NCBI GenBank assembly: GCA_947466085.1
Contig: CANIEC010000006.1
Span: 1 to 64,000 of the forward strand
Source: Rhodospirillales bacterium
GTDB taxonomy: Bacteria; Pseudomonadota; Alphaproteobacteria; Reyranellales; Reyranellaceae
Direction: 5' to 3'
Length of the DNA: 64,000 bases
Position numbers and translations under genes: made by a program
In this document: piece by piece, positions 1 through 64,000 of the stretch
Numbering within the stretch: the stretch's first letter is position 1
How the letters are laid out: each line of letters starts with the position of its first letter
Notes under the pieces: generated by a model
The model's database searches: none
The model's input: only the letters and a program-made list of their open reading frames with translations
Told to the model about the DNA's origin: nothing

Positions 1-840
1 CGGCGATCTGGATCGGCTTTGGCGGCTCGGGCGGCGGGGGCATCAGCTTCCTGATGTCGGCCGACGTGGGCGGCGGTGGCGGTGCGGCCGCGGCGATCTG
101 GATCGGCTTCGGCGGCGCAGGGGGCGGCGGCATCAGCTTCCTGATGTCGGCCGACGTGGGCGGCGGCGGTGGCGGTGCGGTAGCGGCGATCTGGATCGGC
201 TTCGGCGGCTCGGGCGGCGGCGGCATCAGCTTCCTGATGTCGGCTGACGTGGGCGGCGGCGGTGGCGGTGCGGCCGCGGCGATCTGGATCGGCTTCGGCG
301 GCTCGGGCGGCGGGGGCATCAGCTTCCTGATGTCGGCCGACGTGGGCGGCGGCGGTGGCGGTGCGGCCGCGGCGATCTGGATCGGCTTTGGCGGCTCGGG
401 CGGAGCCGGCATGAGCCTCGTGATGTCGTCCGAGCTTGGCGGCGGGGTCGTCTCGGCGGCGGCGAGTTCGATCGGCTTCGGCGGCTCGGGCGGCGCCGGC
501 ATGAGCCTCGCGATGTCGTCCGAACTGGGCGGCGGGGTCGTCTCGGCGGCGGCGAGCTCGATCGGCTTCGGCGGCTCGGGCGGCGCCGGCATGAGCCTCG
601 CGATGTCGTCCGAACTGGGCGGCGGGGTCGTCTCGGCGGCGGCGAGCTCGATGGGCTTCGGCGGCTCGGGCGGCGCCGGTATGAGCCTCGCGATGTCGTC
701 CGAACTGGGTGGCGGGGTCGTCTCGGCGGCGGCGAGTTCGATGAGCTTCGGCGGCTCGGGCGGTGCCGGCATGAGCCTGGTGATGTCAGCCGAGCTCGGA
801 GGTGGAGGCGGCGGCTCGGTTGCCGCGATCACAATCGGTT
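1..840. repeat. Nine tandem 90/93-bp repeats encoding the proline-rich tail
   Basis: Equivalent points of successive units fall at about 41, 131, 224, 317, 410, 500, 590, 680 and 770, so the period is 90 or 93 bp and stays in frame. There are two subtypes. The units left of about 410 encode a version with SADIRKLMPPPPEPPKPIQI. The units to its right encode a version with SSDDIARLMPAPPEPPKPIE. The array continues past the left edge. Similarity is very high within each subtype, which suggests recent expansion by unequal exchange. Confidence 0.9.
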
Positions 841-2314
841 TGGGTGGTTCGACCTTTGCCGCCCCGGCTTGCGGCGGCCTGGCCGACGCGACCGCAACCG
901 GCGGCTCGGGCCTGGTTTCCGGTCTGGCCGGCGGCGCAACGTCGCGACGGGCGACCGCTTCCTTCAGGGATGCATACAGTTCCCTGGTGGGTTCGCCGGT
1001 CTCGCGCTGAGCATTGATGCGCTGAAAGGTTCGGATAGCGGCACGTGTCATCGGCCCCAATGCGCCATCTGGCTTGTCGCGCAGGAGCTTGAGATCGAAC
1101 AGCGCCTTCTGGATCATGCGGACCTGATCCTTGTTCTCCTTGGGCCAGTCCGGTGGATCGAGGTCCGGCGGCGGTAGCGGGGCAAGAGCGCCCGTTCGCG
1201 GCAGCGCCGGTGGAGGTATCGCTGTAGCGACTTCGACCGGCGGGAGGGGGGCACGGCGCACTTGGGGCCTGGCTGGTCTTTGCATCGCCTCGACGATGCG
1301 CCGGAACTCGTCCTGTCCGATCTGCTCGGCCTTCTGCAAGGCTTCCTGCGTCAAACCGTGCTGCAAGGCCTGCGCGCGCGTCGCCGCCGTCTTTGCCAGC
1401 GCCGTCTCCGCTCCCTTGTTCGCCTGCCGTTCGAACTCGGCGGTGATCGCGAACCAGGCCATCGCCGTCGGCGCATCCTTCGGCACCGCATCGCCGCGCT
1501 CGTAGATCTCGCCCAGGCTGAACATCGACGCAGCCATGCCTTGCCGCGCGGCCGACAGCAGGAGTTCGATCGCCTCTTCGCCGTTGCGGGCGGCGCCCTT
1601 ACCGTCGCGCAGCATCAGGGCGAGGTTGTGCTTGGCGATCGCCAGATCAGCTTCGGCGGCCCTGCGATACCATTCGATGGCCCTGGCAAAATTGCGCTCC
1701 AGCATGAAGCCGCGCTCGTACATCACCGCGACGTTGAAGGCCGACTGCGCGGAGCCCGACTGTGCGGCGCGCATCAGCCATCCCGCGCCGGCCTGGGGGT
1801 CCTTGGGCATGCCGATGCCCTGCACCAGCCGGCGCGCCAGCTCTTCCATGGCGGCGATGCTGCCTGCGTCGCCCCGATCCCTCAGCTCGCCGATCGGCAT
1901 GCCCGTCCAATCGAGCGGCCGGCTGGGCATCGGCGGCGCCGAGGGAGGAGGAGGCGAAGGCCCGGATGAGGGGGCCGGGGCAGCCGGGACGCGAAGGAGT
2001 TCGGTGCGGGCGGGTGCCGGTGCCGGGGGAGTGGGTGGTGGACCCGGTGTGGGAGCCGGCGGCGGTGCGGGAGCTGCCGTTACAGTCGTTTCCGCCGGTG
2101 TGACCGCCATCACCTTCGTTTCCGACGGTGCGGCGGGTGGACGCGGCTCTGGCGGTTCGACCACCGCCGCAATGGACTGTGCCTCCGGGGCATCTTCCGG
2201 CGAGCGCGTCACCCATGCGCCGACGCCCGCTGCCGACGCGACAACGATGGCGAACGACGCCACCACGATGGGCCGTTTCAGCAGGGAGGGGGCGGCAGTT
2301 GGCTTGCCGGTCAT
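1..2314 (-). CDS. Sel1-repeat / peptidoglycan-binding protein with proline-rich tandem tail (C-terminus beyond window)
   Basis: An open minus-strand frame of at least 771 codons has no stop before the left edge. Its ATG overlaps the stop of the heme A synthase gene (ATGA). Residues about 13-37 form one hydrophobic segment, so it is probably anchored in the inner membrane. A Pro/Ala-rich linker follows. Sel1-type helical repeats lie at about 130-270 (motifs such as GWLMRAAQSGSAQSAFNVAV and AIEWYRRAAEADLAIAKHNL). A PG_binding_1 domain lies at about 390-435 (VRMIQKALFDLKLLRDKPDG). From about residue 490 the chain is nine near-identical 30-31 residue units rich in Pro and ending in PEPPKPI. Known Sel1/PG-binding proteins work in envelope assembly or secretion; the exact role here is unknown. 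I checked the reading frame codon by codon over 782-1580 and at sample sites elsewhere. Confidence 0.85.
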   Translation of the reverse strand, partial: MTGKPTAAPSLLKRPIVVASFAIVVASAAGVGAWVTRSPEDAPEAQSIAAVVEPPEPRPPAAPSETKVMAVTPAETTVTAAPAPPPAPTPGPPPTPPAPAPARTELLRVPAAPAPSSGPSPPPPSAPPMPSRPLDWTGMPIGELRDRGDAGSIAAMEELARRLVQGIGMPKDPQAGAGWLMRAAQSGSAQSAFNVAVMYERGFMLERNFARAIEWYRRAAEADLAIAKHNLALMLRDGKGAARNGEEAIELLLSAARQGMAASMFSLGEIYERGDAVPKDAPTAMAWFAITAEFERQANKGAETALAKTAATRAQALQHGLTQEALQKAEQIGQDEFRRIVEAMQRPARPQVRRAPLPPVEVATAIPPPALPRTGALAPLPPPDLDPPDWPKENKDQVRMIQKALFDLKLLRDKPDGALGPMTRAAIRTFQRINAQRETGEPTRELYASLKEAVARRDVAPPARPETRPEPPVAVASARPPQAGAAKVEPPKPIVIAATEPPPPPPSSADITRLMPAPPEPPKLIELAAAETTPPPSSDDIARLIPAPPEPPKPIELAAAETTPPPSSDDIARLMPAPPEPPKPIELAAAETTPPPSSDDIARLMPAPPEPPKPIELAAAETTPPPSSDDITRLMPAPPEPPKPIQIAAAAPPPPPPTSADIRKLMPPPPEPPKPIQIAAAAPPPPPPTSADIRKLMPPPPEPPKPIQIAATAPPPPPPTSADIRKLMPPPPAPPKPIQIAAAAPPPPPTSADIRKLMPPPPEPPKPIQIA

Positions 2315-3378
2315 CCCCTAAGAATAGCCGAGACGGGCCGCTGCGGCGAAGCCATAGCGCGGTGGCGCACGACGATGAGGGCCGTCAGCAGCAGGACCGC
2401 GCCGGCCTGATGCAGGGTGGCGATCGGGATGCTGACGCCGCTCAGGATCGTGGCAATGCCGAGGCCGAGCTGGAAGAAGGCAATGGCAGCGGCGGCCAGT
2501 GCCTCGGCGCGCGGCGCACGCCAAGCCATGACCAGCACGCCCAGCACCAGGAGTTTGGCCAGCCAGCGATGGACGAACTGGATGGTGGTGCCGTTCTCGA
2601 AGAAGTTGATCCACCACGGCGAGAGGTCGAACAGGCCGGGCGGGATCCAGTAGCCCGACATGTCGGGGAACGTGCTGTGCGCGGTGCCGGCACGCAGGCC
2701 GGCCATGAAGGCGCCCCAAACAAGCACGACCAGCAGGAAGGCGATCAGCGCCGTCGACTTGCGGGCGGTCTTGCTGTCATCGCGTCGCACGCCCCCGGGG
2801 GTGAGTTCGAGGATCAGCCAGACCGTGTAGGCGTAGAGGATGATCGCGAGGAGAAGGTGCGCGGCGAGGCGATAGTGGCTGACGGAGGGCCGGTCCACGA
2901 GACCCGAGGCCACCATCGCCCAACCCATTGCGCCCTGCAGGCCGCCCAGCACGAGAAGCGCAAGGAGGCGGGGCTTGAGATGCGCATTGAGGGCGCCGCG
3001 CCACCAGAACCAGGCGAGCGGCAGGGCGAAGACGAGACCGATCAGCCGGCCCCACAGGCGATGGATGTACTCCAGCCAGAAGATCTCGCGGAACTCGGGC
3101 ACCGTGAAGTCGCGGTTCACCAGCCGCCCCTGCGGCGAGGCCAGATACTTCTGCAGTTCGGCCTGCCATGCAGCATCCGAGAGTGGCGGCAGCCACCCGG
3201 TGACCGGCCGCCATTCGACCATCGACAGGCCCGATTCGGTGAGCCGCGTCAGCGCGCCGATCACGATCATGAAGAAGATCATGCCGGCGACGACGATCAG
3301 CCACTGGCGCACGGAGGCGGGGACTTGCTGCATGGCCGCCGGAACATGGGGGAAGCGGAAGCCGCCGTCATCAGGCAT
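2311..3378 (-). CDS. ctaA: Heme A synthase (COX15/CtaA family)
   Basis: This integral membrane enzyme oxidises the C8 methyl of heme O to give heme A for aa3-type cytochrome oxidase. The product is 355 aa from ATG 3378. A TTG at 3447 would lengthen it with a poor N-terminus, and ATG 3333 is another possible start. The family's conserved histidines are visible in EYIHRLWGRLIG, HYRLAAHLLL, QFVHRWLAKLL and LHQAGAVLLL, spread over about eight membrane segments; the N-terminal ALTRLTESGLSMVEWRP stretch is typical. Its stop overlaps the start of the downstream Sel1 gene. It is divergent from the large flavoprotein at 3476. An aerobic respiratory lifestyle follows from its presence. Confidence 0.95.
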   Translation of the reverse strand: MPDDGGFRFPHVPAAMQQVPASVRQWLIVVAGMIFFMIVIGALTRLTESGLSMVEWRPVTGWLPPLSDAAWQAELQKYLASPQGRLVNRDFTVPEFREIFWLEYIHRLWGRLIGLVFALPLAWFWWRGALNAHLKPRLLALLVLGGLQGAMGWAMVASGLVDRPSVSHYRLAAHLLLAIILYAYTVWLILELTPGGVRRDDSKTARKSTALIAFLLVVLVWGAFMAGLRAGTAHSTFPDMSGYWIPPGLFDLSPWWINFFENGTTIQFVHRWLAKLLVLGVLVMAWRAPRAEALAAAAIAFFQLGLGIATILSGVSIPIATLHQAGAVLLLTALIVVRHRAMASPQRPVSAILRG

Positions 3379-3431
3379 AAATGTCGCGAAGGACGGCGTC
3401 GTCTTGCGCTCGCCGTCCGCCTTGTTTAACG

Positions 3432-3445
3432 GTTCGCGTACGAAC
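3432..3445. promoter_or_regulatory. Small dyad between ctaA and the divergent flavoprotein gene
   Basis: GTTCG-CGTA-CGAAC is an inverted repeat with 5-bp arms in the 97-bp divergent spacer, 31 bp before the flavoprotein ATG. It could be an operator, but arms this short also occur by chance. Confidence 0.25.
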
Positions 3446-3475
3446 AATTTTCATCCATCCTTCCGGAACATCGCA

Positions 3476-6400
3476 ATGACTGCGTCCCCGCTGGCCCCGC
3501 CGGTCACCTTCGGGTCGAGCTTCAATGACTTCTACGATCGCGAAGGCCTGGTCAGATTGGACGCCGCCTTCGTCGACTGGCTGAAGGACGCGAATGTCGA
3601 CGTCCATGCTCGCCTGCTGGCGGCGCGCGCCGCGCCGGACGCGATGGCCGTCAAGGACGAGTCCAATCTCCTGATCGAACTGGCGCGCCCGCTCGAGGAT
3701 TTTGTCGGGGCACTCTTCGGAGTCGCTCTCGAAGCGGCCGAGCTGCGGGCCCGCCACGGCCGCCTGGCGCCGCTCTACGACTGCAAGCGCCTGTTCGTGC
3801 AGCGCTACGTCACCCGCGCCCTCAAGGCCGATGCCGCGGCCGCTCTTGACGGAGCTGCCGTCACGGCCGCCGTGAACCTTCCCGTCACCTTCGAGGCCGG
3901 GCTCGAAGCCTGGGAACTGGCCTTCGCGCTGGCCGTCCGTGAGCGGATCGGGGCCGAATTCAAGGTCGAGACGCCGACACCCGAGGTCGAGGCCCTGACG
4001 CGCTACGCCGCCTGGGCACTGCACCATCCCGACGGCAAGCGCCGGCACCAGGAGGGGCCACTGTTCAAGGTGCCGCACAAGCTCGACTTCGAGCATCTCG
4101 TGCCGATCGAGACCGAGATCGTCGACGGCGTGACGCGCATGAAGCTGCCGCGGCCGCTGCTGCGCCATCGCGAGGGCTTTGCCCTGACCGACCAGGGCTT
4201 CGATCTCGTGCGCGCCCTCGACCACGCCAACTACTGCATCTGGTGCCACAATCAGGGCAAGGACAGCTGCTCGCGCGGCCTCAGGGATCGCAAGACCGGC
4301 GCGTTCCAGAAGTCGCCGTTTGGTGTCACGCTCGCTGGCTGTCCGCTCGAGGAAAAGATCTCGGAGATGAACCTGCTGAAGAGCGAGGGATTCTCCATCG
4401 GCGCGCTGGCGATAGCCGCGGTCGACAATCCGCTGCTGGCGGCGACCGGCCACCGCATCTGCAACGATTGCATGAAGGCCTGCATCTATCAGAAGCAGGA
4501 ACCGGTCGACATCCCGCAGATCGAGACCCGCACGCTGAAGGACGTGCTGGGCCTGCCGTGGGGCTTCGAGATCTACTCGCTGCTGACGCGCTGGAATCCC
4601 CTCAACCTGCGCCGGCCGGTCCCGCGCGCCCAGACCGGGCGCACCGTGCTGGTGGTCGGCCTCGGTCCCGCGGGCTTCAATCTTGCGCATCACCTGATGA
4701 ATGACGGCCACACGGTGGTGGCCATCGACGGGCTGAAGATCGAGCCGCTGCCCGAGGTGCAGTCGGGCGTCGCCATGGACGGCACGCGCGTGCCGTTCGC
4801 GGCGGTGAGGGACGTCGCGACTCTGCGCGAGAACCTGGGTGAGCGCGCCATGGCGGGATTCGGCGGCGTTGCCGAGTACGGCATCACGGTTCGCTGGGAC
4901 AAGAATTACCTGAAGACGGTGCGGCTGCTGCTGGAGCGGCGGGCGCAGTTCTCGATGTTCGGCGGTGTGCGCTTCGGCGGCACGGTGACGGTCGAGAGCG
5001 CCTTCGCCATGGGCTTCGATCACATCGCGCTCTGTGCCGGCGCCGGCAAGCCAACGGTGCTCGACCTGCCCAACGGCCTGGCGCGCGGCGTGCGTGCGGC
5101 GTCTGACTTCCTGATGGCGCTGCAACTTACGGGCGCGGCCAAGAAGGACTCGATCGCCAATCTGCAGATCCGCCTGCCGGTGGTGGTGATCGGCGGCGGC
5201 TTGACCGCGATCGATACTGCAACCGAATCGCTCGCCTACTATCCGCTGCAGGTCGAGAAGTTCCTCGTCCGCCACGAGACGCTGGTTGCGGAGCGCGGCG
5301 AGGCCGCGGTCGGGGCGAACTGGTCGCCCGAGGAACGCGAGATCGCCGGGGAATTCATCACCCACGCCAGGGCCATTCGAGCCGAGCGCGAACAGGCGGC
5401 GCGCGAGGGACGCGACCCGGCGATCACGAAGCTGGTGACCAGTTGGGGCGGCGTGTCGCTGGTCTATCGCCGTCGCCTGATCGATTCGCCGTCCTATACG
5501 CTGAACCACGAGGAAGTGCTGAAGGCGCTCGAGGAGGACATCCGCTTCGTCGAGGGCCTGTCACCCGTCGCGGTCGAGATCGACGAGGCGGGACAGGCCA
5601 GGGCGTTGAAGGTTGCGGGCGAGCAGCATGGTGCCAAGGTCGAGGCGACCCTGCCGGCGCGCACCATCCTCGTCGCCGCGGGCACGCAGCCCAACACGGT
5701 GCTGGCGCGCGAGGATGCGACGCACGCCTTCATCGACGGCAAGTATTTCCGCGCGCTCGACGAGGCCGGCAATCACGTGACGCCTGAGCGCGTCTGCAAG
5801 CCGGGCGACGTGCGCGTGCTTATGTACCGCCACGCCGACGACCGGTTCATGTCGTTCTTTGGCGACCTGCATCCCTCGTTTGCCGGCAACGTCGTGAAGG
5901 CGATGGGCGGGGCCAAGCAGGGCTATCCGGTGCTGACGCGGGCAATGACGGCGCTGCCGCCGGCCCGGCGCACGCCCGCGGAAATCCTGGACGAGGCCAA
6001 CCGTTCCTGGCGCGCCCGCGTGGTCCGCGTCGACCGGCTGACGCCCACCATCATCGAGGTCATCGTCGAGGCGCCGGCCGCCGCCCGCAACTTCGAGCCC
6101 GGCCAGTTCTACCGCCTGCAGAACTACGAAGCGTGTTCGCTGCGTGCCGAGGGCACGCTCCTCACCATGGAAGGCCTCGCGCTGACCGGCGCGTGGGTCG
6201 ACAAGGAGAAGGGCCTGCTGTCCTTGATCGCGCTGGAGATGGGCGGCTCGTCCGATCTCTGTGCGATGCTGAAGCCCGGTGAGCCGGTGATCGTCATGGG
6301 GCCGACCGGCGCACCGACCGAGATCGAGCCCGGCGAGACCGTCGTGCTGGTGGGCGGCGGCCTCGGCAACGCCGTGCTGTTCTCGATCGGCCAGGCCTTC

Positions 6401-6979
6401 CGCAAGGCCGGTAGCAAGGTGCTCTACTTCGCCGGCTACAAGCGCATGATCGATCGCTACAAGGTCGAGGAGATCGAGGCGGCGGCCGACGTCGTCGTCT
6501 GGTGCTGCGACGAGGCTCCGGGCTTCGCGCCGGGCCGGCCGGAGGACAAGTCGGTCGTCACCAACATCGTCGAGGCAATGCGGCTCTATGCGTCGGGCGA
6601 GCTCGGCGACCAGCCGATCCCCTACAGCGCGGCCGATCGCATCGTGGCCATCGGCTCCGACGGCATGATGAACGCGGTGCGCCTGGCGCGGCACGCGGCG
6701 CTGAAGCCATACCTGAAGCCCGGGCACGTGGCCTTCGGCTCGATCAACTCCCCCATGCAATGCATGATGAAGGAGATCTGCGCCCAGTGCCTGCAGCTGC
6801 ACAGGGATCCGGAGACCGGCAAGGAGACGGTGGTCTTCTCCTGCTTCAATCAGGACCAGCGGCTCGACCTGGTCGATTTCAACAACCTGCACCAGCGCCT
6901 GCGCCAGAACTCCCTGCAGGAAAAGATCGGTGCGCTGTGGATCGACAGGTCGCTGCGGCAGCTGGGCGTGCGCGGCTGA
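3476..6979 (+). CDS. Fused NfnB/GltD-like and NfnA/PyrK-like flavo-iron-sulfur oxidoreductase
   Basis: The product is 1167 aa from ATG 3476; the open frame extends upstream, but only into the ctaA shadow. Residues 1 to about 250 match no family I recognise. A GltD-like module follows. It has two Cys groups (C254, C257, C265, C289 and C329, C332, C336) fit for [4Fe-4S] clusters, an FAD-binding GLGPAG at 395-400, and a second nucleotide fold with GGG at 573-575. From about residue 846 there is a ferredoxin-reductase/PyrK-like domain (FEPGQFYRL, GGGLGNAVLF) ending in C1096, C1102, C1105 and C1123, a [2Fe-2S]-type pattern. The order matches NfnB then NfnA on one chain. NAD(P)H-dependent electron transfer is a safe call; true electron bifurcation is inference. 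Confidence 0.85.
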   Translation: MTASPLAPPVTFGSSFNDFYDREGLVRLDAAFVDWLKDANVDVHARLLAARAAPDAMAVKDESNLLIELARPLEDFVGALFGVALEAAELRARHGRLAPLYDCKRLFVQRYVTRALKADAAAALDGAAVTAAVNLPVTFEAGLEAWELAFALAVRERIGAEFKVETPTPEVEALTRYAAWALHHPDGKRRHQEGPLFKVPHKLDFEHLVPIETEIVDGVTRMKLPRPLLRHREGFALTDQGFDLVRALDHANYCIWCHNQGKDSCSRGLRDRKTGAFQKSPFGVTLAGCPLEEKISEMNLLKSEGFSIGALAIAAVDNPLLAATGHRICNDCMKACIYQKQEPVDIPQIETRTLKDVLGLPWGFEIYSLLTRWNPLNLRRPVPRAQTGRTVLVVGLGPAGFNLAHHLMNDGHTVVAIDGLKIEPLPEVQSGVAMDGTRVPFAAVRDVATLRENLGERAMAGFGGVAEYGITVRWDKNYLKTVRLLLERRAQFSMFGGVRFGGTVTVESAFAMGFDHIALCAGAGKPTVLDLPNGLARGVRAASDFLMALQLTGAAKKDSIANLQIRLPVVVIGGGLTAIDTATESLAYYPLQVEKFLVRHETLVAERGEAAVGANWSPEEREIAGEFITHARAIRAEREQAAREGRDPAITKLVTSWGGVSLVYRRRLIDSPSYTLNHEEVLKALEEDIRFVEGLSPVAVEIDEAGQARALKVAGEQHGAKVEATLPARTILVAAGTQPNTVLAREDATHAFIDGKYFRALDEAGNHVTPERVCKPGDVRVLMYRHADDRFMSFFGDLHPSFAGNVVKAMGGAKQGYPVLTRAMTALPPARRTPAEILDEANRSWRARVVRVDRLTPTIIEVIVEAPAAARNFEPGQFYRLQNYEACSLRAEGTLLTMEGLALTGAWVDKEKGLLSLIALEMGGSSDLCAMLKPGEPVIVMGPTGAPTEIEPGETVVLVGGGLGNAVLFSIGQAFRKAGSKVLYFAGYKRMIDRYKVEEIEAAADVVVWCCDEAPGFAPGRPEDKSVVTNIVEAMRLYASGELGDQPIPYSAADRIVAIGSDGMMNAVRLARHAALKPYLKPGHVAFGSINSPMQCMMKEICAQCLQLHRDPETGKETVVFSCFNQDQRLDLVDFNNLHQRLRQNSLQEKIGALWIDRSLRQLGVRG

Positions 6980-7007
6980 GAGTCGACGCGAAGTCGATCA
7001 ACGGAGC

Positions 7008-7025
7008 GCGCCACCCCGGTGGCGC
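7008..7025. terminator. Hairpin after the large flavoprotein gene (weak terminator candidate)
   Basis: GCGCCACC and GGTGGCGC form a perfect dyad 28 bp after the stop at 6979, between convergent genes. No T-run follows, so factor-independent termination is doubtful. Confidence 0.35.
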
Positions 7026-7097
7026 ACAAATCCCCTAGATCGAGGGAACTGTGATCGCAACCGGAGTTGCGCGCTCCAATGACCCGGCCCAGCCCTT

Positions 7098-7511
7098 CTA
7101 AACGAAGATTTTCCGCGCCACGATCATCAGCAGCGCGATCGACGCGACGAGGATGACGAGAAGGGTCAGGACGATGCCGGCCGACCTGCCGGCATTGACG
7201 CCCGTCGCGCCGGCAAGCCCATAGGCATGGGCAACGCGGCCGACGATGAAGCAGCCGCCCAGGGCGTGCACCAGCCAACGCGGCCCGTGGCAGATTTCGA
7301 GCAGAGCCAGCAGGACCAGCACCAGCGCGGCATACTCGGCGAAGTTTCCGAAGACTCGCGCCATACGTCCGAGTTCGGCGTCGCCGCCGTCGCCGATGCT
7401 GACGCGGCTGCGCATGCGCTGACGGATCACCAGGGAAGCGAGCAGCACACAGAGAAGTCCGGTGAGGGCGGCATAGAAGGCGGTGACGAAGGGCAGGGCC
7501 GGCATTGCCAT
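7098..7511 (-). CDS. MAPEG family membrane protein
   Basis: The product is 137 aa with about four hydrophobic helices. It shows the MAPEG signature region RVFGNFAEYAALVLVLLALLE, and GRVAHAYGL further on. Eukaryotic MAPEG members are glutathione-dependent transferases or peroxidases; bacterial members are mostly uncharacterised inner-membrane proteins. GGAG lies about 9 nt before ATG 7511, which supports that start. It stands alone: it converges with the flavoprotein gene and is separated from the MATE gene by a palindromic repeat element. Confidence 0.85.
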   Translation of the reverse strand: MAMPALPFVTAFYAALTGLLCVLLASLVIRQRMRSRVSIGDGGDAELGRMARVFGNFAEYAALVLVLLALLEICHGPRWLVHALGGCFIVGRVAHAYGLAGATGVNAGRSAGIVLTLLVILVASIALLMIVARKIFV

Positions 7512-7845
7512 GAAGAGTTCTCCTTGCGGTCAGATGATTGAAGTAAGAAATGTTCCGTCGTCTCGACCGTAGCTCGCAGCGCGGAGTGGAGAGACCTTCT
7601 CTCGACCACTTGGTGGCCTGCTGTTGAGGGAAGGTCTCTCCACTCCGCACCTTCGATGCTGCGGTCGAGACGACGTGAATTTACGGAGCGCGCACGAAGC
7701 GGAACAGGACCTTGTCCTGGCTGCAATAGCGCAGTTGGTCCAAGACCTTGGGAAGATATCGCTGCCCACGGTCAACGGCATTGTGGCTCCTGGGGCCGAT
7801 GATGCAAGGATGTCGCATCGCTTGCTTCTGTCGGAGGCGAGCCTA
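7512..7845. other. Gene-free gap with a palindromic element
   Basis: This 334-bp gap between the MAPEG and MATE genes holds the long palindrome at 7556-7675. In the remaining bases up to the MATE stop I see short open frames but none that looks coding, and no clear promoter. Confidence 0.6.
7556..7675. repeat. Interspersed palindromic repeat, copy 1
   Basis: A 120-bp inverted repeat with nested arms. The outer arms of 14 bp (7556-7569 and 7662-7675, beginning CGTCGTCTCGACCG) are perfect. The inner arms of 18 bp (7581-7598 and 7631-7648, GCGGAGTGGAGAGACCTT) are also perfect. The same sequence family recurs at 29719-29844. As RNA it would fold into one long stem-loop. No coding role is apparent. 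Confidence 0.85.
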
Positions 7846-9210
7846 TCAGGCCCGTCCGCGCCACGGATGCACGAGCAGGGGGCCCGCAATCAGGCTGCCG
7901 AAGGTGACGATGCCTGCGGCGATCGCGACGAAGACACCCGGCAGGCCCCAGCCGAGATGCTCGATGGCGAACCAGCCGCCCAGCGACGCCACGAACAGGC
8001 GCGCCACGCCGGCGGCGAATGGCGCCTTCATGCGGCCCGCCCCCTGGCTCGCGAAGGAGAGCGTCATGCCGATGCCGAACACGAAGTAGAAGGGCGCGAC
8101 GCGCGTGACGTAGGCCACGGTCGCCGCGACCACCTCGGGATCGTCGGTGAAGAGGCGGGCCCAGCCCTCGGGGAACAGCGCCACCGCCCAGCCGAAGGCG
8201 CCGATGCCGAGACCCGCGACCAGGCTGCCGATCCAGGCAGCGCGGACGGCGCGGCGCCAGTCGTTGGCGCCGGCGGCGACGCCCACGATCGTCGTGAGTC
8301 CGGAGCCGATTCCGAAGGCCAACGGCACCAGCATGAACTCCAGCCGGACTCCGATGCCGTAGCCCGCGAGGGCCGCGATGCCGAAGCGGCCGACCAGCCC
8401 GGTGACCAACATGGCGGTCAAATTCGCCGTGAAAGCGGAGAAGGAGGCGATCAGGCCGACCCGAAGAATCTCCCAGAACAGGCGACCTTGCAGGGGAATG
8501 CCAAAGGTGGCCGGCACGAAGCCCAGTTTGCCGCTCCACAGCGCGCGTGCCTGCAGCAGCGCCGACACCGCCGAGGTCAGCAGCGCCGAGATAGCGGGAC
8601 CGGCCATGCCCATGCCTGGCCAACCGCCGATGCCCAGCGCCAGCACGTAGGAAAGCGGTACCTGCGCGATCGACGAGAGCAGCATGTAGCGGCCGGGGGT
8701 GGCCGCATCGCCGCCGCCCCGCAGCAGGGCCGAGAGGAAGAAGTTGGCCCAGATGAACAGCGAGCCGGTGAACAGCACATGGGAATAGGTGAGCGCCTTG
8801 GCGAGCGCCGCCCCCTCGCCACCCAGCAGCCGGTAGAGCGAGGGCGCGACCGTCCAGGCGAGCAGCGTGAACAGCAGCGCCAGCACCGTGCCGAGGACCA
8901 GCGCGTGCAGCACCAGGGCGCGGGCGTCTGCGGTGCGGCCGGCCCCCAGCGTGCGGGCCATGGCAGCCGCCACGCCGCCGCCCATGCCGCCGGCGGCCAT
9001 CATGGTCATCATCATCATGAGCGGGAAGACAAGCGCGAAGCCCGCCAGCGCCTCGGTGCCCAGCCGCCCGAAGATGAAGGTCTCGGCGATGGCCACGAAG
9101 GTCTGGACGATCATGACGGCCGTGGTGGGGGCCGACAGCTTCCACAGGCTCTTGCCGATGGGTGCGGTGAGGAGGGGGTGCGACAGGGCCGGGACTCCAA
9201 ATAAGTGCAT
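7846..9210 (-). CDS. MATE family multidrug/toxin efflux transporter
   Basis: The product is 454 aa with about 12 membrane helices, the usual MATE size. Typical features are the pseudo-symmetric halves, FVAIAETFIFGRLGTEALAG in helices 1-2, and the second half starting near LIASFSAFTANLTAMLVTGL. The family exports cationic drugs or metabolites using Na+ or H+ gradients; the substrate here cannot be predicted. I chose ATG 9210; an in-frame GTG lies two codons upstream at 9216. It is divergent from the cupin gene, with a 67-bp spacer. Confidence 0.9.
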   Translation of the reverse strand: MHLFGVPALSHPLLTAPIGKSLWKLSAPTTAVMIVQTFVAIAETFIFGRLGTEALAGFALVFPLMMMMTMMAAGGMGGGVAAAMARTLGAGRTADARALVLHALVLGTVLALLFTLLAWTVAPSLYRLLGGEGAALAKALTYSHVLFTGSLFIWANFFLSALLRGGGDAATPGRYMLLSSIAQVPLSYVLALGIGGWPGMGMAGPAISALLTSAVSALLQARALWSGKLGFVPATFGIPLQGRLFWEILRVGLIASFSAFTANLTAMLVTGLVGRFGIAALAGYGIGVRLEFMLVPLAFGIGSGLTTIVGVAAGANDWRRAVRAAWIGSLVAGLGIGAFGWAVALFPEGWARLFTDDPEVVAATVAYVTRVAPFYFVFGIGMTLSFASQGAGRMKAPFAAGVARLFVASLGGWFAIEHLGWGLPGVFVAIAAGIVTFGSLIAGPLLVHPWRGRA

Positions 9211-9277
9211 ATGCACGATATCAGGCCGCGCCCTCGTGTCACCTTACAAACGTTGCGTGAAGCATTAGCTTTCGCGC

Positions 9278-9574
9278 ATGAGCCAGACGGAACATCCCCT
9301 CGCCAAGCCCTCGGTCCAGGTCGAGAACGACCGCGTCATCGTCACGGAATGGCGGTTCCCGCCAGGCGGCCACACCGGGTGGCACCGCCACGCCCACGAC
9401 TATGTCGTGGTGCCCATCACCACCGGCGAACTGCACATCTTCGACGGCAAGGCGACGGTGCCGGCGCCGCTGCGGGCCGGCGTCTCCTACTCCCGCCAGA
9501 CCGGGGTCGAGCACGACGTCATAAATCCCAACGATTTCGAGTTCGTTTTCGTCGAAATCGAGCTCAAGGCCTGA
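9278..9574 (+). CDS. Small single-domain cupin protein
   Basis: The product is 98 aa, one conserved beta-barrel cupin domain. The first cupin motif is clear (PPGGHTGWHRHAHDYVVVP, with His residues for a metal), and a second motif region follows (GVSYSRQTGVEHDVINP). No signal peptide is seen, so it should be cytosolic. Substrate and reaction cannot be told from the sequence; related small cupins are annotated only as cupin-domain proteins. No obvious ribosome binding site precedes ATG 9278. Confidence 0.85.
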   Translation: MSQTEHPLAKPSVQVENDRVIVTEWRFPPGGHTGWHRHAHDYVVVPITTGELHIFDGKATVPAPLRAGVSYSRQTGVEHDVINPNDFEFVFVEIELKA

Positions 9575-9607
9575 CGCCTCCGCCGGGCTGCCCCGCGCCT
9601 GGTCGCA

Positions 9608-9636
9608 TTGACTTGGCCCCCTGCAGGGGTCATATG
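9608..9636 (+). promoter_or_regulatory. Promoter with a palindrome in the spacer, upstream of the DEAD-box helicase
   Basis: TTGACT (9608-9613) and CATATG (9631-9636) are 17 bp apart, a good sigma-70-like spacing. The spacer contains the perfect 12-bp palindrome CCCCTGCAGGGG (9618-9629), which could be an operator. The start codon is about 90 bp downstream, leaving a fairly long 5' leader. Confidence 0.45.
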
Positions 9637-9725
9637 GGGTCCGCCCAGCGGTCCGGCCCGATTCTCGAGCCTTATGAGACTGCTCCAAGTCCAGCGGAAA
9701 GAATGGACTAAACTACGGAAATTAA

Positions 9726-11267
9726 ATGAGTTTTGAGAGTTTGGGGCTGAGCGCCCCGGTACTGCAGGCAGTGGCCGACAAGGGCTACACGACGCCTACC
9801 CTCATCCAGGAAAAGGCCATCCCCATCGTCCTGATGGGTCGCGATGTCCTCGGATGCGCCCAGACGGGCACCGGCAAGACCGCCTCCTTCGTCCTCCCGA
9901 TGATCGACATTCTCTCGGAAGGCCGCGCCAAGGCACGCATGCCGCGTTCGCTCATCCTGGAGCCGACGCGCGAACTGGCCGCCCAGGTGGCCGAAAACTT
10001 CGAAATCTACGGCAAGAACCACAAGCTCAACATGGCGCTGCTGATCGGCGGCGTGAGCTTCCCCGATCAGGAGCGCGCCCTCGAACGCGGCGCCGACGTC
10101 CTGATCGCGACGCCCGGCCGGTTGCTCGACCATTTCGAGCGCGGCGGCATCCTGCTGAACGACGTGAAGATCCTGGTGATCGACGAAGCCGACCGCATGC
10201 TCGACATGGGTTTCATCCCCGACGTCGAGCGTATCGTCGCGACCCTGCCGCCGCTGCGCCAGACCCTGTTCTTCTCGGCAACCATGCCGCCCGAGATCAA
10301 GCGCCTGGCCGACCGCTTCCTGAGCAACCCCAAGGAAGTCACGGTTTCGGCACCGGCCTCGGCCTCCAAGAACATCGTCCAGGGCCTCGCGGTCGTTCAG
10401 GAAGACGACAAGCGCGAGGCCCTGCGGGCCCTGATCAAGGAACAGGACATCAAGAACGCCATCGTCTTCTGCAACCGCAAGAAGGACGTAGCGATTCTGC
10501 AGACCTCGCTGAAGAAGCACGGCTTCAACGCCGGAGCGCTGCATGGCGACATGAGCCAGCCCGCCCGCATGGAGACGCTGGAGAAGTTCAAGCAGGGCGA
10601 AATCCAGATCCTGGTCGCCTCCGACGTCGCCGCCCGCGGCCTCGACATCGTGGCGATGAGCCATGTGTTCAATTTCGACGTACCGTTCTCGCCCGAGGAC
10701 TACGTCCATCGCATCGGCCGCACCGGCCGCGCCGGCCTGACCGGCCATTCCTTCACCCTGGCCTCGCCCGAAGAGGGCGGTCTGGTCGAGGCGATCGAGA
10801 AGCTGATCGGCACCACCATCCCGCGCGTCGAAGTGCCCGGCATGGCAGCGATCGCCTTCGAACCCTCCGACGGACGCCGCCGCAGCCGTGGCCGCAGCCG
10901 TGGTGGTTCAAGCAGTAGCAGTCGTGGCCGCAGCAGCAGCAGCCGCCCGCCGAAGGAAGTGCGCGCCGAGCAGGCGCCGCGTCCCCAACGCGAACCGAAG
11001 CCCCAGAGCGAGGCGCCTCAGGCGCTCGAGGCACGGCCCCCACGTGAGGCGCGTCCGCCGCGGGAGCCGCAGGCCGAGCGTTCTAATCGCGAGTCGCGTC
11101 CCCCGCAGGAGGCGCGTCCTTCACAGGAAGCGCGTTCGTCGCGCGACCGTCGTCCGGAACGTTCCGACCGTTCGTCTCGCCCCGACCGTCGTGATCGTGA
11201 CGACAGCCCGGCGCCGCTGGGTCTCGGCGATCACGTACCGGCTTTCCTCGCCCGTCCGACGCGCTAG
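9726..11267 (+). CDS. DEAD-box ATP-dependent RNA helicase (RhlE-like) with Arg/Ser-rich tail
   Basis: The product is 513 aa. The helicase core at about 1-375 shows every motif: Q motif (PTLIQEKAIP), Walker A (AQTGTGKT), PTRELA, TPGR, DEAD (IDEADRMLDMGF), SAT, and the C-terminal ARGLDI and HRIGRTGRAG. From about residue 380 a low-complexity tail follows: first an Arg/Ser/Gly part (RRRSRGRSRGGSSSSS), then repeats of EARPPREARPP type. Such tails bind RNA non-specifically in this family. The likely role is RNA remodelling in ribosome assembly or mRNA decay. A long leader precedes the gene, as is common for cold-regulated helicases. Confidence 0.95.
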   Translation: MSFESLGLSAPVLQAVADKGYTTPTLIQEKAIPIVLMGRDVLGCAQTGTGKTASFVLPMIDILSEGRAKARMPRSLILEPTRELAAQVAENFEIYGKNHKLNMALLIGGVSFPDQERALERGADVLIATPGRLLDHFERGGILLNDVKILVIDEADRMLDMGFIPDVERIVATLPPLRQTLFFSATMPPEIKRLADRFLSNPKEVTVSAPASASKNIVQGLAVVQEDDKREALRALIKEQDIKNAIVFCNRKKDVAILQTSLKKHGFNAGALHGDMSQPARMETLEKFKQGEIQILVASDVAARGLDIVAMSHVFNFDVPFSPEDYVHRIGRTGRAGLTGHSFTLASPEEGGLVEAIEKLIGTTIPRVEVPGMAAIAFEPSDGRRRSRGRSRGGSSSSSRGRSSSSRPPKEVRAEQAPRPQREPKPQSEAPQALEARPPREARPPREPQAERSNRESRPPQEARPSQEARSSRDRRPERSDRSSRPDRRDRDDSPAPLGLGDHVPAFLARPTR

Positions 11268-11294
11268 AATCGCGCGTCGCGGCGGAGGGCGTTC

Positions 11295-11534
11295 ATGCAG
11301 ACCATTTTCGTCATGGTGAAGTGCGAGCTCGGCAAGGCCTACGAGGTCGCCGACAATGCCGTCGCCGTCGAGCAGGTGTCGGAGGTCTATTCGACCTCCG
11401 GGCAATACGATCTCCTGATGAAGTGCTATCTCGACGCGAAGACCGACATCGGGCATTTCGTGACCAGCCAGATCCAGACGCTGCCGGGGGTGAAGGACAC
11501 TTTCACCCTGATCACCTTCAAGGCGTTTTCCTGA
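11295..11534 (+). CDS. Stand-alone RAM (Lrp/AsnC ligand-binding) domain protein
   Basis: The product is 79 aa and covers only the alpha-beta RAM domain of Lrp/AsnC regulators (FVMVKCELGKAYEVADNA, then GQYDLLMKCYL, then LPGVKDTFTLITF). The DNA-binding helix-turn-helix half is absent. Such proteins assemble into oligomers and may bind amino acids or modulate full-length Lrp partners. It heads a compact series: the next frame begins at or near its stop codon. Confidence 0.88.
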   Translation: MQTIFVMVKCELGKAYEVADNAVAVEQVSEVYSTSGQYDLLMKCYLDAKTDIGHFVTSQIQTLPGVKDTFTLITFKAFS

Positions 11535-12691
11535 GCACGGCCCTCCCGCGCCAGCATCTTCCGCGGGGCGAGGACTTCCTGCTCCTCCCGCCGTCGCTTC
11601 AGCCTTACGCCTACCGCAACGTCGACAGGCTGTTCGCCCATCGCGCGATCCGGCGCGGCCCCCGTTCCCGGGAGCTGCCGCGCGGGGCCGAGATCGCGCC
11701 GGTCTATGTCGCAGGCGGTCGCGAACACGACGTCGCCTCGTTCATGGACCGCAACGTGATGGTGGGCATCCTGGTGATCCATCGCGGCCGGATCGTGCTG
11801 GAACGCTACGGGCTCGGCCTGCAGGAGCACGATCGCTGGTCGACCATGTCGACCGTCAAGTCGATGACGGCGATGCTGGTGGGCGCCGCGGTTCACGACG
11901 GTGTCATCAAGTCGATCGACGATCCGCTCACGAACTATCTGCCGGCGCTTCAGGAATCGGCCTACGAGGGCGTGACGTTGCGGCATGTGATGACGATGTC
12001 TTCGGGCGTGCGCTGGACGGAGGTCTATCCCAACCGGAACTCCGACGTGAACCGCTACAGCAAGTCGCTGGCCGACAAGGTGCCCGACGGCGTGCTGAAG
12101 ATGATGGCCTCGCTGCCCCGCGCACATCCGCCAGGCAGCACCTTTCTCTACAATTCGGGCGACACGTTCCTGCTTGGTGCCGCGCTCACCCGCGCAATCG
12201 GCAAGCCGCTGGCCGACTACATGTCGGAGAAGGTCTGGCAGCCGGCCGGCATGGAGTGCGATGCCTTCTATACGCTCGAAAGCGACGGCGGGCAGGAGAT
12301 CGGCGGCAGCCGCGCCGGCATGGTCCTGCGCGACTTCGGCCGCTTCGCCGAGTTCGTCCGCAACGACGGCGTCACAGACGGCACGCGCGTGTTGCCCGAA
12401 GGCTGGGTCGACGCCGCGGCGACACCGGCCTTCAAGGTGCCCGCGCCGGTCGTCCCCGACATCACGCATTACGGCTACAGCTGGTGGCTGGGCGACGGTG
12501 TGATGGCCGCGATCGGCCATGCCGGCCAACGCATCGACATCTACCGTAACGAAGACCTGTCAGTGGTGACGCTCGCGGCGCTGCCGCAACCGCCTTACGT
12601 GCCCGCGACCGACCATGATCGCCGCGCCGAGATCGTCACCTTTACGCAGGCCGTCAGGTTGGCCTGTTCGACCTCCAACGGAGTGACATGA
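11531..12691 (+). CDS. Serine hydrolase of the beta-lactamase / penicillin-binding family
   Basis: About 386 aa. The class-C-type triad is visible: SxxK as STVK within RWSTMSTVKSMTAML, the tyrosine motif as YNS in FLYNSGDTFLLG, and HAG (KTG-like) in AIGHAGQRIDIYR. No clear signal peptide is seen. Members include esterases and 6-aminohexanoate-dimer hydrolases. The start is uncertain. There is no ATG between the RAM stop and residue FMDRNVM, which lies too far in, so I placed it at a CTG overlapping the RAM stop; an in-frame GTG at 11321 would overlap the RAM gene entirely. Its stop overlaps the next start (ATGA). Confidence 0.75.
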   Translation: MSTALPRQHLPRGEDFLLLPPSLQPYAYRNVDRLFAHRAIRRGPRSRELPRGAEIAPVYVAGGREHDVASFMDRNVMVGILVIHRGRIVLERYGLGLQEHDRWSTMSTVKSMTAMLVGAAVHDGVIKSIDDPLTNYLPALQESAYEGVTLRHVMTMSSGVRWTEVYPNRNSDVNRYSKSLADKVPDGVLKMMASLPRAHPPGSTFLYNSGDTFLLGAALTRAIGKPLADYMSEKVWQPAGMECDAFYTLESDGGQEIGGSRAGMVLRDFGRFAEFVRNDGVTDGTRVLPEGWVDAAATPAFKVPAPVVPDITHYGYSWWLGDGVMAAIGHAGQRIDIYRNEDLSVVTLAALPQPPYVPATDHDRRAEIVTFTQAVRLACSTSNGVT

Positions 12692-13227
12692 GCATGTCGA
12701 CGACGCCCGCCAGGAAACTCGAAGTCTTCATCGAGCGCATCGTCATGGGCAGCCGCTGGCTGCAGGCGCCGCTCTATATCGGCCTCGTGGCCGTGCTGGG
12801 CGTCGTGGTGGTCAAGTTCCCGTTCAAGATCTGGGAGCTGGTGCGCAAGGCGATCTCCGCCGAGGAAGCCGACCTCGTGCTGGCGGTGCTGTCGCTGGTC
12901 GACCTGATCATGGTCGCCAACCTCGTCGTGATGGTGATCATCTCCGGCTACGAGAATTTTGTCAGCCATATCGATGTCGACGAGTCGCGCGACAGACTCG
13001 CCTGGTTCGGCAAGCTCGACGCGGGCTCCCTCAAGATCAAGCTCGCCAGCTCGATCGTGGCGATCTCCTCGATCCACCTGCTGCAGCGCTTTCTCGAGGC
13101 CGGCGACTACGACAACAGCAAGCTCTATGCGCTGGTCGTCATGCACATGGCCTTTGTGGTATCGGCTCTGATGCTGACCTACATCGACAAGATCGGTTCC
13201 GACAAAAAAGCGGCTGGCGACCATTGA
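12688..13227 (+). CDS. UPF0114 / TIGR00645 family membrane protein (YqhA-like)
   Basis: The product is 179 aa with about four hydrophobic helices. The family pattern is clear: IERIVMGSRWLQAPLYIGL at the N-terminus, DLIMVANLVVMVIISGYENF in the middle, and SIHLLQRFLE after the conserved LKIKLASSIVAISS. Function is unknown; it is an inner-membrane protein widespread in Proteobacteria. It overlaps the upstream hydrolase by 4 bp and the downstream gene by 4 bp, so translation is probably coupled. Confidence 0.9.
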   Translation: MSMSTTPARKLEVFIERIVMGSRWLQAPLYIGLVAVLGVVVVKFPFKIWELVRKAISAEEADLVLAVLSLVDLIMVANLVVMVIISGYENFVSHIDVDESRDRLAWFGKLDAGSLKIKLASSIVAISSIHLLQRFLEAGDYDNSKLYALVVMHMAFVVSALMLTYIDKIGSDKKAAGDH

Positions 13228-13838
13228 GCGTCGGGGGCAAGGCGGTCCTCGCGATCTGGGTCGACATCGATCCGGCCGACCAGGCGTTCTTCGAGCATTG
13301 GCACAGTCGCGAGCATCTGCAGGAGCGCGTGTCCTGCCCCGGCTGGCTGCGCGGCAGCCGCTTCAAGGGCCTGACCCGACCTGGCCGCTATTTGTTATTC
13401 TACGATGCCGACAAAGCTGCCGCCTTCGAGAGCGAGGCCTACTACGCCCGCCTGCGCGCGCCCAGCGAGATGAGCCGCGCCATCTTCCCGAAATTCCGCA
13501 ACACCTCACGCACCGTCTGCGCGGTCGAGCAGCGCTGGGGCGAGGGGATCGGCGCGGCCGTTCTGACCTTGCGCATGAAGGGAAGCAACGTAGCGCCCTT
13601 CGATAAGCTCGCCTCGCCCGAAACGGCGCGTGTCGACCTGCTCTCCGGCCGCGCCAATATTGGCCAGGCGCAGACGGCAGAAAAGGAACTGCGCGGCTCG
13701 CCCGACCTGCAGATCGAGCGGGCGCTGGTAGCCTTCTTCTGGTCGGTGGAAGCGGCCCAGGCCGCGCGCGACCGCCACGCACCCGAGGGCGAAGTCTTCG
13801 CCCTGCGCCACACCGTGTCGAAGGGCGACCTTGTCTGA
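13224..13838 (+). CDS. Conserved hypothetical protein, probable dimeric alpha-beta barrel fold
   Basis: The product is 204 aa from a TTG that overlaps the upstream stop (TTGA). The order of blocks (KAVLAIWVDIDPADQAFFEHWH, split here as AVLAIWVDID and FFEHWHSREHLQERV, then PGRYLLFYDADKAAAFES) resembles two EthD/ABM-like ferredoxin folds in tandem. The HWHSREH motif recalls small heme- or substrate-handling barrel proteins. There is no signal peptide or membrane segment. I do not recognise a specific function. It is the last gene of the RAM-hydrolase-UPF0114 series and is followed by a palindromic repeat. Confidence 0.7.
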   Translation: MSVGGKAVLAIWVDIDPADQAFFEHWHSREHLQERVSCPGWLRGSRFKGLTRPGRYLLFYDADKAAAFESEAYYARLRAPSEMSRAIFPKFRNTSRTVCAVEQRWGEGIGAAVLTLRMKGSNVAPFDKLASPETARVDLLSGRANIGQAQTAEKELRGSPDLQIERALVAFFWSVEAAQAARDRHAPEGEVFALRHTVSKGDLV

Positions 13839-13848
13839 CCCATTCTTC

Positions 13849-13976
13849 TCCTCCCCCGTCATACGGGGAGGCCGGGAGGGGGAGAGCAACGCGAAGATTG
13901 TTCGTCAGCGAGAGATCAGACCTGTGGCTTTCCCCCTCCGGCCTTCGGCCACCTCCCCCGTTTGACGGGGGAGGAA
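13849..13976. repeat. Compound palindromic intergenic repeat (second type)
   Basis: A 128-bp element between convergent genes. It starts with CTCCCCCGT-cat-ACGGGGAG (13851-13870) and ends with the perfect hairpin CCTCCCCCGT-ttg-ACGGGGGAGG (13952-13974). The two ends are also complementary to each other (GGGAGGGGGAGAGC against GCTTTCCCCCTCC). Similar CTCCCCCGT/ACGGGGGAG palindromes are common between genes in alphaproteobacteria. It may also act as a bidirectional terminator here. Confidence 0.7.
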
Positions 13977-13998
13977 ATGATCCTCGCTCTTCAGCTCG

Positions 13999-15141
13999 CT
14001 AGTTGATCAGCCCGTAGAACTTGCCGGCGTTGGTGCAGGTGATCATCTTCACCTGCTCGGCCGGCACTTCGGCGAACTGCTCCTTGATGTACTTGTCGGA
14101 GTGCGGCCACACGCCGTCGCCGTGCGGGTAGTCGGAGCCCCACATCAGGCTCTCCGCGCCCATGTCGTCGATCAGCTTGGCGCCGATACGGTCGAACTGG
14201 AACGTCGCCTTGCACTGGCGGCGCCAGTAGTCCGACGGCTTCATCTTCATGCCGAGGTCGGTGAAGCGGTCCTCCCACTCGAAGTCCATGCGGTCGAGCG
14301 CATAGGGGATCCAGCCGCAGCCCGATTCGCCGAAGGCGATGCGGACGTTGGGGAAGCGCTCCAGCACGTTGGCGCCCATGATGGCGGCCAGGATGTTCAC
14401 CAGGTTCATCTGGAATCCCGAGACCACGGTGAAGAACACCGAGCGGCCGACCCGGCCGGGATACTTCTCGATGGTGCCCGGCGGGACGTTGGGGAAGGTG
14501 TGGAAGTGCAGCGGCAGCTGCACATCGTTCACGGCCTTCCACAGCGGATCCCACATCGGGTGCCACATCGGCTCCATGTCCCAGGAGCAGGAGAGCTCAA
14601 GGCCCTTTATGCCCATTTTGGCGACCCGGTAGATCTCTTGGACGGCGGCGTCGATATCGCCGTAGGGCAGGCACGCGAGGCCGATGTGCCGATCGGGGTA
14701 ATGGCTGCAGAAATCCTTCAGCCAGTCGTTGTAGATGCGCAGCATCTCGTTGCCGGCCTCGCGGTCGTTGAGACGGCTGGCGGCGCCCAGGATGCCGTAG
14801 ATCACTTCGGCGTCGACGCCATCGCGGTCGAGGTCCTTGATGCGCAGGTGCGGATCGGAGATGCGGCGGATGTCTTTTGCGCCGTCGGCATAGAGACCGG
14901 TCTCGGCCATGATGTCGACGCGCCCGTGCTTGCCCGGCACGAACTTCGAGCCGGACGGGCCGACGCCGTTCTTGAAGCCGAACGAGGCGCCGTTCTTGGC
15001 CACCCACTTCGGCCCGTCGTCGGTGTCGGTGACGTAGGGCATGCGGTCCTTGAGGTCGCGCGGCGCCATCGACGTGAACAGGTCGGGCGGCATCCACGGC
15101 AGGTCGAGGTGGCTATCGGCCGAAATGCGCTTGTATTGCAT
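13999..15141 (-). CDS. Amidohydrolase-2 family metal-dependent hydrolase or decarboxylase
   Basis: The product is 380 aa. The N-terminus carries the metal-binding DSHLDLP (in ISADSHLDLPWMPPDLF). LPLHFHTFPNVP supplies a further His, and the C-terminus has WGSDYPHGDGVWP, the conserved Asp loop. This is the ACMSD/LigW-like subgroup, whose members hydrate, hydrolyse or decarboxylate aromatic or ring-opened acids. GGGGAG lies about 9 nt before ATG 15141. It is divergent from the GMC oxidoreductase and binding-protein pair, so a common substrate is possible but not shown. Confidence 0.88.
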   Translation of the reverse strand: MQYKRISADSHLDLPWMPPDLFTSMAPRDLKDRMPYVTDTDDGPKWVAKNGASFGFKNGVGPSGSKFVPGKHGRVDIMAETGLYADGAKDIRRISDPHLRIKDLDRDGVDAEVIYGILGAASRLNDREAGNEMLRIYNDWLKDFCSHYPDRHIGLACLPYGDIDAAVQEIYRVAKMGIKGLELSCSWDMEPMWHPMWDPLWKAVNDVQLPLHFHTFPNVPPGTIEKYPGRVGRSVFFTVVSGFQMNLVNILAAIMGANVLERFPNVRIAFGESGCGWIPYALDRMDFEWEDRFTDLGMKMKPSDYWRRQCKATFQFDRIGAKLIDDMGAESLMWGSDYPHGDGVWPHSDKYIKEQFAEVPAEQVKMITCTNAGKFYGLIN

Positions 15142-15245
15142 GGCGTTGACTCCCCTGAATTTTCTGCCTGAATTATGCGCCGTCTGACGGGCGGAGCAAT
15201 GCCCCTACTGTTTCGCGGGTCGACTTGTGTGCTAGGCATCGCACG

Positions 15246-16895
15246 ATGACTGACACGACTCTTTCCCGTCTCGACGGCGACTTCGACTACATTATCGTGG
15301 GCGCCGGCTCGGCCGGATGCGTGCTCGCCAACCGGCTCTCGGCCGATCCTAAGAACCGCGTGCTGGTGCTCGAAGCGGGCGGTCGCGACAACTGGATCTG
15401 GTTTCACATTCCGGCCGGTTACCTCTTCGCGATCGGCAATCCGCGCGCCGACTGGATGTTCCAGACCGAGAAGGAGCCCGGGCTCAACGGCCGCGCGCTC
15501 AACTATCCGCGTGGCAAGGTGATCGGTGGCTGCTCGGCGATCAACGGCATGATCTCGATGCGCGGCCAGTCGCAGGATTACGATCACTGGCGGCAGCTCG
15601 GCCTCACCGGCTGGGGCTGGGACGATGTCGCGCCGGTGTTTCGCAAGCTCGACAATCATTTCCTCGGCGACACCGAACATCACGGCGCGAGCGGCGAATG
15701 GCGTGTCGAGGAATCGCGCGTGCGCTGGGAGGTGCTCGACGCGGTGATCAAGGCCGCCAACGAGATGGGCATTCCGACGACCGCGGACTTCAACACCGGT
15801 GACAATACCGGCGTGGGCTATTTCCACGTGAATCAGAAGCGCGGCATCCGCATGTCGGCGGCGCGCGCCTTCCTGAAGCCGGTGCTCAAGCGGCCGAACC
15901 TCAGGCTGGAGACCGGCGTGCTGGTCGAGAAGCTGGCCTTTGAAGGCAGGCGCTGCACCGGCGTACTCTTTCGGCAGAACGGACGCTTGGTCGAGGCGCG
16001 CGCCCGGGGCGAAGTCATCCTCGCGGCCGGCGCGGTCGCCTCGCCGCAGATCCTGCAGCTTTCCGGTGTCGGCCCGGCGGAGTGGCTGAGTGAAGCAGGC
16101 GTTCCCGTCGTACAGGACCTTCAGGGTGTCGGGCGCAATCTCCAGGATCATCTGCAGCAGCGCGCAATCTACAAGGTCGACGGCGTGAAAACGCTGAACA
16201 CGGCCTATCACTCGCTGGTCGGCCGGGCGCTGATGGGCATGCAATATGCATTGTTGCAGAAGGGGCCGCTCACCATGTCGCCCTCGCAGCTCGGCATCTT
16301 CACGCGCTCCTCGCCGGATCAGGAAAGGTCGAACATAGAATTCCATGTGCAGCCTTTGTCGCTCGACAAGTTCGGCGAGCCGCTGCATCGATTCCCGGCG
16401 ATCACGGTGAGCGCCTGCAACCTGCGCCCGACCTCGCGCGGCACGATCAGGCTGCGCTCGGCCGATCCGTCGGCCAAGCCCATCATCGCCCCCAACTATC
16501 TCGCGACCTACGAGGACCGCACCGTGGCGGCCGACGCCATCCGCGTGACCCGGCGCCTGATGCGCCAGTCCGCCCTGCAACCCTATCGTCCCGAGGAGTA
16601 TCTGCCGGGGCCGGCCGTCGGCGACGACGACGCCTCGCTCGCCAAGGCCGCCGGTGATATCGGCACCACGATCTTCCATCCCGTCGGTACGGCGAAGATG
16701 GGACTGCCATCGGATCCCCATGCGGTGGTGGACGAGCGACTTAGCGTCATCGGCCTTCAGGGGCTTCGCGTGATCGACGCGTCGGTCATGCCGACCATCA
16801 CCTCGGGCAACACCAACACCCCCACGATCATGATCGCCGACAAGGCGGCTGCAATGCTCCTCGCGGACAACAAACAAGGAGGCATGCGTGCGTAA
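15246..16895 (+). CDS. GMC family FAD-dependent oxidoreductase (choline/alcohol dehydrogenase-like)
   Basis: The product is 549 aa from ATG 15246; the open frame reaches back to 15225 with an unlikely extra seven codons. The FAD-binding GAGSAGCVLANRLS follows about 20 residues in. GMC signatures are RGKVIGGCSAINGM and GAVASPQILQLSGVGP. The C-terminal catalytic His/Asn region is HPVGTAKMG and SGNTNTPTIMIADKAA. No signal peptide is present, so it acts in the cytoplasm and oxidises an alcohol or polyol. Its stop overlaps the start of the binding protein gene by 8 bp, indicating one transcript. Confidence 0.93.
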   Translation: MTDTTLSRLDGDFDYIIVGAGSAGCVLANRLSADPKNRVLVLEAGGRDNWIWFHIPAGYLFAIGNPRADWMFQTEKEPGLNGRALNYPRGKVIGGCSAINGMISMRGQSQDYDHWRQLGLTGWGWDDVAPVFRKLDNHFLGDTEHHGASGEWRVEESRVRWEVLDAVIKAANEMGIPTTADFNTGDNTGVGYFHVNQKRGIRMSAARAFLKPVLKRPNLRLETGVLVEKLAFEGRRCTGVLFRQNGRLVEARARGEVILAAGAVASPQILQLSGVGPAEWLSEAGVPVVQDLQGVGRNLQDHLQQRAIYKVDGVKTLNTAYHSLVGRALMGMQYALLQKGPLTMSPSQLGIFTRSSPDQERSNIEFHVQPLSLDKFGEPLHRFPAITVSACNLRPTSRGTIRLRSADPSAKPIIAPNYLATYEDRTVAADAIRVTRRLMRQSALQPYRPEEYLPGPAVGDDDASLAKAAGDIGTTIFHPVGTAKMGLPSDPHAVVDERLSVIGLQGLRVIDASVMPTITSGNTNTPTIMIADKAAAMLLADNKQGGMRA

Positions 16896-18456
16896 GGCAA
16901 TTCTCGGACTGATCGCGGCGCTCGGCTTGTCGGTGCCGGCCGTGGCGGTGGGGCAGCAACCGAAGACGCTGCGGGTCGTCGCTCATTCGGATCTGAAGAT
17001 CCTGGATCCGATCTGGACCACGGCCTTCATCGTGCGCAACCATGGCTACATGATCTACGACACGCTGTTCGCGCTGGACGGCGAGCTCAAGATCAAGCCG
17101 CAGATGGTCGACACGTGGAAGATGAGCGACGACAAGCTCACCTGGACCTTCACCCTGCGCGACGGGCTCGAGTTCCACGATGGCCAGCCCGTCACCACCG
17201 AGGATGTCATCGCGTCGCTCAAGCGCTGGGCCGTGCGCGATTCGCTGGGCCAGATCCTGTGGTCCAAGCTCGCCGAGGTGAAGGCGGTCGATACCAAGAC
17301 CTTCCAGCTCGTGCTCAAGGCCCCGACCGGTATCGTGCTGCAGGCGCTGGGCAAGCCCTCGGGCAATCCCTTCATCATGCCCAAGCGGGTCGCCGAGACG
17401 CCGCCCACCGACCAGATCAAGGAATTCGTCGGTTCGGGCCCGTTCATCTTCAAGGCCGACGAGTGGAAGCCCGGCGACAAGACGGTCTATGTCAGGAATC
17501 CAAAGTACAAGCCGAGGCCTGAGCCCGCCTCGGGCCTGGCTGGGGCTAAGATCGCGAAGGTCGACCGGGTCGAATGGGTCGCCATTCCCGACCAGCAGAC
17601 CGCGGTGAACGCGCTGCAGGCCGGCGAGATCGACATCATCGAAGCGCCGCAGCACGATCTCTATCCGCTGATCAAGAAAGACCGCAACGTCTCGCTGATC
17701 ACCACCAACAAGTGGGGCAATCAGTACATCTATCGCTTCAACCAGCTCTTCAAGCCGTTCGACAATGCGAAGAACCGGCAGGCGATGCTCTATGCGCTGA
17801 ACCAGAAGGACTTCCTGAACGGCGTCATCGGCGATCCGGAGTTCTATACGGTCTGCAAGGCCATGTTCATGTGCGGCGGCCCCTACGAGACGACCGCCGG
17901 TTTCGCCGACAAGTACGAGAGCGACTTCGCCAAGGCCAGGCAGCTCCTGGCCGAGGGTGGCTACGACAACACGCCGGTCGTGCTGCTGCATTCGACCGAT
18001 CTCTACGTGCTGACCAACATGGCGCCGATCGCCAAGTCGCTGATGGAAAAGGCCGGCATGAAGGTCGACATGCAGTCGATGGACTGGCAGACGCTGGTCG
18101 CCCGCCGCGCCAGGAAGGAGACGCCGGACAAGGGCGGCTGGAACGTGCTCATCACCTCGACTTCGGGCGCCGATTCGCTCGATCCGCTGACCTACAGCTT
18201 CATCAGCGCCTCCTGCGACAAGGCCTGGTTCGGCTGGCCGTGCGACGCGGAGATCACGCGCCTGCGCGACGCCTTCGCCGACGAGGTCGACGAGGCCAAG
18301 CGCAAGGAGATCGTCGAGAAGCTCCAGCTCCGGGCCGCCGAGGTGCCGACCCACGCCTTCCTCGGCCAGTACAACAACGCGATGGCGATCCGGAAGAACG
18401 TGACCGGCAGCGTCGTCTCGCCCGTGCCGGTCTTCTGGAACATCGAGAAGAAGTAG
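16888..18456 (+). CDS. ABC transporter substrate-binding protein, family 5 (peptide/nickel type)
   Basis: The product is 522 aa from GTG 16888, overlapping the upstream GMC gene. A Sec signal peptide occupies about residues 1-23 (AILGLIAALGLSVPAVAVG). Family 5 hallmarks include KPQMVDTWKMSDDKLTWTFTL, LRDGLEFHDGQPVTTEDV and GSGPFIFKADEWKPG. It would capture a peptide-like or other ligand in the periplasm. No permease or ATPase gene is adjacent, so it is an orphan receptor here. Confidence 0.92.
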   Translation: MRKAILGLIAALGLSVPAVAVGQQPKTLRVVAHSDLKILDPIWTTAFIVRNHGYMIYDTLFALDGELKIKPQMVDTWKMSDDKLTWTFTLRDGLEFHDGQPVTTEDVIASLKRWAVRDSLGQILWSKLAEVKAVDTKTFQLVLKAPTGIVLQALGKPSGNPFIMPKRVAETPPTDQIKEFVGSGPFIFKADEWKPGDKTVYVRNPKYKPRPEPASGLAGAKIAKVDRVEWVAIPDQQTAVNALQAGEIDIIEAPQHDLYPLIKKDRNVSLITTNKWGNQYIYRFNQLFKPFDNAKNRQAMLYALNQKDFLNGVIGDPEFYTVCKAMFMCGGPYETTAGFADKYESDFAKARQLLAEGGYDNTPVVLLHSTDLYVLTNMAPIAKSLMEKAGMKVDMQSMDWQTLVARRARKETPDKGGWNVLITSTSGADSLDPLTYSFISASCDKAWFGWPCDAEITRLRDAFADEVDEAKRKEIVEKLQLRAAEVPTHAFLGQYNNAMAIRKNVTGSVVSPVPVFWNIEKK

Positions 18457-18468
18457 CGGGTCTCCCGG

Positions 18469-18493
18469 CGCCGTCGTCGATCAGACGACGGCG
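18469..18493. terminator. Bidirectional terminator-like hairpin between convergent genes
   Basis: CGCCGTCGTC-gatca-GACGACGGCG is a perfect 10-bp stem with a 5-nt loop. It lies just after the binding protein stop (18456) and includes the stop and last codons of the convergent dioxygenase. No T-run is present. Confidence 0.5.
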
Positions 18494-19329
18494 TCGCCCG
18501 CGATCTGCGTGCGCTGCATGCGGCGGTGGAACGGGCCAGCATCGTGGATCGCCAGATGCTTGGTGCAGCGATTGTCCCAGAAGGCGATCGAGCCGGCCTC
18601 CCAGCGGAAGCGGCAAGTGAACTCCGGGCGGTGGCCGTGATCCATGAGGAAGTCGAGCAGGGGTCTGCTCTCGCGCTCGGTCATGTTCTCGAACCGGCAT
18701 GAATAGGAGTGGTTCACGAACAGGCACTTGGCGCCGGTTTCGGGATGCGTTCGCACGACCGGATGCAGGCTCTCGGTGGGCCGCCAGTTCGAATCCTCGC
18801 GCACCTTGATTGCGCGGCGGGCGTTCATCCCGGCCTGCGGGCCGGCGACGCGGATGTCACTGTGCACGGCACGCAGGCCGGCCAGCATCGACTTCATTCC
18901 GTCGGAGAGGCTCTCGTAGGCGAGGTATTGGTTGGCGAACAGCGTGTCGCCGCCATAGGGCGGCACGTCGAGCGCATAGAGGATGGCGCCCATCGGCGGC
19001 TCGGGCATCATCGTGGTGTCGGAGTGCCACTCTTCGCCCACGATGCGCTCATCTCCGGGTGCGCGCACGACGCGCACGATCTCCGGATCGCCGGCGCCGG
19101 TGTTGAAGTTGGGATGGACGAAGATCTCGCCGAAGCGGCGGGTGAAGGCCTTGTGGCTCGCATCGTCTAGCCTCTGGCCGCGGAAGAAGACAACAAGGTG
19201 CTCGAGTAGCGCGCGCCGGATCTCGGCGATCGTCGCATCGTCGAGGCCGGCACCGATATCGACGCCGCTGATCTCCGCGCCCAGGGCGCCGGCGATGGGG
19301 GAGACGGTGATCCGCTGATAGGGGTGCAT
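18481..19329 (-). CDS. TauD/TfdA-type Fe(II)/2-oxoglutarate dioxygenase
   Basis: The product is 282 aa from ATG 19329; an earlier start at 19365 would add 12 polar residues. The metal facial triad is visible: H102 and D104 (EEWHSDTTM) and the distal H258 (NRCTKHLAIHD), with an Arg about a dozen residues later for 2-oxoglutarate. Family members hydroxylate sulfonates, phenoxyacetates or sulfate esters, releasing CO2 and succinate. Substrate is not predictable. It stands alone between a convergent binding protein and a divergent OmpA-like gene. Confidence 0.9.
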   Translation of the reverse strand: MHPYQRITVSPIAGALGAEISGVDIGAGLDDATIAEIRRALLEHLVVFFRGQRLDDASHKAFTRRFGEIFVHPNFNTGAGDPEIVRVVRAPGDERIVGEEWHSDTTMMPEPPMGAILYALDVPPYGGDTLFANQYLAYESLSDGMKSMLAGLRAVHSDIRVAGPQAGMNARRAIKVREDSNWRPTESLHPVVRTHPETGAKCLFVNHSYSCRFENMTERESRPLLDFLMDHGHRPEFTCRFRWEAGSIAFWDNRCTKHLAIHDAGPFHRRMQRTQIAGDAVV

Positions 19330-19508
19330 GGGGGCGATGATGCGGGTAGAGCTGCGAGCGGACAAGGAGTGCTGAGTTCACCTTTCGCCGGGCGAGTGGT
19401 CGCAACGACCCACACTGACGCCGGCGCGGCGACTGGGGCGGCAATGCAACCAAATCAAGGCGGGGGAGTTGTTCGTCCGTGGTTCCATTATCGAGCGGGG
19501 TTATACGG

Positions 19509-20453
19509 ATGAAGAAACTCTTTGCAGCGGCATTGATGGTTTTGGCGCCGGCCGTGGTGCAGGCGCAGTCGATCAATGCCCAGGAAGGCTTCTACATCGG
19601 CGCCGGAGGCGGTGCGGCCTGGTTCGTCGGTTCGAATTCCAACGTCAACACCTGGACGGGCTGGTCGGTTGGCGGCAAGGCGGGTTACGACTTCGTCGGC
19701 CCGCGCCTCGAACTCGAGGTCGGCTACGGCCAGATCCCCACCTCCGCCAACATTCCGGGCTCGGCAATCAACGGCAAGGTCGGCCAGCTCAACGTGATGG
19801 CGAACCTGCTGTACGACTTCATGCCGACCTCGGTCATCACGCCGTATATCGGCGCCGGCGCTGGCGTTGCCTTCGTCGACAGCAACAGCTCGCTGAGTAG
19901 CACGCAGTTCGCCTATCAGGCCATGGTCGGCGTCGCCTACAATGTGAGCGAGCAGCTCCGCTTCGCGATCGAAGGGCGCTACGTCGGCACGACAAGCCCC
20001 AGCGTCAACACGCCGTTCGGCAATGTGAGCTTCCAGAACAACAATATCCTCGCGCTCGCCGGGGTGAGCTACAAGTTCGTCTCACCGCCGCCGCCGCCGC
20101 CAGCGGCTCCGTCGATGGTTGCTCCGCCGTCGTTCATGGTGTTCTTCGACTGGGATCGTGCGAATCTGTCGGCCCAGGCCCTGACCACGATCAAGCAGGC
20201 TGCCGGCGCCTACAAGCAGAAGGGTAACGCCCGCATCACGGCGACGGGTCACACGGACACGTCGGGCACCGAAGCCTACAACATGGCGCTGTCGCTGCGT
20301 CGTGCGAACGCCGTCAAGGACGCGCTGGTGCGTGAAGGCGTGCCCGCGACCGCGATCGCGGTGCTGGGCCGGGGCGAGCAGGGCCTGCTGGTCCAGACCG
20401 GCCCGAACGTCCGCGAGCCGCAGAACCGCCGCGTCGAAATCGTCATTCAGTAG
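19509..20453 (+). CDS. OmpA-like outer membrane protein (beta-barrel plus peptidoglycan-binding domain)
   Basis: The product is 314 aa from ATG 19509. Signal peptide MKKLFAAALMVLAPAVVQAQ is followed by an eight-stranded OMP barrel to about residue 190 (alternating patterns such as FYIGAGGGAAWF and YIGAGAGVAFVD). Next come a Pro-rich hinge (SPPPPPPAAPS) and a C-terminal OmpA domain from about 205 (GHTDTSGTEAYNMALSLRRA, NRRVEIVI). It links the outer membrane to peptidoglycan. An in-frame upstream start at 19479 would spoil the signal peptide. A 9-bp hairpin follows the stop. Confidence 0.93.
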   Translation: MKKLFAAALMVLAPAVVQAQSINAQEGFYIGAGGGAAWFVGSNSNVNTWTGWSVGGKAGYDFVGPRLELEVGYGQIPTSANIPGSAINGKVGQLNVMANLLYDFMPTSVITPYIGAGAGVAFVDSNSSLSSTQFAYQAMVGVAYNVSEQLRFAIEGRYVGTTSPSVNTPFGNVSFQNNNILALAGVSYKFVSPPPPPPAAPSMVAPPSFMVFFDWDRANLSAQALTTIKQAAGAYKQKGNARITATGHTDTSGTEAYNMALSLRRANAVKDALVREGVPATAIAVLGRGEQGLLVQTGPNVREPQNRRVEIVIQ

Positions 20454-20754
20454 GACGAATCGTTCATTGCAAGCCAGCCGCACCGGCAACGAACCGGTGC
20501 GGCGCGCGTTGGCACGGAGCCGGACTTCACCGTCCGGCCCTCCGGTCGCGGCCTTCCAACCCCTCTCCCCGAGTGGCGTCGGCTGCGACCGGAGACCTTC
20601 TGCTCTGGCTTCCCTTCCTGAAATGCGCGGACGCCGCGGCGCGACAACGCGCCGTGTCCGCCTGGCGATCGTGCCTCGCACTCGAAACCGTGAACGCAAC
20701 CGCGCGGCATCGCCAGTCGTTCTCTCGGTAACAATTCACGCGCAGGAGATTCTC
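20454..20754. other. Intergenic region between ompA-like and lipoprotein genes
   Basis: A 301-bp gap. A hairpin sits near its left end. The rest is GC-rich with open but unconvincing frames; the frame that runs through it into the lipoprotein gene reads as low-quality Arg-rich sequence. It presumably carries the promoter of the lipoprotein gene, but I see no certain -35/-10 pair. Confidence 0.5.
20478..20502 (+). terminator. Hairpin downstream of the OmpA-like gene
   Basis: CCGCACCGG-caacgaa-CCGGTGCGG has a perfect 9-bp stem and a 7-nt loop, 25 bp after the stop. No U-tract follows, so it may stabilise the mRNA 3' end rather than terminate on its own. Confidence 0.5.
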
Positions 20755-20985
20755 ATGCTGAAGTTCACGAATATCGCGATCGTTGCGGCGCTCGGCCTGG
20801 GTGTCGCTGCCTGCGGAAACAACCCGACGGACCGCGCCCTGACCGGTGGCGCGATCGGCGCCGGCACGGGCGCCGTGGTCGGCTCGACGATGGGCTCTCC
20901 GGTGGCCGGCGCCGTTGTGGGCGGCCTGGGTGGCGCCGCCATCGGCGCCGCGACCACCCCGCGCAACGACGGTTATTACCGCTAA
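20755..20985 (+). CDS. Small glycine-zipper lipoprotein
   Basis: The product is 76 aa. The lipobox VAAC gives a lipidated Cys at about residue 20 after the signal sequence MLKFTNIAIVAALGLG. The mature part is almost entirely a glycine zipper (GGAIGAGTGAVVGSTMG, then GAVVGGLGGAAIGA), as in small envelope lipoproteins. I chose ATG 20755 because the signal peptide starts there, not the far-upstream open frame. It is followed by a good terminator, so it is probably a single-gene unit. The role is structural or stress-related by analogy only. Confidence 0.88.
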   Translation: MLKFTNIAIVAALGLGVAACGNNPTDRALTGGAIGAGTGAVVGSTMGSPVAGAVVGGLGGAAIGAATTPRNDGYYR

Positions 20986-21003
20986 TATCGCTCTCTGACC
21001 GAA

Positions 21004-21035
21004 GGGTGGGCGTCATCGGGCGCCCACCCCTTTTT
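21004..21035 (+). terminator. Rho-independent terminator after the lipoprotein gene
   Basis: GGGTGGGCG and CGCCCACCC form a 9-bp stem with an 8-nt loop, followed by CTTTTT. It lies 18 bp after the stop codon. Confidence 0.85.
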
Positions 21036-21073
21036 GTGTGCGCGCCTCGGAAGGCGATGCGAAACTGACCTGC

Positions 21074-21382
21074 ATGGCCCGTCTCTTCACGCGCAACATC
21101 GAGAACTTCACGTGCGAGCGCTGTGGCACGGAAGTCGAGGGGAATGGATTCACCAACCATTGCCCGGCCTGCCTGTGCAGCAAGCATGTCGACGAGAATC
21201 CCGGCGACCGCGCTGCGGACTGCGGGGGGCTGATGGAGCCGATCGCGGTGGAACAGGCGCGCGGCCGCTACATCATCGTGCACAGATGCCTGAAGTGCGG
21301 CCAGGTGAAGCGCAACAAATCCTCACCCGACGACAGCTCCCGCGCGCTGGTCGAGGTCGCCCGTCGGCGGGCGATGTCTTGA
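21074..21382 (+). CDS. RNHCP-domain zinc-ribbon-like protein
   Basis: The product is 102 aa from ATG 21074. It shows the RNHCP family pattern: FTCERCG, then NHCPACLCSKHVD (the name-giving motif), then GDRAADCGGLMEPI and HRCLKCGQVKRNK. Four Cys pairs or single Cys residues could bind zinc. The family is small, widespread and functionally uncharacterised; a nucleic-acid role is often assumed from the zinc-ribbon look. A GTG 12 codons upstream (21038) lies in the terminator tail and is unlikely. Confidence 0.88.
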   Translation: MARLFTRNIENFTCERCGTEVEGNGFTNHCPACLCSKHVDENPGDRAADCGGLMEPIAVEQARGRYIIVHRCLKCGQVKRNKSSPDDSSRALVEVARRRAMS

Positions 21383-21548
21383 GGTTTCTCTGTTTTTCCT
21401 GCTCGTTGTGTCCACTCCCGGAGCGGCAACCGGCCAGAAGTCAGGATGCGAGCACGGGGACGGTGGCCTCGACGGGGCGCTGGGCAATGCCGCGCGGGGT
21501 GTAAACCGGCGACCGTGACACGTTCCGCGAGCTGAGCTACCTAGGGCC

Positions 21549-22049
21549 GTGGGCTTGGGGAAGTCCTGGACGTCTTCGGGGGAGTGGGCTCTGAATCTTC
21601 TGCATCTGCTGGCCGTGGCCGCCATCGCGGCCTGCCTCTACGTGTCGCTGCCGGAATGGCAGGGCCGTTCCCGTTCGCGCAGCCTCCTGCTGGTGCCGCC
21701 GGTGCTGGCCTTCATCTGCGCCTACATCATGATCGGCTTCGTCACGCTGGAGAATCGCGAGCCGGGGCTGTTGCGCGCGGCGCTCGCGGCGGGATTGGTG
21801 TTGGGCATCATCCGCGGCTTTTTCATCAAGGCCGAGATCGACAATTACGGCCTGGTCCGGCTGCCCGGCATGCGTGACGGGCTGCTCGTCACCGTGGCGA
21901 TCACGGCGACGATGGCCGCTGCGATCCTGGCACCGCTCGTCATCGAGCAAGCGGCGGCGTGGGTGCCCTATGCAACCAGCCTTGCCGGTCTTGGCGCCAC
22001 CTACCTGTTGGGTCGTGCCGTCGTCGTCTATCTGCGCACGCGCTCCTAG
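21549..22049 (+). CDS. Hypothetical four-helix membrane protein
   Basis: The product is 166 aa from GTG 21549. It has about four hydrophobic segments (LLHLLAVAAIAACLYVSL, LLVPPVLAFICAYIMIGFV, LLVTVAITATMAAAILAPL, GLGATYLLGRAVVVYL) with a conserved-looking polar loop RGFFIKAEIDNYGLVRLPG between helices. I do not recognise a family. It converges with the deacylase gene only 9 bp away. The 166 bp before it hold nothing I can identify. Confidence 0.65.
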   Translation: MGLGKSWTSSGEWALNLLHLLAVAAIAACLYVSLPEWQGRSRSRSLLLVPPVLAFICAYIMIGFVTLENREPGLLRAALAAGLVLGIIRGFFIKAEIDNYGLVRLPGMRDGLLVTVAITATMAAAILAPLVIEQAAAWVPYATSLAGLGATYLLGRAVVVYLRTRS

Positions 22050-22058
22050 GCGGCGCCA

Positions 22059-23744
22059 TTAAGCTGCAAACGAGCGCAGCACCTCGCCGGGCCGAGAGGC
22101 TGGGTCGGCGCAGAAGCCCTTTTCGTCGGCAGCCTTCACGCCGTTGATCCACACGCCATGCAGGCCGACCGCCGAAGTGGTGAGCCGTGCGGCGCCCGAG
22201 GGCAGGTCGTGGGCGCGGCGCTTGGGCCCGCGCGCCACCGTCGCCGGATCGAACAGCATCAGGTCGGCGGCATAGCCTTCACGCAGCAGGCCGCGGCCTT
22301 TCAGGCCGAACAGCCTGGCCGGCTGGCCGGTCAGGCGATGCACGGCCTGCGGCAGGTCGAGCACGCCGAGATCGCGGCTCCAGTGGCCCATCAGGTGAAG
22401 GCCGAAGCCCGCGTCGCAGAAGAAGGTGAGATGGGCGCCGGCATCGCTCAAGGAGATGTGCGTGTTGGGGTCGGCGAGAATTTTTCCGACGGCGTTCTCG
22501 TCGTTGTGCAGGAGCTGGGCCACGAACTGGGTATCGAGATCCTCCGACAGCGCGAAGTCGAGGATGAAGTCGAGCGGCTCCTTGCCGGCGGCGGTGGCGA
22601 GCTGGGCCAGCGTGGCCCCTTCCAGCTTGCGGTTCTCGGGCTTGGCGGTCTCGACGATGAACAGCTTGTCCCATTCGCCGTTGAACACCAGCCGGCCGCG
22701 CGCCGCTTCGATCTCGCGCTTGACCGCACCGCGCCACGACGGGTCGCGATAGATTTTCTTCAGGGCCTCGTCGCCGTGTGCCGCCATGGCAGGCTTCCAC
22801 GACTCCATGCTCTCGAACAGGTAGGGGCTCTTGAAAGTGAAATCCATGCTGAGGGGGCAGCAGGAGGTCTGTGCCACCAGCTGGCGCCCGCGCCCGCGTG
22901 CTGCGTTCACCTGGTCGAGGGTGGTGAAGGCCGCCGTGGGATTGGTGTTGGAATGGAAGAGGGCGGCGATCACGACGGGGCGGCGCGCCTCGACGGCCAG
23001 CTCCTCCAGATAGGGAATGGAGGTCTTGCTGCCCTTGGTCAGCATGTAGACGCCACGGCCGCTGTCGCCCATGGCGCGGACCAGGGCGCGCAGCTCGCGA
23101 TCGTCGGCCAGACGCGACGGCATGGGCGTGCCGCCCTCGCCGTTGTGCGCCTCGGCGGTGGAGGAGGCGAAGCCCACGGCGCCGGCGGCCATGCCTTCGC
23201 GCACGAGAGCCACCATCCTGGCGATCTCCTCGTCGGTGGCGGTGCGCTCGGTGGCCTCCTCGCCCATCACCCATGTGCGGACGGACGAGTGGCCGGAAAA
23301 GCAGGCGACGTTGGGGCCGACGCCCAGCCGCTGCAGCATGTCGAGATACTGCGGAAAACTCTCGAACTCCCAGCGGATGCCCGCGCGCAAGGCGTCGAGC
23401 GACATGCCCTCGACATGGGTCAGGTGACGCATGGTGAGGTCGCGGTCGGCCGGCTTGCACGGCGCGATGGTGAAGCCGCAATTGCCCAGGATCGCCGTGG
23501 TGACGCCCAGCGCAGGCGAGGGATCGACGAAGGGATCCCAGGTGATTTGTGCGTCGTAATGGGTGTGGCCATCGATGATGCCCGGCGCCAGCGCCAGCCC
23601 GTCGGCCTTCACCGTCTCCCGGGCGGCGCCGAGCTTCGGGCCGATGGCGGCGATCCTGCCATCCTTCACGCCGAGGTCGCCCCGGATCGGTTGGGCGCCC
23701 GAACCGTCGTGGATTTCCGCATCCTTGATGATCAGATCGAACAT
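22059..23744 (-). CDS. N-acyl-D-amino-acid deacylase family amidohydrolase
   Basis: The product is 561 aa. Amidohydrolase-3 features include the HxH metal site in APGIIDGHTHYDAQITWDP, GNCGFTIAPC, the central SGHSSVR segment and the C-terminal DAGAHLTFFCDAGF and GYAADLMLFDP. D-aminoacylases remove acyl groups from N-acyl-D-amino acids in the cytoplasm; close relatives hydrolyse other N-acyl or cyclic amides. GGGAGG lies about 8 nt before the ATG. It is divergent from a Bug-type receptor (60-bp spacer), which may bring in its substrate. Confidence 0.88.
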   Translation of the reverse strand: MFDLIIKDAEIHDGSGAQPIRGDLGVKDGRIAAIGPKLGAARETVKADGLALAPGIIDGHTHYDAQITWDPFVDPSPALGVTTAILGNCGFTIAPCKPADRDLTMRHLTHVEGMSLDALRAGIRWEFESFPQYLDMLQRLGVGPNVACFSGHSSVRTWVMGEEATERTATDEEIARMVALVREGMAAGAVGFASSTAEAHNGEGGTPMPSRLADDRELRALVRAMGDSGRGVYMLTKGSKTSIPYLEELAVEARRPVVIAALFHSNTNPTAAFTTLDQVNAARGRGRQLVAQTSCCPLSMDFTFKSPYLFESMESWKPAMAAHGDEALKKIYRDPSWRGAVKREIEAARGRLVFNGEWDKLFIVETAKPENRKLEGATLAQLATAAGKEPLDFILDFALSEDLDTQFVAQLLHNDENAVGKILADPNTHISLSDAGAHLTFFCDAGFGLHLMGHWSRDLGVLDLPQAVHRLTGQPARLFGLKGRGLLREGYAADLMLFDPATVARGPKRRAHDLPSGAARLTTSAVGLHGVWINGVKAADEKGFCADPASRPGEVLRSFAA

Positions 23745-23804
23745 GTTTTTTTCCTCCCAGATTGACCCTAGTCTGTCGCCAAGGAAATGGAACGGGAGGA
23801 TTGC

Positions 23805-24782
23805 ATGTCAGGCATGTCGCGACGCGGCTTCGTGGCCGCGGGGACGGCGGGTGCGGCGTTCGGAATGGCGCCGGCGATCGTCCGCGCCCAGGACTATCCC
23901 ACCAGGCAGGTCCGGGTGGTCGTTCCCTATCCGGCCGGCGGCGGCACCGACCTCGTGGCGCGTCTGGTCATCCCGCGCCTTGCCGACCGGTGGAAGCAGA
24001 CCGTCATCATCGACAACAAGGGCGGCGCGAGCGGCATCCTGGGCAGCGAGATCGTCGCCAAGGCCCCGCCCGACGGCTACACGCTGCTGGTCACGACCAG
24101 CGCGCACACGATCAATCCCTACACCACGAAGGTCCTGCCGTACGACACCGAACGCGACTTCACGCCGGTCACGCCTCTCGTCCAGGGTGCCATCGCACTG
24201 GTCGGCTCGCCCAAGGCGGGCATGGACACGATGGAAAAGTTCATGACGGCGGCACGGGCCAATCCCGGCAAGTACCAGTTCGGCAGCACCGAGAACACGA
24301 CGCGGATGGTGGGTGAGCTGTTCCGGGTGAAGAGCGGGCTGAAGATCGAGAACGTGGCCTACAAGGGCGCCGCGCCCATGATGCAGGAGCTGGCCGGCGG
24401 CCATATTCCGGTGGGCTACACCAGCCCGCTCACCGTGATGTCGCACCACAGGGCCGGCACGCTGCGCATGCTGGCGGTGAGCGGCGACAAGCGGCTGCCG
24501 GGCCTCGACGACGTACCGACCATGGCAGAAGCAGGCGTACCGGGCGTCGAGACGATGGCGTGGTTCGCAATGTTCGGGCCCGGCAAGATGTCGCCCGCGC
24601 TCGCCAACCGCATGCGCGACGACGTGGTGGCCGTTCTGGCCGAGCCCGAGATGCAGGCCAAGATCCGCGACCTGTCGAGCCTGCCGGGCGGCGAGTCGCC
24701 CGACGCCTTTGCCCAGCGCATCAGGAACGAACTGGTGACCTGGAAGGACGTGGCCAAGCTGGCGGGTATCGAACCGGAGTAA
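23805..24782 (+). CDS. Bug/TctC family periplasmic solute receptor
   Basis: The product is 325 aa from ATG 23805. The Tat-like leader SRRGFVAAGTAGAAFGMAP ends in a signal cleavage region near VRAQ. Family motifs are VRVVVPYPAGGGTDLVARL, NKGGASGILGSE, KAPPDGYTLLV and the later PTMAEAGVPGVE. Bug proteins bind carboxylates or aromatic acids for tripartite tricarboxylate transporters. No TctA/TctB membrane genes are near, as is usual for this expanded family. It converges with the LysR gene. Confidence 0.93.
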   Translation: MSGMSRRGFVAAGTAGAAFGMAPAIVRAQDYPTRQVRVVVPYPAGGGTDLVARLVIPRLADRWKQTVIIDNKGGASGILGSEIVAKAPPDGYTLLVTTSAHTINPYTTKVLPYDTERDFTPVTPLVQGAIALVGSPKAGMDTMEKFMTAARANPGKYQFGSTENTTRMVGELFRVKSGLKIENVAYKGAAPMMQELAGGHIPVGYTSPLTVMSHHRAGTLRMLAVSGDKRLPGLDDVPTMAEAGVPGVETMAWFAMFGPGKMSPALANRMRDDVVAVLAEPEMQAKIRDLSSLPGGESPDAFAQRIRNELVTWKDVAKLAGIEPE

Positions 24783-24819
24783 AGCCGCAAGGGCGGTCGC
24801 CGGCCCCAAGACGCCGGGC

Positions 24820-25713
24820 TTAGCTGGAATAGTGCCGTCCGGAATCGAGCGCGCGGCATAGCCAGTCGGCGAAAGCCTCGAGCGACGGATCGCCGGCGAA
24901 GCGGACGTCGTACTGCAACGTGAAGTGCCGGCGCGTCGGGCGCCGGGCCGGGTGGGCAATGGCGATACGGCCAGCCTTGAGGTCCGGCCCGAGCAGCCCT
25001 TCGATGGCGATGCCCAGCCCGAGGTCGGCAACGACCGCCTCCAGGGTCTGGCTGGCGCTTTCGAAGGTGCTGCCGCCGCGCACCGGGACGGCAAGGAAGC
25101 CGGCATGGTCCAGCCAGCGGCGCCAGTCCTCGGAACGCGGCCGGGTATGGAGCAGCGGCACGCGCGCGAAGTCGACCGGCCCTTTCCGCAGCCGCGCTGT
25201 CGACGCGACCGCCACGGTCGTGATCGGCATCAGGGGCCGCACGACGAGACCCGACTGTCGACCGATGCCGGAGACGGCGATCACCGCATCGAAACGGCTC
25301 GGCAGCAGGTCGAGCGGGTTGGTGCTCGCATGGAAGTCGACCTCCAGATCGGGGAGATCGCGACGCAGGCGTGCCAGGAGCGGCAGCAGCGCGCGCGACA
25401 GGAAATGGCCATAAACACCGAAGGAGAGCTGCCGGTAGTGTCGCAGCCGGACACCGGCGGTGGCTTCTTCCAGCCGGTCCAGCGCTTCGCGTGTTCCGTC
25501 CGCCAATGACCGGCCGACCGGCGTCAGTTCGAGCCCGGTGGCACGTCGCACGAACAGGGAGGCCTTCAGGTTCTCCTCGAGCGTCCGAACGTGCCGACTG
25601 ACCGCGCCCGGCGTGACGTTCAGCTCCCGCGCGGCGTGGGTGATCGACAAGTGTCGCGCAGCGGCTTCGAAGGCCCGCACGGCATGCAGGGGCGGGAGAC
25701 GGCGGGTGCTCAT
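24820..25713 (-). CDS. LysR-type transcriptional regulator (GcvA-like subgroup)
   Basis: The product is 297 aa from ATG 25713. The helix-turn-helix is at about 5-60 (PPLHAVRAFEAAARHLSITH, AARELNVTPGAVSRHVRTLE), followed by the effector domain. RRATGLELTPVGRSLADG is typical of GcvA-like members. An alternative GTG at 25728 would overlap the palindromic box, so the ATG is preferred. It is divergent from the acyl-CoA dehydrogenase and likely controls it and itself through the TTGAG boxes in the spacer. Confidence 0.93.
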   Translation of the reverse strand: MSTRRLPPLHAVRAFEAAARHLSITHAARELNVTPGAVSRHVRTLEENLKASLFVRRATGLELTPVGRSLADGTREALDRLEEATAGVRLRHYRQLSFGVYGHFLSRALLPLLARLRRDLPDLEVDFHASTNPLDLLPSRFDAVIAVSGIGRQSGLVVRPLMPITTVAVASTARLRKGPVDFARVPLLHTRPRSEDWRRWLDHAGFLAVPVRGGSTFESASQTLEAVVADLGLGIAIEGLLGPDLKAGRIAIAHPARRPTRRHFTLQYDVRFAGDPSLEAFADWLCRALDSGRHYSS

Positions 25714-25717
25714 GCCA

Positions 25718-25758
25718 TTGAGTATCACTCAAAATGCTCGGAAAAGTAATCGTTTGAG
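25718..25758. promoter_or_regulatory. LysR-type operator boxes in the divergent promoter
   Basis: TTGAGTATCACTCAA (25718-25732) is a perfect inverted repeat with T-N11-A architecture, 4 bp before the regulator's ATG. TTTGAG at 25753-25758 is a third half-site, in the orientation that pairs with the CTCAAA of the first box. The acyl-CoA dehydrogenase ATG is 31 bp further on. Confidence 0.65.
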
Positions 25759-25789
25759 AGTGCGTAGGACTCCACGCATCCTCGCCTCC

Positions 25790-27595
25790 ATGAATGACCT
25801 TTCTCCCATCCCCTCCACCCTGACCGTTCCGGCCTCGCTCGCCGGACGGTCGGCCGTTGCCCAACGCTCCGAGCACATTGCGCCGGATTGCAGCGGGCTG
25901 AACTTCTTCGCGATCGACCACAGCCTCCGGGATCTGCTCGGTCTCTACATGGAGGGGCCACTGCTGGCCCATCTGACGAAGCACCTGAACGAGCTCGGCG
26001 AGCTCGCGGGCGGGCGCCTGAACCAGCTTGCGGATCTCGCCGACAAGCATCCGCCGGTGCTGCACCGACGCGACCGGTTCGGCCGCGACGAGGAATGGAT
26101 CGAGGTCCATCCTGCCTACGACGAGATTCGCCGCGTCGCCTTCGCCCGCTTCGGCATGCATGCCATGACGCACCGGCCCGGCGTGTTGGGCTGGCACGAC
26201 AAGATGCCGATCCTCGCCAAGCAGGCCTTCTTCTATCTGTTCTCACAGGCCGAGTTCGGCGTGCTGTGTCCCGTCAACTTGACCGACTGCACGTCCGACC
26301 TGCTCGAACGCTACGGCAGCGAGGCGCTCAAGGCGCGCTATCTCGACCGCATGCTGACCCAGGACATGGACCAGCTGCTCTACGGCGCACAGTTCATGAC
26401 CGAGAAGATCGGCGGCTCCGACGCCGGTGCTGCCGAGCTGACGGCCGTGCGCGACGGCGAGCATTGGCGCCTCTACGGCGAGAAGTGGTTCTGTTCCAAT
26501 GCCGACGGCGATGTCGCCGTGTTGCTGGCTCGTCCCGAAGGCGCACGGGAGGGAAGCCGCGGTCTCGGTCTATTCCTGATGCCGAAGACCCTGCCCGACG
26601 GGTCCCGGAACGACTATCGAATCGTGCGGCTGAAGGACAAGCTCGGCAGCAAATCGATGCCGAGCGGCGAGATCGTCTTCGAGGGCGCCGTGGCCTACGA
26701 GCTCGGGGCGATCGATCGCGGCATGAAGCAGATGCTGGAGATGGTCAATCCCAGCCGCGTCTCGCACCTGACTCGCGCCGCCGGCATGATGCGGCGCTGC
26801 CTCAACGAATCGATGCAGGTGGCGCGTCATCGCAATGCCTTCGGACGGCGGGTGATCGAGCATCCGCTGATGCGCCGCCAGCTCGTGAAGATGATGATCA
26901 AGACCGAGCAGGCACTGTCGGCCCTGATGCTGACCACCACCATGATGGGGCGGGTCGACGATCCGGTTGCCGCGAAGGTGGTGCGCATCCTCACGCCCAT
27001 CGGCAAGTATCGGGCCTCACGCGACAACATCGCCGTCGCCACGGCGGCGATGGAGGCGCGGGGCGGCAATGGCTACATTGAGGATTGGCCGAACGCCCGG
27101 CTGGTCCGGGACGCCCATCTCGGTGTGATCTGGGACGGCACATCCAGCGTCAATGCCCTCGACGTCATCCAGCGGGCGGTCGGCAAGGAACGCGCGCATG
27201 TCCAGCTGGGCGAAGCGCTGGGCGAGCGGCTGGCCGACACGCGCGGTCTTCCCGGCCAGTTCCGGACGCGGCTCGAGACGACACTGGCCCAGGCCCTCCG
27301 CTTTGCCGAGGAGGTGGCCGACACGCCGTCGAAGGAGCGCTTCAGCCGGGTCGCGGCCAGTGCGCTCTATCATGTCACCACCGCGGTGCTGATGGCCCAC
27401 GAAGGCGCCCGTCTCGCCGCGGCCGGCGGCGATGCCCGGCGCATGCTGATGGCCCGCTTCGTTCTGGAGCATCGCCTGTCGGACCGCCCCAAGCTCGCCG
27501 CCGATGGCGGCGACTGGGAGGAGGCCGCGATCTCAGCGCTGCTCGATGAGTCGCCGGTCTCGCTCGACCGCGCCTCCTCGATGCTCACGGCCTAG
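25790..27595 (+). CDS. Acyl-CoA dehydrogenase (about 600-residue class, DmdC/FadE5/AidB-like)
   Basis: The product is 601 aa from ATG 25790; the open frame reads back through the regulator gene and must start here. The central FAD-binding region has GAQFMTEKIGGSDAGA and LYGEKWFCSNADGD. The C-terminal helical part has ARHRNAFGRRVIEHPLMRRQ, EARGGNGYIEDWPNARLVRD and the long extension typical of 600-residue members. It oxidises an acyl-CoA to the enoyl-CoA and passes electrons to ETF. It is divergent from its probable LysR regulator; a cyclase gene follows after a hairpin. Confidence 0.92.
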   Translation: MNDLSPIPSTLTVPASLAGRSAVAQRSEHIAPDCSGLNFFAIDHSLRDLLGLYMEGPLLAHLTKHLNELGELAGGRLNQLADLADKHPPVLHRRDRFGRDEEWIEVHPAYDEIRRVAFARFGMHAMTHRPGVLGWHDKMPILAKQAFFYLFSQAEFGVLCPVNLTDCTSDLLERYGSEALKARYLDRMLTQDMDQLLYGAQFMTEKIGGSDAGAAELTAVRDGEHWRLYGEKWFCSNADGDVAVLLARPEGAREGSRGLGLFLMPKTLPDGSRNDYRIVRLKDKLGSKSMPSGEIVFEGAVAYELGAIDRGMKQMLEMVNPSRVSHLTRAAGMMRRCLNESMQVARHRNAFGRRVIEHPLMRRQLVKMMIKTEQALSALMLTTTMMGRVDDPVAAKVVRILTPIGKYRASRDNIAVATAAMEARGGNGYIEDWPNARLVRDAHLGVIWDGTSSVNALDVIQRAVGKERAHVQLGEALGERLADTRGLPGQFRTRLETTLAQALRFAEEVADTPSKERFSRVAASALYHVTTAVLMAHEGARLAAAGGDARRMLMARFVLEHRLSDRPKLAADGGDWEEAAISALLDESPVSLDRASSMLTA

Positions 27596-27609
27596 CGGGC
27601 AGGGCGCGC

Positions 27610-27654
27610 GCCATCTTCCCATTGGCGCTCCGGCTGGACCGGTGGGAAGATGGC
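27610..27654 (+). promoter_or_regulatory. 12-bp-arm inverted repeat between acyl-CoA dehydrogenase and cyclase genes
   Basis: GCCATCTTCCCA (27610-27621) and TGGGAAGATGGC (27643-27654) are perfectly complementary, separated by 21 bp, and end 5 bp before the cyclase ATG. It could be a terminator stem without T-run, or an mRNA structure that occludes the cyclase ribosome binding site. Confidence 0.5.
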
Positions 27655-27659
27655 GGCCC

Positions 27660-28928
27660 ATGCCGGTGGCCCGTCCCGATCCCGCGCCGCGGACGTATCC
27701 CGCCTCGGTCTCCCTGCACCGCAGGGCTGACGGTGGCCCTGCCGTTGCGGCGGGAACGGCGTCGATCGCCGATGTCGAGGGCTGGCTGCTGACCGATGCG
27801 CTCGGTGAAGAGGACGTCCTGCCGTTCTTCGAGCAGTTGTGCTGGCGCCTCGTCGCGGCGGGGCTGCCGCTCGACCGCGCAAGCCTGCATGTCGGGACGC
27901 TGCATCCGCAGCTCTTTGGGTTTGGCTGGAACTGGAACCGCGTCGATGGGCTGTGCGACGAGGTCAGGGTGGCCGAGGCGGCGCTGGCCAACGATTCCTA
28001 CCGGCGCAATCCACTGTTCCACGTGATCGAGAAAGGCGAGGCTTTCAGGGGCCGCACCGGCGATGCCGCGCAGCGCTTCCCGCTGATGGCCGAACTCTCG
28101 CGACAGGGTTACGTCGAATACGCCGCCATTCCCTTGCGTGCGGGCGGCGCCTATCACAACGCCGCGACAGTGGCGACCAAGCGCCCCGGCGGCTTCTCGG
28201 AAGCCCAGTTCAGCGACCTCACGCGGCTCCTGCGGCTCGCCGCGCTTCATGTCGAACGCCACATCGCGCTCAGGATCGCTGCAAACGTCGTGGACACCTA
28301 TCTCGGTGCGGCCGCCGGCGGACGTGTGCTGCGCGGCTTGATCAAGCGCGGAGCCGGGGAGCCGATCCGTGCCATCATCTGGGCATCGGACCTGCGCGGC
28401 TTCACCGATCTTGCCGACCGTCTCGACGGTCCCGACATGATCGCCCTGCTGAACGGCTACTTCGAGTGCCTCGCCGGGGCTGTCTTGGCGCATGATGGCG
28501 AGGTGCTGAAGTTCATCGGCGACGGGCTGCTGGCGGTGTTTCCCTATTCGGCCTTCGCCGATGAAAGAGCCGCGGCCGCGGCGGCGCTGGCGGCGGCGCA
28601 GGGCGCGCTGCAAGCGATCGAACGCCTCAATGAAGATCCGCAGGCTTTCGCGGACATTCCCGGCTGGCGACCCTTGCGCACCGGAATCGCCCTGCACGAT
28701 GGCGAAGTTTTCTTCGGCAATGTCGGTGCGCCCGAGCGGCTGGATTTCACGGTCATCGGTCGGGCCGTCAACGCCGCCAGTCGCGTCGAGGCGCTCAGCA
28801 AGACTCTGGGCCGGTCCATCGTCGTCACCGAACCCGTGATGTGCCTTCTCGACCGGCCGCTAGAGCCGTTGGGCGAGCACGAGTTGCGTGGCCTCGCCGC
28901 GCCCATCTCGATCTATGGTGTGCCGTGA
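27660..28928 (+). CDS. Class III adenylate/guanylate cyclase
   Basis: The product is 422 aa from ATG 27660. The N-terminal about 230 residues form an unassigned, possibly GAF-like sensor region (DDAUCTION is not claimed; conserved stretch FRGRTGDAAQRFPLM). The cyclase domain is complete: metal Asp in WASDLRGFTDLA, Lys and second Asp in VLKFIGDGLLAVFP, base-selecting Asp in RLDFTVIGRAVNAASRVEAL, which also supplies the transition-state Asn and Arg. No membrane segment is seen, so it is a soluble cyclase making cAMP or cGMP. Its stop overlaps the next GTG start (GTGA). Confidence 0.9.
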   Translation: MPVARPDPAPRTYPASVSLHRRADGGPAVAAGTASIADVEGWLLTDALGEEDVLPFFEQLCWRLVAAGLPLDRASLHVGTLHPQLFGFGWNWNRVDGLCDEVRVAEAALANDSYRRNPLFHVIEKGEAFRGRTGDAAQRFPLMAELSRQGYVEYAAIPLRAGGAYHNAATVATKRPGGFSEAQFSDLTRLLRLAALHVERHIALRIAANVVDTYLGAAAGGRVLRGLIKRGAGEPIRAIIWASDLRGFTDLADRLDGPDMIALLNGYFECLAGAVLAHDGEVLKFIGDGLLAVFPYSAFADERAAAAAALAAAQGALQAIERLNEDPQAFADIPGWRPLRTGIALHDGEVFFGNVGAPERLDFTVIGRAVNAASRVEALSKTLGRSIVVTEPVMCLLDRPLEPLGEHELRGLAAPISIYGVP

Positions 28929-29710
28929 CGCGCTGGTTCGCGATCCTGGTCGTCCTGCTGTTCGCCGGGTCCGCCGCCGCACAGTCCGTCAGCTTCCCCA
29001 GCGTCACCGTCGGCAGCAGCCACGCGGGACCCGAGGTGACGGGCTGGATCTACAAGCCGCCAGGCGACGGGCCGTTCCCGGCGATCATCCTGGCCCATAG
29101 CTGCGCCGGCGCGAACGCCCACACAGACAGGTGGGGCAAGCTGCTGGTGACCTGGGGTTATCTTGTGCTGGCGCCGGATTCGTTCGTCCCGCGTGGCACC
29201 AAGGCCGTGTGCACGACCTCTAACGTGGTGACACCCAACATGCGCGTGGCGGACATCGCGGGCGCGCTCGACTATCTGGCGACGCGGCCCGATGTGGTGA
29301 AGGGCAAGGTCGGCATCATCGGCCACAGCCATGGCGGCTCAACCGTCATACGCTCGGCGCAGAAGAACTTCGGGCTGGCGCAACGCGGCCTCGCAGCAGG
29401 CGTCGCCTATTACCCCGGCTGCAACCCGCAGTTCGATGGCGGCATCGACATCCCGGTGCTGCTGTTGGCGGGGGACAAGGACGACTGGACGCCGGCCGAT
29501 CGCTGTCGGAGCCTGGTGTCGGGCCTGCGACGCGGCGACCTCGTCGAGGCCGTCTACTATCCCAACGCCTATCACAGCTTCGATTCAAAGGTCGCCGATC
29601 GCACCGTGCCTGGCGCCGCCGGCAAGCAGCACCATCTCGCCTACGACACCGCCGCCGCTCCCGATGCCGAGGCGCGAACGAAGGCGTTCTTCGCGAAGTA
29701 TCTGCGGTGA
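28925..29710 (+). CDS. Exported dienelactone hydrolase family alpha/beta hydrolase
   Basis: The product is 261 aa from GTG 28925, which overlaps the cyclase stop. Signal peptide WFAILVVLLFAGSAAAQS is followed by a dienelactone-hydrolase fold. The nucleophile elbow is GHSHGG (Ser rather than the classic Cys), then the acid in LLAGDKDDWTPAD and the His in YPNAYHSFD. It should act in the periplasm as an esterase; the natural substrate is unknown. The overlap suggests co-translation with the cyclase. A palindromic repeat follows the stop. Confidence 0.9.
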   Translation: MTRWFAILVVLLFAGSAAAQSVSFPSVTVGSSHAGPEVTGWIYKPPGDGPFPAIILAHSCAGANAHTDRWGKLLVTWGYLVLAPDSFVPRGTKAVCTTSNVVTPNMRVADIAGALDYLATRPDVVKGKVGIIGHSHGGSTVIRSAQKNFGLAQRGLAAGVAYYPGCNPQFDGGIDIPVLLLAGDKDDWTPADRCRSLVSGLRRGDLVEAVYYPNAYHSFDSKVADRTVPGAAGKQHHLAYDTAAAPDAEARTKAFFAKYLR

Positions 29711-29718
29711 TTGAAACT

Positions 29719-29844
29719 CCGTCGTCTCGACCGGAGCCGAGCGTAGCGAGGCGAAGTGGAGAGACCTTCTCTCAACTAAAGGCCGGCAATCGGTGGAGAG
29801 AAGATCTCTCCACTTCGCGCTGCGCGCTCCGGTCGAGATGACGG
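29719..29844. repeat. Interspersed palindromic repeat, copy 2
   Basis: Same family as 7556-7675. The outer arms of 19 bp (29719-29737 and 29826-29844) carry one mismatch, and the inner arms of 23 bp (29751-29773 and 29796-29818) carry one mismatch. The core words CGTCGTCTCGACCG and GTGGAGAGACCTTCTCTC are shared with copy 1. It sits between convergent genes. Confidence 0.85.
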
Positions 29845-29862
29845 GATATTTGGAGAGGCCGA

Positions 29863-30807
29863 CTAGGAAGCGTCCGCCAGCCCCATCTGCCGGCACAGCA
29901 GCACGAGCGTTTCGTAGATCACGTGCGAGCAGAGATGGGCGGCCATGCCGTTCACATCCTGCGGCGGGCTCACCGTGTTCACGTCCACGGCCACGATGTT
30001 CAAGTCGGTGAGGCAGCGCAGCAGGTCGATGCCTTCGCGGGCGCTGAGGCCGCCCCACGAAGGGGTGCAGACGCCCGGCGCGCAGGACGGGTCGAAAACG
30101 TCCATGTCGAAGCAGAGATAGACCGGCCGCTTGCCGACCTTGTCGCGGAACTCGGCCATGCGCTGGGCGAAGCCGCCGCGGATCAGCTCGTCGATCGACA
30201 CGACCTTGTAGCCGAGGCTCATGGCGCGCGGCACCACGCCCTGCGCGTAGGTCGTGCTACGGATGCCGACATGCCAGGAGAATTCGGGATCGACGAGGCC
30301 TTCCTCGGCGACATGGGTGAACTGGGTGGCGGAGTTGTACTTCTCCTCGGACCCATAGGGGTACGAATCGGTGTGCGAATCGATGTGGAGCGCCGCCATC
30401 TTGGGGTACTTCTTGCCGACGGCGCGGGCGACGGGAACGGTGACCGAACCGTCGCCGCCGATCGTGATCGGCACGGCACCGGCCTCGACGATGCGATCGG
30501 CCGCCTGCTCGATCCGCTCGAAGGCGTCGACGATCTTGGACGGCGTGAGCTTCACGTTGCCACAGTCGACCAGGCCGAGCGCGCTCGCCGGATCGAAATC
30601 GGCGTTGGTCGGGTTGAAGCGTCGCATCAGCTGCGACTGCTGGCGTACCGAGTCCGGACCGCCGCGCGCGCCGATGCGCATGTTGGTGCCGCAGTCGAAC
30701 GGGATACCGAGGATCGCGGCCTTGTTCGCTGGGCCCGGCCGGCCATAGGGAACGCCCATGAAGGTCAGGGGCAGGGTGAACAGCTCGTCGTCGGACAGAC
30801 GGTCCAT
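29863..30807 (-). CDS. Ureohydrolase (agmatinase/arginase superfamily) with an altered metal ligand
   Basis: The product is 314 aa. Ureohydrolases hydrolyse guanidino groups to urea using two Mn2+ ions. Ligands present are D143, H145, D147 (HIDSHTDSY) and D234, D236 (CFDMDVFDPS). However, the GGDH motif reads GGDG at 117-120, so the usual His ligand is Gly120. The later VEVNP-type motif reads VDVNT. Overall length and SCAPG are normal for agmatinases. It may still work with one weakened metal site, or act on an unusual guanidine or amide. The ATG lies one base after the M20 stop, at the end of the ABC-M20 operon. Confidence 0.85.
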   Translation of the reverse strand: MDRLSDDELFTLPLTFMGVPYGRPGPANKAAILGIPFDCGTNMRIGARGGPDSVRQQSQLMRRFNPTNADFDPASALGLVDCGNVKLTPSKIVDAFERIEQAADRIVEAGAVPITIGGDGSVTVPVARAVGKKYPKMAALHIDSHTDSYPYGSEEKYNSATQFTHVAEEGLVDPEFSWHVGIRSTTYAQGVVPRAMSLGYKVVSIDELIRGGFAQRMAEFRDKVGKRPVYLCFDMDVFDPSCAPGVCTPSWGGLSAREGIDLLRCLTDLNIVAVDVNTVSPPQDVNGMAAHLCSHVIYETLVLLCRQMGLADAS

Positions 30808-30808
30808 G

Positions 30809-32065
30809 TCAGGGCTCCGCGGAGAGGAAGTCGTAGGCGACCAGGGTGTGGATCTTGGCGACGGCCATCAGCTCGTCGACCAGTACATGCTCGTCGGCGC
30901 CACCCATGTTGAAGGGCGTGAGGCCCAGCACCACGGTCGGCACGTTGAACATGCGATACCAGCGCGAGTCCGAACCGCCGACCCTCATGTTGACGGCAGG
31001 TGTCTCGCCCAGCACTTCGGCGGCGACGGAGGCGGTGCGGGTCACAATCTCGTGGCCGGGATCGGTGAAGGACGGCTCGAAGCGCCGGATCGCTTTCCAG
31101 CTCACACCTTCCAAAGGCGCCAGCCACTCATCGAGCTTGGCGGTCAGCACGTCTGTCGTGATTCCGACGGGGAGGCGGATATCGGCTCGAGCGAGGGCGT
31201 TCGTGGGCACCAGGTTGGGCGAGGTGCCGCCCGCTATGGTGCCGATGTTCACTGTGACCCTCGATAGCGTATCGGCCTCGCCAGTCCCCGACAGGGGCTC
31301 GGAAATGGGCTTGGCCTTGCCGATCGCCGAGGTGACGACCGGGGGCGACTGGAAGGGCACGTCCTCGAGCTGTTTCAGATAGTCGAGCGCAGTGCGCAGC
31401 CGGTCGATGGCGTTGGTGCCCTTGTGGACATGGGCGCCGTGGGCGGGCGAGCCCGTGGTCTCGATCTCGACCCACATCAGGCCCTTCTCGCCGAAGCGCA
31501 CCACCTTGGGCGAACCCACATCGCCGCAGATGTTCGCGTCGCCGGCGGCATGCGGGAAATTCTGGAGGAGATAGCCGGAGCCCAGCGAGCCCATGTTCTC
31601 CTCGTCGCCGGCCAGGGTGAGCACGATCTCGCCGTCCCAGGCATCGCGGTTCTCGGCCAACAACAAGGCGGCCAGCAGGGAGCAGGCGATCCCGCCTTTC
31701 ATGTCGCAGACGCCGCGGCCATAGAGCTTGCCGTCCTTCAGCACGCCGCCCAGAGGCGGCACGGTCCAGGGCAGGTTCTCGAGCAGCGGGAAGGTGTCGA
31801 GATGCCCGTTGAAGATCAGGCGGCGCCCGGGGGCGCGGCCGCGGATCCGGCCGATCAGCGAGACGATGCGCGGCTCCGGCTCGACGCGTTCGATCTCGAT
31901 GCCGGGAATCTCGCGCAGCAGCGCTTCGGCCACGGCGGCGACGTCGAACGTGTCGCTCGGCGGGTTGGGAGAGGCCACGGCCACCAGCCGCTGCGTCACG
32001 GCGATGAGGCGGTCGAGCGAGCCCTCGACGCGGCGCGCCAGTTCGGTGCGGATCTTCGACGACAT
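30809..32065 (-). CDS. M20 family metallopeptidase/deacylase (ArgE/DapE type)
   Basis: The product is 418 aa. Zinc ligands and catalytic residues are visible: FNGHLDTFP (His, Asp), GRGVCDMKGG (bridging Asp), LAGDEENMG (general base Glu pair) and a His near the C-terminus in MGGADEHVL. The dimerisation lid region starts near SPAHGAHVHKGTNAIDRL. M20 enzymes remove acyl groups from N-acyl amino acids or cut dipeptides in the cytoplasm. Its ATG shares one base with the permease stop (TGATG), and the ureohydrolase follows after one base, so the transporter and the two hydrolases form one operon. Confidence 0.92.
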   Translation of the reverse strand: MSSKIRTELARRVEGSLDRLIAVTQRLVAVASPNPPSDTFDVAAVAEALLREIPGIEIERVEPEPRIVSLIGRIRGRAPGRRLIFNGHLDTFPLLENLPWTVPPLGGVLKDGKLYGRGVCDMKGGIACSLLAALLLAENRDAWDGEIVLTLAGDEENMGSLGSGYLLQNFPHAAGDANICGDVGSPKVVRFGEKGLMWVEIETTGSPAHGAHVHKGTNAIDRLRTALDYLKQLEDVPFQSPPVVTSAIGKAKPISEPLSGTGEADTLSRVTVNIGTIAGGTSPNLVPTNALARADIRLPVGITTDVLTAKLDEWLAPLEGVSWKAIRRFEPSFTDPGHEIVTRTASVAAEVLGETPAVNMRVGGSDSRWYRMFNVPTVVLGLTPFNMGGADEHVLVDELMAVAKIHTLVAYDFLSAEP

Positions 32066-32730
32066 CAGCGTGCCTGCAGCCTGCGTTCCCAGAAGCGGAT
32101 GGCCATGGCCAGTGGCCAGCAGATGAAGAAGTAGACCACGGCGATGAAGGTGAAGGTCTCGAGCGGCCGGAAATTAGTGGCTGAGAGCTCCATGCCGCGG
32201 CGGGTGATCTCGCTCACCGAGATGACGGCGCCCAGCGACGAGAACTTGATGAGCTGCACGAAGTTCGAGGCGAGCGGCGGCAGTGTCATGCGGATCGCCT
32301 GCGGCAGCACGATGCGATTGAACGATTGCAACGGCGTCATGCCCAGCACCTGGGCGGCCTCGCGATGGCCCTTGGGCACGCTCTGGATGCCCGAGCGGTA
32401 GACCTCCGAGATGAAGGAGGCCTGATAGAGGGCAAGGCCGATGATCAGCGCGACCAGCGCCTCGATGCGCACACCGAACACGATCGGCAGCACGTAGTAG
32501 ACCCACAGGAGCTGGACCAGGATCGGGGTGTTGCGCACGACCTCGCCGATCGAGATGCCGACCCAGCGCAGGACCCGGAAGCGCGACATGTCGAGCAGCG
32601 CGATGACCAGCCCACCGACCATCGCCAGCACCAGCGTGATGGCCGAGATGACCAGCGTCATCTGCAGGCCGCCCATCAGGAAGTCGAAGCTTCCCCAGAC
32701 CGTGTCCCAGCGGAATTGGTACTTGAACAT
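32065..32730 (-). CDS. Polar amino-acid-type ABC transporter permease
   Basis: The product is 221 aa from ATG 32730 (an in-frame earlier start at 32757 adds nine polar residues). It has five membrane helices and the HisM/GlnP-family signatures RNTPILVQLLWVYYVLP and the EAA loop REAAQVLGMTPLQSFNRIVLP. Only one permease gene is present, so it probably forms a homodimer. It lies between the binding protein and the M20 gene in the operon and belongs to the importer that feeds them. Confidence 0.93.
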   Translation of the reverse strand: MFKYQFRWDTVWGSFDFLMGGLQMTLVISAITLVLAMVGGLVIALLDMSRFRVLRWVGISIGEVVRNTPILVQLLWVYYVLPIVFGVRIEALVALIIGLALYQASFISEVYRSGIQSVPKGHREAAQVLGMTPLQSFNRIVLPQAIRMTLPPLASNFVQLIKFSSLGAVISVSEITRRGMELSATNFRPLETFTFIAVVYFFICWPLAMAIRFWERRLQAR

Positions 32731-32811
32731 TGTCACCTCTCGCTGGGGACGCGCCACTTAAGGGCGGAGCTTACTCCGCCCGCAGTGGCGCGCCCCCGGC
32801 CTTGAGTGGTT

Positions 32812-33621
32812 CTACGGCGCGACGATCGGGTCGAGCTTGTGCTTCTTGGCGTACTTCAGCAGCCTTCCGTCGAGCTTGATCGTGTCGACGAACAGGTTGA
32901 CGTAGTTCAGCCAGATCTGGTCGCCCTGCGGCACGACATAGGCGTAGGGGGTGATGGCGAGCTTTTCGTTGGGCAGGATGTAGGTCGCCCAGTCGAACTC
33001 GTCGGTCACTTTGATGGCGGTCGGGAAGTCGGTGATGATGACGTCGACGCGCTGCGCGACCAGCTCGGCCTCGCGCGTGTTGGGCGGCGCCACCGAGACG
33101 ACCTCGGCGTTCTTCACGTAGCCCTTCATGAAGGGCTCCATGTAGCTGCCCAGCGAGACGGCAGCCTTCACGCCCTTCTGGTCGATGTCCTTCCACTCCT
33201 TGATCTTACTGTCCTTGCGGGTGACCGCGTAGAGGTTGGTCAGCAGGTAGGGCTTGGAAAACTCGACGGCCTGCCCGCGCTTCATCGTGGCGCCGACGCC
33301 GAACATGCCGATCTCGCATTTGCCGGCCTGCAGGTCGGCGATGAACGAACCGAAGCTCGATTCGACGATTTCCAGCTTGGCGTCCAGCTCCTTGGCGAAT
33401 TCCTTCGCGAGGTCGGCATCGATGCCCTCGATCTCACCGGTCTTGGAATTGCGGAACGAGATCGAATAGTAGAGCGGGAACTGGCAGACCCTGAGCTTCT
33501 TGCTCTTGGTCACTTCGTAGAGACGCGACTGCGTCTGCTGGGCTTCCGCGCCCGTGATCGAAAACGCGCCAACCGTGCCGGCCAGCGCGAGCGCACCCAA
33601 TATCCTTGCTACACCCATCAT
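32812..33621 (-). CDS. ABC transporter substrate-binding protein, family 3
   Basis: The product is 269 aa from the double ATG at 33621, with GGGAGA a proper distance upstream; the longer open frame is Arg-rich and non-coding. The signal peptide (ILGALALAGTVGAFSITGAEA) is followed by LRVCQFPLYYSISFRNSKTG, EIEGIDADLAKEFAKEL, GKCEIGMFGVGATMKRG and YLLTNLYAV, typical of family 3 receptors for amino acids and related small molecules. It delivers the ligand to the permease encoded next. Confidence 0.93.
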   Translation of the reverse strand: MMGVARILGALALAGTVGAFSITGAEAQQTQSRLYEVTKSKKLRVCQFPLYYSISFRNSKTGEIEGIDADLAKEFAKELDAKLEIVESSFGSFIADLQAGKCEIGMFGVGATMKRGQAVEFSKPYLLTNLYAVTRKDSKIKEWKDIDQKGVKAAVSLGSYMEPFMKGYVKNAEVVSVAPPNTREAELVAQRVDVIITDFPTAIKVTDEFDWATYILPNEKLAITPYAYVVPQGDQIWLNYVNLFVDTIKLDGRLLKYAKKHKLDPIVAP

Positions 33622-33646
33622 CGGTCTCCCTTGTTGACCTTCCCCA

Positions 33647-34411
33647 TCACTCATCCGCGAACTGCTGCAGGAAGCGCTGGGCGCGCTCCGTCTGCGGCGC
33701 ATCGAAGAAGGCCGAACCCGGCGCCGCCTCGACGATCTCGCCTCGATCCATGAACACGGTCCGCGTGCCGACATGGCGTGCGAAGCCCATCTCGTGCGTG
33801 ACGACCAGCATGGTCATGCCCTCGCGCGCGAGCTGGCGCATGACGGCGAGCACCTCGCGGCGCAGTTCGGGATCGAGCGCGCTGGTTGCCTCGTCGAACA
33901 GCAGGACCTTGGGCGACATGGCCAAAGCGCGGGCAATCGCCACGCGCTGCTGCTGGCCGCCCGACAGGCGTGCCGGATAGGCGTCGCGCTTCTCGAACAG
34001 GTCGACCTTCTTCAGGAGCGACTCGGCGATGGCGACGGCCTTGTCCCTGGGCATCTTCTTCACGCGGATCGGCGCTTCGATCAGATTCTGAAGCACCGAC
34101 ATGTGTGGCCACAGGTTGAAGTGCTGAAACACCATGCCGATCTCGGAACGCACTCCGCGGGCCGCAGCCTTGACCTGCTTGTTCGGCGATGGCGTCGAAA
34201 TAGGCACGCCCTCCATCACAACGCGGCCCTCGCTCGGCTCTTCGAGCAGGGCGAGGCAGCGCAGCAGCGTGGTCTTGCCCGAGCCCGACGGGCCAACGAC
34301 GCAGACAACGTCGCGTTCCAGGACTTCCAGAGACACGCGGGTGAGCACCTGGTTGGCACCAAAGCGCTTGGTGATGCCGTCCGCGAGGATGAGGGGGCTC
34401 GTGCTGCTCAT
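33647..34411 (-). CDS. Polar amino-acid-type ABC transporter ATP-binding protein (GlnQ/HisP-like)
   Basis: The product is 254 aa. Walker A is GPSGSGKTT, the Q loop MVFQHFNLWPHM, the signature LSGGQQQRVAIARAL, Walker B VLLFDEATSALDPE, and the H loop VVTHEMGFA. It energises import by the permease at 32065-32730. It is the first gene of the operon and divergent from the LysR gene, which is its likely regulator. Confidence 0.95.
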   Translation of the reverse strand: MSSTSPLILADGITKRFGANQVLTRVSLEVLERDVVCVVGPSGSGKTTLLRCLALLEEPSEGRVVMEGVPISTPSPNKQVKAAARGVRSEIGMVFQHFNLWPHMSVLQNLIEAPIRVKKMPRDKAVAIAESLLKKVDLFEKRDAYPARLSGGQQQRVAIARALAMSPKVLLFDEATSALDPELRREVLAVMRQLAREGMTMLVVTHEMGFARHVGTRTVFMDRGEIVEAAPGSAFFDAPQTERAQRFLQQFADE

Positions 34412-34449
34412 GTCACTCCATAAGCAATTCCTATGCCGGTGTATTGCAG

Positions 34450-34509
34450 CCTGCCGGATCGGCAGGAATTTTGCTAGTAGAGGTCGGAATAATTGTCAGA
34501 ATGACTAAT
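34450..34509. promoter_or_regulatory. Dyads in the divergent promoter of the ABC/M20/ureohydrolase operon
   Basis: CCTGCCG-gat-CGGCAGG (34450-34466) is a perfect dyad. ATTGTCA (34492-34498) and TGACTAAT (34502-34509) form a second, imperfect one. Both lie in the 116-bp spacer between the ATPase gene and the LysR gene and are candidate regulator sites. The right part is AT-rich, as expected of a promoter. Confidence 0.45.
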
Positions 34510-34527
34510 AACGGCTGTTTATAGAAT

Positions 34528-35406
34528 ATGGACGTCAAGCTCCTCGAAGCCTTCCGGGCGGTGGTCGATCACCGTTCCATGACCGCCGCCGCGGGCGCCA
34601 TGGGCGTGACCCAACCCGCGGTCAGCACCCAGATCGCGCGCCTGGAGGAGACGGTGGGCTTCTCCCTGTTCGAGCGCGCCAACGGCCGGCTGAAGCCGAC
34701 GGCCGAGGGCATACTGTTCTATGCGGAAGCAAGCCGCGTGCTGGGCGAGGTCGACCGGCTGCAGGCCGCGACCGCGCAGATCCGGGAGGGGCAGTCGGGG
34801 CGTCTGGCGATCGCCAGCCACCCCTCCGCGGCCATCTCCCTGTTGCCCAATCTGGTGGCGCAGTTCCTGGCCGAGCGGCCGGGCGTATCGGTGCGGCTGA
34901 TCTCGCGCCATTCCGACGTGGTGAGTCAGCTCCTGCCGACCGAGAGCTTCGACATCGGCATCGCCGAGCTGCCGATCGACGAGAGCCAGATCGAGGTCCG
35001 GCGCTACGCGATGCGTTGCGTCGCCATCCTGCCGCCGCGCCATGCGCTCGCCTCGCGCAAGCTGCTGACGCCGGAACTGCTCGGCCCGCACCCGATGGTG
35101 ATGCCGGCGCGCTCGCATCAGGTGCCCAACCGCATCCGCGGGGTCTTCTCGGCCGCCGGAGTGTCGATCAATGCAGTGGTCGAGGCCGAGTTCTTCGCCA
35201 GCCTCTGCGGCCTGGTGGCGGCGGGCGCCGGATGGTCGATCGTCGATCCGCTGTCGGCGCGCAGCTTCGAGCATCTCGGCCTCGTGACGCGGCCGTTCGA
35301 GCCCGCCGTCACCTACGAGATCGGCGCCTTCCATCGCCGCGACCGCGAGCCTTCGGTGCTGGCGACGGCTTTCCTCGACATGCTCGACGAAAAACTGAAA
35401 GGGTGA
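34528..35406 (+). CDS. LysR-type transcriptional regulator
   Basis: The product is 292 aa. The helix-turn-helix is at about 1-60 (LLEAFRAVVDHRSMTAAAGA, MGVTQPAVSTQIARLEE), followed by a LysR effector-binding domain with ESFDIGIAELPIDESQIEV. It is divergent from the ABC transporter operon, the classic arrangement for control of that operon by its substrate. The M28 peptidase starts directly after its stop, so the two are co-transcribed. Confidence 0.93.
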   Translation: MDVKLLEAFRAVVDHRSMTAAAGAMGVTQPAVSTQIARLEETVGFSLFERANGRLKPTAEGILFYAEASRVLGEVDRLQAATAQIREGQSGRLAIASHPSAAISLLPNLVAQFLAERPGVSVRLISRHSDVVSQLLPTESFDIGIAELPIDESQIEVRRYAMRCVAILPPRHALASRKLLTPELLGPHPMVMPARSHQVPNRIRGVFSAAGVSINAVVEAEFFASLCGLVAAGAGWSIVDPLSARSFEHLGLVTRPFEPAVTYEIGAFHRRDREPSVLATAFLDMLDEKLKG

Positions 35407-36675
35407 ATGATGCGTCTCGACGCCAATCTGATGGGTCGGCTCGCGGCCGACGAGGCGCTGTGGCGCGACTTCAATGACATCTGCGATTGCGGTGGCCGTC
35501 TCTCGGGCACCGAGAGCGAAAAGAAGGCGTTTGCGCTGTTGCGCGAGCGTGTGCGCGCGGCTTCGCCGGCCAATTCGGGCCGCTCGATCCCGGTGCCCTA
35601 CAATGGCTGGCAGGCCAAGTCGGCGACGCTGATGCTGCCGGATGGGACGTTTGCGCCTTGCCATCCGCTGGTGCGCACCATCGCGACTCCCGGCCTTACC
35701 GCCCAGGTGATCGACCTCGGGCGCGGCACGCCCGACGAGTTCGAGGCCCACAAGGCTGAGATCGCCGGCCGCATCGTCCTGGTGCGGCACGAGCTGATGT
35801 TCGCGGCCGGTACGATCCACCGCCGGCGCAAATACGACATGGCGCGCGCCCATGGCGCGGTGGGTTTCCTGATCGGCGGTCCACTGGCGGGCCACGTGGT
35901 GGCGGGCTCCTCGGGGCGCGACTCCGGCGAGGGGATTCCCGCGCTCGGCATTTCACCCGAAACGGCCGCGAAGCTGGCGCGCCGTTCGACGGGCTTCCCA
36001 TCCGTCACGATCGCCATCGAGACCGCGGAGGGGCCGGCCGAGACCGAGACGCTGGTGTTCGACTATCCCGGCCAGACCGACGAATGGGTGGTGCTGTCGG
36101 CGCATGTCGACGGCCACGACCTGGCCGAGAGCGCCATGGACAACGGCACCGGCCTTGCGGCCGTGCTGGCGGTGACGCGGGCGCTGTCGCCGGAAGTGGC
36201 GAAGTGGCGGCGCGGCCTGCGGGTGATGTTCTTCAGCGTCGAAGAGTGGGCGCTGACCGGCTCGGCGCAGTATGTCCAAGCGCTGAGTGATACCGAGCGT
36301 GCGAAGATCGCAATCAACGTCAATCTCGATTCGGTGGCGGGCAGTCCGAACCTCGCCGCGCTCACCAGCGGCTATGCCGGCGTCGAGCCGTTCCTTCTGA
36401 GCGTTGCCGACGCCAATGGCCAATCCCTGCGCACCGTACGGCCGCTGATGACCAATTCCGACCACGCGAATTTCGCGGCGGGCGGCATCCCGGCGATCCG
36501 ACTGGTGGCGGGCTTCGACGATCCAAACGCCCATCTGCGCGTCGTCCTCACGCCGGCCGACACGCGCGACAAGGTCGCGCAAAGCGAGCTGCGGCAAGCC
36601 ACCCTGCTGACGGCTGCGCTGGTCGCCGCCGCTTGCAACGCATCGCCGGCCGAAGCCGCGGCGTGGCGGCGCTGA
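35407..36675 (+). CDS. M28 family zinc aminopeptidase-like protein
   Basis: The product is 422 aa. A protease-associated insert (AEIAGRIVLVRHELMFAAG) precedes the M28 domain. The zinc-site residues are visible: SAHVDGHDL, AMDNGTGLAAVL, FFSVEEWAL, NVNLDSVAG, and the final His in NAHLRVV. No signal peptide is seen, so it is cytosolic. It begins immediately at the stop of the LysR gene. With the M20 enzyme on the other strand, the locus offers two amide hydrolases next to an importer. Confidence 0.9.
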   Translation: MMRLDANLMGRLAADEALWRDFNDICDCGGRLSGTESEKKAFALLRERVRAASPANSGRSIPVPYNGWQAKSATLMLPDGTFAPCHPLVRTIATPGLTAQVIDLGRGTPDEFEAHKAEIAGRIVLVRHELMFAAGTIHRRRKYDMARAHGAVGFLIGGPLAGHVVAGSSGRDSGEGIPALGISPETAAKLARRSTGFPSVTIAIETAEGPAETETLVFDYPGQTDEWVVLSAHVDGHDLAESAMDNGTGLAAVLAVTRALSPEVAKWRRGLRVMFFSVEEWALTGSAQYVQALSDTERAKIAINVNLDSVAGSPNLAALTSGYAGVEPFLLSVADANGQSLRTVRPLMTNSDHANFAAGGIPAIRLVAGFDDPNAHLRVVLTPADTRDKVAQSELRQATLLTAALVAAACNASPAEAAAWRR

Positions 36676-36679
36676 GAGG

Positions 36680-37432
36680 TCAGCCTGGGCGCAGGCCGTC
36701 CTTGGGATAGACGCCGCCGGCATCCTTGATGGCCTGGCGGTAGTTCTTGTCCGAATTGAACGGCTCGGCCTTCGGAAAGTCCTTCCGCTTGCCGGGTCGG
36801 ATCTCGCCGGTCGAGGGTGTCACGATCAGCAGCTCGCCCCTGCGGCCGAGCAGCGGGATCTCGCGCTTCCAGCGCGAGTAGGTCCGGCGCGCCGTGGCGG
36901 AGAAGGTGACGTAGGTATCGAACTCGTCCTTGTCCTTGACGAACAGCGCCTCGTAGGTGGCGATGAACTCCTCGACGAACTTGCGATCGACGACCTCGAG
37001 GTTGGACATCATCCAGCAGCGATCCTCGAACACCCAGTAGGTGCCGACGCCGACGAATTCCTTCTGCCGCGTCAGGTAGGGATAGAAGGGGAAGCCGCGG
37101 CAGGCGATCGTGCGGTTGTCGCGCTCGCAGTGGCGCGCGCCCTTGCAGTGGATGGCCATGCAGTCGGAGGTCAGCTCCTCGACGATCATCCGGGTGGAAT
37201 AGTCGTAGGGCTTGAACTTTGACCACAGGTCGGTGCGGCTCTTGAGCAGGTCCCATTCGACCTTGTGCACGACCGGCACGGCGTTCTGCGTCGAACAGCA
37301 GACCGGTTCGCCGTCGTTCAGGGGCGCGCACTTGCGGCCGCAGTCGAAGCGCGAGACCGGGGCGTTGAAGCCTTCGTAAAGGCTCGCGAAATCGGCCGAG
37401 CTAATCTTCGTTTTCTTGGTGCTAGGGGGCAT
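36680..37432 (-). CDS. Cysteine-rich conserved hypothetical protein (YkgJ-like metal-binding pattern)
   Basis: The product is 250 aa. The N-terminal half has eight Cys: RFDCGRKCAPLNDGEPVCCS, then SDCMAIHCKGARHCERDNRT and ACRGFPFYP, a layout reminiscent of Fe-S or zinc clusters in the CxxCC/YkgJ class. The C-terminal half is basic with no recognised domain. No signal peptide is seen. It converges with the M28 gene (4-bp gap) and lies downstream of the methyltransferase gene with a 71-bp spacer. Function unknown. Confidence 0.75.
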   Translation of the reverse strand: MPPSTKKTKISSADFASLYEGFNAPVSRFDCGRKCAPLNDGEPVCCSTQNAVPVVHKVEWDLLKSRTDLWSKFKPYDYSTRMIVEELTSDCMAIHCKGARHCERDNRTIACRGFPFYPYLTRQKEFVGVGTYWVFEDRCWMMSNLEVVDRKFVEEFIATYEALFVKDKDEFDTYVTFSATARRTYSRWKREIPLLGRRGELLIVTPSTGEIRPGKRKDFPKAEPFNSDKNYRQAIKDAGGVYPKDGLRPG

Positions 37433-37503
37433 GGGTCTGCTGTACCCCGATCCGTCTGTGAAAGAACAGTTACGGAATTATAACAGTCTGCCGCCAAATA
37501 GCT

Positions 37504-38175
37504 TCACGAAACCGGCAGGACCCGCCAGACGACGGTCTCGCGCATGCCGCGGTTCTCGAGTTGCAGCGAGGTCGGGATTTCGTAGCGGCCGAGTTCCTCC
37601 AGGCCCTGGGCGCTGAAATAGTTGCGGCCCGGGTCGCCCAGCAGGACCAGCCGGCCCCTTGCGGCGTGGCTGCGCAGCCACGCCAGCGCCTGCACCGACA
37701 TCTCGCGCTCGTAACAGACGTCGCCGGCGATCACCACGTCGGTCTCAGGGTTTCCTGGCGCTCCGGCCAGCCAGTCCTCGCTGCTCGTTTCGATGGAAAG
37801 GCCGTTGGCCGTGGCGTTGAGGCGGGCGGCGACCAGTGACAGCCGGTCGATGTCGTTGGCCACGATCGACGTGGCACCGGCACGCGCTGCTGCCAGAGAG
37901 GAGACGCCCGAGCCCGCGGCGAAGTCGATCACCCGCTTGCCCGCGACCAGCGCCGGATTGTCGAGCAGGTGCCGCGCGATCGCCTGGCCGCCCGGCCAGC
38001 AGAAGGCCCAGTAGGGCGGGTCGACGTTCTTCTCCTCCAGCCACGCCTCCGTGGCCTGCCAGATCGGCACGTATTCGCTGGCCAGCCACAGCCTGAACTC
38101 GGGCACCATCGCCGGTGCCTCGAGCGCGGTGTTGGCACGGATGAAGCCCTCGGGATCTTCGGGAAGCCTCGACAT
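37504..38175 (-). CDS. Class I SAM methyltransferase, ETF-beta lysine methyltransferase-like
   Basis: The product is 223 aa from ATG 38175. The N-terminal DPPYWAFCWPGGQAIARHLL is typical of the ETFB-KMT/METTL20 group. The SAM-binding motif is VIDFAAGSGVSSLAAA, then VANDIDRLSL, with the motif-IV-like VVIAGDVCYE. The family trimethylates lysines of electron-transfer flavoprotein beta. The start shares one base with the UbiA stop (TGATG), so the pair is co-translated; the metabolic link is electron flow to ubiquinone. Confidence 0.82.
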   Translation of the reverse strand: MSRLPEDPEGFIRANTALEAPAMVPEFRLWLASEYVPIWQATEAWLEEKNVDPPYWAFCWPGGQAIARHLLDNPALVAGKRVIDFAAGSGVSSLAAARAGATSIVANDIDRLSLVAARLNATANGLSIETSSEDWLAGAPGNPETDVVIAGDVCYEREMSVQALAWLRSHAARGRLVLLGDPGRNYFSAQGLEELGRYEIPTSLQLENRGMRETVVWRVLPVS

Positions 38176-39098
38176 CAGTGGATCCTGCCGACGATGAGGG
38201 CCGCCAGCATGAGCCAGCCGACGAGACGGTTTGACTTGAAGCGCATCAGGCAGTCGGCCTGGTCGTCGGGCTTCAGCAGGGCGATCTGCCAGACCAGATG
38301 TCCGGCGATGCCGGCCAGCAGCACGAAGTAGCCGATGCCCAGCGGCGCCAGCAGGCCGGTCGCGATCCAGAATCCGATCGCCAGCACCGCGAACAGGCTG
38401 AGCCATCGCCGCGGCGCGGCAGCGAAGCGTCTCGCCGTCGAGCGCACGCCGACCACCGCATCGTCGCGCTGGTCCTGCATGGCGTAGATCGTGTCATAGA
38501 CCATCGTCCAGGCGACGCCGCCGAGATAGAGCGCGACGGTGGCCCAGGAGAGCGTCCCGGTGACGGTGGCGTAACCCACGAGCGCGCCCCAGTTGAAGGC
38601 GAAGCCCAGCACCACCTGCGGCCAGGAGGTGATCCTCTTCATGGTCGGATAGATCGCCACCAGCAGCAGCGAGAGCAGCGCCACGCCGCCCGCGAACTTG
38701 TTGAGCTTGAACAGCACGGCGGCGCCGACCGCGCCCTGCAGCGCCATCCAGATCAGCGCGTGGTGCAGCTTCAGCTCGCCCGACGGCAGCGGCCGCCCGC
38801 GCGTACGCTCGACGCGGGCATCGACCTTGCGATCGACGATGTCGTTCCAGGTGCAGCCGGCGCCGCGCATGGCGATGGCGCCGACCGTGAACAGCGCCAT
38901 GTAGCCCGCGAGCTGCGCCCAGCTGGGCGCCGCAGCCAGCGCCGACGACCACCAGCAGGGAAACAGCAGCAGCCAGATGCCGATCGGCCGGTCCCAGCGC
39001 GCCAGTCGTCCATAGGGGCGTGCCCACGGCGGCAGAAATCGCAGCGTCCAGTGTGTGCTGTCGATATCGGTGAAGCCGGTTGTCCGCCCGGCGGTCAT
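38175..39098 (-). CDS. ubiA: 4-hydroxybenzoate polyprenyltransferase
   Basis: The product is 307 aa with about eight membrane helices. The two Asp-rich motifs that hold Mg2+-diphosphate are NDIVDRKVDARVERTRGRP and YDTIYAMQDQRDD. PYGRLARWDRPIGIWLLLFP is the family's N-terminal signature. It attaches the polyprenyl tail to 4-hydroxybenzoate in ubiquinone synthesis at the inner membrane. It is divergent from rsmE (74-bp spacer). Confidence 0.95.
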   Translation of the reverse strand: MTAGRTTGFTDIDSTHWTLRFLPPWARPYGRLARWDRPIGIWLLLFPCWWSSALAAAPSWAQLAGYMALFTVGAIAMRGAGCTWNDIVDRKVDARVERTRGRPLPSGELKLHHALIWMALQGAVGAAVLFKLNKFAGGVALLSLLLVAIYPTMKRITSWPQVVLGFAFNWGALVGYATVTGTLSWATVALYLGGVAWTMVYDTIYAMQDQRDDAVVGVRSTARRFAAAPRRWLSLFAVLAIGFWIATGLLAPLGIGYFVLLAGIAGHLVWQIALLKPDDQADCLMRFKSNRLVGWLMLAALIVGRIH

Positions 39099-39172
39099 GG
39101 CGTCATCATGGGCGTCATAATGCAGCTATGCGCGACAATGATCCATGAAGGCAAACAGATGAGCAGGGATCC

Positions 39173-39961
39173 ATGAGTATTGGACGTCTCTTCGTCGAGG
39201 CAGATCTCGCGGCCGGCGGCGAAGTCCCGCTGGACGAAGCCCAGGTCCACTACCTGCGCAACGTCATGCGGCGGCCTGACGGTTCGCCGCTGCTGCTGTT
39301 CAACGGGCGCGACGGCGAATGGCGCGGCGCCCTGTCGGCACGCGGCAAGAAGTCGGCGGTGGCGGAGGTGGGCGAACGCACGCGAGAGCAGTTGCCCGAA
39401 CCCGACGTCTGGCTGTGCTTCGCGCCGGTGAAGCGTGCCCGCATCGACTATATCGCCGAGAAGGCCACCGAGCTCGGCGTCTCCGTGCTGCAGCCCGTGG
39501 TGACGCGCCACACGGCCGTCGAGCGCGTCAATGTCGGCCGCCTGAGGGCCAATGCGATCGAGGCGGCGGAGCAGACCGAGCGGCTCACGGTGCCTGAAGT
39601 CCGCGAACCGATCGATCTCGGGAAGTTGCTGGACGGCTGGCCCGGGGGGCGGCGCCTGATGATGTGCGACGAGACTGGCGGCGGGCCGCCCATTGCCGAC
39701 GCGCTGTCGGCCCTCGACGAGGCGGCGCGCGCGGCGCCCTGGGCCATCCTGATCGGCCCCGAGGGCGGCTTCGCCGAAATCGAGCTGCAGGCCCTTCGTC
39801 GCATAAAGGATGTAACGTCTGTGGGCCTCGGTCCGCGCATCCTCCGGGCCGACACCGCGGCGCTGGCAGCGCTTGCATGCTGGCAGGCGCTGGTCGGCGA
39901 CTGGCGGCGCCCGACACCACGTCTCAGCGGCGATTATCGCACCTCCAGGGTTACCGTCTGA
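39173..39961 (+). CDS. rsmE: 16S rRNA m3U1498 methyltransferase
   Basis: The product is 262 aa. A PUA-like N-terminal domain (VHYLRNVMRRPDGSPLLLFN) is followed by a SPOUT domain with the knot motifs LIGPEGGFAEIELQAL and VGLGPRILRADTAALAAL, both diagnostic of RsmE. The QTERLTVPEV segment corresponds to the conserved QS/R region. It methylates U1498 of 16S rRNA using SAM. In alphaproteobacteria it is often beside ubiA and gshA, as here. Confidence 0.96.
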   Translation: MSIGRLFVEADLAAGGEVPLDEAQVHYLRNVMRRPDGSPLLLFNGRDGEWRGALSARGKKSAVAEVGERTREQLPEPDVWLCFAPVKRARIDYIAEKATELGVSVLQPVVTRHTAVERVNVGRLRANAIEAAEQTERLTVPEVREPIDLGKLLDGWPGGRRLMMCDETGGGPPIADALSALDEAARAAPWAILIGPEGGFAEIELQALRRIKDVTSVGLGPRILRADTAALAALACWQALVGDWRRPTPRLSGDYRTSRVTV

Positions 39962-40105
39962 GCGCTTGCGCAGGCCCCCGGCGATGTGGGAGAGAGCGAA
40001 TCGAACAGGATGAACCAGCCGCGGGCTCGCGTGAGGTTTTCTCATGCGACCGCGCCGCTCCAAAAGCCTTCACGAGGCGCGGAGCGATCAGGGAGAGTTG
40101 ATCGT

Positions 40106-41470
40106 ATGTCCGCACCTCCGTCGGGCGGCGGCGCGCCGATCGAAAATCGGCGGCAGCTGATTGAATATTTCGCGGCCGGCAACAAGCCCCGCGCCATGTG
40201 GCGCATGGGCACCGAGCACGAGAAGTTCGGCTACCACACCAAGACCCTGAAGCCGCTGGCCTATGACGGGCCCGACGGCATTCGCGCCATGCTGGAGGGC
40301 CTGACACGGTTCGGCTGGGAGCCGGTGATCGAGGGCAACAATCCCATCGCGCTCTTGCGCGGCAAGGCCAGCATCACGCTGGAGCCGGGCGGACAGTTTG
40401 AACTGTCGGGCGCGCCGCTCGAGACGCTGCACGAGGCGGCGGCTGAGAACGCCGAGCATATCGACGAGGTCAAGCAGGTCGCGGGCGAGATCGGCGCCTC
40501 GTTCATCGGGCTGGGCTTCGCGCCCGAGTGGACGCGCGAGGACATGCACTGGATGCCCAAGGGCCGCTACAAGATCATGCGCGACTACATGCCCAAGGTG
40601 GGCAATCTCGGCCTCGACATGATGCTGCGCACCTGTACCGTGCAGACCAATCTCGACTTCGACTCCGAAGCCGACATGGTGAAGAAGTTCCGCGTCTCGC
40701 TGGCGCTGCAGCCGATCGCCACCGCGCTGTTCGCCAATTCACCCTTCAAGGAGGGCAAGGACGTCGGTTTCAAGAGTTATCGCAGCCACATCTGGACCGA
40801 CACCGATCCCGACCGCTGCGGCATGCTGCCCTTCGTGTTCGAGGACGGGTTCGGCTTCGAGCGCTACGTCGACTACATGCTCGATGTGCCGATGTACTTC
40901 GTCTATCGCGACGGGAAATACATCGATGCATCCGGCCAGAATTTCCGCGACTTCCTGAAGGGCAATCTGCCGGCGCGTCCGGGCGAGCTGCCCTCGATCA
41001 ACGACTGGGCCGATCACATCACCACCGCCTTCCCCGAGGTGCGGCTGAAGCGCTATCTCGAAATGCGCGGCGCGGATTCCGGTCCGCTGGGCGCGCTGAA
41101 CGCCCTGCCGGCGCTGTGGGTCGGCCTGCTCTACGACCAGGGCGCGCTCGACGCGGCATGGGACCTGGTGAAGGACTGGAGTACCGCCGACCACGATTAC
41201 CTGCGGGCCGAGACGCCGAAGACGGGACTCGCGACGACGTTCCGCGGTCGCGTCCTGTCGGAGTTGGCGCGCGACGTCGTCGAGATCGCGCATGCGGGCC
41301 TGCGCGCGCGCAAGCAGCTCAATGCGGACGGCGCCGACGAGACGATGTACCTGGCGCCGCTCGACCGCGCCGTCGCCAGCGGCCAGGCGCCTGCCGACGA
41401 ACTCCTCGCCAAGTGGCACGGCGAGTGGAAAGGATCGTTCGCGGCGCTGTTCCGCGACTACGCGTACTGA
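40106..41470 (+). CDS. gshA: Glutamate-cysteine ligase (alphaproteobacterial/plant type)
   Basis: The product is 454 aa from ATG 40106, with GGGAGA upstream; the open frame extends back to 39986 without support. GCS2-type signatures are MGTEHEKFGYHTKTLKPL, LEPGGQFELSGAPLETLH, HWMPKGRYKIMRDYMPKVG and RTCTVQTNLDF. It makes gamma-glutamylcysteine, the first step to glutathione. Glutathione-dependent genes are also nearby: the S-formylglutathione hydrolase at 49.7 kb and the VOC protein next door. Confidence 0.95.
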   Translation: MSAPPSGGGAPIENRRQLIEYFAAGNKPRAMWRMGTEHEKFGYHTKTLKPLAYDGPDGIRAMLEGLTRFGWEPVIEGNNPIALLRGKASITLEPGGQFELSGAPLETLHEAAAENAEHIDEVKQVAGEIGASFIGLGFAPEWTREDMHWMPKGRYKIMRDYMPKVGNLGLDMMLRTCTVQTNLDFDSEADMVKKFRVSLALQPIATALFANSPFKEGKDVGFKSYRSHIWTDTDPDRCGMLPFVFEDGFGFERYVDYMLDVPMYFVYRDGKYIDASGQNFRDFLKGNLPARPGELPSINDWADHITTAFPEVRLKRYLEMRGADSGPLGALNALPALWVGLLYDQGALDAAWDLVKDWSTADHDYLRAETPKTGLATTFRGRVLSELARDVVEIAHAGLRARKQLNADGADETMYLAPLDRAVASGQAPADELLAKWHGEWKGSFAALFRDYAY

Positions 41471-41484
41471 GGTAAGGTCGCGGC

Positions 41485-42339
41485 ATGCTTGATCGTTGCG
41501 ACCGCGTCCAGATCGCCGTGCACGACGCCGCCAAGGCGGCGCAGCGCTTCGGCCAGTTGCTCGGCAGCCAGGTGTCGCGGCACGACCATAGCCGCCACCT
41601 CTCGGCCAGGCGCACCATCCTCGCCGTCGGCGAGAGCGAGTTCGAGCTCTGCGAGGCCGACGGCGCCGGTCTCACCCAGGATTTCCTGAGCCGGCGCGGC
41701 GAGGGGCTGATGACGGCGGGCTACTGCACCGCCGACCTCGACGGCATGGTGAAGCGCTGGGAAGGACTCGGCATTCCCTACGACCGCGACAACGAGCAGC
41801 TCTATCTCTCGGCCGAGACGACTTTCGGCCTCCCGATGGTGATCTCGGAGAGCACCTACCGGCCGCGGGTCGGCCCGGTGTCGTTCCTCTACGAAACCAC
41901 CAATACGCTGATCAGCGACTGGCGCCGCGTCGCCGCGGTCTACGCCGGCCTGTTCGGCCTCGAGCCGTCGCGCTTCAGCGAGATCGGCAGCGAGCGCTTC
42001 GGCTATATCGGCACGCTCACTCTGTTCGATCCGCCCAACCGGCTCGACCGCATCGAGCTCAGCCAGGTCACCGACAACATCCATGCGATGGGCCGCTTTG
42101 CCCATAAGCACGGCGACTCGCTCTACATGTGCTACGTCGAGGTCCACGACTGGCCGAACGTTCGCCAACGCCTGCTCGACGCCAATGCGCGTTACACGCC
42201 GCGTGGTTCCGATCCGGTGACCGATCCCGATGGCGGCTGGATCCATCCGAAGGAACTGCACGGGCTGCTGCTCGGCGTCTCACGCACCGGGCTCGCGTGG
42301 GACTGGTCGGGCCGCGAAGAATTGGTGCCCCCGGCATGA
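41485..42339 (+). CDS. VOC (glyoxalase/bleomycin resistance/dioxygenase) superfamily protein
   Basis: The product is 284 aa with two VOC-type halves: RVQIAVHDAAKAAQRFGQLL at the start, and SDWRRVAAVYAGLFGLEPSR in the second half, ending with GGWIHPKELHGLLLGVSRT. Metal-binding His/Glu positions are plausible (VQIAVHD, HPKELHGL). Such proteins act as isomerases, lyases or dioxygenases; the reaction here is unknown. It follows gshA by 14 bp and overlaps the next gene (ATGA). Confidence 0.85.
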   Translation: MLDRCDRVQIAVHDAAKAAQRFGQLLGSQVSRHDHSRHLSARRTILAVGESEFELCEADGAGLTQDFLSRRGEGLMTAGYCTADLDGMVKRWEGLGIPYDRDNEQLYLSAETTFGLPMVISESTYRPRVGPVSFLYETTNTLISDWRRVAAVYAGLFGLEPSRFSEIGSERFGYIGTLTLFDPPNRLDRIELSQVTDNIHAMGRFAHKHGDSLYMCYVEVHDWPNVRQRLLDANARYTPRGSDPVTDPDGGWIHPKELHGLLLGVSRTGLAWDWSGREELVPPA

Positions 42340-42905
42340 GTCTTTTCAAGAGTTCTGGTATGACCCGTCGTTCGTTCGTTTTCACCGCTCCGGCCCTGTC
42401 GGCGGTGCCGACGGTCGCGTACGCGCAGCCGGCGGAGTGGCAGACCGTGGTCGGCCCCGACCTGCGCTTCCGGCTGGAGATGCCGGTGCCGGTCAACAAG
42501 ACCTCGTCGGGCGAAAAGGAAAAGGGACATGCCGGCGAGAGGATCGCCTGGGCCTCCAAGCGCGCCGACGAGATGTTCGACTTCGACTATGTCGACTACG
42601 ACCCCGGCTGGTTCTCGTCCAAGGACAGCAAGGTGATGGCGCGCGAGTTGGGGCGCGGCGAGGCCGAGAAGGCCTTCCCGCGCGCTCAGTTCAAGTATGT
42701 GCTCGACGAGCCGGTCACCCTGCAGGGCTGGGACGGCTATGCGCTCGACATCGCCGACCAGCAAGGCGCGCTGGTGATGATGCGTACCTACATCGTAAAG
42801 GACCGGCTCTATCGCCTGCTGGTCACGGCGAAGAACGACGAGGAGACGAAGGCGGCCGCCGCGCGTTTCCTCGGCTCACTCAGGTTGGCGGAGACCAAGA
42901 GCTAG
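42336..42905 (+). CDS. Hypothetical exported protein
   Basis: The product is 189 aa from ATG 42336, overlapping the VOC stop; a second ATG at 42360 gives a cleaner N-terminus. The Tat-like leader MTRRSFVFTAPALSAVPTVA ends with AYAQP. The mature part (PDLRFRLEMPVPVNKTSSG, ALDIADQQGALVMMRTYIVK, FLGSLRLAE) resembles PsbP/DUF-type small periplasmic domains, but I cannot name a family. It is probably in one operon with gshA, the VOC gene and the PanE-like gene, the last starting one base after it. Confidence 0.75.
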   Translation: MSLFKSSGMTRRSFVFTAPALSAVPTVAYAQPAEWQTVVGPDLRFRLEMPVPVNKTSSGEKEKGHAGERIAWASKRADEMFDFDYVDYDPGWFSSKDSKVMARELGRGEAEKAFPRAQFKYVLDEPVTLQGWDGYALDIADQQGALVMMRTYIVKDRLYRLLVTAKNDEETKAAAARFLGSLRLAETKS

Positions 42906-42906
42906 G

Positions 42907-43893
42907 ATGCGTATCTGCATTTTCGGCGCCGGCGCCATTGGCGGCAACTATGCGACGCGTCTCGCGGCGGCGGGCAACGAGGTCTCCGTCGTGGCGCGCG
43001 GCCCCCATCTCGAGGCGATCCGCGCCAACGGCCTCACGCTTCTGACAGGCGACAAGACGATCGTCGCCAAGGTCGCGGCCAGCGACCGGCCGGCCGATCT
43101 CGGCCCGCAGGACGTGGTGATCTCGACCTTGAAGGCGTCCAGTCTTTCGGCAATCGCCGACACCGTCGCGCCGCTGCTTGGCCCTGGCACGCCCGTGGTG
43201 TTCGCACAGAACGGCATTCCCTGGTGGTACGGCCACGGGCTGGGCAAGGACCGGCCCAAGGCGCCCGACCTGTCGCGGCTCGACCCCGGCGGCGCGCTGC
43301 TCAGGACCGTCGGCTTCGACCGCACGCTGGGCGGCGTCATCACGTCGTCAAATCATGTCATCGAGCCCGGCGTGGTGCGCAACATCTCGCCCGAGCGCAA
43401 CGTGCTGTGGGTCGGTGAGCCCGACGACCAGCAGACGCCGCGCATCACCAAGCTGCGCGAGACCCTGATCGCGGCCGGCATTTCCTCGCCCTCGACGACC
43501 GACATCCGCTACGACATCTGGCACAAGCTGATGGCCAACTTCACTGGCTCGACGCTGTGCCTCATTCTGCGCCAGCCTACGACCATCCAGGCGACGCCGA
43601 TGGTCAATCGCCTGGCGCGCCGCGCCCATGCCGAGGCGCTGGCCATCGCCGCCGCGAACGGCGTCGTGCTCGACGATTCGCCCGAGGTCCGCTACGGGCC
43701 AAAGCGCGTCTATCCCGATCACCGCCCGTCGATTTTGCAGGACTACGAAGGCGGTCGTCCGATGGAGGTCGAGGCGATCGTGCGTGCTCCACTTGCCTTT
43801 GCGCGCGCCGCCGGCGTCGACACGCCCACGCTCGACGCCATCGAATCGATCGCCGTCAGCCTGGCCGAATCAAAAGGCCTCTATCGCTCCTGA
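42907..43893 (+). CDS. Ketopantoate reductase family (PanE/ApbA-like) NADP-dependent dehydrogenase
   Basis: The product is 328 aa. The NADP fold starts with CIFGAGAIGGNYATRLAAAG. AQNGIPWWYGHG and the helical second domain (KLMANFTGSTLCLIL) fit the family. Catalytic Lys (IWHKLMAN) and Glu (MEVEAIV) positions are present. It may be ketopantoate reductase for pantothenate synthesis or another 2-oxo acid reductase; this longer form with the NGIPWWY stretch is often not the biosynthetic PanE. A strong hairpin spans its stop codon. Confidence 0.88.
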   Translation: MRICIFGAGAIGGNYATRLAAAGNEVSVVARGPHLEAIRANGLTLLTGDKTIVAKVAASDRPADLGPQDVVISTLKASSLSAIADTVAPLLGPGTPVVFAQNGIPWWYGHGLGKDRPKAPDLSRLDPGGALLRTVGFDRTLGGVITSSNHVIEPGVVRNISPERNVLWVGEPDDQQTPRITKLRETLIAAGISSPSTTDIRYDIWHKLMANFTGSTLCLILRQPTTIQATPMVNRLARRAHAEALAIAAANGVVLDDSPEVRYGPKRVYPDHRPSILQDYEGGRPMEVEAIVRAPLAFARAAGVDTPTLDAIESIAVSLAESKGLYRS

Positions 43894-43923
43894 GAGCTTG
43901 CTCGATACGCCCACAAGCTCTCA
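43891..43923. terminator. Bidirectional terminator-like hairpin between PanE-like gene and tldD
   Basis: TGAGAGCTTG and CAAGCTCTCA form a perfect 10-bp stem with a 13-nt loop. The left arm begins with the PanE-like gene's own TGA. The gene on the other side is convergent. No T-run. Confidence 0.55.
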
Positions 43924-43965
43924 GGGTGAGGGAAGTGGGTCGCTAAAGATGCAAAGCCTTGGGCC

Positions 43966-45411
43966 TCAGGTCGCGGTGCCGCCGACCGTCAGCGCGTCGA
44001 TGCGGAGGGTGGGCTGGCCGACGCCGACGGGGACGCCCTGGCCGTCCTTGCCGCAGGTGCCGATACCGGGGTCGAGCGACATGTCGTTGCCGACCATGCC
44101 GACGCGGGTCAGCGCCTCGGAGCCGGCGCCGATCAGGGTCGCGCCCTTGACCGGGCGGCCGATCTTGCCGTCCTCGATCAGGTAGCCCTCGGTCACGCTG
44201 AACACAAATTTGCCCGACACGATGTCGACCTGGCCGCCGCCGAAGTTGGCGCAGTAGAGGCCCTTTTTCACGGAGGCAAGGATCTCTTTTGGATCTTTGT
44301 CGCCGCCCAGCATGAAGGTGTTGGTCATGCGCGGCATCGGCGCATGAGCATGGCCCTGGCGGCGGCCGTTGCCGGTCGGCTTCACGCCCATCAGGCGGGC
44401 GTTCATGCGGTCCTGCATCAGGCCGACCAGGCGACCGTCCTCGATCAGCACGTTGCGCTGCGTCGGCGTGCCTTCGTCGTCGATGGTGAGCGAGCCACGG
44501 CGGTCGTTCAGCGTGCCGTCGTCGACCACGGTGACGCCGGGCGAGGCGACCATCTCGCCCATCAGGTGGGTGAACATCGAGGTCTTCTTGCGGTGGAAGT
44601 CGCCTTCCAGCCCGTGTCCGACGGCCTCGTGCCACAGCACGCCGGACCAGCCGGCGCCCAGCACGACCGGCATCTCGCCGGCCGGCGCGTCAACGGAGTC
44701 GAGGTTGACCAGGGACTGCCGGATCGCCTCGTCGGCCTCCTTCTGCCAATAAGACGGCAGGAAGATGTCGCCATAGGCGGCGCGGCGGCCGCTGCCGGTG
44801 CTGCCGGCCTCCATGCGCGTGCCGTCGGCGCAGACCACGCTGACGTTCAGCCGCACCAGCGGGCGCACGTCGGCGGCGCGCCAGCCGCCCGCGCGCACGA
44901 TCTCGACGACCTGCCACGAGCCCGACAGCGAGACCGAGACCTGGCGGGCCTTCGGCTCCTTGCCCCGGACGTAGGCGTCGATTTCCTGCATCAGCGCGAC
45001 CTTCCGCGCGAAGGGCACGCCATCGATCGGATTGTCATCGGCATAGAGCAGCCGGTTGGTGCCGCGCGGCGATTCGTCGGAGGTGCCGCCGCGGCCGGAG
45101 CGCACGGTCTTCACCGTCTCGGTCGCCCGCTTCAGCGCCTGCTCGTCGAGCGCCGAGGCGTGCGCGAAGCCCGTCACGTCGCCCGCCACCGAGCGCAGGC
45201 CGAAGCCCTGCGACGTGTCGTAGGACGCGCTCTTCAGCTTGCCATCGTCGAACGACAGGCTCTCGCTCTGGACATACTCGAGGAACAACTCGCCGTCGTC
45301 GGTGCCGGCCAGCGCGTCGTCGACCATCTTCTCGGTCTTGCGCTTGTCGAGCGCTCCCTTGCCGAAGAACAGGCCGTCGGCGGTGGCGAGATGGTTGATC
45401 GATTTGCTCAT
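43966..45411 (-). CDS. tldD: Metalloprotease TldD
   Basis: The product is 481 aa from ATG 45411. The zinc site HEAVGHGLEGDFHRKKTS (HExxxH type) is intact. Other TldD features are the N-terminal FLEYVQSESLSFDDGKLK and the C-terminal GGGQVDIVSGKFVFSVTEGY. TldD works with TldE/PmbA as a protease that degrades unfolded small peptides, matures microcins and can act on antitoxins. No TldE gene is in the window. It is the last of a minus-strand run behind two quinone oxidoreductases, from which a gene remnant separates it. Confidence 0.95.
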   Translation of the reverse strand: MSKSINHLATADGLFFGKGALDKRKTEKMVDDALAGTDDGELFLEYVQSESLSFDDGKLKSASYDTSQGFGLRSVAGDVTGFAHASALDEQALKRATETVKTVRSGRGGTSDESPRGTNRLLYADDNPIDGVPFARKVALMQEIDAYVRGKEPKARQVSVSLSGSWQVVEIVRAGGWRAADVRPLVRLNVSVVCADGTRMEAGSTGSGRRAAYGDIFLPSYWQKEADEAIRQSLVNLDSVDAPAGEMPVVLGAGWSGVLWHEAVGHGLEGDFHRKKTSMFTHLMGEMVASPGVTVVDDGTLNDRRGSLTIDDEGTPTQRNVLIEDGRLVGLMQDRMNARLMGVKPTGNGRRQGHAHAPMPRMTNTFMLGGDKDPKEILASVKKGLYCANFGGGQVDIVSGKFVFSVTEGYLIEDGKIGRPVKGATLIGAGSEALTRVGMVGNDMSLDPGIGTCGKDGQGVPVGVGQPTLRIDALTVGGTAT

Positions 45412-45435
45412 GGGGAACCTTTCCGACTTCGCGTC

Positions 45436-45547
45436 ATCCGGTCTTCGTATTGTCATCCTTCGCCACGCTCAGGACGACATCAAGGCCTCGGACGGCACGG
45501 ACAATCTTTTCAAGATGGGCATTGGCTTTCCTGCGTGCAAGCGACGC
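45436..45547 (-). pseudogene. 3' remnant of a quinone oxidoreductase gene joined to repeat-like DNA
   Basis: Directly after the stop of the quinone oxidoreductase at 45548 the same frame continues as LARRKANAHLEKIV and onward. This resembles the C-terminus of the other paralogue at 46482 (LAHMKANAHFGKIVLVV). The nucleotide match spans about 45 bp at roughly three quarters identity by eye. After it the sequence turns into a short stretch like common intergenic repeats (CTGAGCGTGGCGAAGGATGA) before a TGA. I read it as a leftover of a lost or recombined third paralogue. Confidence 0.5.
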
Positions 45548-46471
45548 TCACCGCAGTTTGAGCACCAGCTTGCCCTTGAGGTGACGGCTGGCACTGACCC
45601 GCAGCGCATCCGCCGCCTGGGCCAGGCTAAATTCAGTAATCGGAGGTACGCGAACGGCGCCGATGCGATGAAGCTCCACGATGCGTTCGAGGTGCGCGCG
45701 GGTGCGGGGAACGGCGGGCCGCAAGGCGGTGACATCGTCGCGGTCGGGCTTGGGTGCCTGGGCACCCGAGGCGATGAAGGCCGCGCGTCCACCAGGCTTC
45801 AGAACCGAAAACGATCGCATCGCGACGTCGCCGCCCACGGTATCGAACACGGCATCGCAATCGCTTGCCGCCTTGGTGAAGTCGGTCGAATTGTAATCGA
45901 TGACCCGATCGGCGCCGATCTCGCGCAGATATGGCGCGTTGGCAGCGCTTGCCGTGGTGATGACATGGGCGCCGATATGCTTGGCGAGCTGAATGGCGAA
46001 GCTCGCCACGCCGCCAGCACCGCCTTGGATCAGGATCGTTTCGCCTTTCTGCAGCTTCAGGGCGTTTTCGATGGTGCACAAAGCCGTAAGGCCAATAAGC
46101 GCCAAGGCCGCAGCTTCGACATGCGTGAGCGTCGCTGGCTTCCTCGCAACGATGGCCGCGCCAATTGCCAGCTTCTCGACATAGGTGCCGTCGCGGCCGG
46201 TTTCCAGGACACCGAACACCTCGTCGCCGACACGCAAGTCCGACACGCCGTCGCCAAGCGTCGCGACAACGCCGGAGAAGTCGCGTCCCAGGCTCAAGGG
46301 AAAGCGGGGCTGACCGGGATATTCACCGGCGCAGACTTTCGCGTCGGCGCCGTTGATGCTGGCAGCCGCCGTCTCGACGACGATCTGGCCCGGGCCGGCG
46401 ACGGGATCGGGGAGGTCACCGACGATCAGAACCTCGGGTCCGCCGAATTTTTCGATGTATGCGGCTTTCAC
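45548..46471 (-). CDS. Zinc-independent quinone oxidoreductase / NADPH:enone reductase (MDR superfamily), paralogue 2
   Basis: The product is 307 aa from GTG 46471, with GAGG ten bases upstream. The QOR signatures are ASINGADAKVCAGEYPG, LGRDFSGVVATLG, and the NADP-binding ILIQGGAGGVASFAIQLAKH. Cysteines for zinc are absent, as usual in QOR. It ends KGKLVLKLR. It reduces quinones or enones with NADPH. It lies 10 bp after the stop of paralogue 1 and is co-transcribed with it. A remnant of similar sequence follows it. Confidence 0.9.
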   Translation of the reverse strand: MKAAYIEKFGGPEVLIVGDLPDPVAGPGQIVVETAAASINGADAKVCAGEYPGQPRFPLSLGRDFSGVVATLGDGVSDLRVGDEVFGVLETGRDGTYVEKLAIGAAIVARKPATLTHVEAAALALIGLTALCTIENALKLQKGETILIQGGAGGVASFAIQLAKHIGAHVITTASAANAPYLREIGADRVIDYNSTDFTKAASDCDAVFDTVGGDVAMRSFSVLKPGGRAAFIASGAQAPKPDRDDVTALRPAVPRTRAHLERIVELHRIGAVRVPPITEFSLAQAADALRVSASRHLKGKLVLKLR

Positions 46472-46481
46472 GAGGTACCTC

Positions 46482-47453
46482 TCAGACGACCAGTACGATC
46501 TTCCCAAAATGGGCATTGGCCTTCATGTGCGCAAGCGCGGCGGCGGCCTCGGACAGGGGGAAGGTCTTGTCGATCGGCAGGCTGAGCTTGCCTTCCTCGA
46601 TGGCCGTCCACAGGTCCTTGCGGGCGGCCTGCACGATGTCGCGCACCTCCTCGGGGCTGCGGGTGCGGAAGGTGACGCCGATATAGTCGATGCGCTTCAG
46701 CGCATGCAGGTCGAAGTTAAACTCGCCCTTCATGCCGCCCAGCCGGCCGACATTGACGATGCGCCCGAGGATGGCGGCGGCCTCCATGTTCTGGTTCATC
46801 ACGCCGCCCGAGACCTGGTCGACGATCAGGTCGACGCCCTTGCCGCCAGTCGCCTCCTTGACCTTCTCCGGCCATTTCGGGTCGCGCGTGTCGATCGCCA
46901 CGTCGCAGCCGAATTCGCCGAGTCGCGCGCGGCGGCCGTCGTTGGTCGAGCTGCCCAGCACGACCGAGGCGCCCATGATCTTGGCGATCTGCATACCGAG
47001 CAGGCCGACGCCCGAGCTGGCACCCTGGATCAGCACGGTCTCGCCTTTCTTGAGGCGGCCGGCGCCGACCAGCGCATTGTGCATGGTCTGCACGGCGACG
47101 GGCATGCAGGCGGCCTGCTCGTAGCTCATGTTGTTGGCCGGGATCTTGTGGGCACGGCCGGCGTCGGTGATGGCGTATTCGGCGAAGCCGCCGGCCGCCG
47201 AGCTCATGACCCTGTCGCCGGGCTTGAAGTCCTTTACGTCCGGGCCGACCGCCTCGACCTCGCCGGCGCACTCCAGGCCGACGATGGTGCCGGGGCCGCC
47301 GATGCGGCCGTGCGCATGGCCGGAGGCCACCGCGAGGTCGGCGCGGTTGAGCGACGCCGCCTTCACCTTGATCAGGATCTCGTTGGCCTTGGGGGCGGGC
47401 TTGGGGGCGTCTGTGTACTGGACACCCTGATCGGTGACGACGGCTGCCTTCAT
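46482..47453 (-). CDS. Quinone oxidoreductase / NADPH:enone reductase (MDR superfamily), paralogue 1
   Basis: The product is 323 aa from ATG 47453 with GGGAGA upstream. Signatures are ASLNRADLAVASGHAHG, GLECAGEVEAVG, and the NADP motif VLIQGASSGVGLLGMQIAKI. It is close to the PIG3/TP53I3-like group of MDR enzymes. It ends HFGKIVLVV, the sequence echoed in the remnant at 45.5 kb. A perfect 17-bp inverted repeat lies just upstream of its start. Confidence 0.92.
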   Translation of the reverse strand: MKAAVVTDQGVQYTDAPKPAPKANEILIKVKAASLNRADLAVASGHAHGRIGGPGTIVGLECAGEVEAVGPDVKDFKPGDRVMSSAAGGFAEYAITDAGRAHKIPANNMSYEQAACMPVAVQTMHNALVGAGRLKKGETVLIQGASSGVGLLGMQIAKIMGASVVLGSSTNDGRRARLGEFGCDVAIDTRDPKWPEKVKEATGGKGVDLIVDQVSGGVMNQNMEAAAILGRIVNVGRLGGMKGEFNFDLHALKRIDYIGVTFRTRSPEEVRDIVQAARKDLWTAIEEGKLSLPIDKTFPLSEAAAALAHMKANAHFGKIVLVV

Positions 47454-47480
47454 GGCGGATCTCCCGGGAACGGTTTGATG

Positions 47481-47497
47481 ATTCAGGGATCCTGAAT
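47481..47497. promoter_or_regulatory. 17-bp perfect inverted repeat upstream of the quinone oxidoreductase gene
   Basis: ATTCAGG-gat-CCTGAAT lies 28 bp before ATG 47453, within the 65-bp gap after the NTF2-like gene. The symmetry and position suit a repressor operator for the quinone oxidoreductase pair. Confidence 0.45.
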
Positions 47498-47518
47498 AGC
47501 AGGCAGAGGGCCGGGGGC

Positions 47519-47950
47519 CTATGCCTGCGCCACGCCCTTCACGTATTTCTTGACGATCGTTTCGTCGGGCGGGTAGTGGGCGGGCTGGACCGGCGTGATC
47601 TGCGCCTGGATGCACTTCCACGCACCGTCCTCGCGGACATAGACGTCGGTGTACATCGTCATGCCGACGGTCTCGACGCCGTCCTTCAGGCGCACGCTCC
47701 TGTTGGTCGAGCGCAGCAGGGCGGTGTCGCCGAACACGTCAATCTTCTCGTCGCGATAGTCGAAATAGGGGATGCGGGCGGGATCGAAGCCATGCTCCCA
47801 GTCCGCGAGATAGTCGGCGCGGCTGACGCGCGCGCCCGCCGGCGAGATGCAGATGAAGTCCTCGTGCAGGATCGCATCGTGTCCGGCCACGTCGTTGGTG
47901 ATGAAATTGTGGATGAACCTTGCGTTCAGCGCGCGCAGCTCCGCCGTCAT
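47519..47950 (-). CDS. SnoaL/NTF2-like fold protein
   Basis: The product is 143 aa. The NTF2-like pattern is ARFIHNFITNDVAGHDAILH, DFICISPAGARVSRADYLAD, then DVFGDTALLRSTNRSV and YTDVYVREDGAWKCIQAQ. Members are small ketosteroid-isomerase-like enzymes or ligand-binding proteins. GAGGAGG lies five bases before ATG 47950. A perfect 24-bp palindrome overlaps its promoter region. It probably leads the transcript with the quinone oxidoreductases. Confidence 0.88.
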   Translation of the reverse strand: MTAELRALNARFIHNFITNDVAGHDAILHEDFICISPAGARVSRADYLADWEHGFDPARIPYFDYRDEKIDVFGDTALLRSTNRSVRLKDGVETVGMTMYTDVYVREDGAWKCIQAQITPVQPAHYPPDETIVKKYVKGVAQA

Positions 47951-47973
47951 GGGAACCTCCTCGTTGGTTGGAT

Positions 47974-47997
47974 AACCATATAACCAGTTATATGGTT
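47974..47997. promoter_or_regulatory. Perfect 24-bp AT-rich palindrome (operator) before the NTF2-like gene
   Basis: AACCATATAAC (47974-47984) and GTTATATGGTT (47987-47997) are perfect 11-bp arms around CA. It lies 24-47 bp before ATG 47950, over the likely promoter. This AT-rich word stands out in a GC-rich genome. Such sites are typical of dimeric MarR-, TetR- or GntR-type repressors; the regulator itself is not in the window. Copies of CCAAC flank it on both sides. Confidence 0.75.
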
Positions 47998-48021
47998 AAG
48001 TCCAGCGTGGTTGGTTGATGA

Positions 48022-49563
48022 CTACGCGATCTTGCTCGCCATGCCCTGCCAGTAGCGGTCGCGCAGCAGGCGCTTGTAGAGCTTGCCGGTCGGATGGCGT
48101 GGCAGCTCCTCTTCGAAGTCGACGCTGCGCGGGCACTTGATGGCCGAGAGGTGCTGCTTGCAGTAGGCGATCAGTTCCTCCGCAAGTGCCGGGCTGGCCT
48201 CAGCCATGTCGCGCGGCTGGACGACGGCCTTCACTTCCTCGCCAAAGTCGGCGTTGGGCACGCCGAACACGGCGCAATCCATCACCTTCGGATGGTTGAT
48301 CAGAAGGTTCTCGCACTCCTGCGGGTAGATGTTCACCCCGCCGGAGATGATCATGAAGGCCTTGCGATCGGTGAGATGCAGGAAGCCGTCGGCATCGACA
48401 TAGCCCACGTCGCCCAAGGTGCTCCAGCCCTTGGAATGGCGCGACTCGGCGGTCTTCTTGGGGTCGTTGTGATATTCGAACGGGCGGCCCTCGGCGAAAT
48501 AGACCGTGCCGGATTCGCCCGTCGGCAGTTCGTTGCCCTCGTCGTCGCAGATCTTGAGCTTGCCGACGATGGCGCGGCCGACCGTGCCCTTGTGCGCCAT
48601 CCATTCCTGGGAGTTGCACATGGTGAGGCCGTTGCCTTCGGTGCCGCCGTAATACTCCCAAACGATCGGTCCCCACCACTCGATCATCGCTTCCTTGGTC
48701 GGAATCGGGCAGGGCGCGGCGGCGTGGATGGCGCACTTGAGAGACGAGACGTCGTACTTCGCGCGCACTTCCTCGGGCAGTTTGAGGAAGCGGACGAACA
48801 TGGTCGGCACGACCTGGGTGTGCGTGATCCGATGCCTGGGGATCAGCGACAGATATTCCTCGGCGTCGAAATGCTCCATGATCACCGAGGTGCCGCCCAG
48901 CCGCATGACGCTCATGTTGAAGCGCAGCGGAGCCGCATGATAGAGCGGCGCCGGCGACAGATAGACCGTGTTGCTATCGATGCCGTAGAGCCTGCGGCTG
49001 ACCGCCAGCAGCGGATTGTCGAAGTCGATCGGCTGCTTCTCGACCACCGGCATGACGCCCTTGGGCCGCCCCGTCGTTCCCGACGAATAGAGCATGTCGT
49101 GGCCGGCCGTCTCGTCGGCGATGGGCGTCGCGGGAAAGCGCGCTACCGCATCCTCCCAGGACGCGTAGCCGGGGATCGTGCCGTCGATCATGTAGCGGTG
49201 CGGCGCGCCCTTCATCAGCGGCACCAGCTCGGCGGCCTTGTCGGCCAGCGCCTTCGAGGTGACGAACAGGTGAGCGCCGCAGTCGGTCACGATATAGTCG
49301 ACCTCGGCGGCGGTGAGGCGCGAGCTGATCGCCGTGTAGACCAAGCCCGAGCGCTGGGCGCCCCAGCAGATCTCGAAGAAGCGCGGATTGTTCTCGAGGA
49401 AGATCGCGACATGGTCGCCGGCCTGGAGGCCGAGCGAGCGGAAGAGCTGCGCGATGCGGTTGGACTGCTCGTCGAGCTGGCGATAGGTCACCGTCTCGCC
49501 GCTGCCGGCCATGATGTAGGCGGGCTTGTCGGGATGGGTGCGGGCATGATGATAGGGATGCAT
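48022..49563 (-). CDS. Acyl-CoA synthetase (AMP-forming)
   Basis: The product is 513 aa from ATG 49563. Motifs are the ATP-binding YSSGTTGRPKG, EYYGGTEG, GDVGYVDADGFLHLTDR and the catalytic Lys in PRHPTGKLYKRLL. It belongs to the fadD/long-chain or aromatic acyl-CoA ligase group, and substrate specificity is unclear. It lies upstream of, and in the same direction as, the NTF2-like and quinone oxidoreductase genes, but the palindrome in between suggests a separate promoter for those. Confidence 0.93.
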   Translation of the reverse strand: MHPYHHARTHPDKPAYIMAGSGETVTYRQLDEQSNRIAQLFRSLGLQAGDHVAIFLENNPRFFEICWGAQRSGLVYTAISSRLTAAEVDYIVTDCGAHLFVTSKALADKAAELVPLMKGAPHRYMIDGTIPGYASWEDAVARFPATPIADETAGHDMLYSSGTTGRPKGVMPVVEKQPIDFDNPLLAVSRRLYGIDSNTVYLSPAPLYHAAPLRFNMSVMRLGGTSVIMEHFDAEEYLSLIPRHRITHTQVVPTMFVRFLKLPEEVRAKYDVSSLKCAIHAAAPCPIPTKEAMIEWWGPIVWEYYGGTEGNGLTMCNSQEWMAHKGTVGRAIVGKLKICDDEGNELPTGESGTVYFAEGRPFEYHNDPKKTAESRHSKGWSTLGDVGYVDADGFLHLTDRKAFMIISGGVNIYPQECENLLINHPKVMDCAVFGVPNADFGEEVKAVVQPRDMAEASPALAEELIAYCKQHLSAIKCPRSVDFEEELPRHPTGKLYKRLLRDRYWQGMASKIA

Positions 49564-49728
49564 GACGGTCGCATATGAGCCGACGGAAAGGGCGCTCGCA
49601 AGCGTTGTGCTCTGTTCCGCTCTTCGGCTGCCTCCTGACCGGCACGGACCCGAACTTCGATGGCGCCTACACGATTCATCGGGCCAGCTTCTCATGTATC
49701 ATCCGTCGTTTCAGGACATGGTGAGCCG

Positions 49729-50577
49729 ATGACAAGTGTGACGGTGCGTAGCGAGCAGGCGTGCTTTGGCGGAACGATCGGGTTCTACAGCCACGCCTCG
49801 AGACAGACCGGCACCGAGATGAAGTTCTCGGTCTTCGTGCCGCCAAACGCCTCGGCGCGGCCCCTTCCTTCGCTCTGCTTCCTGGCCGGCCTCACCTGTA
49901 CGGAAGAGACCTTCATGATGAAGGCAAATGCCTTGCGCCATGCTGCCGAACTCGGCCTCGTTCTCATAGCGCCGGACACCAGTCCGCGCGGCCTCGGCCT
50001 GGCGGGCGAGGACGATCATTGGGATTTCGGCACGGGGGCCGGCTTCTATCTCGATGCCGCGGCTGAACCGTGGAAGCGGAACTACCGCATGTATTCCTAT
50101 GTGACGAAGGAGCTGCCGGCGCTCATCGAAGCCAACTTTCCCCTGGACGCGGGACGGCGCGGCGTGTTCGGCCATTCGATGGGCGGCCATGGCGCCCTGG
50201 TGGCGGCACTGAAGAACCCACAGGCCTATCGGTCGGTCTCGGCCTTCGCCCCGATCTGCAATCCCGTCGCCGTACCCTGGGGCGAGAAGGCGTTCGGCAA
50301 CTATCTCGGCGCCGAGCGCGCGGGCTGGGCGGCATGGGATGCCAGCGAACTGCTGAAGCAGGGAAGGCGCTTTACAGGTCCGATCCTCGTCGACCAGGGC
50401 ATGAAGGACCAGTTCCTCGCGGCACAGCTTCGGCCCGAGGCCCTTGAGGCGGCGGCCAATGGCGCGGGACAGGAACTGGTCCTGCGGCGGCATGACGGCT
50501 ACGACCATTCCTACTGGTTCATCCAGACCTTCATCGAAGACCATCTCAAATGGCATGCCGAGAGGCTCTGCGCGTAA
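49729..50577 (+). CDS. fghA: S-formylglutathione hydrolase
   Basis: The product is 282 aa from ATG 49729. The esterase-D family pattern is strong: GFYSHASRQTGTEMKFSVF, FLAGLTCTEETFMMKANA, DTSPRGLGLAGEDDHWDFG, the nucleophile in GHSMGGHGALVAALK, and the His in GYDHSYWFI. It hydrolyses S-formylglutathione to formate and glutathione in formaldehyde detoxification. It has no formaldehyde dehydrogenase beside it here. It is divergent from the acyl-CoA synthetase. Confidence 0.95.
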   Translation: MTSVTVRSEQACFGGTIGFYSHASRQTGTEMKFSVFVPPNASARPLPSLCFLAGLTCTEETFMMKANALRHAAELGLVLIAPDTSPRGLGLAGEDDHWDFGTGAGFYLDAAAEPWKRNYRMYSYVTKELPALIEANFPLDAGRRGVFGHSMGGHGALVAALKNPQAYRSVSAFAPICNPVAVPWGEKAFGNYLGAERAGWAAWDASELLKQGRRFTGPILVDQGMKDQFLAAQLRPEALEAAANGAGQELVLRRHDGYDHSYWFIQTFIEDHLKWHAERLCA

Positions 50578-50650
50578 ATCCGGGATCCGTGCGGGGACCA
50601 CGAGGCGCAGGGCCGGCCACAGGCGAGCGGAACGCGGTCGTTCGCGGGCG

Positions 50651-50679
50651 TTGACCCGGTTCCGCCCTTCGGCTTTATT
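50651..50679 (+). promoter_or_regulatory. Promoter of tRNA-Leu
   Basis: TTGACC (50651-50656) and TTTATT (50674-50679) are separated by 17 bp. The mature tRNA starts 18 bp after the -10 element. Confidence 0.5.
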
Positions 50680-50697
50680 CGCCGCGCACGACAGTGT

Positions 50698-50782
50698 GCC
50701 CCCGTGGCGGAATTGGTAGACGCGCCTGACTCAAAATCAGGTTCCTCACGGAGTGTTGGTTCGAGCCCGACCGGGGGTACCA
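50698..50782 (+). tRNA. tRNA-Leu (anticodon CAA)
   Basis: 85 nt with CCA encoded. The acceptor arms GCCCCCG and CGGGGGT pair with one G-U. The anticodon stem CCTGA/TCAGG holds the loop CTCAAAA with anticodon CAA at 50732-50734. A long variable arm and the T-loop word GGTTCGAGCCC are present, as expected for a class II leucine tRNA reading UUG. Confidence 0.96.
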
Positions 50783-50788
50783 TTGTGC

Positions 50789-51034
50789 CTAAAGCGTCGA
50801 CCTGCCTGAGTTTCGGTCATCCGTTCCCAAGGCAGCATCTCCGTAGGCCAATAGAAGTGCCTCGATGAGGTCCAGTGGGCAGTGTCTGGATGCTTCGAAC
50901 ACTTGATGGACCACAGGGTGATCGGGTATTGCCAACTCGCCTCTTGCACGCGGCTGTACGGTAAGAAGTAGGCCCATTGCGATTACTTTGAGTTCCAGAA
51001 GCCACTTCTCCAAAATTGAATCCCATGCCGACAT
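50789..51034 (-). CDS. Hypothetical small protein next to tRNA-Leu
   Basis: 81 aa. The sequence looks protein-like (SAWDSILEKWLLELKVIAMG, PDHPVVHQVFEASRHCPLDL, IEALLLAYGD). It has mixed hydrophobic and charged residues and no family I know. Codons include TTT, TTG, CTA and AGA-type choices that are unusual for the neighbourhood, so it may be acquired DNA. It ends only a few bases from the tRNA and overlaps head-to-head with the small ORF at 51025. It could also be non-coding. Confidence 0.4.
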   Translation of the reverse strand: MSAWDSILEKWLLELKVIAMGLLLTVQPRARGELAIPDHPVVHQVFEASRHCPLDLIEALLLAYGDAALGTDDRNSGRSTL

Positions 51035-51165
51035 TCGAGTACGACAGCAACGGGCTCCCGTCCGACATCGAGCGCGTATGCGCAGACTTCAACGCGGGTG
51101 CATACGTGAAGGAGCAACGTCTGGCGGAGCGAACTCGCGCGTTGGGAGGACGCATCAGCAAGTGA
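51025..51165 (+). CDS. Small ORF (46 aa) coupled to the SET-domain gene
   Basis: The ORF starts MPTFEYDSNGLPSDIERVCA and ends LGGRISK, charged and mostly helical in character. Its stop overlaps the GTG start of the SET-domain gene (GTGA), the kind of overlap used for coupled translation. GGGAGGA inside its last codons would serve as the ribosome binding site of the next gene. No family recognised; a leader-peptide role is also possible. Confidence 0.45.
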   Translation: MPTFEYDSNGLPSDIERVCADFNAGAYVKEQRLAERTRALGGRISK

Positions 51166-51551
51166 AGCGAGTTGCCAACCCTCTGACCGTCCGACCGTAT
51201 CAGGTTACTGCGATCCCGGGTCGCGGCCTCGGGCTCACCGCCTGCTCTGTCATCGATCCGCGCACCAAGATCGATGACTGCTTCACCTGGGAGCTGCCCA
51301 AGCGGGACATCAAGCACGTCACCGAGACAGTCCTCAACGGCAACTACTTTGATCACCCTCTCTTTTCCCAGCGCGGCCTGGTCGCTATCGGTCATATCTC
51401 CCTGATCAATCACGATCCCGAGCCGAACTGTGAATGGCGGATGGTCCAGGTCCACGACCGCTGGATGATTGAGACATGGTCTATTCGCCGCCTTTCCCGG
51501 GGCGAGGAGCTGACCTTCGACTACGGCTACGACCCAACCTCGGAAGGGTAA
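51162..51551 (+). CDS. SET-domain protein (putative protein-lysine methyltransferase)
   Basis: The product is 129 aa from GTG 51162. A minimal SET domain is visible: IPGRGLGLTACSVI at the start, the pseudoknot motif LINHDPEPNC (NHxxxPN type) that binds SAM, WSIRRLSRGEELTFDYGYDP (GEELTxDY) at the end. No pre- or post-SET Cys clusters are present. Bacterial SET proteins of this small size are known but few are characterised; they are thought to methylate lysines of small basic or ribosomal proteins. The open frame runs back to 50988, but only the GTG has a good ribosome binding site. Confidence 0.8.
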   Translation: MKRVANPLTVRPYQVTAIPGRGLGLTACSVIDPRTKIDDCFTWELPKRDIKHVTETVLNGNYFDHPLFSQRGLVAIGHISLINHDPEPNCEWRMVQVHDRWMIETWSIRRLSRGEELTFDYGYDPTSEG

Positions 51552-51711
51552 GGATAGGGCGGCCTTGTCGCCGCGAGGCTTTGCCTGCATCCGGCGTCGT
51601 TAAAGCAATGTCGCCCGTCGACCATCTTGGCCAACCCGGCATCCGCCAGGGCCGGTTCTGCGCCTCCAGGTCTCCGGCCTATCGATGTCGGGCACGCCCT
51701 TGGGTGTCGTG

Positions 51712-52092
51712 TCAGATCGTGTCGCCCGACCTGATCTCTCCGTCGGCCCTGATCGGCGGCGGAACATCGGCGGCATTCTCGCTGCGATCGCGATAGAGAG
51801 CGGCGCGGCCCAGCAGCATCAGCGTGACCGGCGTGGTCACCGTCAGGAACACCGCGATCAGCACCTCGTGCAGCACCGGGCGCGATTGCAGGACCGAGAA
51901 GAAAAGAATGGATGCGAGCAGGATGCCGCCGGCACCCCAGGTGGCGCCAAGACTGGGGGCGTGCAGGCGATCGTAGAAGGTCTTGAGGCGCACCAGGCCG
52001 ATGGCGCCAACCAGCGTCAAGCCGGCGCCCAGCAGGACGAGGAAAGAGACGAGGAGGGCGGCCCAGACCGGCAGATCGGCGGCGTGGTTCAT
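51712..52092 (-). CDS. mnhG: Mrp/Pha cation:proton antiporter subunit G
   Basis: The product is 126 aa. It has three membrane helices, and GLVRLKTFYDRLHAPSLGAT is the PhaG/MnhG signature. It is a small subunit of the Mrp complex and last gene of the operon. Its ATG overlaps the stop of subunit F (4 bp). Confidence 0.94.
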   Translation of the reverse strand: MNHAADLPVWAALLVSFLVLLGAGLTLVGAIGLVRLKTFYDRLHAPSLGATWGAGGILLASILFFSVLQSRPVLHEVLIAVFLTVTTPVTLMLLGRAALYRDRSENAADVPPPIRADGEIRSGDTI

Positions 52093-52370
52093 TCGATGAT
52101 CTCCCCGCGCATCAGGAACTTGGCGAGCGCCAGGGTTGCAATGAACCCCAGCAGGGCGATCACCAGCGCCGCCTCGAAGTAGAGCGTGCTGCCCGTGCGC
52201 ATGCCGAAGACCAGCAGGAGCAGCATCGCGTTCACGTAGAAGGCGTCGAACGCCATGATGCGATCCTGCGCCCGGGGACCGCGCAGCATGCGGACTGCGG
52301 CGATCACCATCGCGGCACCGAGCAGAACCAGCGCGACCAGCAGGGACCAGGAGAGGATGGTTGCGCTCAT
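52089..52370 (-). CDS. mnhF: Mrp/Pha cation:proton antiporter subunit F
   Basis: The product is 93 aa with three membrane helices. The MrpF pattern RMLRGPRAQDRIMAFDAFYV is clear. It overlaps both neighbours by 4 bp (subunits E and G), so translation is coupled along the operon. Confidence 0.93.
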   Translation of the reverse strand: MSATILSWSLLVALVLLGAAMVIAAVRMLRGPRAQDRIMAFDAFYVNAMLLLLVFGMRTGSTLYFEAALVIALLGFIATLALAKFLMRGEIIE

Positions 52371-52852
52371 GCCAGTATCTCCAGCAGCAGCCGTTCGTAG
52401 CGGTTCTTGATCAGGTCGATCCAGTGCGCCTCGTCGACCAGGTCGAAGACGTGGATCAGGAGTTTGTTGGCGGTCGAATCGTACTCGACCCAGGCCGAAC
52501 CCGGCGTGCAGGTCAGGATACAGGCGAGGATCGCCAGCGCCGCCGGATCACGCAGTTCCAGTGGCACGATGACGAAGCCCGAGACGCGCCGGTGCTGCCC
52601 GGGGAACAGGATCAGCCGGGCCACGGCGACGTTGGACCGCCAGACGTCGACCAGAACGATCGCCACGAGCTTGGGAATGAGATGCCAGCGCCGGATTCGC
52701 GACCTCGGTGGCTGGAGCGCGGCGGTCACGTTGGAGGCGGCGACGCCGATCACGCTGCCCAGCACGATATGGCCCAGCGACAGGCCGTTCAGCAGCAGCC
52801 ACATCGCCAGCAGCGACACCGCCAGCAACGGATAGGGCAGGAGGCGGCTCAC
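52367..52852 (-). CDS. mnhE: Mrp/Pha cation:proton antiporter subunit E
   Basis: The product is 161 aa. N-terminal helices (LLAVSLLAMWLLLNGLSLGH) are followed by a soluble C-terminal part with LTCTPGSAWVEYD and DLVDEAHWIDLIKNRYERLL, typical of MrpE. Starts are coupled to subunit D by a 4-bp overlap. MrpE is needed for assembly of the full complex. Confidence 0.93.
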   Translation of the reverse strand: MSRLLPYPLLAVSLLAMWLLLNGLSLGHIVLGSVIGVAASNVTAALQPPRSRIRRWHLIPKLVAIVLVDVWRSNVAVARLILFPGQHRRVSGFVIVPLELRDPAALAILACILTCTPGSAWVEYDSTANKLLIHVFDLVDEAHWIDLIKNRYERLLLEILA

Positions 52853-54471
52853 TGGAGGCCTGCCTTCGCCGGCGGAACGCGCGGCGCCGACAGAACATCC
52901 TCGATGTAGGACGAGGGTGTCAGCACGGAGCGAGCGGTCTCCTCCATGTACTGCATCACTGTTCCGCCCTTGACGGCGAGGACGAGCGTGAGCAGCAGCA
53001 GCGCTGCGACAGGGGCTACTTCGACCGCCAAGACCCGGGGAACGACCGCATCGACCGGCGCCCAGAAGGCTCGAATGCCGACGCGCGACAAGGTCATCAG
53101 GGTCGCGATACCGGACAGGAGGAGCAGCACGATGAAGGCCCAGTTGGCGGCCGAGATGCCGGCCGTCGCTCCTTCACCGGCTGGCGCGAAGAGAGCCGCC
53201 AGCAGGGCCAGCTTGGCCACGAACCCCGACAGCGGCGGCAAGCCGATCAGCAGCAGCGCGCAGGCGACGAAGCAGGCGCCGAGGATGGCCAGCGTGCCCG
53301 GGAAGCCCATGCCGCCCTCGCTCGTGGCATCTTCCTCGTCGGGCGCGGCACCCATGGCTTCCGCCGTGACGGCGATCAGGTCGGCGCCGGGATTCTGGCC
53401 GCGCTCGATCAGTTCGATCAGGAGGAAGAAGGCGCTGATCGTGAGGGTCGAGCTGGCGAGATAGAAGAGGGCGCCGCCGGTGACCTGCGCGTCCGACAGG
53501 CCGATGGCGGCCAACACCGTTCCCGAGGAGATCATCAGGCTGAAGCTCGCGATGCGGGTCATCGCCTGGGAAGCGAGCACGCCCACCACGCCGAAGGCGA
53601 TCGTCGCCAGGCCACCCGCGAACAGCAGCGTGGCGCCGTAGCCCGCGGCCTCGCCGGCCTCGCTTCCGAACAGCAGCGGCCGCCCGCGCAGCAGGACATA
53701 GAGGCCGACCTTGCTGAGGATGGCGAAAATCGCGGCGACAGGCGGCGCTGCGGCCGGGTAGGCGCTGAGCAGCCAGAAGCCCAGTGGCCACATGGCCGCC
53801 TTCACCAGCAAGGCCATGGCGAGGATCGCGGCGCCGACTTCGAGCAGGATCCGGTTCTCGCCGGCGAGTGCGGGAATGCGCGTGGCAAGATCGGCCATGT
53901 TGAGGGTTCCGGTGACGCCGTAGATCAGGGCGACGCCGACCAGGAAGAAGAACGAGGCGGTCAGGTTGACGACGACGTAGTGCAGGCTCGCCTGCACGCG
54001 TCGCGGACCCGATCCGTGCAGCAGCAGGCCGTAGGAGGAGGCCAGCATCACCTCGAAGAAGACGAACAGGTTGAACAGGTCGCCGGTGAGGAAGGCGCCG
54101 TTCACGCCCATGATCAGGAACAGGAACAGCGTATGGAAATGGTGGCCGACCGTATGCCAGCGCGCCATCGAGAAGATCAGCGACGCCGTCGCGAGGACGG
54201 CCGTCAGCAGGATCATCATCGCCGAAAGGCGATCGAGCACCAGAACGATGCCGAACGGCGCCGGCCAGTTGCCCAGCAGGTAGACGCCCGGCGAATCCGC
54301 GTCGGCCGCCTGCAGGAGGAGGATGGCGATCGTGAGGTTTGCCAGCGTCGAAAAGAGGTTGATCAGTCCCTTCAGGAACTGCCGGCGCTCGTCGTAGACA
54401 GCCAGCAGCGCTCCCGCCACCAGAGGCAGCACGACGGGAGCGATGATCAGGTGATGTGCCCAGCCCGCCAT
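52849..54471 (-). CDS. mnhD: Mrp/Pha cation:proton antiporter subunit D
   Basis: The product is 540 aa from ATG 54471; the longer frame reads through subunit C and is not the start. It is homologous to complex I subunits NuoL/M/N. Key proton-path residues are in FFEVMLASSYGLLLHG (Glu) and LLVKAAMWPLGFWLLSAYP (Lys). About 14 membrane helices. The ATG shares one base with the subunit C stop (TGATG). Confidence 0.94.
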   Translation of the reverse strand: MAGWAHHLIIAPVVLPLVAGALLAVYDERRQFLKGLINLFSTLANLTIAILLLQAADADSPGVYLLGNWPAPFGIVLVLDRLSAMMILLTAVLATASLIFSMARWHTVGHHFHTLFLFLIMGVNGAFLTGDLFNLFVFFEVMLASSYGLLLHGSGPRRVQASLHYVVVNLTASFFFLVGVALIYGVTGTLNMADLATRIPALAGENRILLEVGAAILAMALLVKAAMWPLGFWLLSAYPAAAPPVAAIFAILSKVGLYVLLRGRPLLFGSEAGEAAGYGATLLFAGGLATIAFGVVGVLASQAMTRIASFSLMISSGTVLAAIGLSDAQVTGGALFYLASSTLTISAFFLLIELIERGQNPGADLIAVTAEAMGAAPDEEDATSEGGMGFPGTLAILGACFVACALLLIGLPPLSGFVAKLALLAALFAPAGEGATAGISAANWAFIVLLLLSGIATLMTLSRVGIRAFWAPVDAVVPRVLAVEVAPVAALLLLTLVLAVKGGTVMQYMEETARSVLTPSSYIEDVLSAPRVPPAKAGLQ

Positions 54472-54806
54472 CACCGCTCCTGACCGTCGACATGGTCGGT
54501 CCCCGAGAAGCCACGGGCTGCCAGCAGCACGACCAGCAACAGCGCGGTCGTCGCGAAGCCGATGACGATCGCCGTCAGCACCAGCGCCTGCGGCACCGGA
54601 TCGGCATAGTCCGCAAGCGTGCCCGTGGTCGACGCGAGGACCGGCGGCGCGCCGGAGCGCAGCCGGCCCATGCTGAAGATGAACAGGTTCACCGCCAGGG
54701 CGCAGAGCGAGAGGCCGATGACGACCTGATAGGTGCGCGGCCGCAGAAGCAGCCAGACCCCGGAACCGGCCAGGATGCCGATGCTGACCGCAAGGAGGAG
54801 CGCCAT
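54471..54806 (-). CDS. mnhC: Mrp/Pha cation:proton antiporter subunit C
   Basis: The product is 111 aa from ATG 54806. It is NuoK-like with three membrane helices. RPRTYQVVIGLSLCALAVNLF and the late DPVPQALVLTAIVIGFATTA are the MnhC signatures. It shares one base with the stop of the MnhAB gene (TAATG). Confidence 0.94.
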   Translation of the reverse strand: MALLLAVSIGILAGSGVWLLLRPRTYQVVIGLSLCALAVNLFIFSMGRLRSGAPPVLASTTGTLADYADPVPQALVLTAIVIGFATTALLLVVLLAARGFSGTDHVDGQER

Positions 54807-57727
54807 TACGGTTCCTCCCGCGCGGCCGGCGCCGGAGTCGCGCGTGAGGCCCGCAGGTTGCGCACCGACTGATGGGCGAGCGCAATCAGCATGAGCACCG
54901 TCGCCCCGACGACCAGACCGAAGACGCCCAGGTCGAAGAACAGGGCTGTGGCGGCGGGGACGGTCCCGATCAGCGGGATTTCGACATATTGCGAATGCGT
55001 GGTCAGGAAGGGATAGCCGAACAGCCACGACGCCATGCCGGTCAGGGCGGCCAGCAACAGGCTCAGGCCGATCCAGTTGACCGGCAGGATGCGAAGCCTG
55101 TCCTCCACCCAGATCGTGCCGGAAGCCAGGTATTGCAGGATGAAGGCGGTCGCGAGTGCGATGCCCGCCGCGAAGCCGCCACCCGGCAGGTCATGCCCAC
55201 GCAGAAACAGGTAGATCGCCAGCACGATGATCACCGGGAACAGCCACTTCATGATGACCGAGGGCACCAGCAGATAGTCGCCAAGCGTGTCGCCCGCCTT
55301 GCGGTCGGGTTCGGCCTCGTCGAAGGCATTCTGCCGGCGCTGCTGCAGGGGCGAGCCGATATTGTCGGGCGCCGGCCGGAAACGGCGCAACAGGGCGAAG
55401 ATCGTAAGGGCGACCACGGCGAGTACGGTGATCTCGCCCATCGTGTCGAAGCCTCGGAAGTCCACGAGGATCACGTTCACGACGTTGCGGCCGCCACCCT
55501 CCGTATAGGCGCGTTCCAGGAAGTAGCTCCCGATCGTCTCGGGCATCGGCAGCACCATCACGGCATAGGCAAGCGTCGCCATGCCGGCGCCCACGACGAA
55601 GGCGATGCCGAGGTCGCGCGAACGCCGCAGCCGTCGCCGCCACGGATTCTCCCCGGTCTCTATTTCCTCGAAGCGCTTGGGCAGCCAGCGCAACCCCAGC
55701 AGGATCAGGATCGTGGTCACGACCTCGACCAGGAGCTGTGTCAGCGCCAAGTCGGGCGCGGAGAACCACGCGAAGGTGATGCAGGTGGCGAGGCCCGCCC
55801 CGCCCAGCAGGACGAGCGCGACCAGCCGATGATACTTGGCCTGGTGCGCGGCGCCGATCGCGCAGCCGGCGCCGGCCAACCAGACCAGTGCGAGCGCGGG
55901 ATCGAGGTCGCTCCAATCCGGTCCTGGCAGGCCGAGGCTGCCCGTCCAGACCGGCACCAGCGCCGCGAGGGCAGCCGCGAGCAGCAGGATCCGCAGCTGG
56001 GGCTGCAGGCGGTGCGTGCTGAATACCATCTCGGCGGCCCGCGACCATTTCAGGGACAGGACGATCACGCCCCGTTCGAACAGATGGCGGCCATTCAGGA
56101 GCCGCAGCACGGGCGGCCCCACCGGGCTGTGCCGCAGGTAGTTCTTGAGCGCGAGGTAGAGCAGCGCCCCGGCGACAAGAGCCACCGCGCTCATGATCAG
56201 GGGCAGGTTGAACCCGTGCCAGATGGCGAGACTGAAGACCGGCGTGCGGGCACCCAGCACCGACTGCACTGCCGTGAGCAGGTAGGGGCCGACGGTCGCC
56301 GCCGGAAAGATGCCGACCACCAGGCAGGCCAGCACCAGGAACATGCTGGGGACACGCATCCAGAACGGCGGCTCGTGCGGCTCGCGCGGCAGGTCGAGGG
56401 GCTTGGCGCCGAAGAACACGGAATGGATGAAGCGCAGCGAATAGGTCACGGCGAAGGTGCTGGCCAGCACCGCGACGTAGGGCTGGGAGGTGTCGAGCAG
56501 CGAGTGTACGTGGGTCTCGATCGCCTCGGCGAAGAACATTTCCTTCGACAGGAACCCATTGAGGAGCGGTACGCCCGCCATGGCGGCGCTCGCCACCATC
56601 GCCAGGGTGGCCGTGACCGGCATGTAGTGGAACAGGCCCCCCAGCTTGCGCATGTCGCGTGTGCCGGTCTCGTGGTCGATGATGCCGGCCGCCATGAACA
56701 GCGAGGCCTTGAAGGTCGCGTGATTCATCATGTGGAAGATGGCGGCGACCGCGCCCAGCGGGCTGCCGAGGCTGAGCAGCATGGTGATCAGGCCGAGATG
56801 ACTGATCGTCGAATAGGCGAGGAGTCCCTTGAGGTCGTGCTGGAAGATGGCGAAGAAGGCGCCCAGCAAAAGCGCCGCCATGCCGGCGAGTCCCAGGAGC
56901 CAGAACCATTCGGGCGTCCCGGCCATGACCGGCCACAGGCGCGTCAGCAGGAAGACGCCGGCCTTCACCATGGTCGCCGAATGGAGCAGCGCCGAGACCG
57001 GGGTCGGCGCCGCCATGGCATTGGGCAGCCAGAAGTGGAACGGGAATTGCGCGCTCTTGGTCAGCGTGCCCAGCAGGATGAGCACGAGGGCCGGCAGATA
57101 GAGAACGTGCGAGCGGATGGCCTCGCCGGACGCCAGCACCTGGTCGAGATCGTAGCTGCCCACGATCTGCCCGATCAGGACGACGCCGGCCAGCAGCGCC
57201 ACACCGCCGAAGCCGGTGACGACGAGGGCCATGCGCGCGCCATCGCGCGCGCCGGCCGTGTGATGCCAGTATCCGATCAGCAGGAACGAGAAGATGCTGG
57301 TCAGTTCCCAGAAGAACAGGAGGATGATCAGGTTACCGGCGATGACGATCCCGAGCATGCTCCCCATGAAGGCGAGCAGGAACGAGAAGAAGCGCGGCAC
57401 CGGATCATTCGGCGACATGTAATAGCGCGCATAGAGCACGACCAGGAATCCGATGCCCGTCACCAGCAGGGCGAACATCCAGGCGAAACCATCGAGGCGC
57501 AGGGTAAAGCTCAGGCCCAGCGCGGGAATCCATTCGGCCTCGCTGCGCAGCACCCCGCGCTCGACGATCGCAGGATAGGCGAAGATCAGCAGGAAAAGGC
57601 AGATCAGCGCGACCCCGCCGGCCAGCCAGGCTTCCGAATTACGCGCGTTGGGGCGGAACGTCGCAGCGAGGAGGCTGCCCACGAAGGGAAGAACGATCAG
57701 GATTGTCAGCAGTACGTCGTCGGTCAT
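54806..57727 (-). CDS. mnhA: Fused Mrp/Pha antiporter subunit A-B (MrpA plus MrpB domain)
   Basis: The product is 973 aa. The N-terminal two thirds is the NuoL-like MrpA channel: [19 protein letters not shown] (Glu), [19 protein letters not shown] (Lys) and [16 protein letters not shown] (His, Lys). A MrpA C-terminal part ([28 protein letters not shown]) follows. From about residue 820 an MnhB domain is joined on ([20 protein letters not shown], then [16 protein letters not shown]). This A'CDEFG layout is the group-2 Mrp/Pha type, exchanging Na+ or K+ for H+ and supporting alkaline or salt tolerance. First gene of the operon. Confidence 0.94.
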
Positions 57728-58042
57728 GAGCCTTGGCGATGCGTATCTGGTGGGAGTGTCGGGCTGACTCTAACATTTTCGGCCCGAATAGTTCCTTCTG
57801 AGGCGTCTCTCTGCGTTCGATCGTGCGCATTCTGCATACTGTGCGGCACGAGCCAGCCAGTGCAAAGCTGCAACCGGATCGTGGCGATGCGAGGGCTGTC
57901 GGCTGGCCGTTCCTCCGCCCGCACGTGGCGAACGCGTGAGAGCTGTACCTTGGCACTGGGTGCCACCTGCTCATGTAGGATGGCGGTGAGCTGCTTTCTG
58001 AGACAACGTTGCCTCGCGTTCACTCTCGCATGGAGGCATGAC
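57728..58042. other. Divergent intergenic region between the antiporter operon and the hydrolase gene
   Basis: A 315-bp gap. It must hold promoters for both directions. I see a small perfect dyad TGGCAC-tgg-GTGCCA near 57950 and an AT-richer patch around 57770, but no convincing operator or small gene. Confidence 0.4.
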
Positions 58043-58873
58043 ATGGCATTCATCACGACGAATGACGGAACCCAGATCTTCTACAAGGACTGGGGTCCCA
58101 AGAATGCGCAGCCCATCGTGTTCCATCATGGCTGGCCGCTGAGCGCCGACGACTGGGACGCCCAGATGCTCTTCTTCCTGGGCAAGGGCTTCCGGGTGAT
58201 CGCCCATGATCGCCGTGGCCATGGCCGCTCAACGCAGACCGATACTGGCAACGAGATGGACACCTATGCCGCCGACGTCATCGAACTTGCCGACCATCTC
58301 GATCTGAAGAACGCCGTCCATATCGGCCATTCGACCGGCGGTGGTGAGGTAGCTCGCTATGTCGCGCGCGCCAGGCCGGGCCGTGTCGCCAAGGCGGTCC
58401 TGGTCAGCGCCGTGCCGCCGATCATGGTGAAGTCGGACAAGAACCCCAAGGGCCTGCCCATCGAGGTCTTCGACGGCTTCCGCGCCGCGCTCGCGGCCAA
58501 CCGTGCGCAGTTCTACCTCGATGTGGCCAGCGGCCCCTTCTACGGCTTCAACCGGGCGGGCGCGAAGGTCCTGCCGGGCACCGTCCAGAATTGGTGGCGG
58601 CAGGGCATGATCGGCGGCGCCAAGGCGCACTACGATTGCATCGCCGTCTTCTCCGAGACCGACTTCACGGACGATCTTAAGGCGATCACGGTGCCGACGC
58701 TCGTGATGCACGGGGACGACGACCAGGTGGTCCCGATCGCCGACGCGGCCGAGCTGTCGATCAAGCTCCTGAAGCACGGCACGCTCAAGGTCTACAAGGG
58801 CTATCCCCACGGCATGCTGACCACGCACGCCGACGTGCTCAATCCCGACCTGCTCGCCTTCATCAAGGCCTGA
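58043..58873 (+). CDS. Alpha/beta hydrolase, non-heme chloroperoxidase-like
   Basis: The product is 276 aa from ATG 58043. The family layout is complete: oxyanion region [15 protein letters not shown], nucleophile [12 protein letters not shown], acid in [11 protein letters not shown] and His in YPHGMLTTH. The start [20 protein letters not shown] is characteristic of bromo/chloroperoxidase-type esterases. It is cytosolic and cofactor-free; the physiological reaction is usually ester hydrolysis. It converges with the carbonic anhydrase gene. Confidence 0.92.
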
Positions 58874-58888
58874 GTCAGTCGATCGACG

Positions 58889-58915
58889 TCGATGCAGGAC
58901 CTTTTCCTGTATCGA
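58889..58915. terminator. Hairpin terminator between convergent genes
   Basis: TCGATGCAGGA and TCCTGTATCGA pair over 11 bp (one G-U) around a CCTTT loop. It fits both directions, between the hydrolase stop and the carbonic anhydrase stop. Confidence 0.6.
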
Positions 58916-58924
58916 TATCGGTCG

Positions 58925-59629
58925 TCAGACCATCATCACCTTGCCAGTGGGCAGGTCGTAGTAGGCGCCGACGACCTTGAGCTTACCCGCCGCGACCATG
59001 TCGCCCAGGATCGGCTTCTCGGTCTGCAGGCGGCGAACGTTTGCCTGGATGTTGGCGATCATCGCGCTCTGCTGCAGATCGGGCCCCGGTGTCTTGAGGA
59101 CCGGCTCGATGCCGGGCTTCATGGCGCGCACGAGGTCGGCGATGTGACCGGGCAGGGTGTTTCCCTTCTGCAGCGCGTCGACGGTGGCGTTCACCGCGCC
59201 GCAGCTCGTGTGCCCCAGCACCATGATCACCTTGGTGCCCAGCACGGCGGCGCCGTACTCGAGACTGCCAAGACCGTCGGGTGTGACGAAGTTGCCGGCA
59301 ACGCGGACGACGAAGAGTTCACCGGGTGACCCGTCGAACACCAGCTCAGGCGCCACACGAGAATCGGCGCAGCCGAGGATGGCCGCGAAGGGCGCCTGGC
59401 CCTGAGAGCGGGCAACCCGGCCGACGGAGTAGTCACGCTCCGACATCTTACCGGACGCATAGCGTGCGTTGCCCTCCATCAGGCGCGCAAGCGCGGCATC
59501 GGGCGTCTCGGCCGAACGGGCCGGCTGCGCGCTGGCCGGCCCCGCCGTCATCGGACCGATCGCAGTCATGGCGGCGAGACAGCCCAGTCCCGAAAACACG
59601 CGACGACGCGTCAGGCAAACGTTGCACAT
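58925..59629 (-). CDS. Exported beta-class carbonic anhydrase
   Basis: The product is 234 aa. Zinc ligands are C87 and the D89-R91 dyad (GCADSRVAPE), with H140 and C143 (LGHTSCGAV). The N-terminus TRRRVFSGLGCLAAMTAIG looks like a Tat leader, so the enzyme probably acts in the periplasm, which is less common than the cytosolic form. It interconverts CO2 and bicarbonate. The gene stands alone between two convergent or same-strand units. Confidence 0.93.
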   Translation of the reverse strand: MCNVCLTRRRVFSGLGCLAAMTAIGPMTAGPASAQPARSAETPDAALARLMEGNARYASGKMSERDYSVGRVARSQGQAPFAAILGCADSRVAPELVFDGSPGELFVVRVAGNFVTPDGLGSLEYGAAVLGTKVIMVLGHTSCGAVNATVDALQKGNTLPGHIADLVRAMKPGIEPVLKTPGPDLQQSAMIANIQANVRRLQTEKPILGDMVAAGKLKVVGAYYDLPTGKVMMV

Positions 59630-59728
59630 GAGATACTCCCCAAGGAAAGCGCCACCTTAACTACACAAAAATCATTGAGCAATGAACCTCAAGGCATAGC
59701 TGAGTGGGGGAATCGGCCACGCGTTACA

Positions 59729-61036
59729 TCAGGCGATTGTCGACGCGACTCCGGTGACGGGAAGGTGGGCCGGACCCGCGCGGCGTGCCGTTGCCAGTCG
59801 TCGAGCCTCGGCATCGCGGCCGGAGGCCAGGTAGGCCTGCAGCAATGTCGCTTCCACCAGATCGCCCTGCGCGCGGCTGCCGCCGATGCGTTCCCGCTCG
59901 GGCAGCATCGGCTCGATCAGGCCGATCGTTGCCGCATAGTCGCCGCGCTGGTAGGCCGCGAAGGCGCGGGCCACGGCGGGGATGACCGATCCGGACGGAT
60001 AGCGCCCGGCGTTTGCCAGATCCTCGATGGCCTTGATCCAATCTTCGAGCGCTGCGTCGTCGCCGGTGGCGGCGTAGGTCAGCGCGACATGCCAGTCGGC
60101 CAGAGACATGCCCGGGCGCGGCAGCTTTTCGCGCGCATAGTCCTTGAGCTTTGACCAGCGCGCGGGATCGCGCGGATGGCCCGCCAGCTCCGAGCGCCAC
60201 AGGAAGGCCGCGGAATCGGAGAGCTTCTGGTGAATGGCGCCGCGATGATCGTCCGCACAGAAGGCATCGGTGTAGAGGCGAAGCCCGCCTTCCAGGTTGC
60301 CGGCGTGCAGTTCGAACAGGCCGAGATGCCAGTTGAGGTGGCCGAACAATCCGCCGCCGCGATCGTAGAGCGGCAGCCAGTCGCGCAGGAAGGCGATGCC
60401 GGTGTCCTGCTCGCCGGTCTCGTAACAGAGATGGGCGAAGGCATGGGCGCCATAGGCGTTGCGCCGGTACTCGGAGAGAGAGCGCTCGATCATCGGGCGT
60501 GCTTCGTCGTGCCGCCCGATCTCCGACAACGCCATCCCGTGATGGGCCTGGAACCACCAATCCTCGCCGTAGTGCGGGGCGAGGCGATCGAGAAAGTCGG
60601 TGAGGTCCTGTTCGCGACCGGGCAGGCCCGACATGCCGATCAAGCCGCCCTGGTTGGCGGCGAGGCTCAGCACCAGCGCATCGCGCGGCCATGTCTGCAC
60701 ATGGGTGCGGATCGCCGCCAGCGCGGCAACCGGCTGGCCGGCAAATAGGAAGCGAAAGACCTCGATCTGGCTCCGCTCCCGCGCCGAGGCTCCGTCGGCG
60801 AGGGAGGAAGCCACGGCGAGATCCGCGCGCATCGCCTCCAGCCTGCCGGCGAGCTGGGACGCCCGGGCCCGGCCGACATAGGCCAGGGCGAACGCCGGAT
60901 CGGCCGCGATGGCGCGGTCGAAGGAGGCAGCCGCACCGGGATACACGGTCAGCAGAAGATCGACACCCTCGACATAGGCGTCGCGCGCGGCGGCGCTCGT
61001 CGTGGAGAGGGGAAGGCCGTAGCGATCTGTCAGCAT
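59729..61036 (-). CDS. TTC38-like tetratricopeptide repeat protein
   Basis: The product is 435 aa from ATG 61036; the much longer open frame upstream is non-coding. It begins DRYGLPLSTTSAAARDAYVE, the hallmark of the TPR-38 family, then ADPAFALAYVGRARASQLAG. TPR-like helical pairs run throughout (HHGMALSEIGRHDEARPMIE). The biochemical role is unknown. It is divergent from the Bug receptor at 61175. Confidence 0.85.
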   Translation of the reverse strand: MLTDRYGLPLSTTSAAARDAYVEGVDLLLTVYPGAAASFDRAIAADPAFALAYVGRARASQLAGRLEAMRADLAVASSLADGASARERSQIEVFRFLFAGQPVAALAAIRTHVQTWPRDALVLSLAANQGGLIGMSGLPGREQDLTDFLDRLAPHYGEDWWFQAHHGMALSEIGRHDEARPMIERSLSEYRRNAYGAHAFAHLCYETGEQDTGIAFLRDWLPLYDRGGGLFGHLNWHLGLFELHAGNLEGGLRLYTDAFCADDHRGAIHQKLSDSAAFLWRSELAGHPRDPARWSKLKDYAREKLPRPGMSLADWHVALTYAATGDDAALEDWIKAIEDLANAGRYPSGSVIPAVARAFAAYQRGDYAATIGLIEPMLPERERIGGSRAQGDLVEATLLQAYLASGRDAEARRLATARRAGPAHLPVTGVASTIA

Positions 61037-61174
61037 GTCATCACCGGAATCGAATCTTTGTCGTCGAAGCACCGACTGTCTCCCCCAGGAGCGGTGAGGG
61101 CAAGACTGCATTGACGCTGAAATGCGCAACACGGACACTGCTCTCAATCGAAAAAGCAAAACAGGAGGAACGTC

Positions 61175-62149
61175 ATGAGGATCACGCGCCGCACGGTGAT
61201 GGGTTCGCTTCTCGCTACGGCCGCGGGCACCGTCCCGGCCTTCGGGCAGGCCTTTCCGAACAAGCCTGTGAAGATCTTGGTCGGCTTTGCCGCCGGCGGT
61301 GGCACCGACTTCGTGGCGCGCGTCCTGGCCGATGCGCTGAAGGAGCGCTGGGGCCAGTCCGTCATGGTCGAGAGCCGCACCGGCGCGAGCGGCATGCTGG
61401 CCGCGGAGCAGGTGGTGAGGTCGGCGCCCGACGGCTACACGCTGCTCGTATCGCCGCAGACCTCGATCGCTGTGGCGCCGCAGATCTTCGCCAAGTCGCC
61501 CTACGATCCGCTGAAGGACCTGACGCCGATCACCATCCTCACCGCGACGCCGATGCTGCTGGTGGCGCACCCATCCTTTCCGGCGTCGACCTTCGCCGAG
61601 TTCCTGGCCTATGTGCGGACCAATCCCGGTAAGGTCACCTTCGCTTCCGGCGGGATCGGTTCCTCGCCGCACATGACGTCCGAGCTGCTCAACATGCGCC
61701 TTAACCTCAAGGCGGTGCACGTGCCCTACCGCGGCGAGCAGCCCGCGCTCGCCGACGTGATGGGCAATCAGGTAGGCGTGCTCTTCGCCAACATTCCCTC
61801 GGCCATGCCCTACGTCCAGGCCGGCAAGCTCAAGGCGCTCGTCACGACCGGCGAGGCCCGCTCGCCGCTCGCGCCCGACGTCCCTACGATCGTCGAGTCG
61901 GGCGCGGGCGACATCGTTACCGCGACCTGGAACGGACTCTACGGCCCCGCCGGCATGGCGCCGGAGCTGGTGCAGAAGATCTACACCGATGTCAGCCAGG
62001 TGCTGGGTCAGGGCCCGGTGCGCGAACGCCTGCTGGCCTCGGGCAGCGACATGGTGCTCAACACGCCGCAGCTCTTTCAGGAATACCTGAAGGCCGAGGT
62101 GACGCGCTGGGGCCAAGTCATCAAGGCGGCCGACATCCGCGCGGAGTAA
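61175..62149 (+). CDS. Bug/TctC family periplasmic solute receptor
   Basis: The product is 324 aa. The Tat-like leader MRITRRTVMGSLLATAAG ends near AFGQA. Family motifs are VKILVGFAAGGGTDFVARVL, RTGASGMLAAEQV and SAPDGYTLLVSP. AGGAGG eight bases before the ATG is a strong ribosome binding site. It is a solute receptor for small carboxylates or similar; no TctA/B genes are near. It converges with a GMC oxidoreductase (5-bp gap). Confidence 0.93.
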   Translation: MRITRRTVMGSLLATAAGTVPAFGQAFPNKPVKILVGFAAGGGTDFVARVLADALKERWGQSVMVESRTGASGMLAAEQVVRSAPDGYTLLVSPQTSIAVAPQIFAKSPYDPLKDLTPITILTATPMLLVAHPSFPASTFAEFLAYVRTNPGKVTFASGGIGSSPHMTSELLNMRLNLKAVHVPYRGEQPALADVMGNQVGVLFANIPSAMPYVQAGKLKALVTTGEARSPLAPDVPTIVESGAGDIVTATWNGLYGPAGMAPELVQKIYTDVSQVLGQGPVRERLLASGSDMVLNTPQLFQEYLKAEVTRWGQVIKAADIRAE

Positions 62150-62154
62150 CGCAA

Positions 62155-63786
62155 TCAGGCCGCGCGAGCGGTCGCCGCAGCGGCCAGCACCATCGCCGCA
62201 CATTTCTCGCCGATCATGATGGCAGGGGCGTTGGTGTTGCCGCTGGTGAGCGTCGGCATGATCGAGGCGTCGGCGACCCGGAGCCCGGCGATGCCGTGGA
62301 CCCGCAGTTCGGAATCGACGACGGCGCGCGGGTCGTTGCCCATCTTGCAGGTGCCGACCGGGTGATAGGTCGTCTCGGCATTGTTGCGCACCCATTCGAG
62401 CAGCTCGGCGTCGCTCTGGAGATGGGCGCCGGGGGCGATCTCCTGGCCGGTGACCTCCTTGAGGGGCGATGTGGCCATCAGCTCGCGACCCTTGCGCAGC
62501 ACGGTCACGATGCCGGTGCGGTCGTGCTCGGTGGACAGGAAGTTGAAGCGGATCGCCGGGGGCTCGGCGGGGTCTGCGGACTTGATGTGCACGGAGCCCG
62601 TGCTCTCCGAGCGCAGCACGTTGACGTTCATCGTGATGCCCTTCTGCGCTGACACACGCCGCTCCTTGCCGACCATCTCGTAGAGGAAGGGCGCGATCGA
62701 GATCGTGGCGTCGGGCGAGTCGAGGCCCACGCGCGTGCGGAAGTAGAGCCGGATCGGCACCGCCGTCGAGGCGAGAAAGCCCTCACGGAACATCGCGTAT
62801 TTCAGCGCCTCACGCGCCAGCCGCCAGCCGCGCGCATTGTCGTTGAAGGTGAGGTTCTTGCCGGTGATTTCGAACTTCATGCGCGGCGAGTAGTGGTCGC
62901 GCAGGTTCTCGCCGACGCCTTGCAGCTCGTGCACCGGCGCGATGCCGAGCGCGCGCAGCCGGTCGCCCTGGCCGATGCCAGAGAGTTCCAAGAGCTTCGG
63001 CGAATTGATCGAACCGCCGGAGACGATGACCTCGCGCGTCGCCCGCGCCTCGCGCTTCTCGCCATTGATCGAATAGCGCACGCCGACGCAGCGCTTGCCC
63101 TCCATGATGAGAGACTCGGCGATCGCACCCTGGTCGATCTGGAGGTTGGCGCGTGAGCGGGCCGGGTCGAGATAGCAGAAGGCGGTGCTCTGGCGGCGGC
63201 CTTTGGTGATCGTCACCTGCGACATGCCGATGCCTTCCTGCGAGGCGCCGTTCTGGTCGGGATTGTAGGGCAGGCCCATCTTCTCGGCCGCCTCGATCAT
63301 CTTTTCGAGCAGGGGCACCTTGTGGCGCGGCGTGTGGGTGACGGGGAGGATGCCGTCTCGGCCGCGGAATTCGTCGGAGCCGCCCTCGAACCGCTCCATG
63401 CGCTTGAAGATCGGCAGCACATCCTGGAAGCTCCAGCCGCGATTGCCGAGCTGGGCCCAGTGGTCGTAGTCCTGCGCCTGGCCTCGGATGTAGACCATGC
63501 CGTTGATCGAGCTGGAGCCGCCCAGCATGCGGCCGCGCGGCACGGCGATGCGGCGCCCGCCCGAGCCTTCGTCGGGCTCCGAGGAGTAACACCAGTTGAC
63601 CGCCGGATCGTCGATCATCTTGGAGACGCCGACCGGGACCTTCGACCAGAAGAAGTTCGAGCCCTGGGTGCCGGCTTCGAGCAGCAGGACGCGATGGGCG
63701 CCGCTCTCCGTCAGCCGGCTCGCGACGACCGCGCCCGCGGACCCTGCACCGACGACGATGTAGTCATGGGTCGAGTCTCTCTGCAT
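62155..63786 (-). CDS. GMC family FAD-dependent oxidoreductase
   Basis: The product is 543 aa from ATG 63786, with GGGAGA upstream. The FAD-binding VVGAGSAGAVVASRL is near the N-terminus. GMC motifs are PRGRMLGGSSSINGMVYIRG and SGGSINSPKLLELSGIG. The catalytic region is HPVGTCKMG, then SGNTNAPAIMIGEKCA. It is similar in plan to the GMC enzyme at 15.2 kb, but clearly a separate paralogue. It oxidises an alcohol; substrate unknown. Confidence 0.93.
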   Translation of the reverse strand: MQRDSTHDYIVVGAGSAGAVVASRLTESGAHRVLLLEAGTQGSNFFWSKVPVGVSKMIDDPAVNWCYSSEPDEGSGGRRIAVPRGRMLGGSSSINGMVYIRGQAQDYDHWAQLGNRGWSFQDVLPIFKRMERFEGGSDEFRGRDGILPVTHTPRHKVPLLEKMIEAAEKMGLPYNPDQNGASQEGIGMSQVTITKGRRQSTAFCYLDPARSRANLQIDQGAIAESLIMEGKRCVGVRYSINGEKREARATREVIVSGGSINSPKLLELSGIGQGDRLRALGIAPVHELQGVGENLRDHYSPRMKFEITGKNLTFNDNARGWRLAREALKYAMFREGFLASTAVPIRLYFRTRVGLDSPDATISIAPFLYEMVGKERRVSAQKGITMNVNVLRSESTGSVHIKSADPAEPPAIRFNFLSTEHDRTGIVTVLRKGRELMATSPLKEVTGQEIAPGAHLQSDAELLEWVRNNAETTYHPVGTCKMGNDPRAVVDSELRVHGIAGLRVADASIMPTLTSGNTNAPAIMIGEKCAAMVLAAAATARAA

Positions 63787-64000
63787 TCTGGTTCTCCCTT
63801 GCCGGAAGGGGAGCAGCCCGCATGGGGGCTGACAAGGCTCGATCCGTGCAAAAGGGGCCGGCGGTTTCGCCAATGGGAATGCCGCGCGGGATCCCGCCCT
63901 GCGAAGTGGGCTTCGGCATCATTGTTGCTGGCGTCGCGGTACCGGCCATACAGTTCGAGGCGTTTCCCATGTCCAATCCGACAGGTACCCGCATGCACAC
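63787..64000. other. Right-edge sequence with no assigned gene
   Basis: The last 214 bp carry short open frames on both strands, none with recognisable features. It may hold the promoter of the GMC gene and part of a gene beyond the edge. Confidence 0.4.

Follow-up and report, generated by a model that had tools for sequence, protein, structure and literature searches.

Among the closest described relatives of the protein reported here is the transhydrogenase Nfn (NfnAB; PDB 5JCA, 5JFC and 4YLF), for which two [4Fe-4S] motifs, RCx2Cx4Cx3CPV and GRVCPQExQCx3Cx13Gx2ER, have been defined, and in which the aspartate ligand of the [2Fe-2S] cluster, found in the motif DGTGMCG, has been linked to +80 mV (PMC6405883). 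Fused forms of Nfn, named patterns B, C and D, were described by Liang et al. 2019 (PMC6405883), pattern C, with NfnA at the C-terminus, being reported there from Actinobacteria and from Alpha- and Gammaproteobacteria. AadN of the alphaproteobacterium Rhodopseudomonas palustris is likewise a single-chain Nfn-like protein, for which evidence of electron delivery to benzoyl-CoA reductase has been presented (PMC9973337). A further relative, DsrL, is an NfnB-related NAD(P)H oxidoreductase described as the partner of the sulfite reductase DsrAB (PMC7596348).

The window, i.e. the whole stretch of 64,000 nucleotides analysed here, contains at positions 3476–6979 of the forward strand a gene for a single-chain Nfn-like Fe-S flavoprotein. 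Since fused Nfn proteins of the order NfnB–NfnA and a related NCBI model are already known, this protein is a distinct variant and not a new kind. What sets it apart is its N-terminal domain, its long insertions and a [2Fe-2S] site of cysteines only. An earlier note on this DNA had thus correctly recognised a single-chain Nfn-like protein, but overstated how unusual the fusion is (PMC6405883). We read the protein, with a probability that we put at roughly 55%, as a single-chain Fe-S flavoenzyme of the Nfn superfamily whose most likely role is that of a biosynthetic, NADPH-dependent ferredoxin oxidoreductase, in mostly aerobic-looking bacteria.

The gene and its family

The open reading frame starts with the ATG at position 3476, translates to 1167 amino acids and is closed by a stop codon, which is included in the coordinates; all features described within it lie on the same (+) strand. 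It is a real single-copy gene of a Reyranella-like alphaproteobacterium, the sole further match in its own genome being a 25-bit piece. Relatives of the protein are encoded in at least 587 stretches, far above chance, and 78 of the best 80 of them match over nearly the whole length. Identity among homologues with conserved ligands falls to about 31% (L178). Of 385 alphaproteobacterial genomes sampled, 89 carry the gene; it is also present in 13 of 119 genomes of the phylum to which G661, the source of the Bryobacterales locus L045, belongs. The hosts appear to be mostly aerobic; the host of the window is presumed to be aerobic from the presence of ctaA and from the lifestyle of its relatives.

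Residue conservation was assessed in an alignment of 67 sequences and in a wider set of 139, in which the single miss among the Fe-S ligands stems from L197, where the open frame ends at 742 amino acids. The evolutionary tree was built by a quick procedure with long branches flagged, after removal of the broken L197 and of named loci, mostly near-duplicates.

Domain organisation

The predicted model of the 1167-residue protein (pLDDT 86.7) recovered both Nfn modules in the order NfnB then NfnA, as the earlier note had proposed. Residues 199–826 superimpose with NfnL (5jfc_L; Z 26.4, 436 residues, 2.7 Å), and residues 388–830 (4637–5965), which match Pfam PF07992 (E 4e-11), form NfnB/GltD-type folds for binding FAD and NAD(P)H. 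Two dinucleotide-binding motifs are present, GLGPAG at 395–400 and GGGLTA at 573–578. The second module, an NfnA/PyrK-like unit of FAD barrel, nucleotide fold and [2Fe-2S] arm (residues 845–1162, 6008–6961), corresponds over about 845–1160 to NfnS (5jca_S) both in the predicted model, with a TM score of 0.84 by target length, and in sequence (E 1.5e-13).

In contrast to NfnAB, the protein is one chain with NfnB first, carries an extra N-terminal domain, has a longer stretch between C265 and C289, and contains insertions at about residues 424–460 and 590–656. The latter (5243–5443), which precedes the strand bearing the YRR motif, is helical in the model and corresponds to a gap in the pattern C sequence. 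As examples of pattern C the 956-residue proteins of L106 and L108 are taken here. Pattern C shares the NfnB–NfnA order, and by profile comparison its residues 168–944 match residues 230–1152 of the window protein with a probability of 99.6; L106, however, lacks both insertions and retains the aspartate motif (DATGMCG) and the GRVCPQ motif, which the window protein does not.

The N-terminal domain (residues 1–195, 3476–4060) is helical in a model of residues 1–230 (pLDDT 91.7). Its fold was regarded as unknown in the earlier note, and indeed the N-terminal 195–230 or so residues gave no convincing structural match with Foldseek (best E 0.44) or VIA (best Z 4.0, 112 chains aligned). The best match of the window sequence for this region in PHROGs had E 0.52; Pfam gave none for it, and no Pfam family matched more than one of 63 members. 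Compared with the N-terminal region of two near-identical pattern C sequences, it showed no detectable kinship (E 0.15). The NCBIfam model NF005128 (PRK06567) aligns along residues 13–971, N-terminal region included, and at E 1e-60 it alone matched each of the eight further members searched. The window protein scores 715.7 bits against it, below the cut-off of 1072, and eight relatives score 473.5–820 bits. No occurrence of the accession PRK06567 was found in the literature searched, and among the papers listed none on the window protein was recognised by title or start of the abstract.

Cofactor sites and possible electron bifurcation

Eleven Fe-S cysteines and one glutamate ligand are invariant in 138–139 of the 139 homologues as well as in the 67-sequence alignment. 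The two GltD-like cysteine groups noticed earlier are conserved in all 139 sequences. The first, C254-x2-C257-x7-C265...C289-P (4235–4342), would be equivalent, judging from the sequences, to the [4Fe-4S] ligands Cys39, 42, 47 and 51 of NfnB in the numbering of PMC7596348. The second, C329-x2-C332-x3-C336...E350 (4460–4525), aligns with Cys90, 96 and 100 and Glu117 of NfnB. Relative to the Nfn motifs, the ligands are kept and the spacing differs, being Cx2Cx7Cx23CP and Cx2Cx3C. The [2Fe-2S]-type cysteine set ascribed to the ferredoxin-reductase module was located at C1096-x5-C1102-x2-C1105-x17-C1123 (6761–6844). Here Nfn has one aspartate and three cysteines (DGTGMCGxC), whereas the window protein has four cysteines, with C1096 at the aspartate position in a visual comparison to L097 and L106; the loop 1093–1101 around it has a pLDDT below 50. 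Cysteine is found at this position in 138 of 139 sequences, the remaining one being the broken frame. The YRR motif of NfnB, whose two arginines bind the NADP phosphate, is present as Y664-R665-R666 (5465–5473), R665 being found in 137 of 139 sequences and position 666 holding arginine in 90 and lysine in 45 (either in 135).

A true electron-bifurcating Nfn transhydrogenase in fused form, coupling NADPH, NAD+ and ferredoxin at the NfnB flavin in aerobes, is the alternative that survives best, and we regard it as rather unlikely. Every cofactor module is present in the predicted model and the equivalents of the proximal Cys3Glu cluster ligands are invariant. Moreover, R473 (4892–4894), a candidate for the arginine at the flavin N5 of Nfn, is invariant in the 67 sequences, although it aligns with the arginine of EFRLPK in one alignment and lies one residue off in another, in a region where loop 460–472 has a pLDDT below 50. 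Against this, EGLALT (899–904, with E899 and T904 invariant in the 67) stands in place of the a-FAD motif ERxPxT of Nfn, and the C-terminal glycine-rich motif is eroded or missing in L139, L184, L185 and L191. The loss of this nucleotide site in some members, together with the exchange of aspartate for cysteine in the [2Fe-2S] site, speaks against classical NAD-coupled bifurcation as what these enzymes commonly do. Furthermore, bifurcating enzymes, Fix excepted, have been reported to be nearly absent from aerobes (PMC6085437).

Sulfate-assimilation and ferredoxin genes

The reading as a ferredoxin reductase is supported by the fold, the invariant ligands and the YRR motif, as well as by the sulfate-assimilation context, the ferredoxin neighbours and the precedent of DsrL. 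In L163 the genes cysI-cysG(N)-cysH-cysD-cysNC and the Nfn-like gene follow each other on one strand (cysD named by eye), and sulfate-assimilation clusters also occur at L162, L147, L019, L053, L077, L153, L164, L165, L170, L173 and L049, and weakly at L180. Scored searches placed such genes within 6 kb in 13 of 123 loci outside the Reyranella clade, and on the tree the link is seen in 11 of 106 rows with at least seven changes, gains and losses taken together. Neighbour clusters were built by similarity, so that those of histidine kinases and ABC ATPases represent superfamilies and the 'CysN-like' cluster includes other translational GTPases (L072 and L186 are TypA-like by eye); the sulfur link is therefore based on the scored searches and not on that cluster. 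In five genomes with a sulfite reductase gene near the Nfn-like gene (G063, G308, G407, G398 and G495) no CysJ match was found at E 1e-50; among the 385 genomes none passed the CysJ cut-off, while matches in 19 reached at least E 1e-50.

As a general rule, the link to sulfite reductase is unsupported: the overlap with CysI is modest, for of the 30 genomes that pass the CysI cut-off 12 carry the gene, versus 77 of the other 355, with kinship ignored. Two of the seven CysI genomes with a CysJ match carry it, and ten small genomes of 0.9–1.7 Mb keep it with no CysI match at E 1e-20 (G372, G381, G396, G414, G436, G483, G494, G579, G603 and G631). In the window the gene adjoins ctaA, not cys genes. 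In favour of the reading, NIR_SIR matches fall in a single gene of the window's genome (89% complete), with a cysG-like gene beside it and no CysJ-like gene seen near it by eye; in three relatives (G139, G555 and G628) a CysJ-like match adjoins the sulfite reductase-like one, which argues against sulfite reductase as the client in this genus.

Ferredoxin genes, among the neighbours that the earlier note proposed to look for, were found at some loci. A fdxA gene lies about 130–150 bp upstream of the Nfn-like gene in L049 and in L139 of A. caldus, and an RsxB-like gene 42–250 bp downstream in six loci (annotated in L062). In a motif scan of 91 loci, many of them with short flanks, just six had ferredoxin-type genes within 6 kb, and at most loci neither cys nor ferredoxin genes were found nearby.

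The heme A synthase gene

Back to back with the Nfn-like gene lies, as noted earlier, a divergent heme A synthase gene (ctaA; 2311–3447, - strand), the product of which has NF045570 as its only NCBIfam match, at 284 bits and under the cut-off of 550. Counts here are of loci and not of species, since a genome region may be represented more than once (L082 is identical to L159). By this count ctaA is found beside the gene more often than any other neighbour, lying within 6 kb in 16 of 16 Reyranella-clade loci and in 28 of 123 others. It is mostly divergent, and co-oriented with the Nfn-like gene in L186 and L193. Its linkage also shows the most changes on the tree of any neighbour cluster (12 among 91 rows). 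In mitochondria, Cox15 is served by ferredoxin and ferredoxin reductase, which offers a parallel for a dedicated electron donor to CtaA. We nevertheless hold such a role to be improbable. Among 50 gene-carrying genomes chosen by hand (a 51st, G170, was left out as it is not among the listed matches), 36 have a ctaA match and 14 have none at E 1e-10, six of the latter being 96–100% complete; heme A is thereby ruled out as the client across the family, and a link to heme A synthase is rejected as its general function. Furthermore, groES is kept downstream (six rows, four changes on the tree), and the linkage of ctaA may thus partly be old synteny; cys genes intervene between ctaA and the Nfn-like gene in L019, L053, L077, L147 and L173, and the adjacency may even be purely historical.

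The glutamate synthase name

The reading as a glutamate synthase beta subunit or, after the NCBI name, as a bifunctional glutamate synthase/polyprenylphenol hydroxylase has next to no chance of being correct and is rejected on domain content, for although the NfnB-like part has the GltD fold (Z 24.0–25.4, one to two under NfnL), a full NfnA/PyrK module and the N-terminal domain are fused to it, neither a glutamine amidotransferase nor a glutamate synthase domain is among the Pfam matches, and the sequence profile favours Nfn chains (1.7e-18 versus 5.6e-8). Scores against the GltD models TIGR01317 and TIGR01318 are 54 and 37 bits, compared with cut-offs of 447.7 and 482.95, and no GltB was seen among the neighbours nameable by eye. 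The name is misleading, and the gene should not be read as one of glutamine metabolism, to which a protein of this name was assigned in Neorickettsia (PMC5481527).

Proposed function and implications

As an NADPH-dependent ferredoxin oxidoreductase, the protein would have its NfnB-like flavin reduced by NADPH, and the two [4Fe-4S] clusters would carry the electrons on to a ferredoxin, namely FdxA or an RsxB-like protein at loci with a linked gene of that kind. The ferredoxin could then feed reductases such as an assimilatory sulfite reductase without CysJ partner and perhaps, in Alphaproteobacteria, heme A synthase. A second branch, running from the [2Fe-2S] cluster to FAD and the NAD site in the C-terminal part, could permit bifurcation or transhydrogenation. 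Both suggestions of the earlier note, that the enzyme reduces ferredoxin and is suited to aerobic life, are plausible. The pairing of DsrL with a sulfite reductase offers a precedent, DsrL differing in its C-terminal ferredoxin domain and in the dissimilatory nature of DsrAB (PMC7596348), while AadN differs in belonging to pattern B, with subunits at least 51% identical to NfnI, and in serving anaerobic benzoate metabolism (PMC9973337).

A bolder proposal, which we advance only tentatively and think unlikely as a whole, is that these proteins form a widespread aerobic branch of Nfn, rewired by the all-cysteine [2Fe-2S] site and the new N-terminal domain, that passes electrons from NADPH to low-potential ferredoxin, with or without bifurcation, for biosynthetic reductases, and is the missing donor of both CysJ-less assimilatory sulfite reductases and alphaproteobacterial heme A synthase. 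We know of no electron donors established for CysJ-less assimilatory sulfite reductase or for bacterial CtaA. A full Nfn-like enzyme that is common in Alphaproteobacteria provides a testable candidate for the reductant of each.

Domain architecture and predicted structure

The open reading frame at 3476–6979 on the forward strand of the window encodes a protein of 1167 residues, and a search of the window's own genome found no full-length second copy of this Nfn-like gene. An AlphaFold model built from a 67-sequence alignment reached a full-chain pLDDT of 86.7 and a pTM of 0.89. In this predicted model, residues 199–826 align structurally with P. furiosus NfnL (5jfc_L; Z 26.4, 436 residues aligned, 2.7 Å); for this NfnB-like part, small subunits of glutamate synthase score slightly lower (Z 24.0–25.4). 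The C-terminal part resembles NfnS (5jca_S), with a TM of 0.84 in the model when normalised by target length and a sequence E of 1.5e-13. The chain order is thus NfnB followed by NfnA, so that the comparison with NfnAB proposed in the earlier note recovered both halves, in the single-chain order claimed there. The fusion itself is not new, since fused Nfn patterns, NfnB-NfnA among them, were described by Liang et al. 2019 (PMC6405883).

The N-terminal residues 1–230, part of the roughly 250 residues described earlier as of unknown fold, were modelled separately with a pLDDT of 91.7; the best Foldseek match had an E of 0.44 and no VIA match exceeded Z 4.0, in agreement with that description. 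As the alignment to PRK06567, the NCBI 'glutamate synthase/hydroxylase' model, spans residues 13–971, the N-terminal region also belongs to this family. PRK06567 was the best NCBIfam match in all nine sequences scanned, none of which reaches its cut-off. The glutamate synthase label, used metabolically in the Neorickettsia genome paper (PMC5481527), is not supported for the present family by its domain content.

Of 385 alphaproteobacterial genomes sampled, 89 have a relative at E 1e-60, some of these matches being incomplete, at the end of a contig or in a broken frame. In the phylum of G661, the genome carrying the Bryobacterales locus L045, relatives at this threshold occur in 13 of 119 genomes. 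In 10 of these 13 the alignment starts only at residue 173–227 and the frames are longer (1245–1385 aa), which indicates a more variable N-terminal region; G767, G732, G744 and G795 are examples, with this region longer or replaced. Among the matches listed, the closest loci (93–96% identity) are from MAGs labelled Rhodospirillaceae, Rhodospirillales and Alphaproteobacteria, the next (84–86%) include Reyranella records, and other named loci are from Azospirillum, Gallionella, Candidatus Nitrotoga, Burkholderiales MAGs and Bryobacterales. An A. caldus plasmid also carries a relative. Going by the nearest named relatives, the window's genome is Reyranella-like.

Cofactor ligands and comparison with Nfn

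Residues C254, C257, C265, C289, C329, C332, C336 and E350 are kept in all 139 sequences (window and 138 loci), and C1096, C1102, C1105 and C1123 in 138, the sole exception being locus L197, whose frame ends at 742 aa. The two GltD-like [4Fe-4S] cysteine groups and the [2Fe-2S]-type set proposed earlier therefore stand. By alignment, the C254–C289 set, the C329–C336 set and E350 would be the counterparts of NfnB Cys39/42/47/51, Cys90/96/100 and Glu117 (numbering from PMC7596348). In the NADP motif YRR, R665 is found in 137 of 139 sequences and position 666 is R or K in 135. The candidate N5 arginine, R473, is invariant in the 67-sequence alignment, its aligned position differing by one residue between alignments and its loop being poorly modelled. 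The four [2Fe-2S] cysteines are kept also in L139 and L184, where the glycine motif of the C-terminal nucleotide fold is eroded, and in L185 and L191, from small genomes, where this fold is about 70 residues shorter.

Three published Nfn signatures, namely the [4Fe-4S] spacings, ERxPxT and DGTGMCG (PMC6405883, section 8), were used as tests. In contrast to Nfn, the window protein has different [4Fe-4S] spacings, EGLALT in place of ERxPxT, and Cys1096 in place of the Asp of DGTGMCG, the ligand that goes with a potential of +80 mV in the Nfn [2Fe-2S] cluster (PMC6405883). Unlike the window protein, the fused Nfn-type proteins L097 (DGTGMCG) and L106 (DATGMCG) from the same searches keep the Asp. 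Because it departs from these defining motifs as published, the protein is classed as working like Nfn and not as a member of Nfn. L097, with its Asp-type [2Fe-2S] motif, and L100 are ordinary fused Nfn-type proteins from the same bacterial class, both with ERIPLT.

Genomic neighbourhood

The heme A synthase gene that the earlier note placed beside the Nfn-like gene is indeed there: ctaA (2311–3447, reverse strand; NF045570, 284 bits, below the cut-off of 550) lies divergently upstream. An ORF at 54–1010, rich in glycine and repeated units in a GC-rich stretch, may be the shadow of an opposite-strand repeat protein. All 16 Reyranella-clade loci have ctaA within 6 kb, as do 28 of the 123 other loci; in the tree analysis it is present in 34 of 106 rows, with 11 changes. 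Neighbours were also ranked by the minimum number of changes that the tree requires, gains and losses counted together, over 91 rows flanked by 3.5 kb or more on each side. The highest number fell to ctaA (12 changes, 17 rows); next came the clusters formed by its antisense shadows, by proteins resembling histidine kinases (8) and by ABC ATPases (8), then a mixed GTPase cluster with CysN among its members (6), and lastly CysG-N and groES (4 each). In view of the groES result, the linkage to ctaA may partly reflect ancestral gene order. A ctaA match was present in 36 of 50 hand-picked genomes with the Nfn-like gene and not found in 14, genomes of 95–100% completeness among them. In L186 and L193 ctaA is co-oriented with the Nfn-like gene, with a phosphoglycerate kinase-like gene (by eye) in between, the order elsewhere being divergent.

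Of 123 loci, 13 have sulfate-assimilation genes no more than 6 kb away (11 of 106 rows in the tree analysis, 7 changes, gains and losses together). In the clearest case, L163, a single strand carries cysI, a cysG N-terminal domain that scores 62.2 bits and so just misses the cut-off of 62.3, then cysH, cysD (assigned by eye), cysNC and the Nfn-like gene; L173 has ctaA, cysH, cysD, cysNC and the Nfn-like gene. No CysJ gene was seen in the neighbour gene lists inspected, and no CysJ match at E 1e-50 was found in genomes G063, G308, G407, G398 and G495. The Nfn-like gene is present in 12 of 30 alphaproteobacterial genomes above the CysI cut-off versus 77 of 355 others (raw counts, uncorrected for kinship). 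Divided by CysJ at E 1e-50, these 12 comprise 10 of the 23 CysI genomes that lack a match and 2 of the 7 that have one. Ten small genomes keep the Nfn-like gene, and no CysI match at E 1e-20 was found there. In the window's genome, which is 89% complete, the sulfite/nitrite reductase (NIR_SIR) matches fall in a single gene on contig C40. Its neighbour looks cysG-like by eye, and no CysJ-like gene was seen nearby; the genome's sole CysJ match (257 bits) lies within a 1113-aa frame on another contig. In the close relatives G139, G555 and G628 a CysJ-like match adjoins the sulfite reductase-like match, which argues against sulfite reductase as the client in the window's genus.

A motif scan of 91 loci picked up ferredoxin-type genes in 6 of them, at a distance of up to 6 kb. 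The gene fdxA lies about 130–150 bp upstream of the Nfn-like gene in L049 and L139, and an RsxB-like gene 42–250 bp downstream in L050, L055, L057, L062, L063 and L076. A conserved cluster adjoins the Nfn-like gene in L139 (5788–13462, A. caldus pTcM1), L029, L052 and L058, with a GntR regulator, an AprA/SdhA-like flavoprotein (PRK08275), a small 4Fe-4S protein, a HEAT-repeat protein, FdxA (not detected in L029) and a taurine-type ABC transporter; its make-up suggests an uncharacterised reductive system connected with sulfonates.

Predicted function

From its fold and ligands, the Nfn-like protein is almost certainly an Fe-S flavoenzyme, and its YRR motif points to NADPH as a probable substrate. 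Two features speak against classical bifurcation as a general function of these proteins: the Asp ligand is missing, and in some members the second nucleotide site has been lost. The Nfn-type cluster pair, the occasional ferredoxin neighbours and the precedents of AadN, linked to benzoyl-CoA reductase (PMC9973337), and DsrL, the partner of dissimilatory sulfite reductase (PMC7596348), suggest that the Nfn-like protein would reduce ferredoxin.
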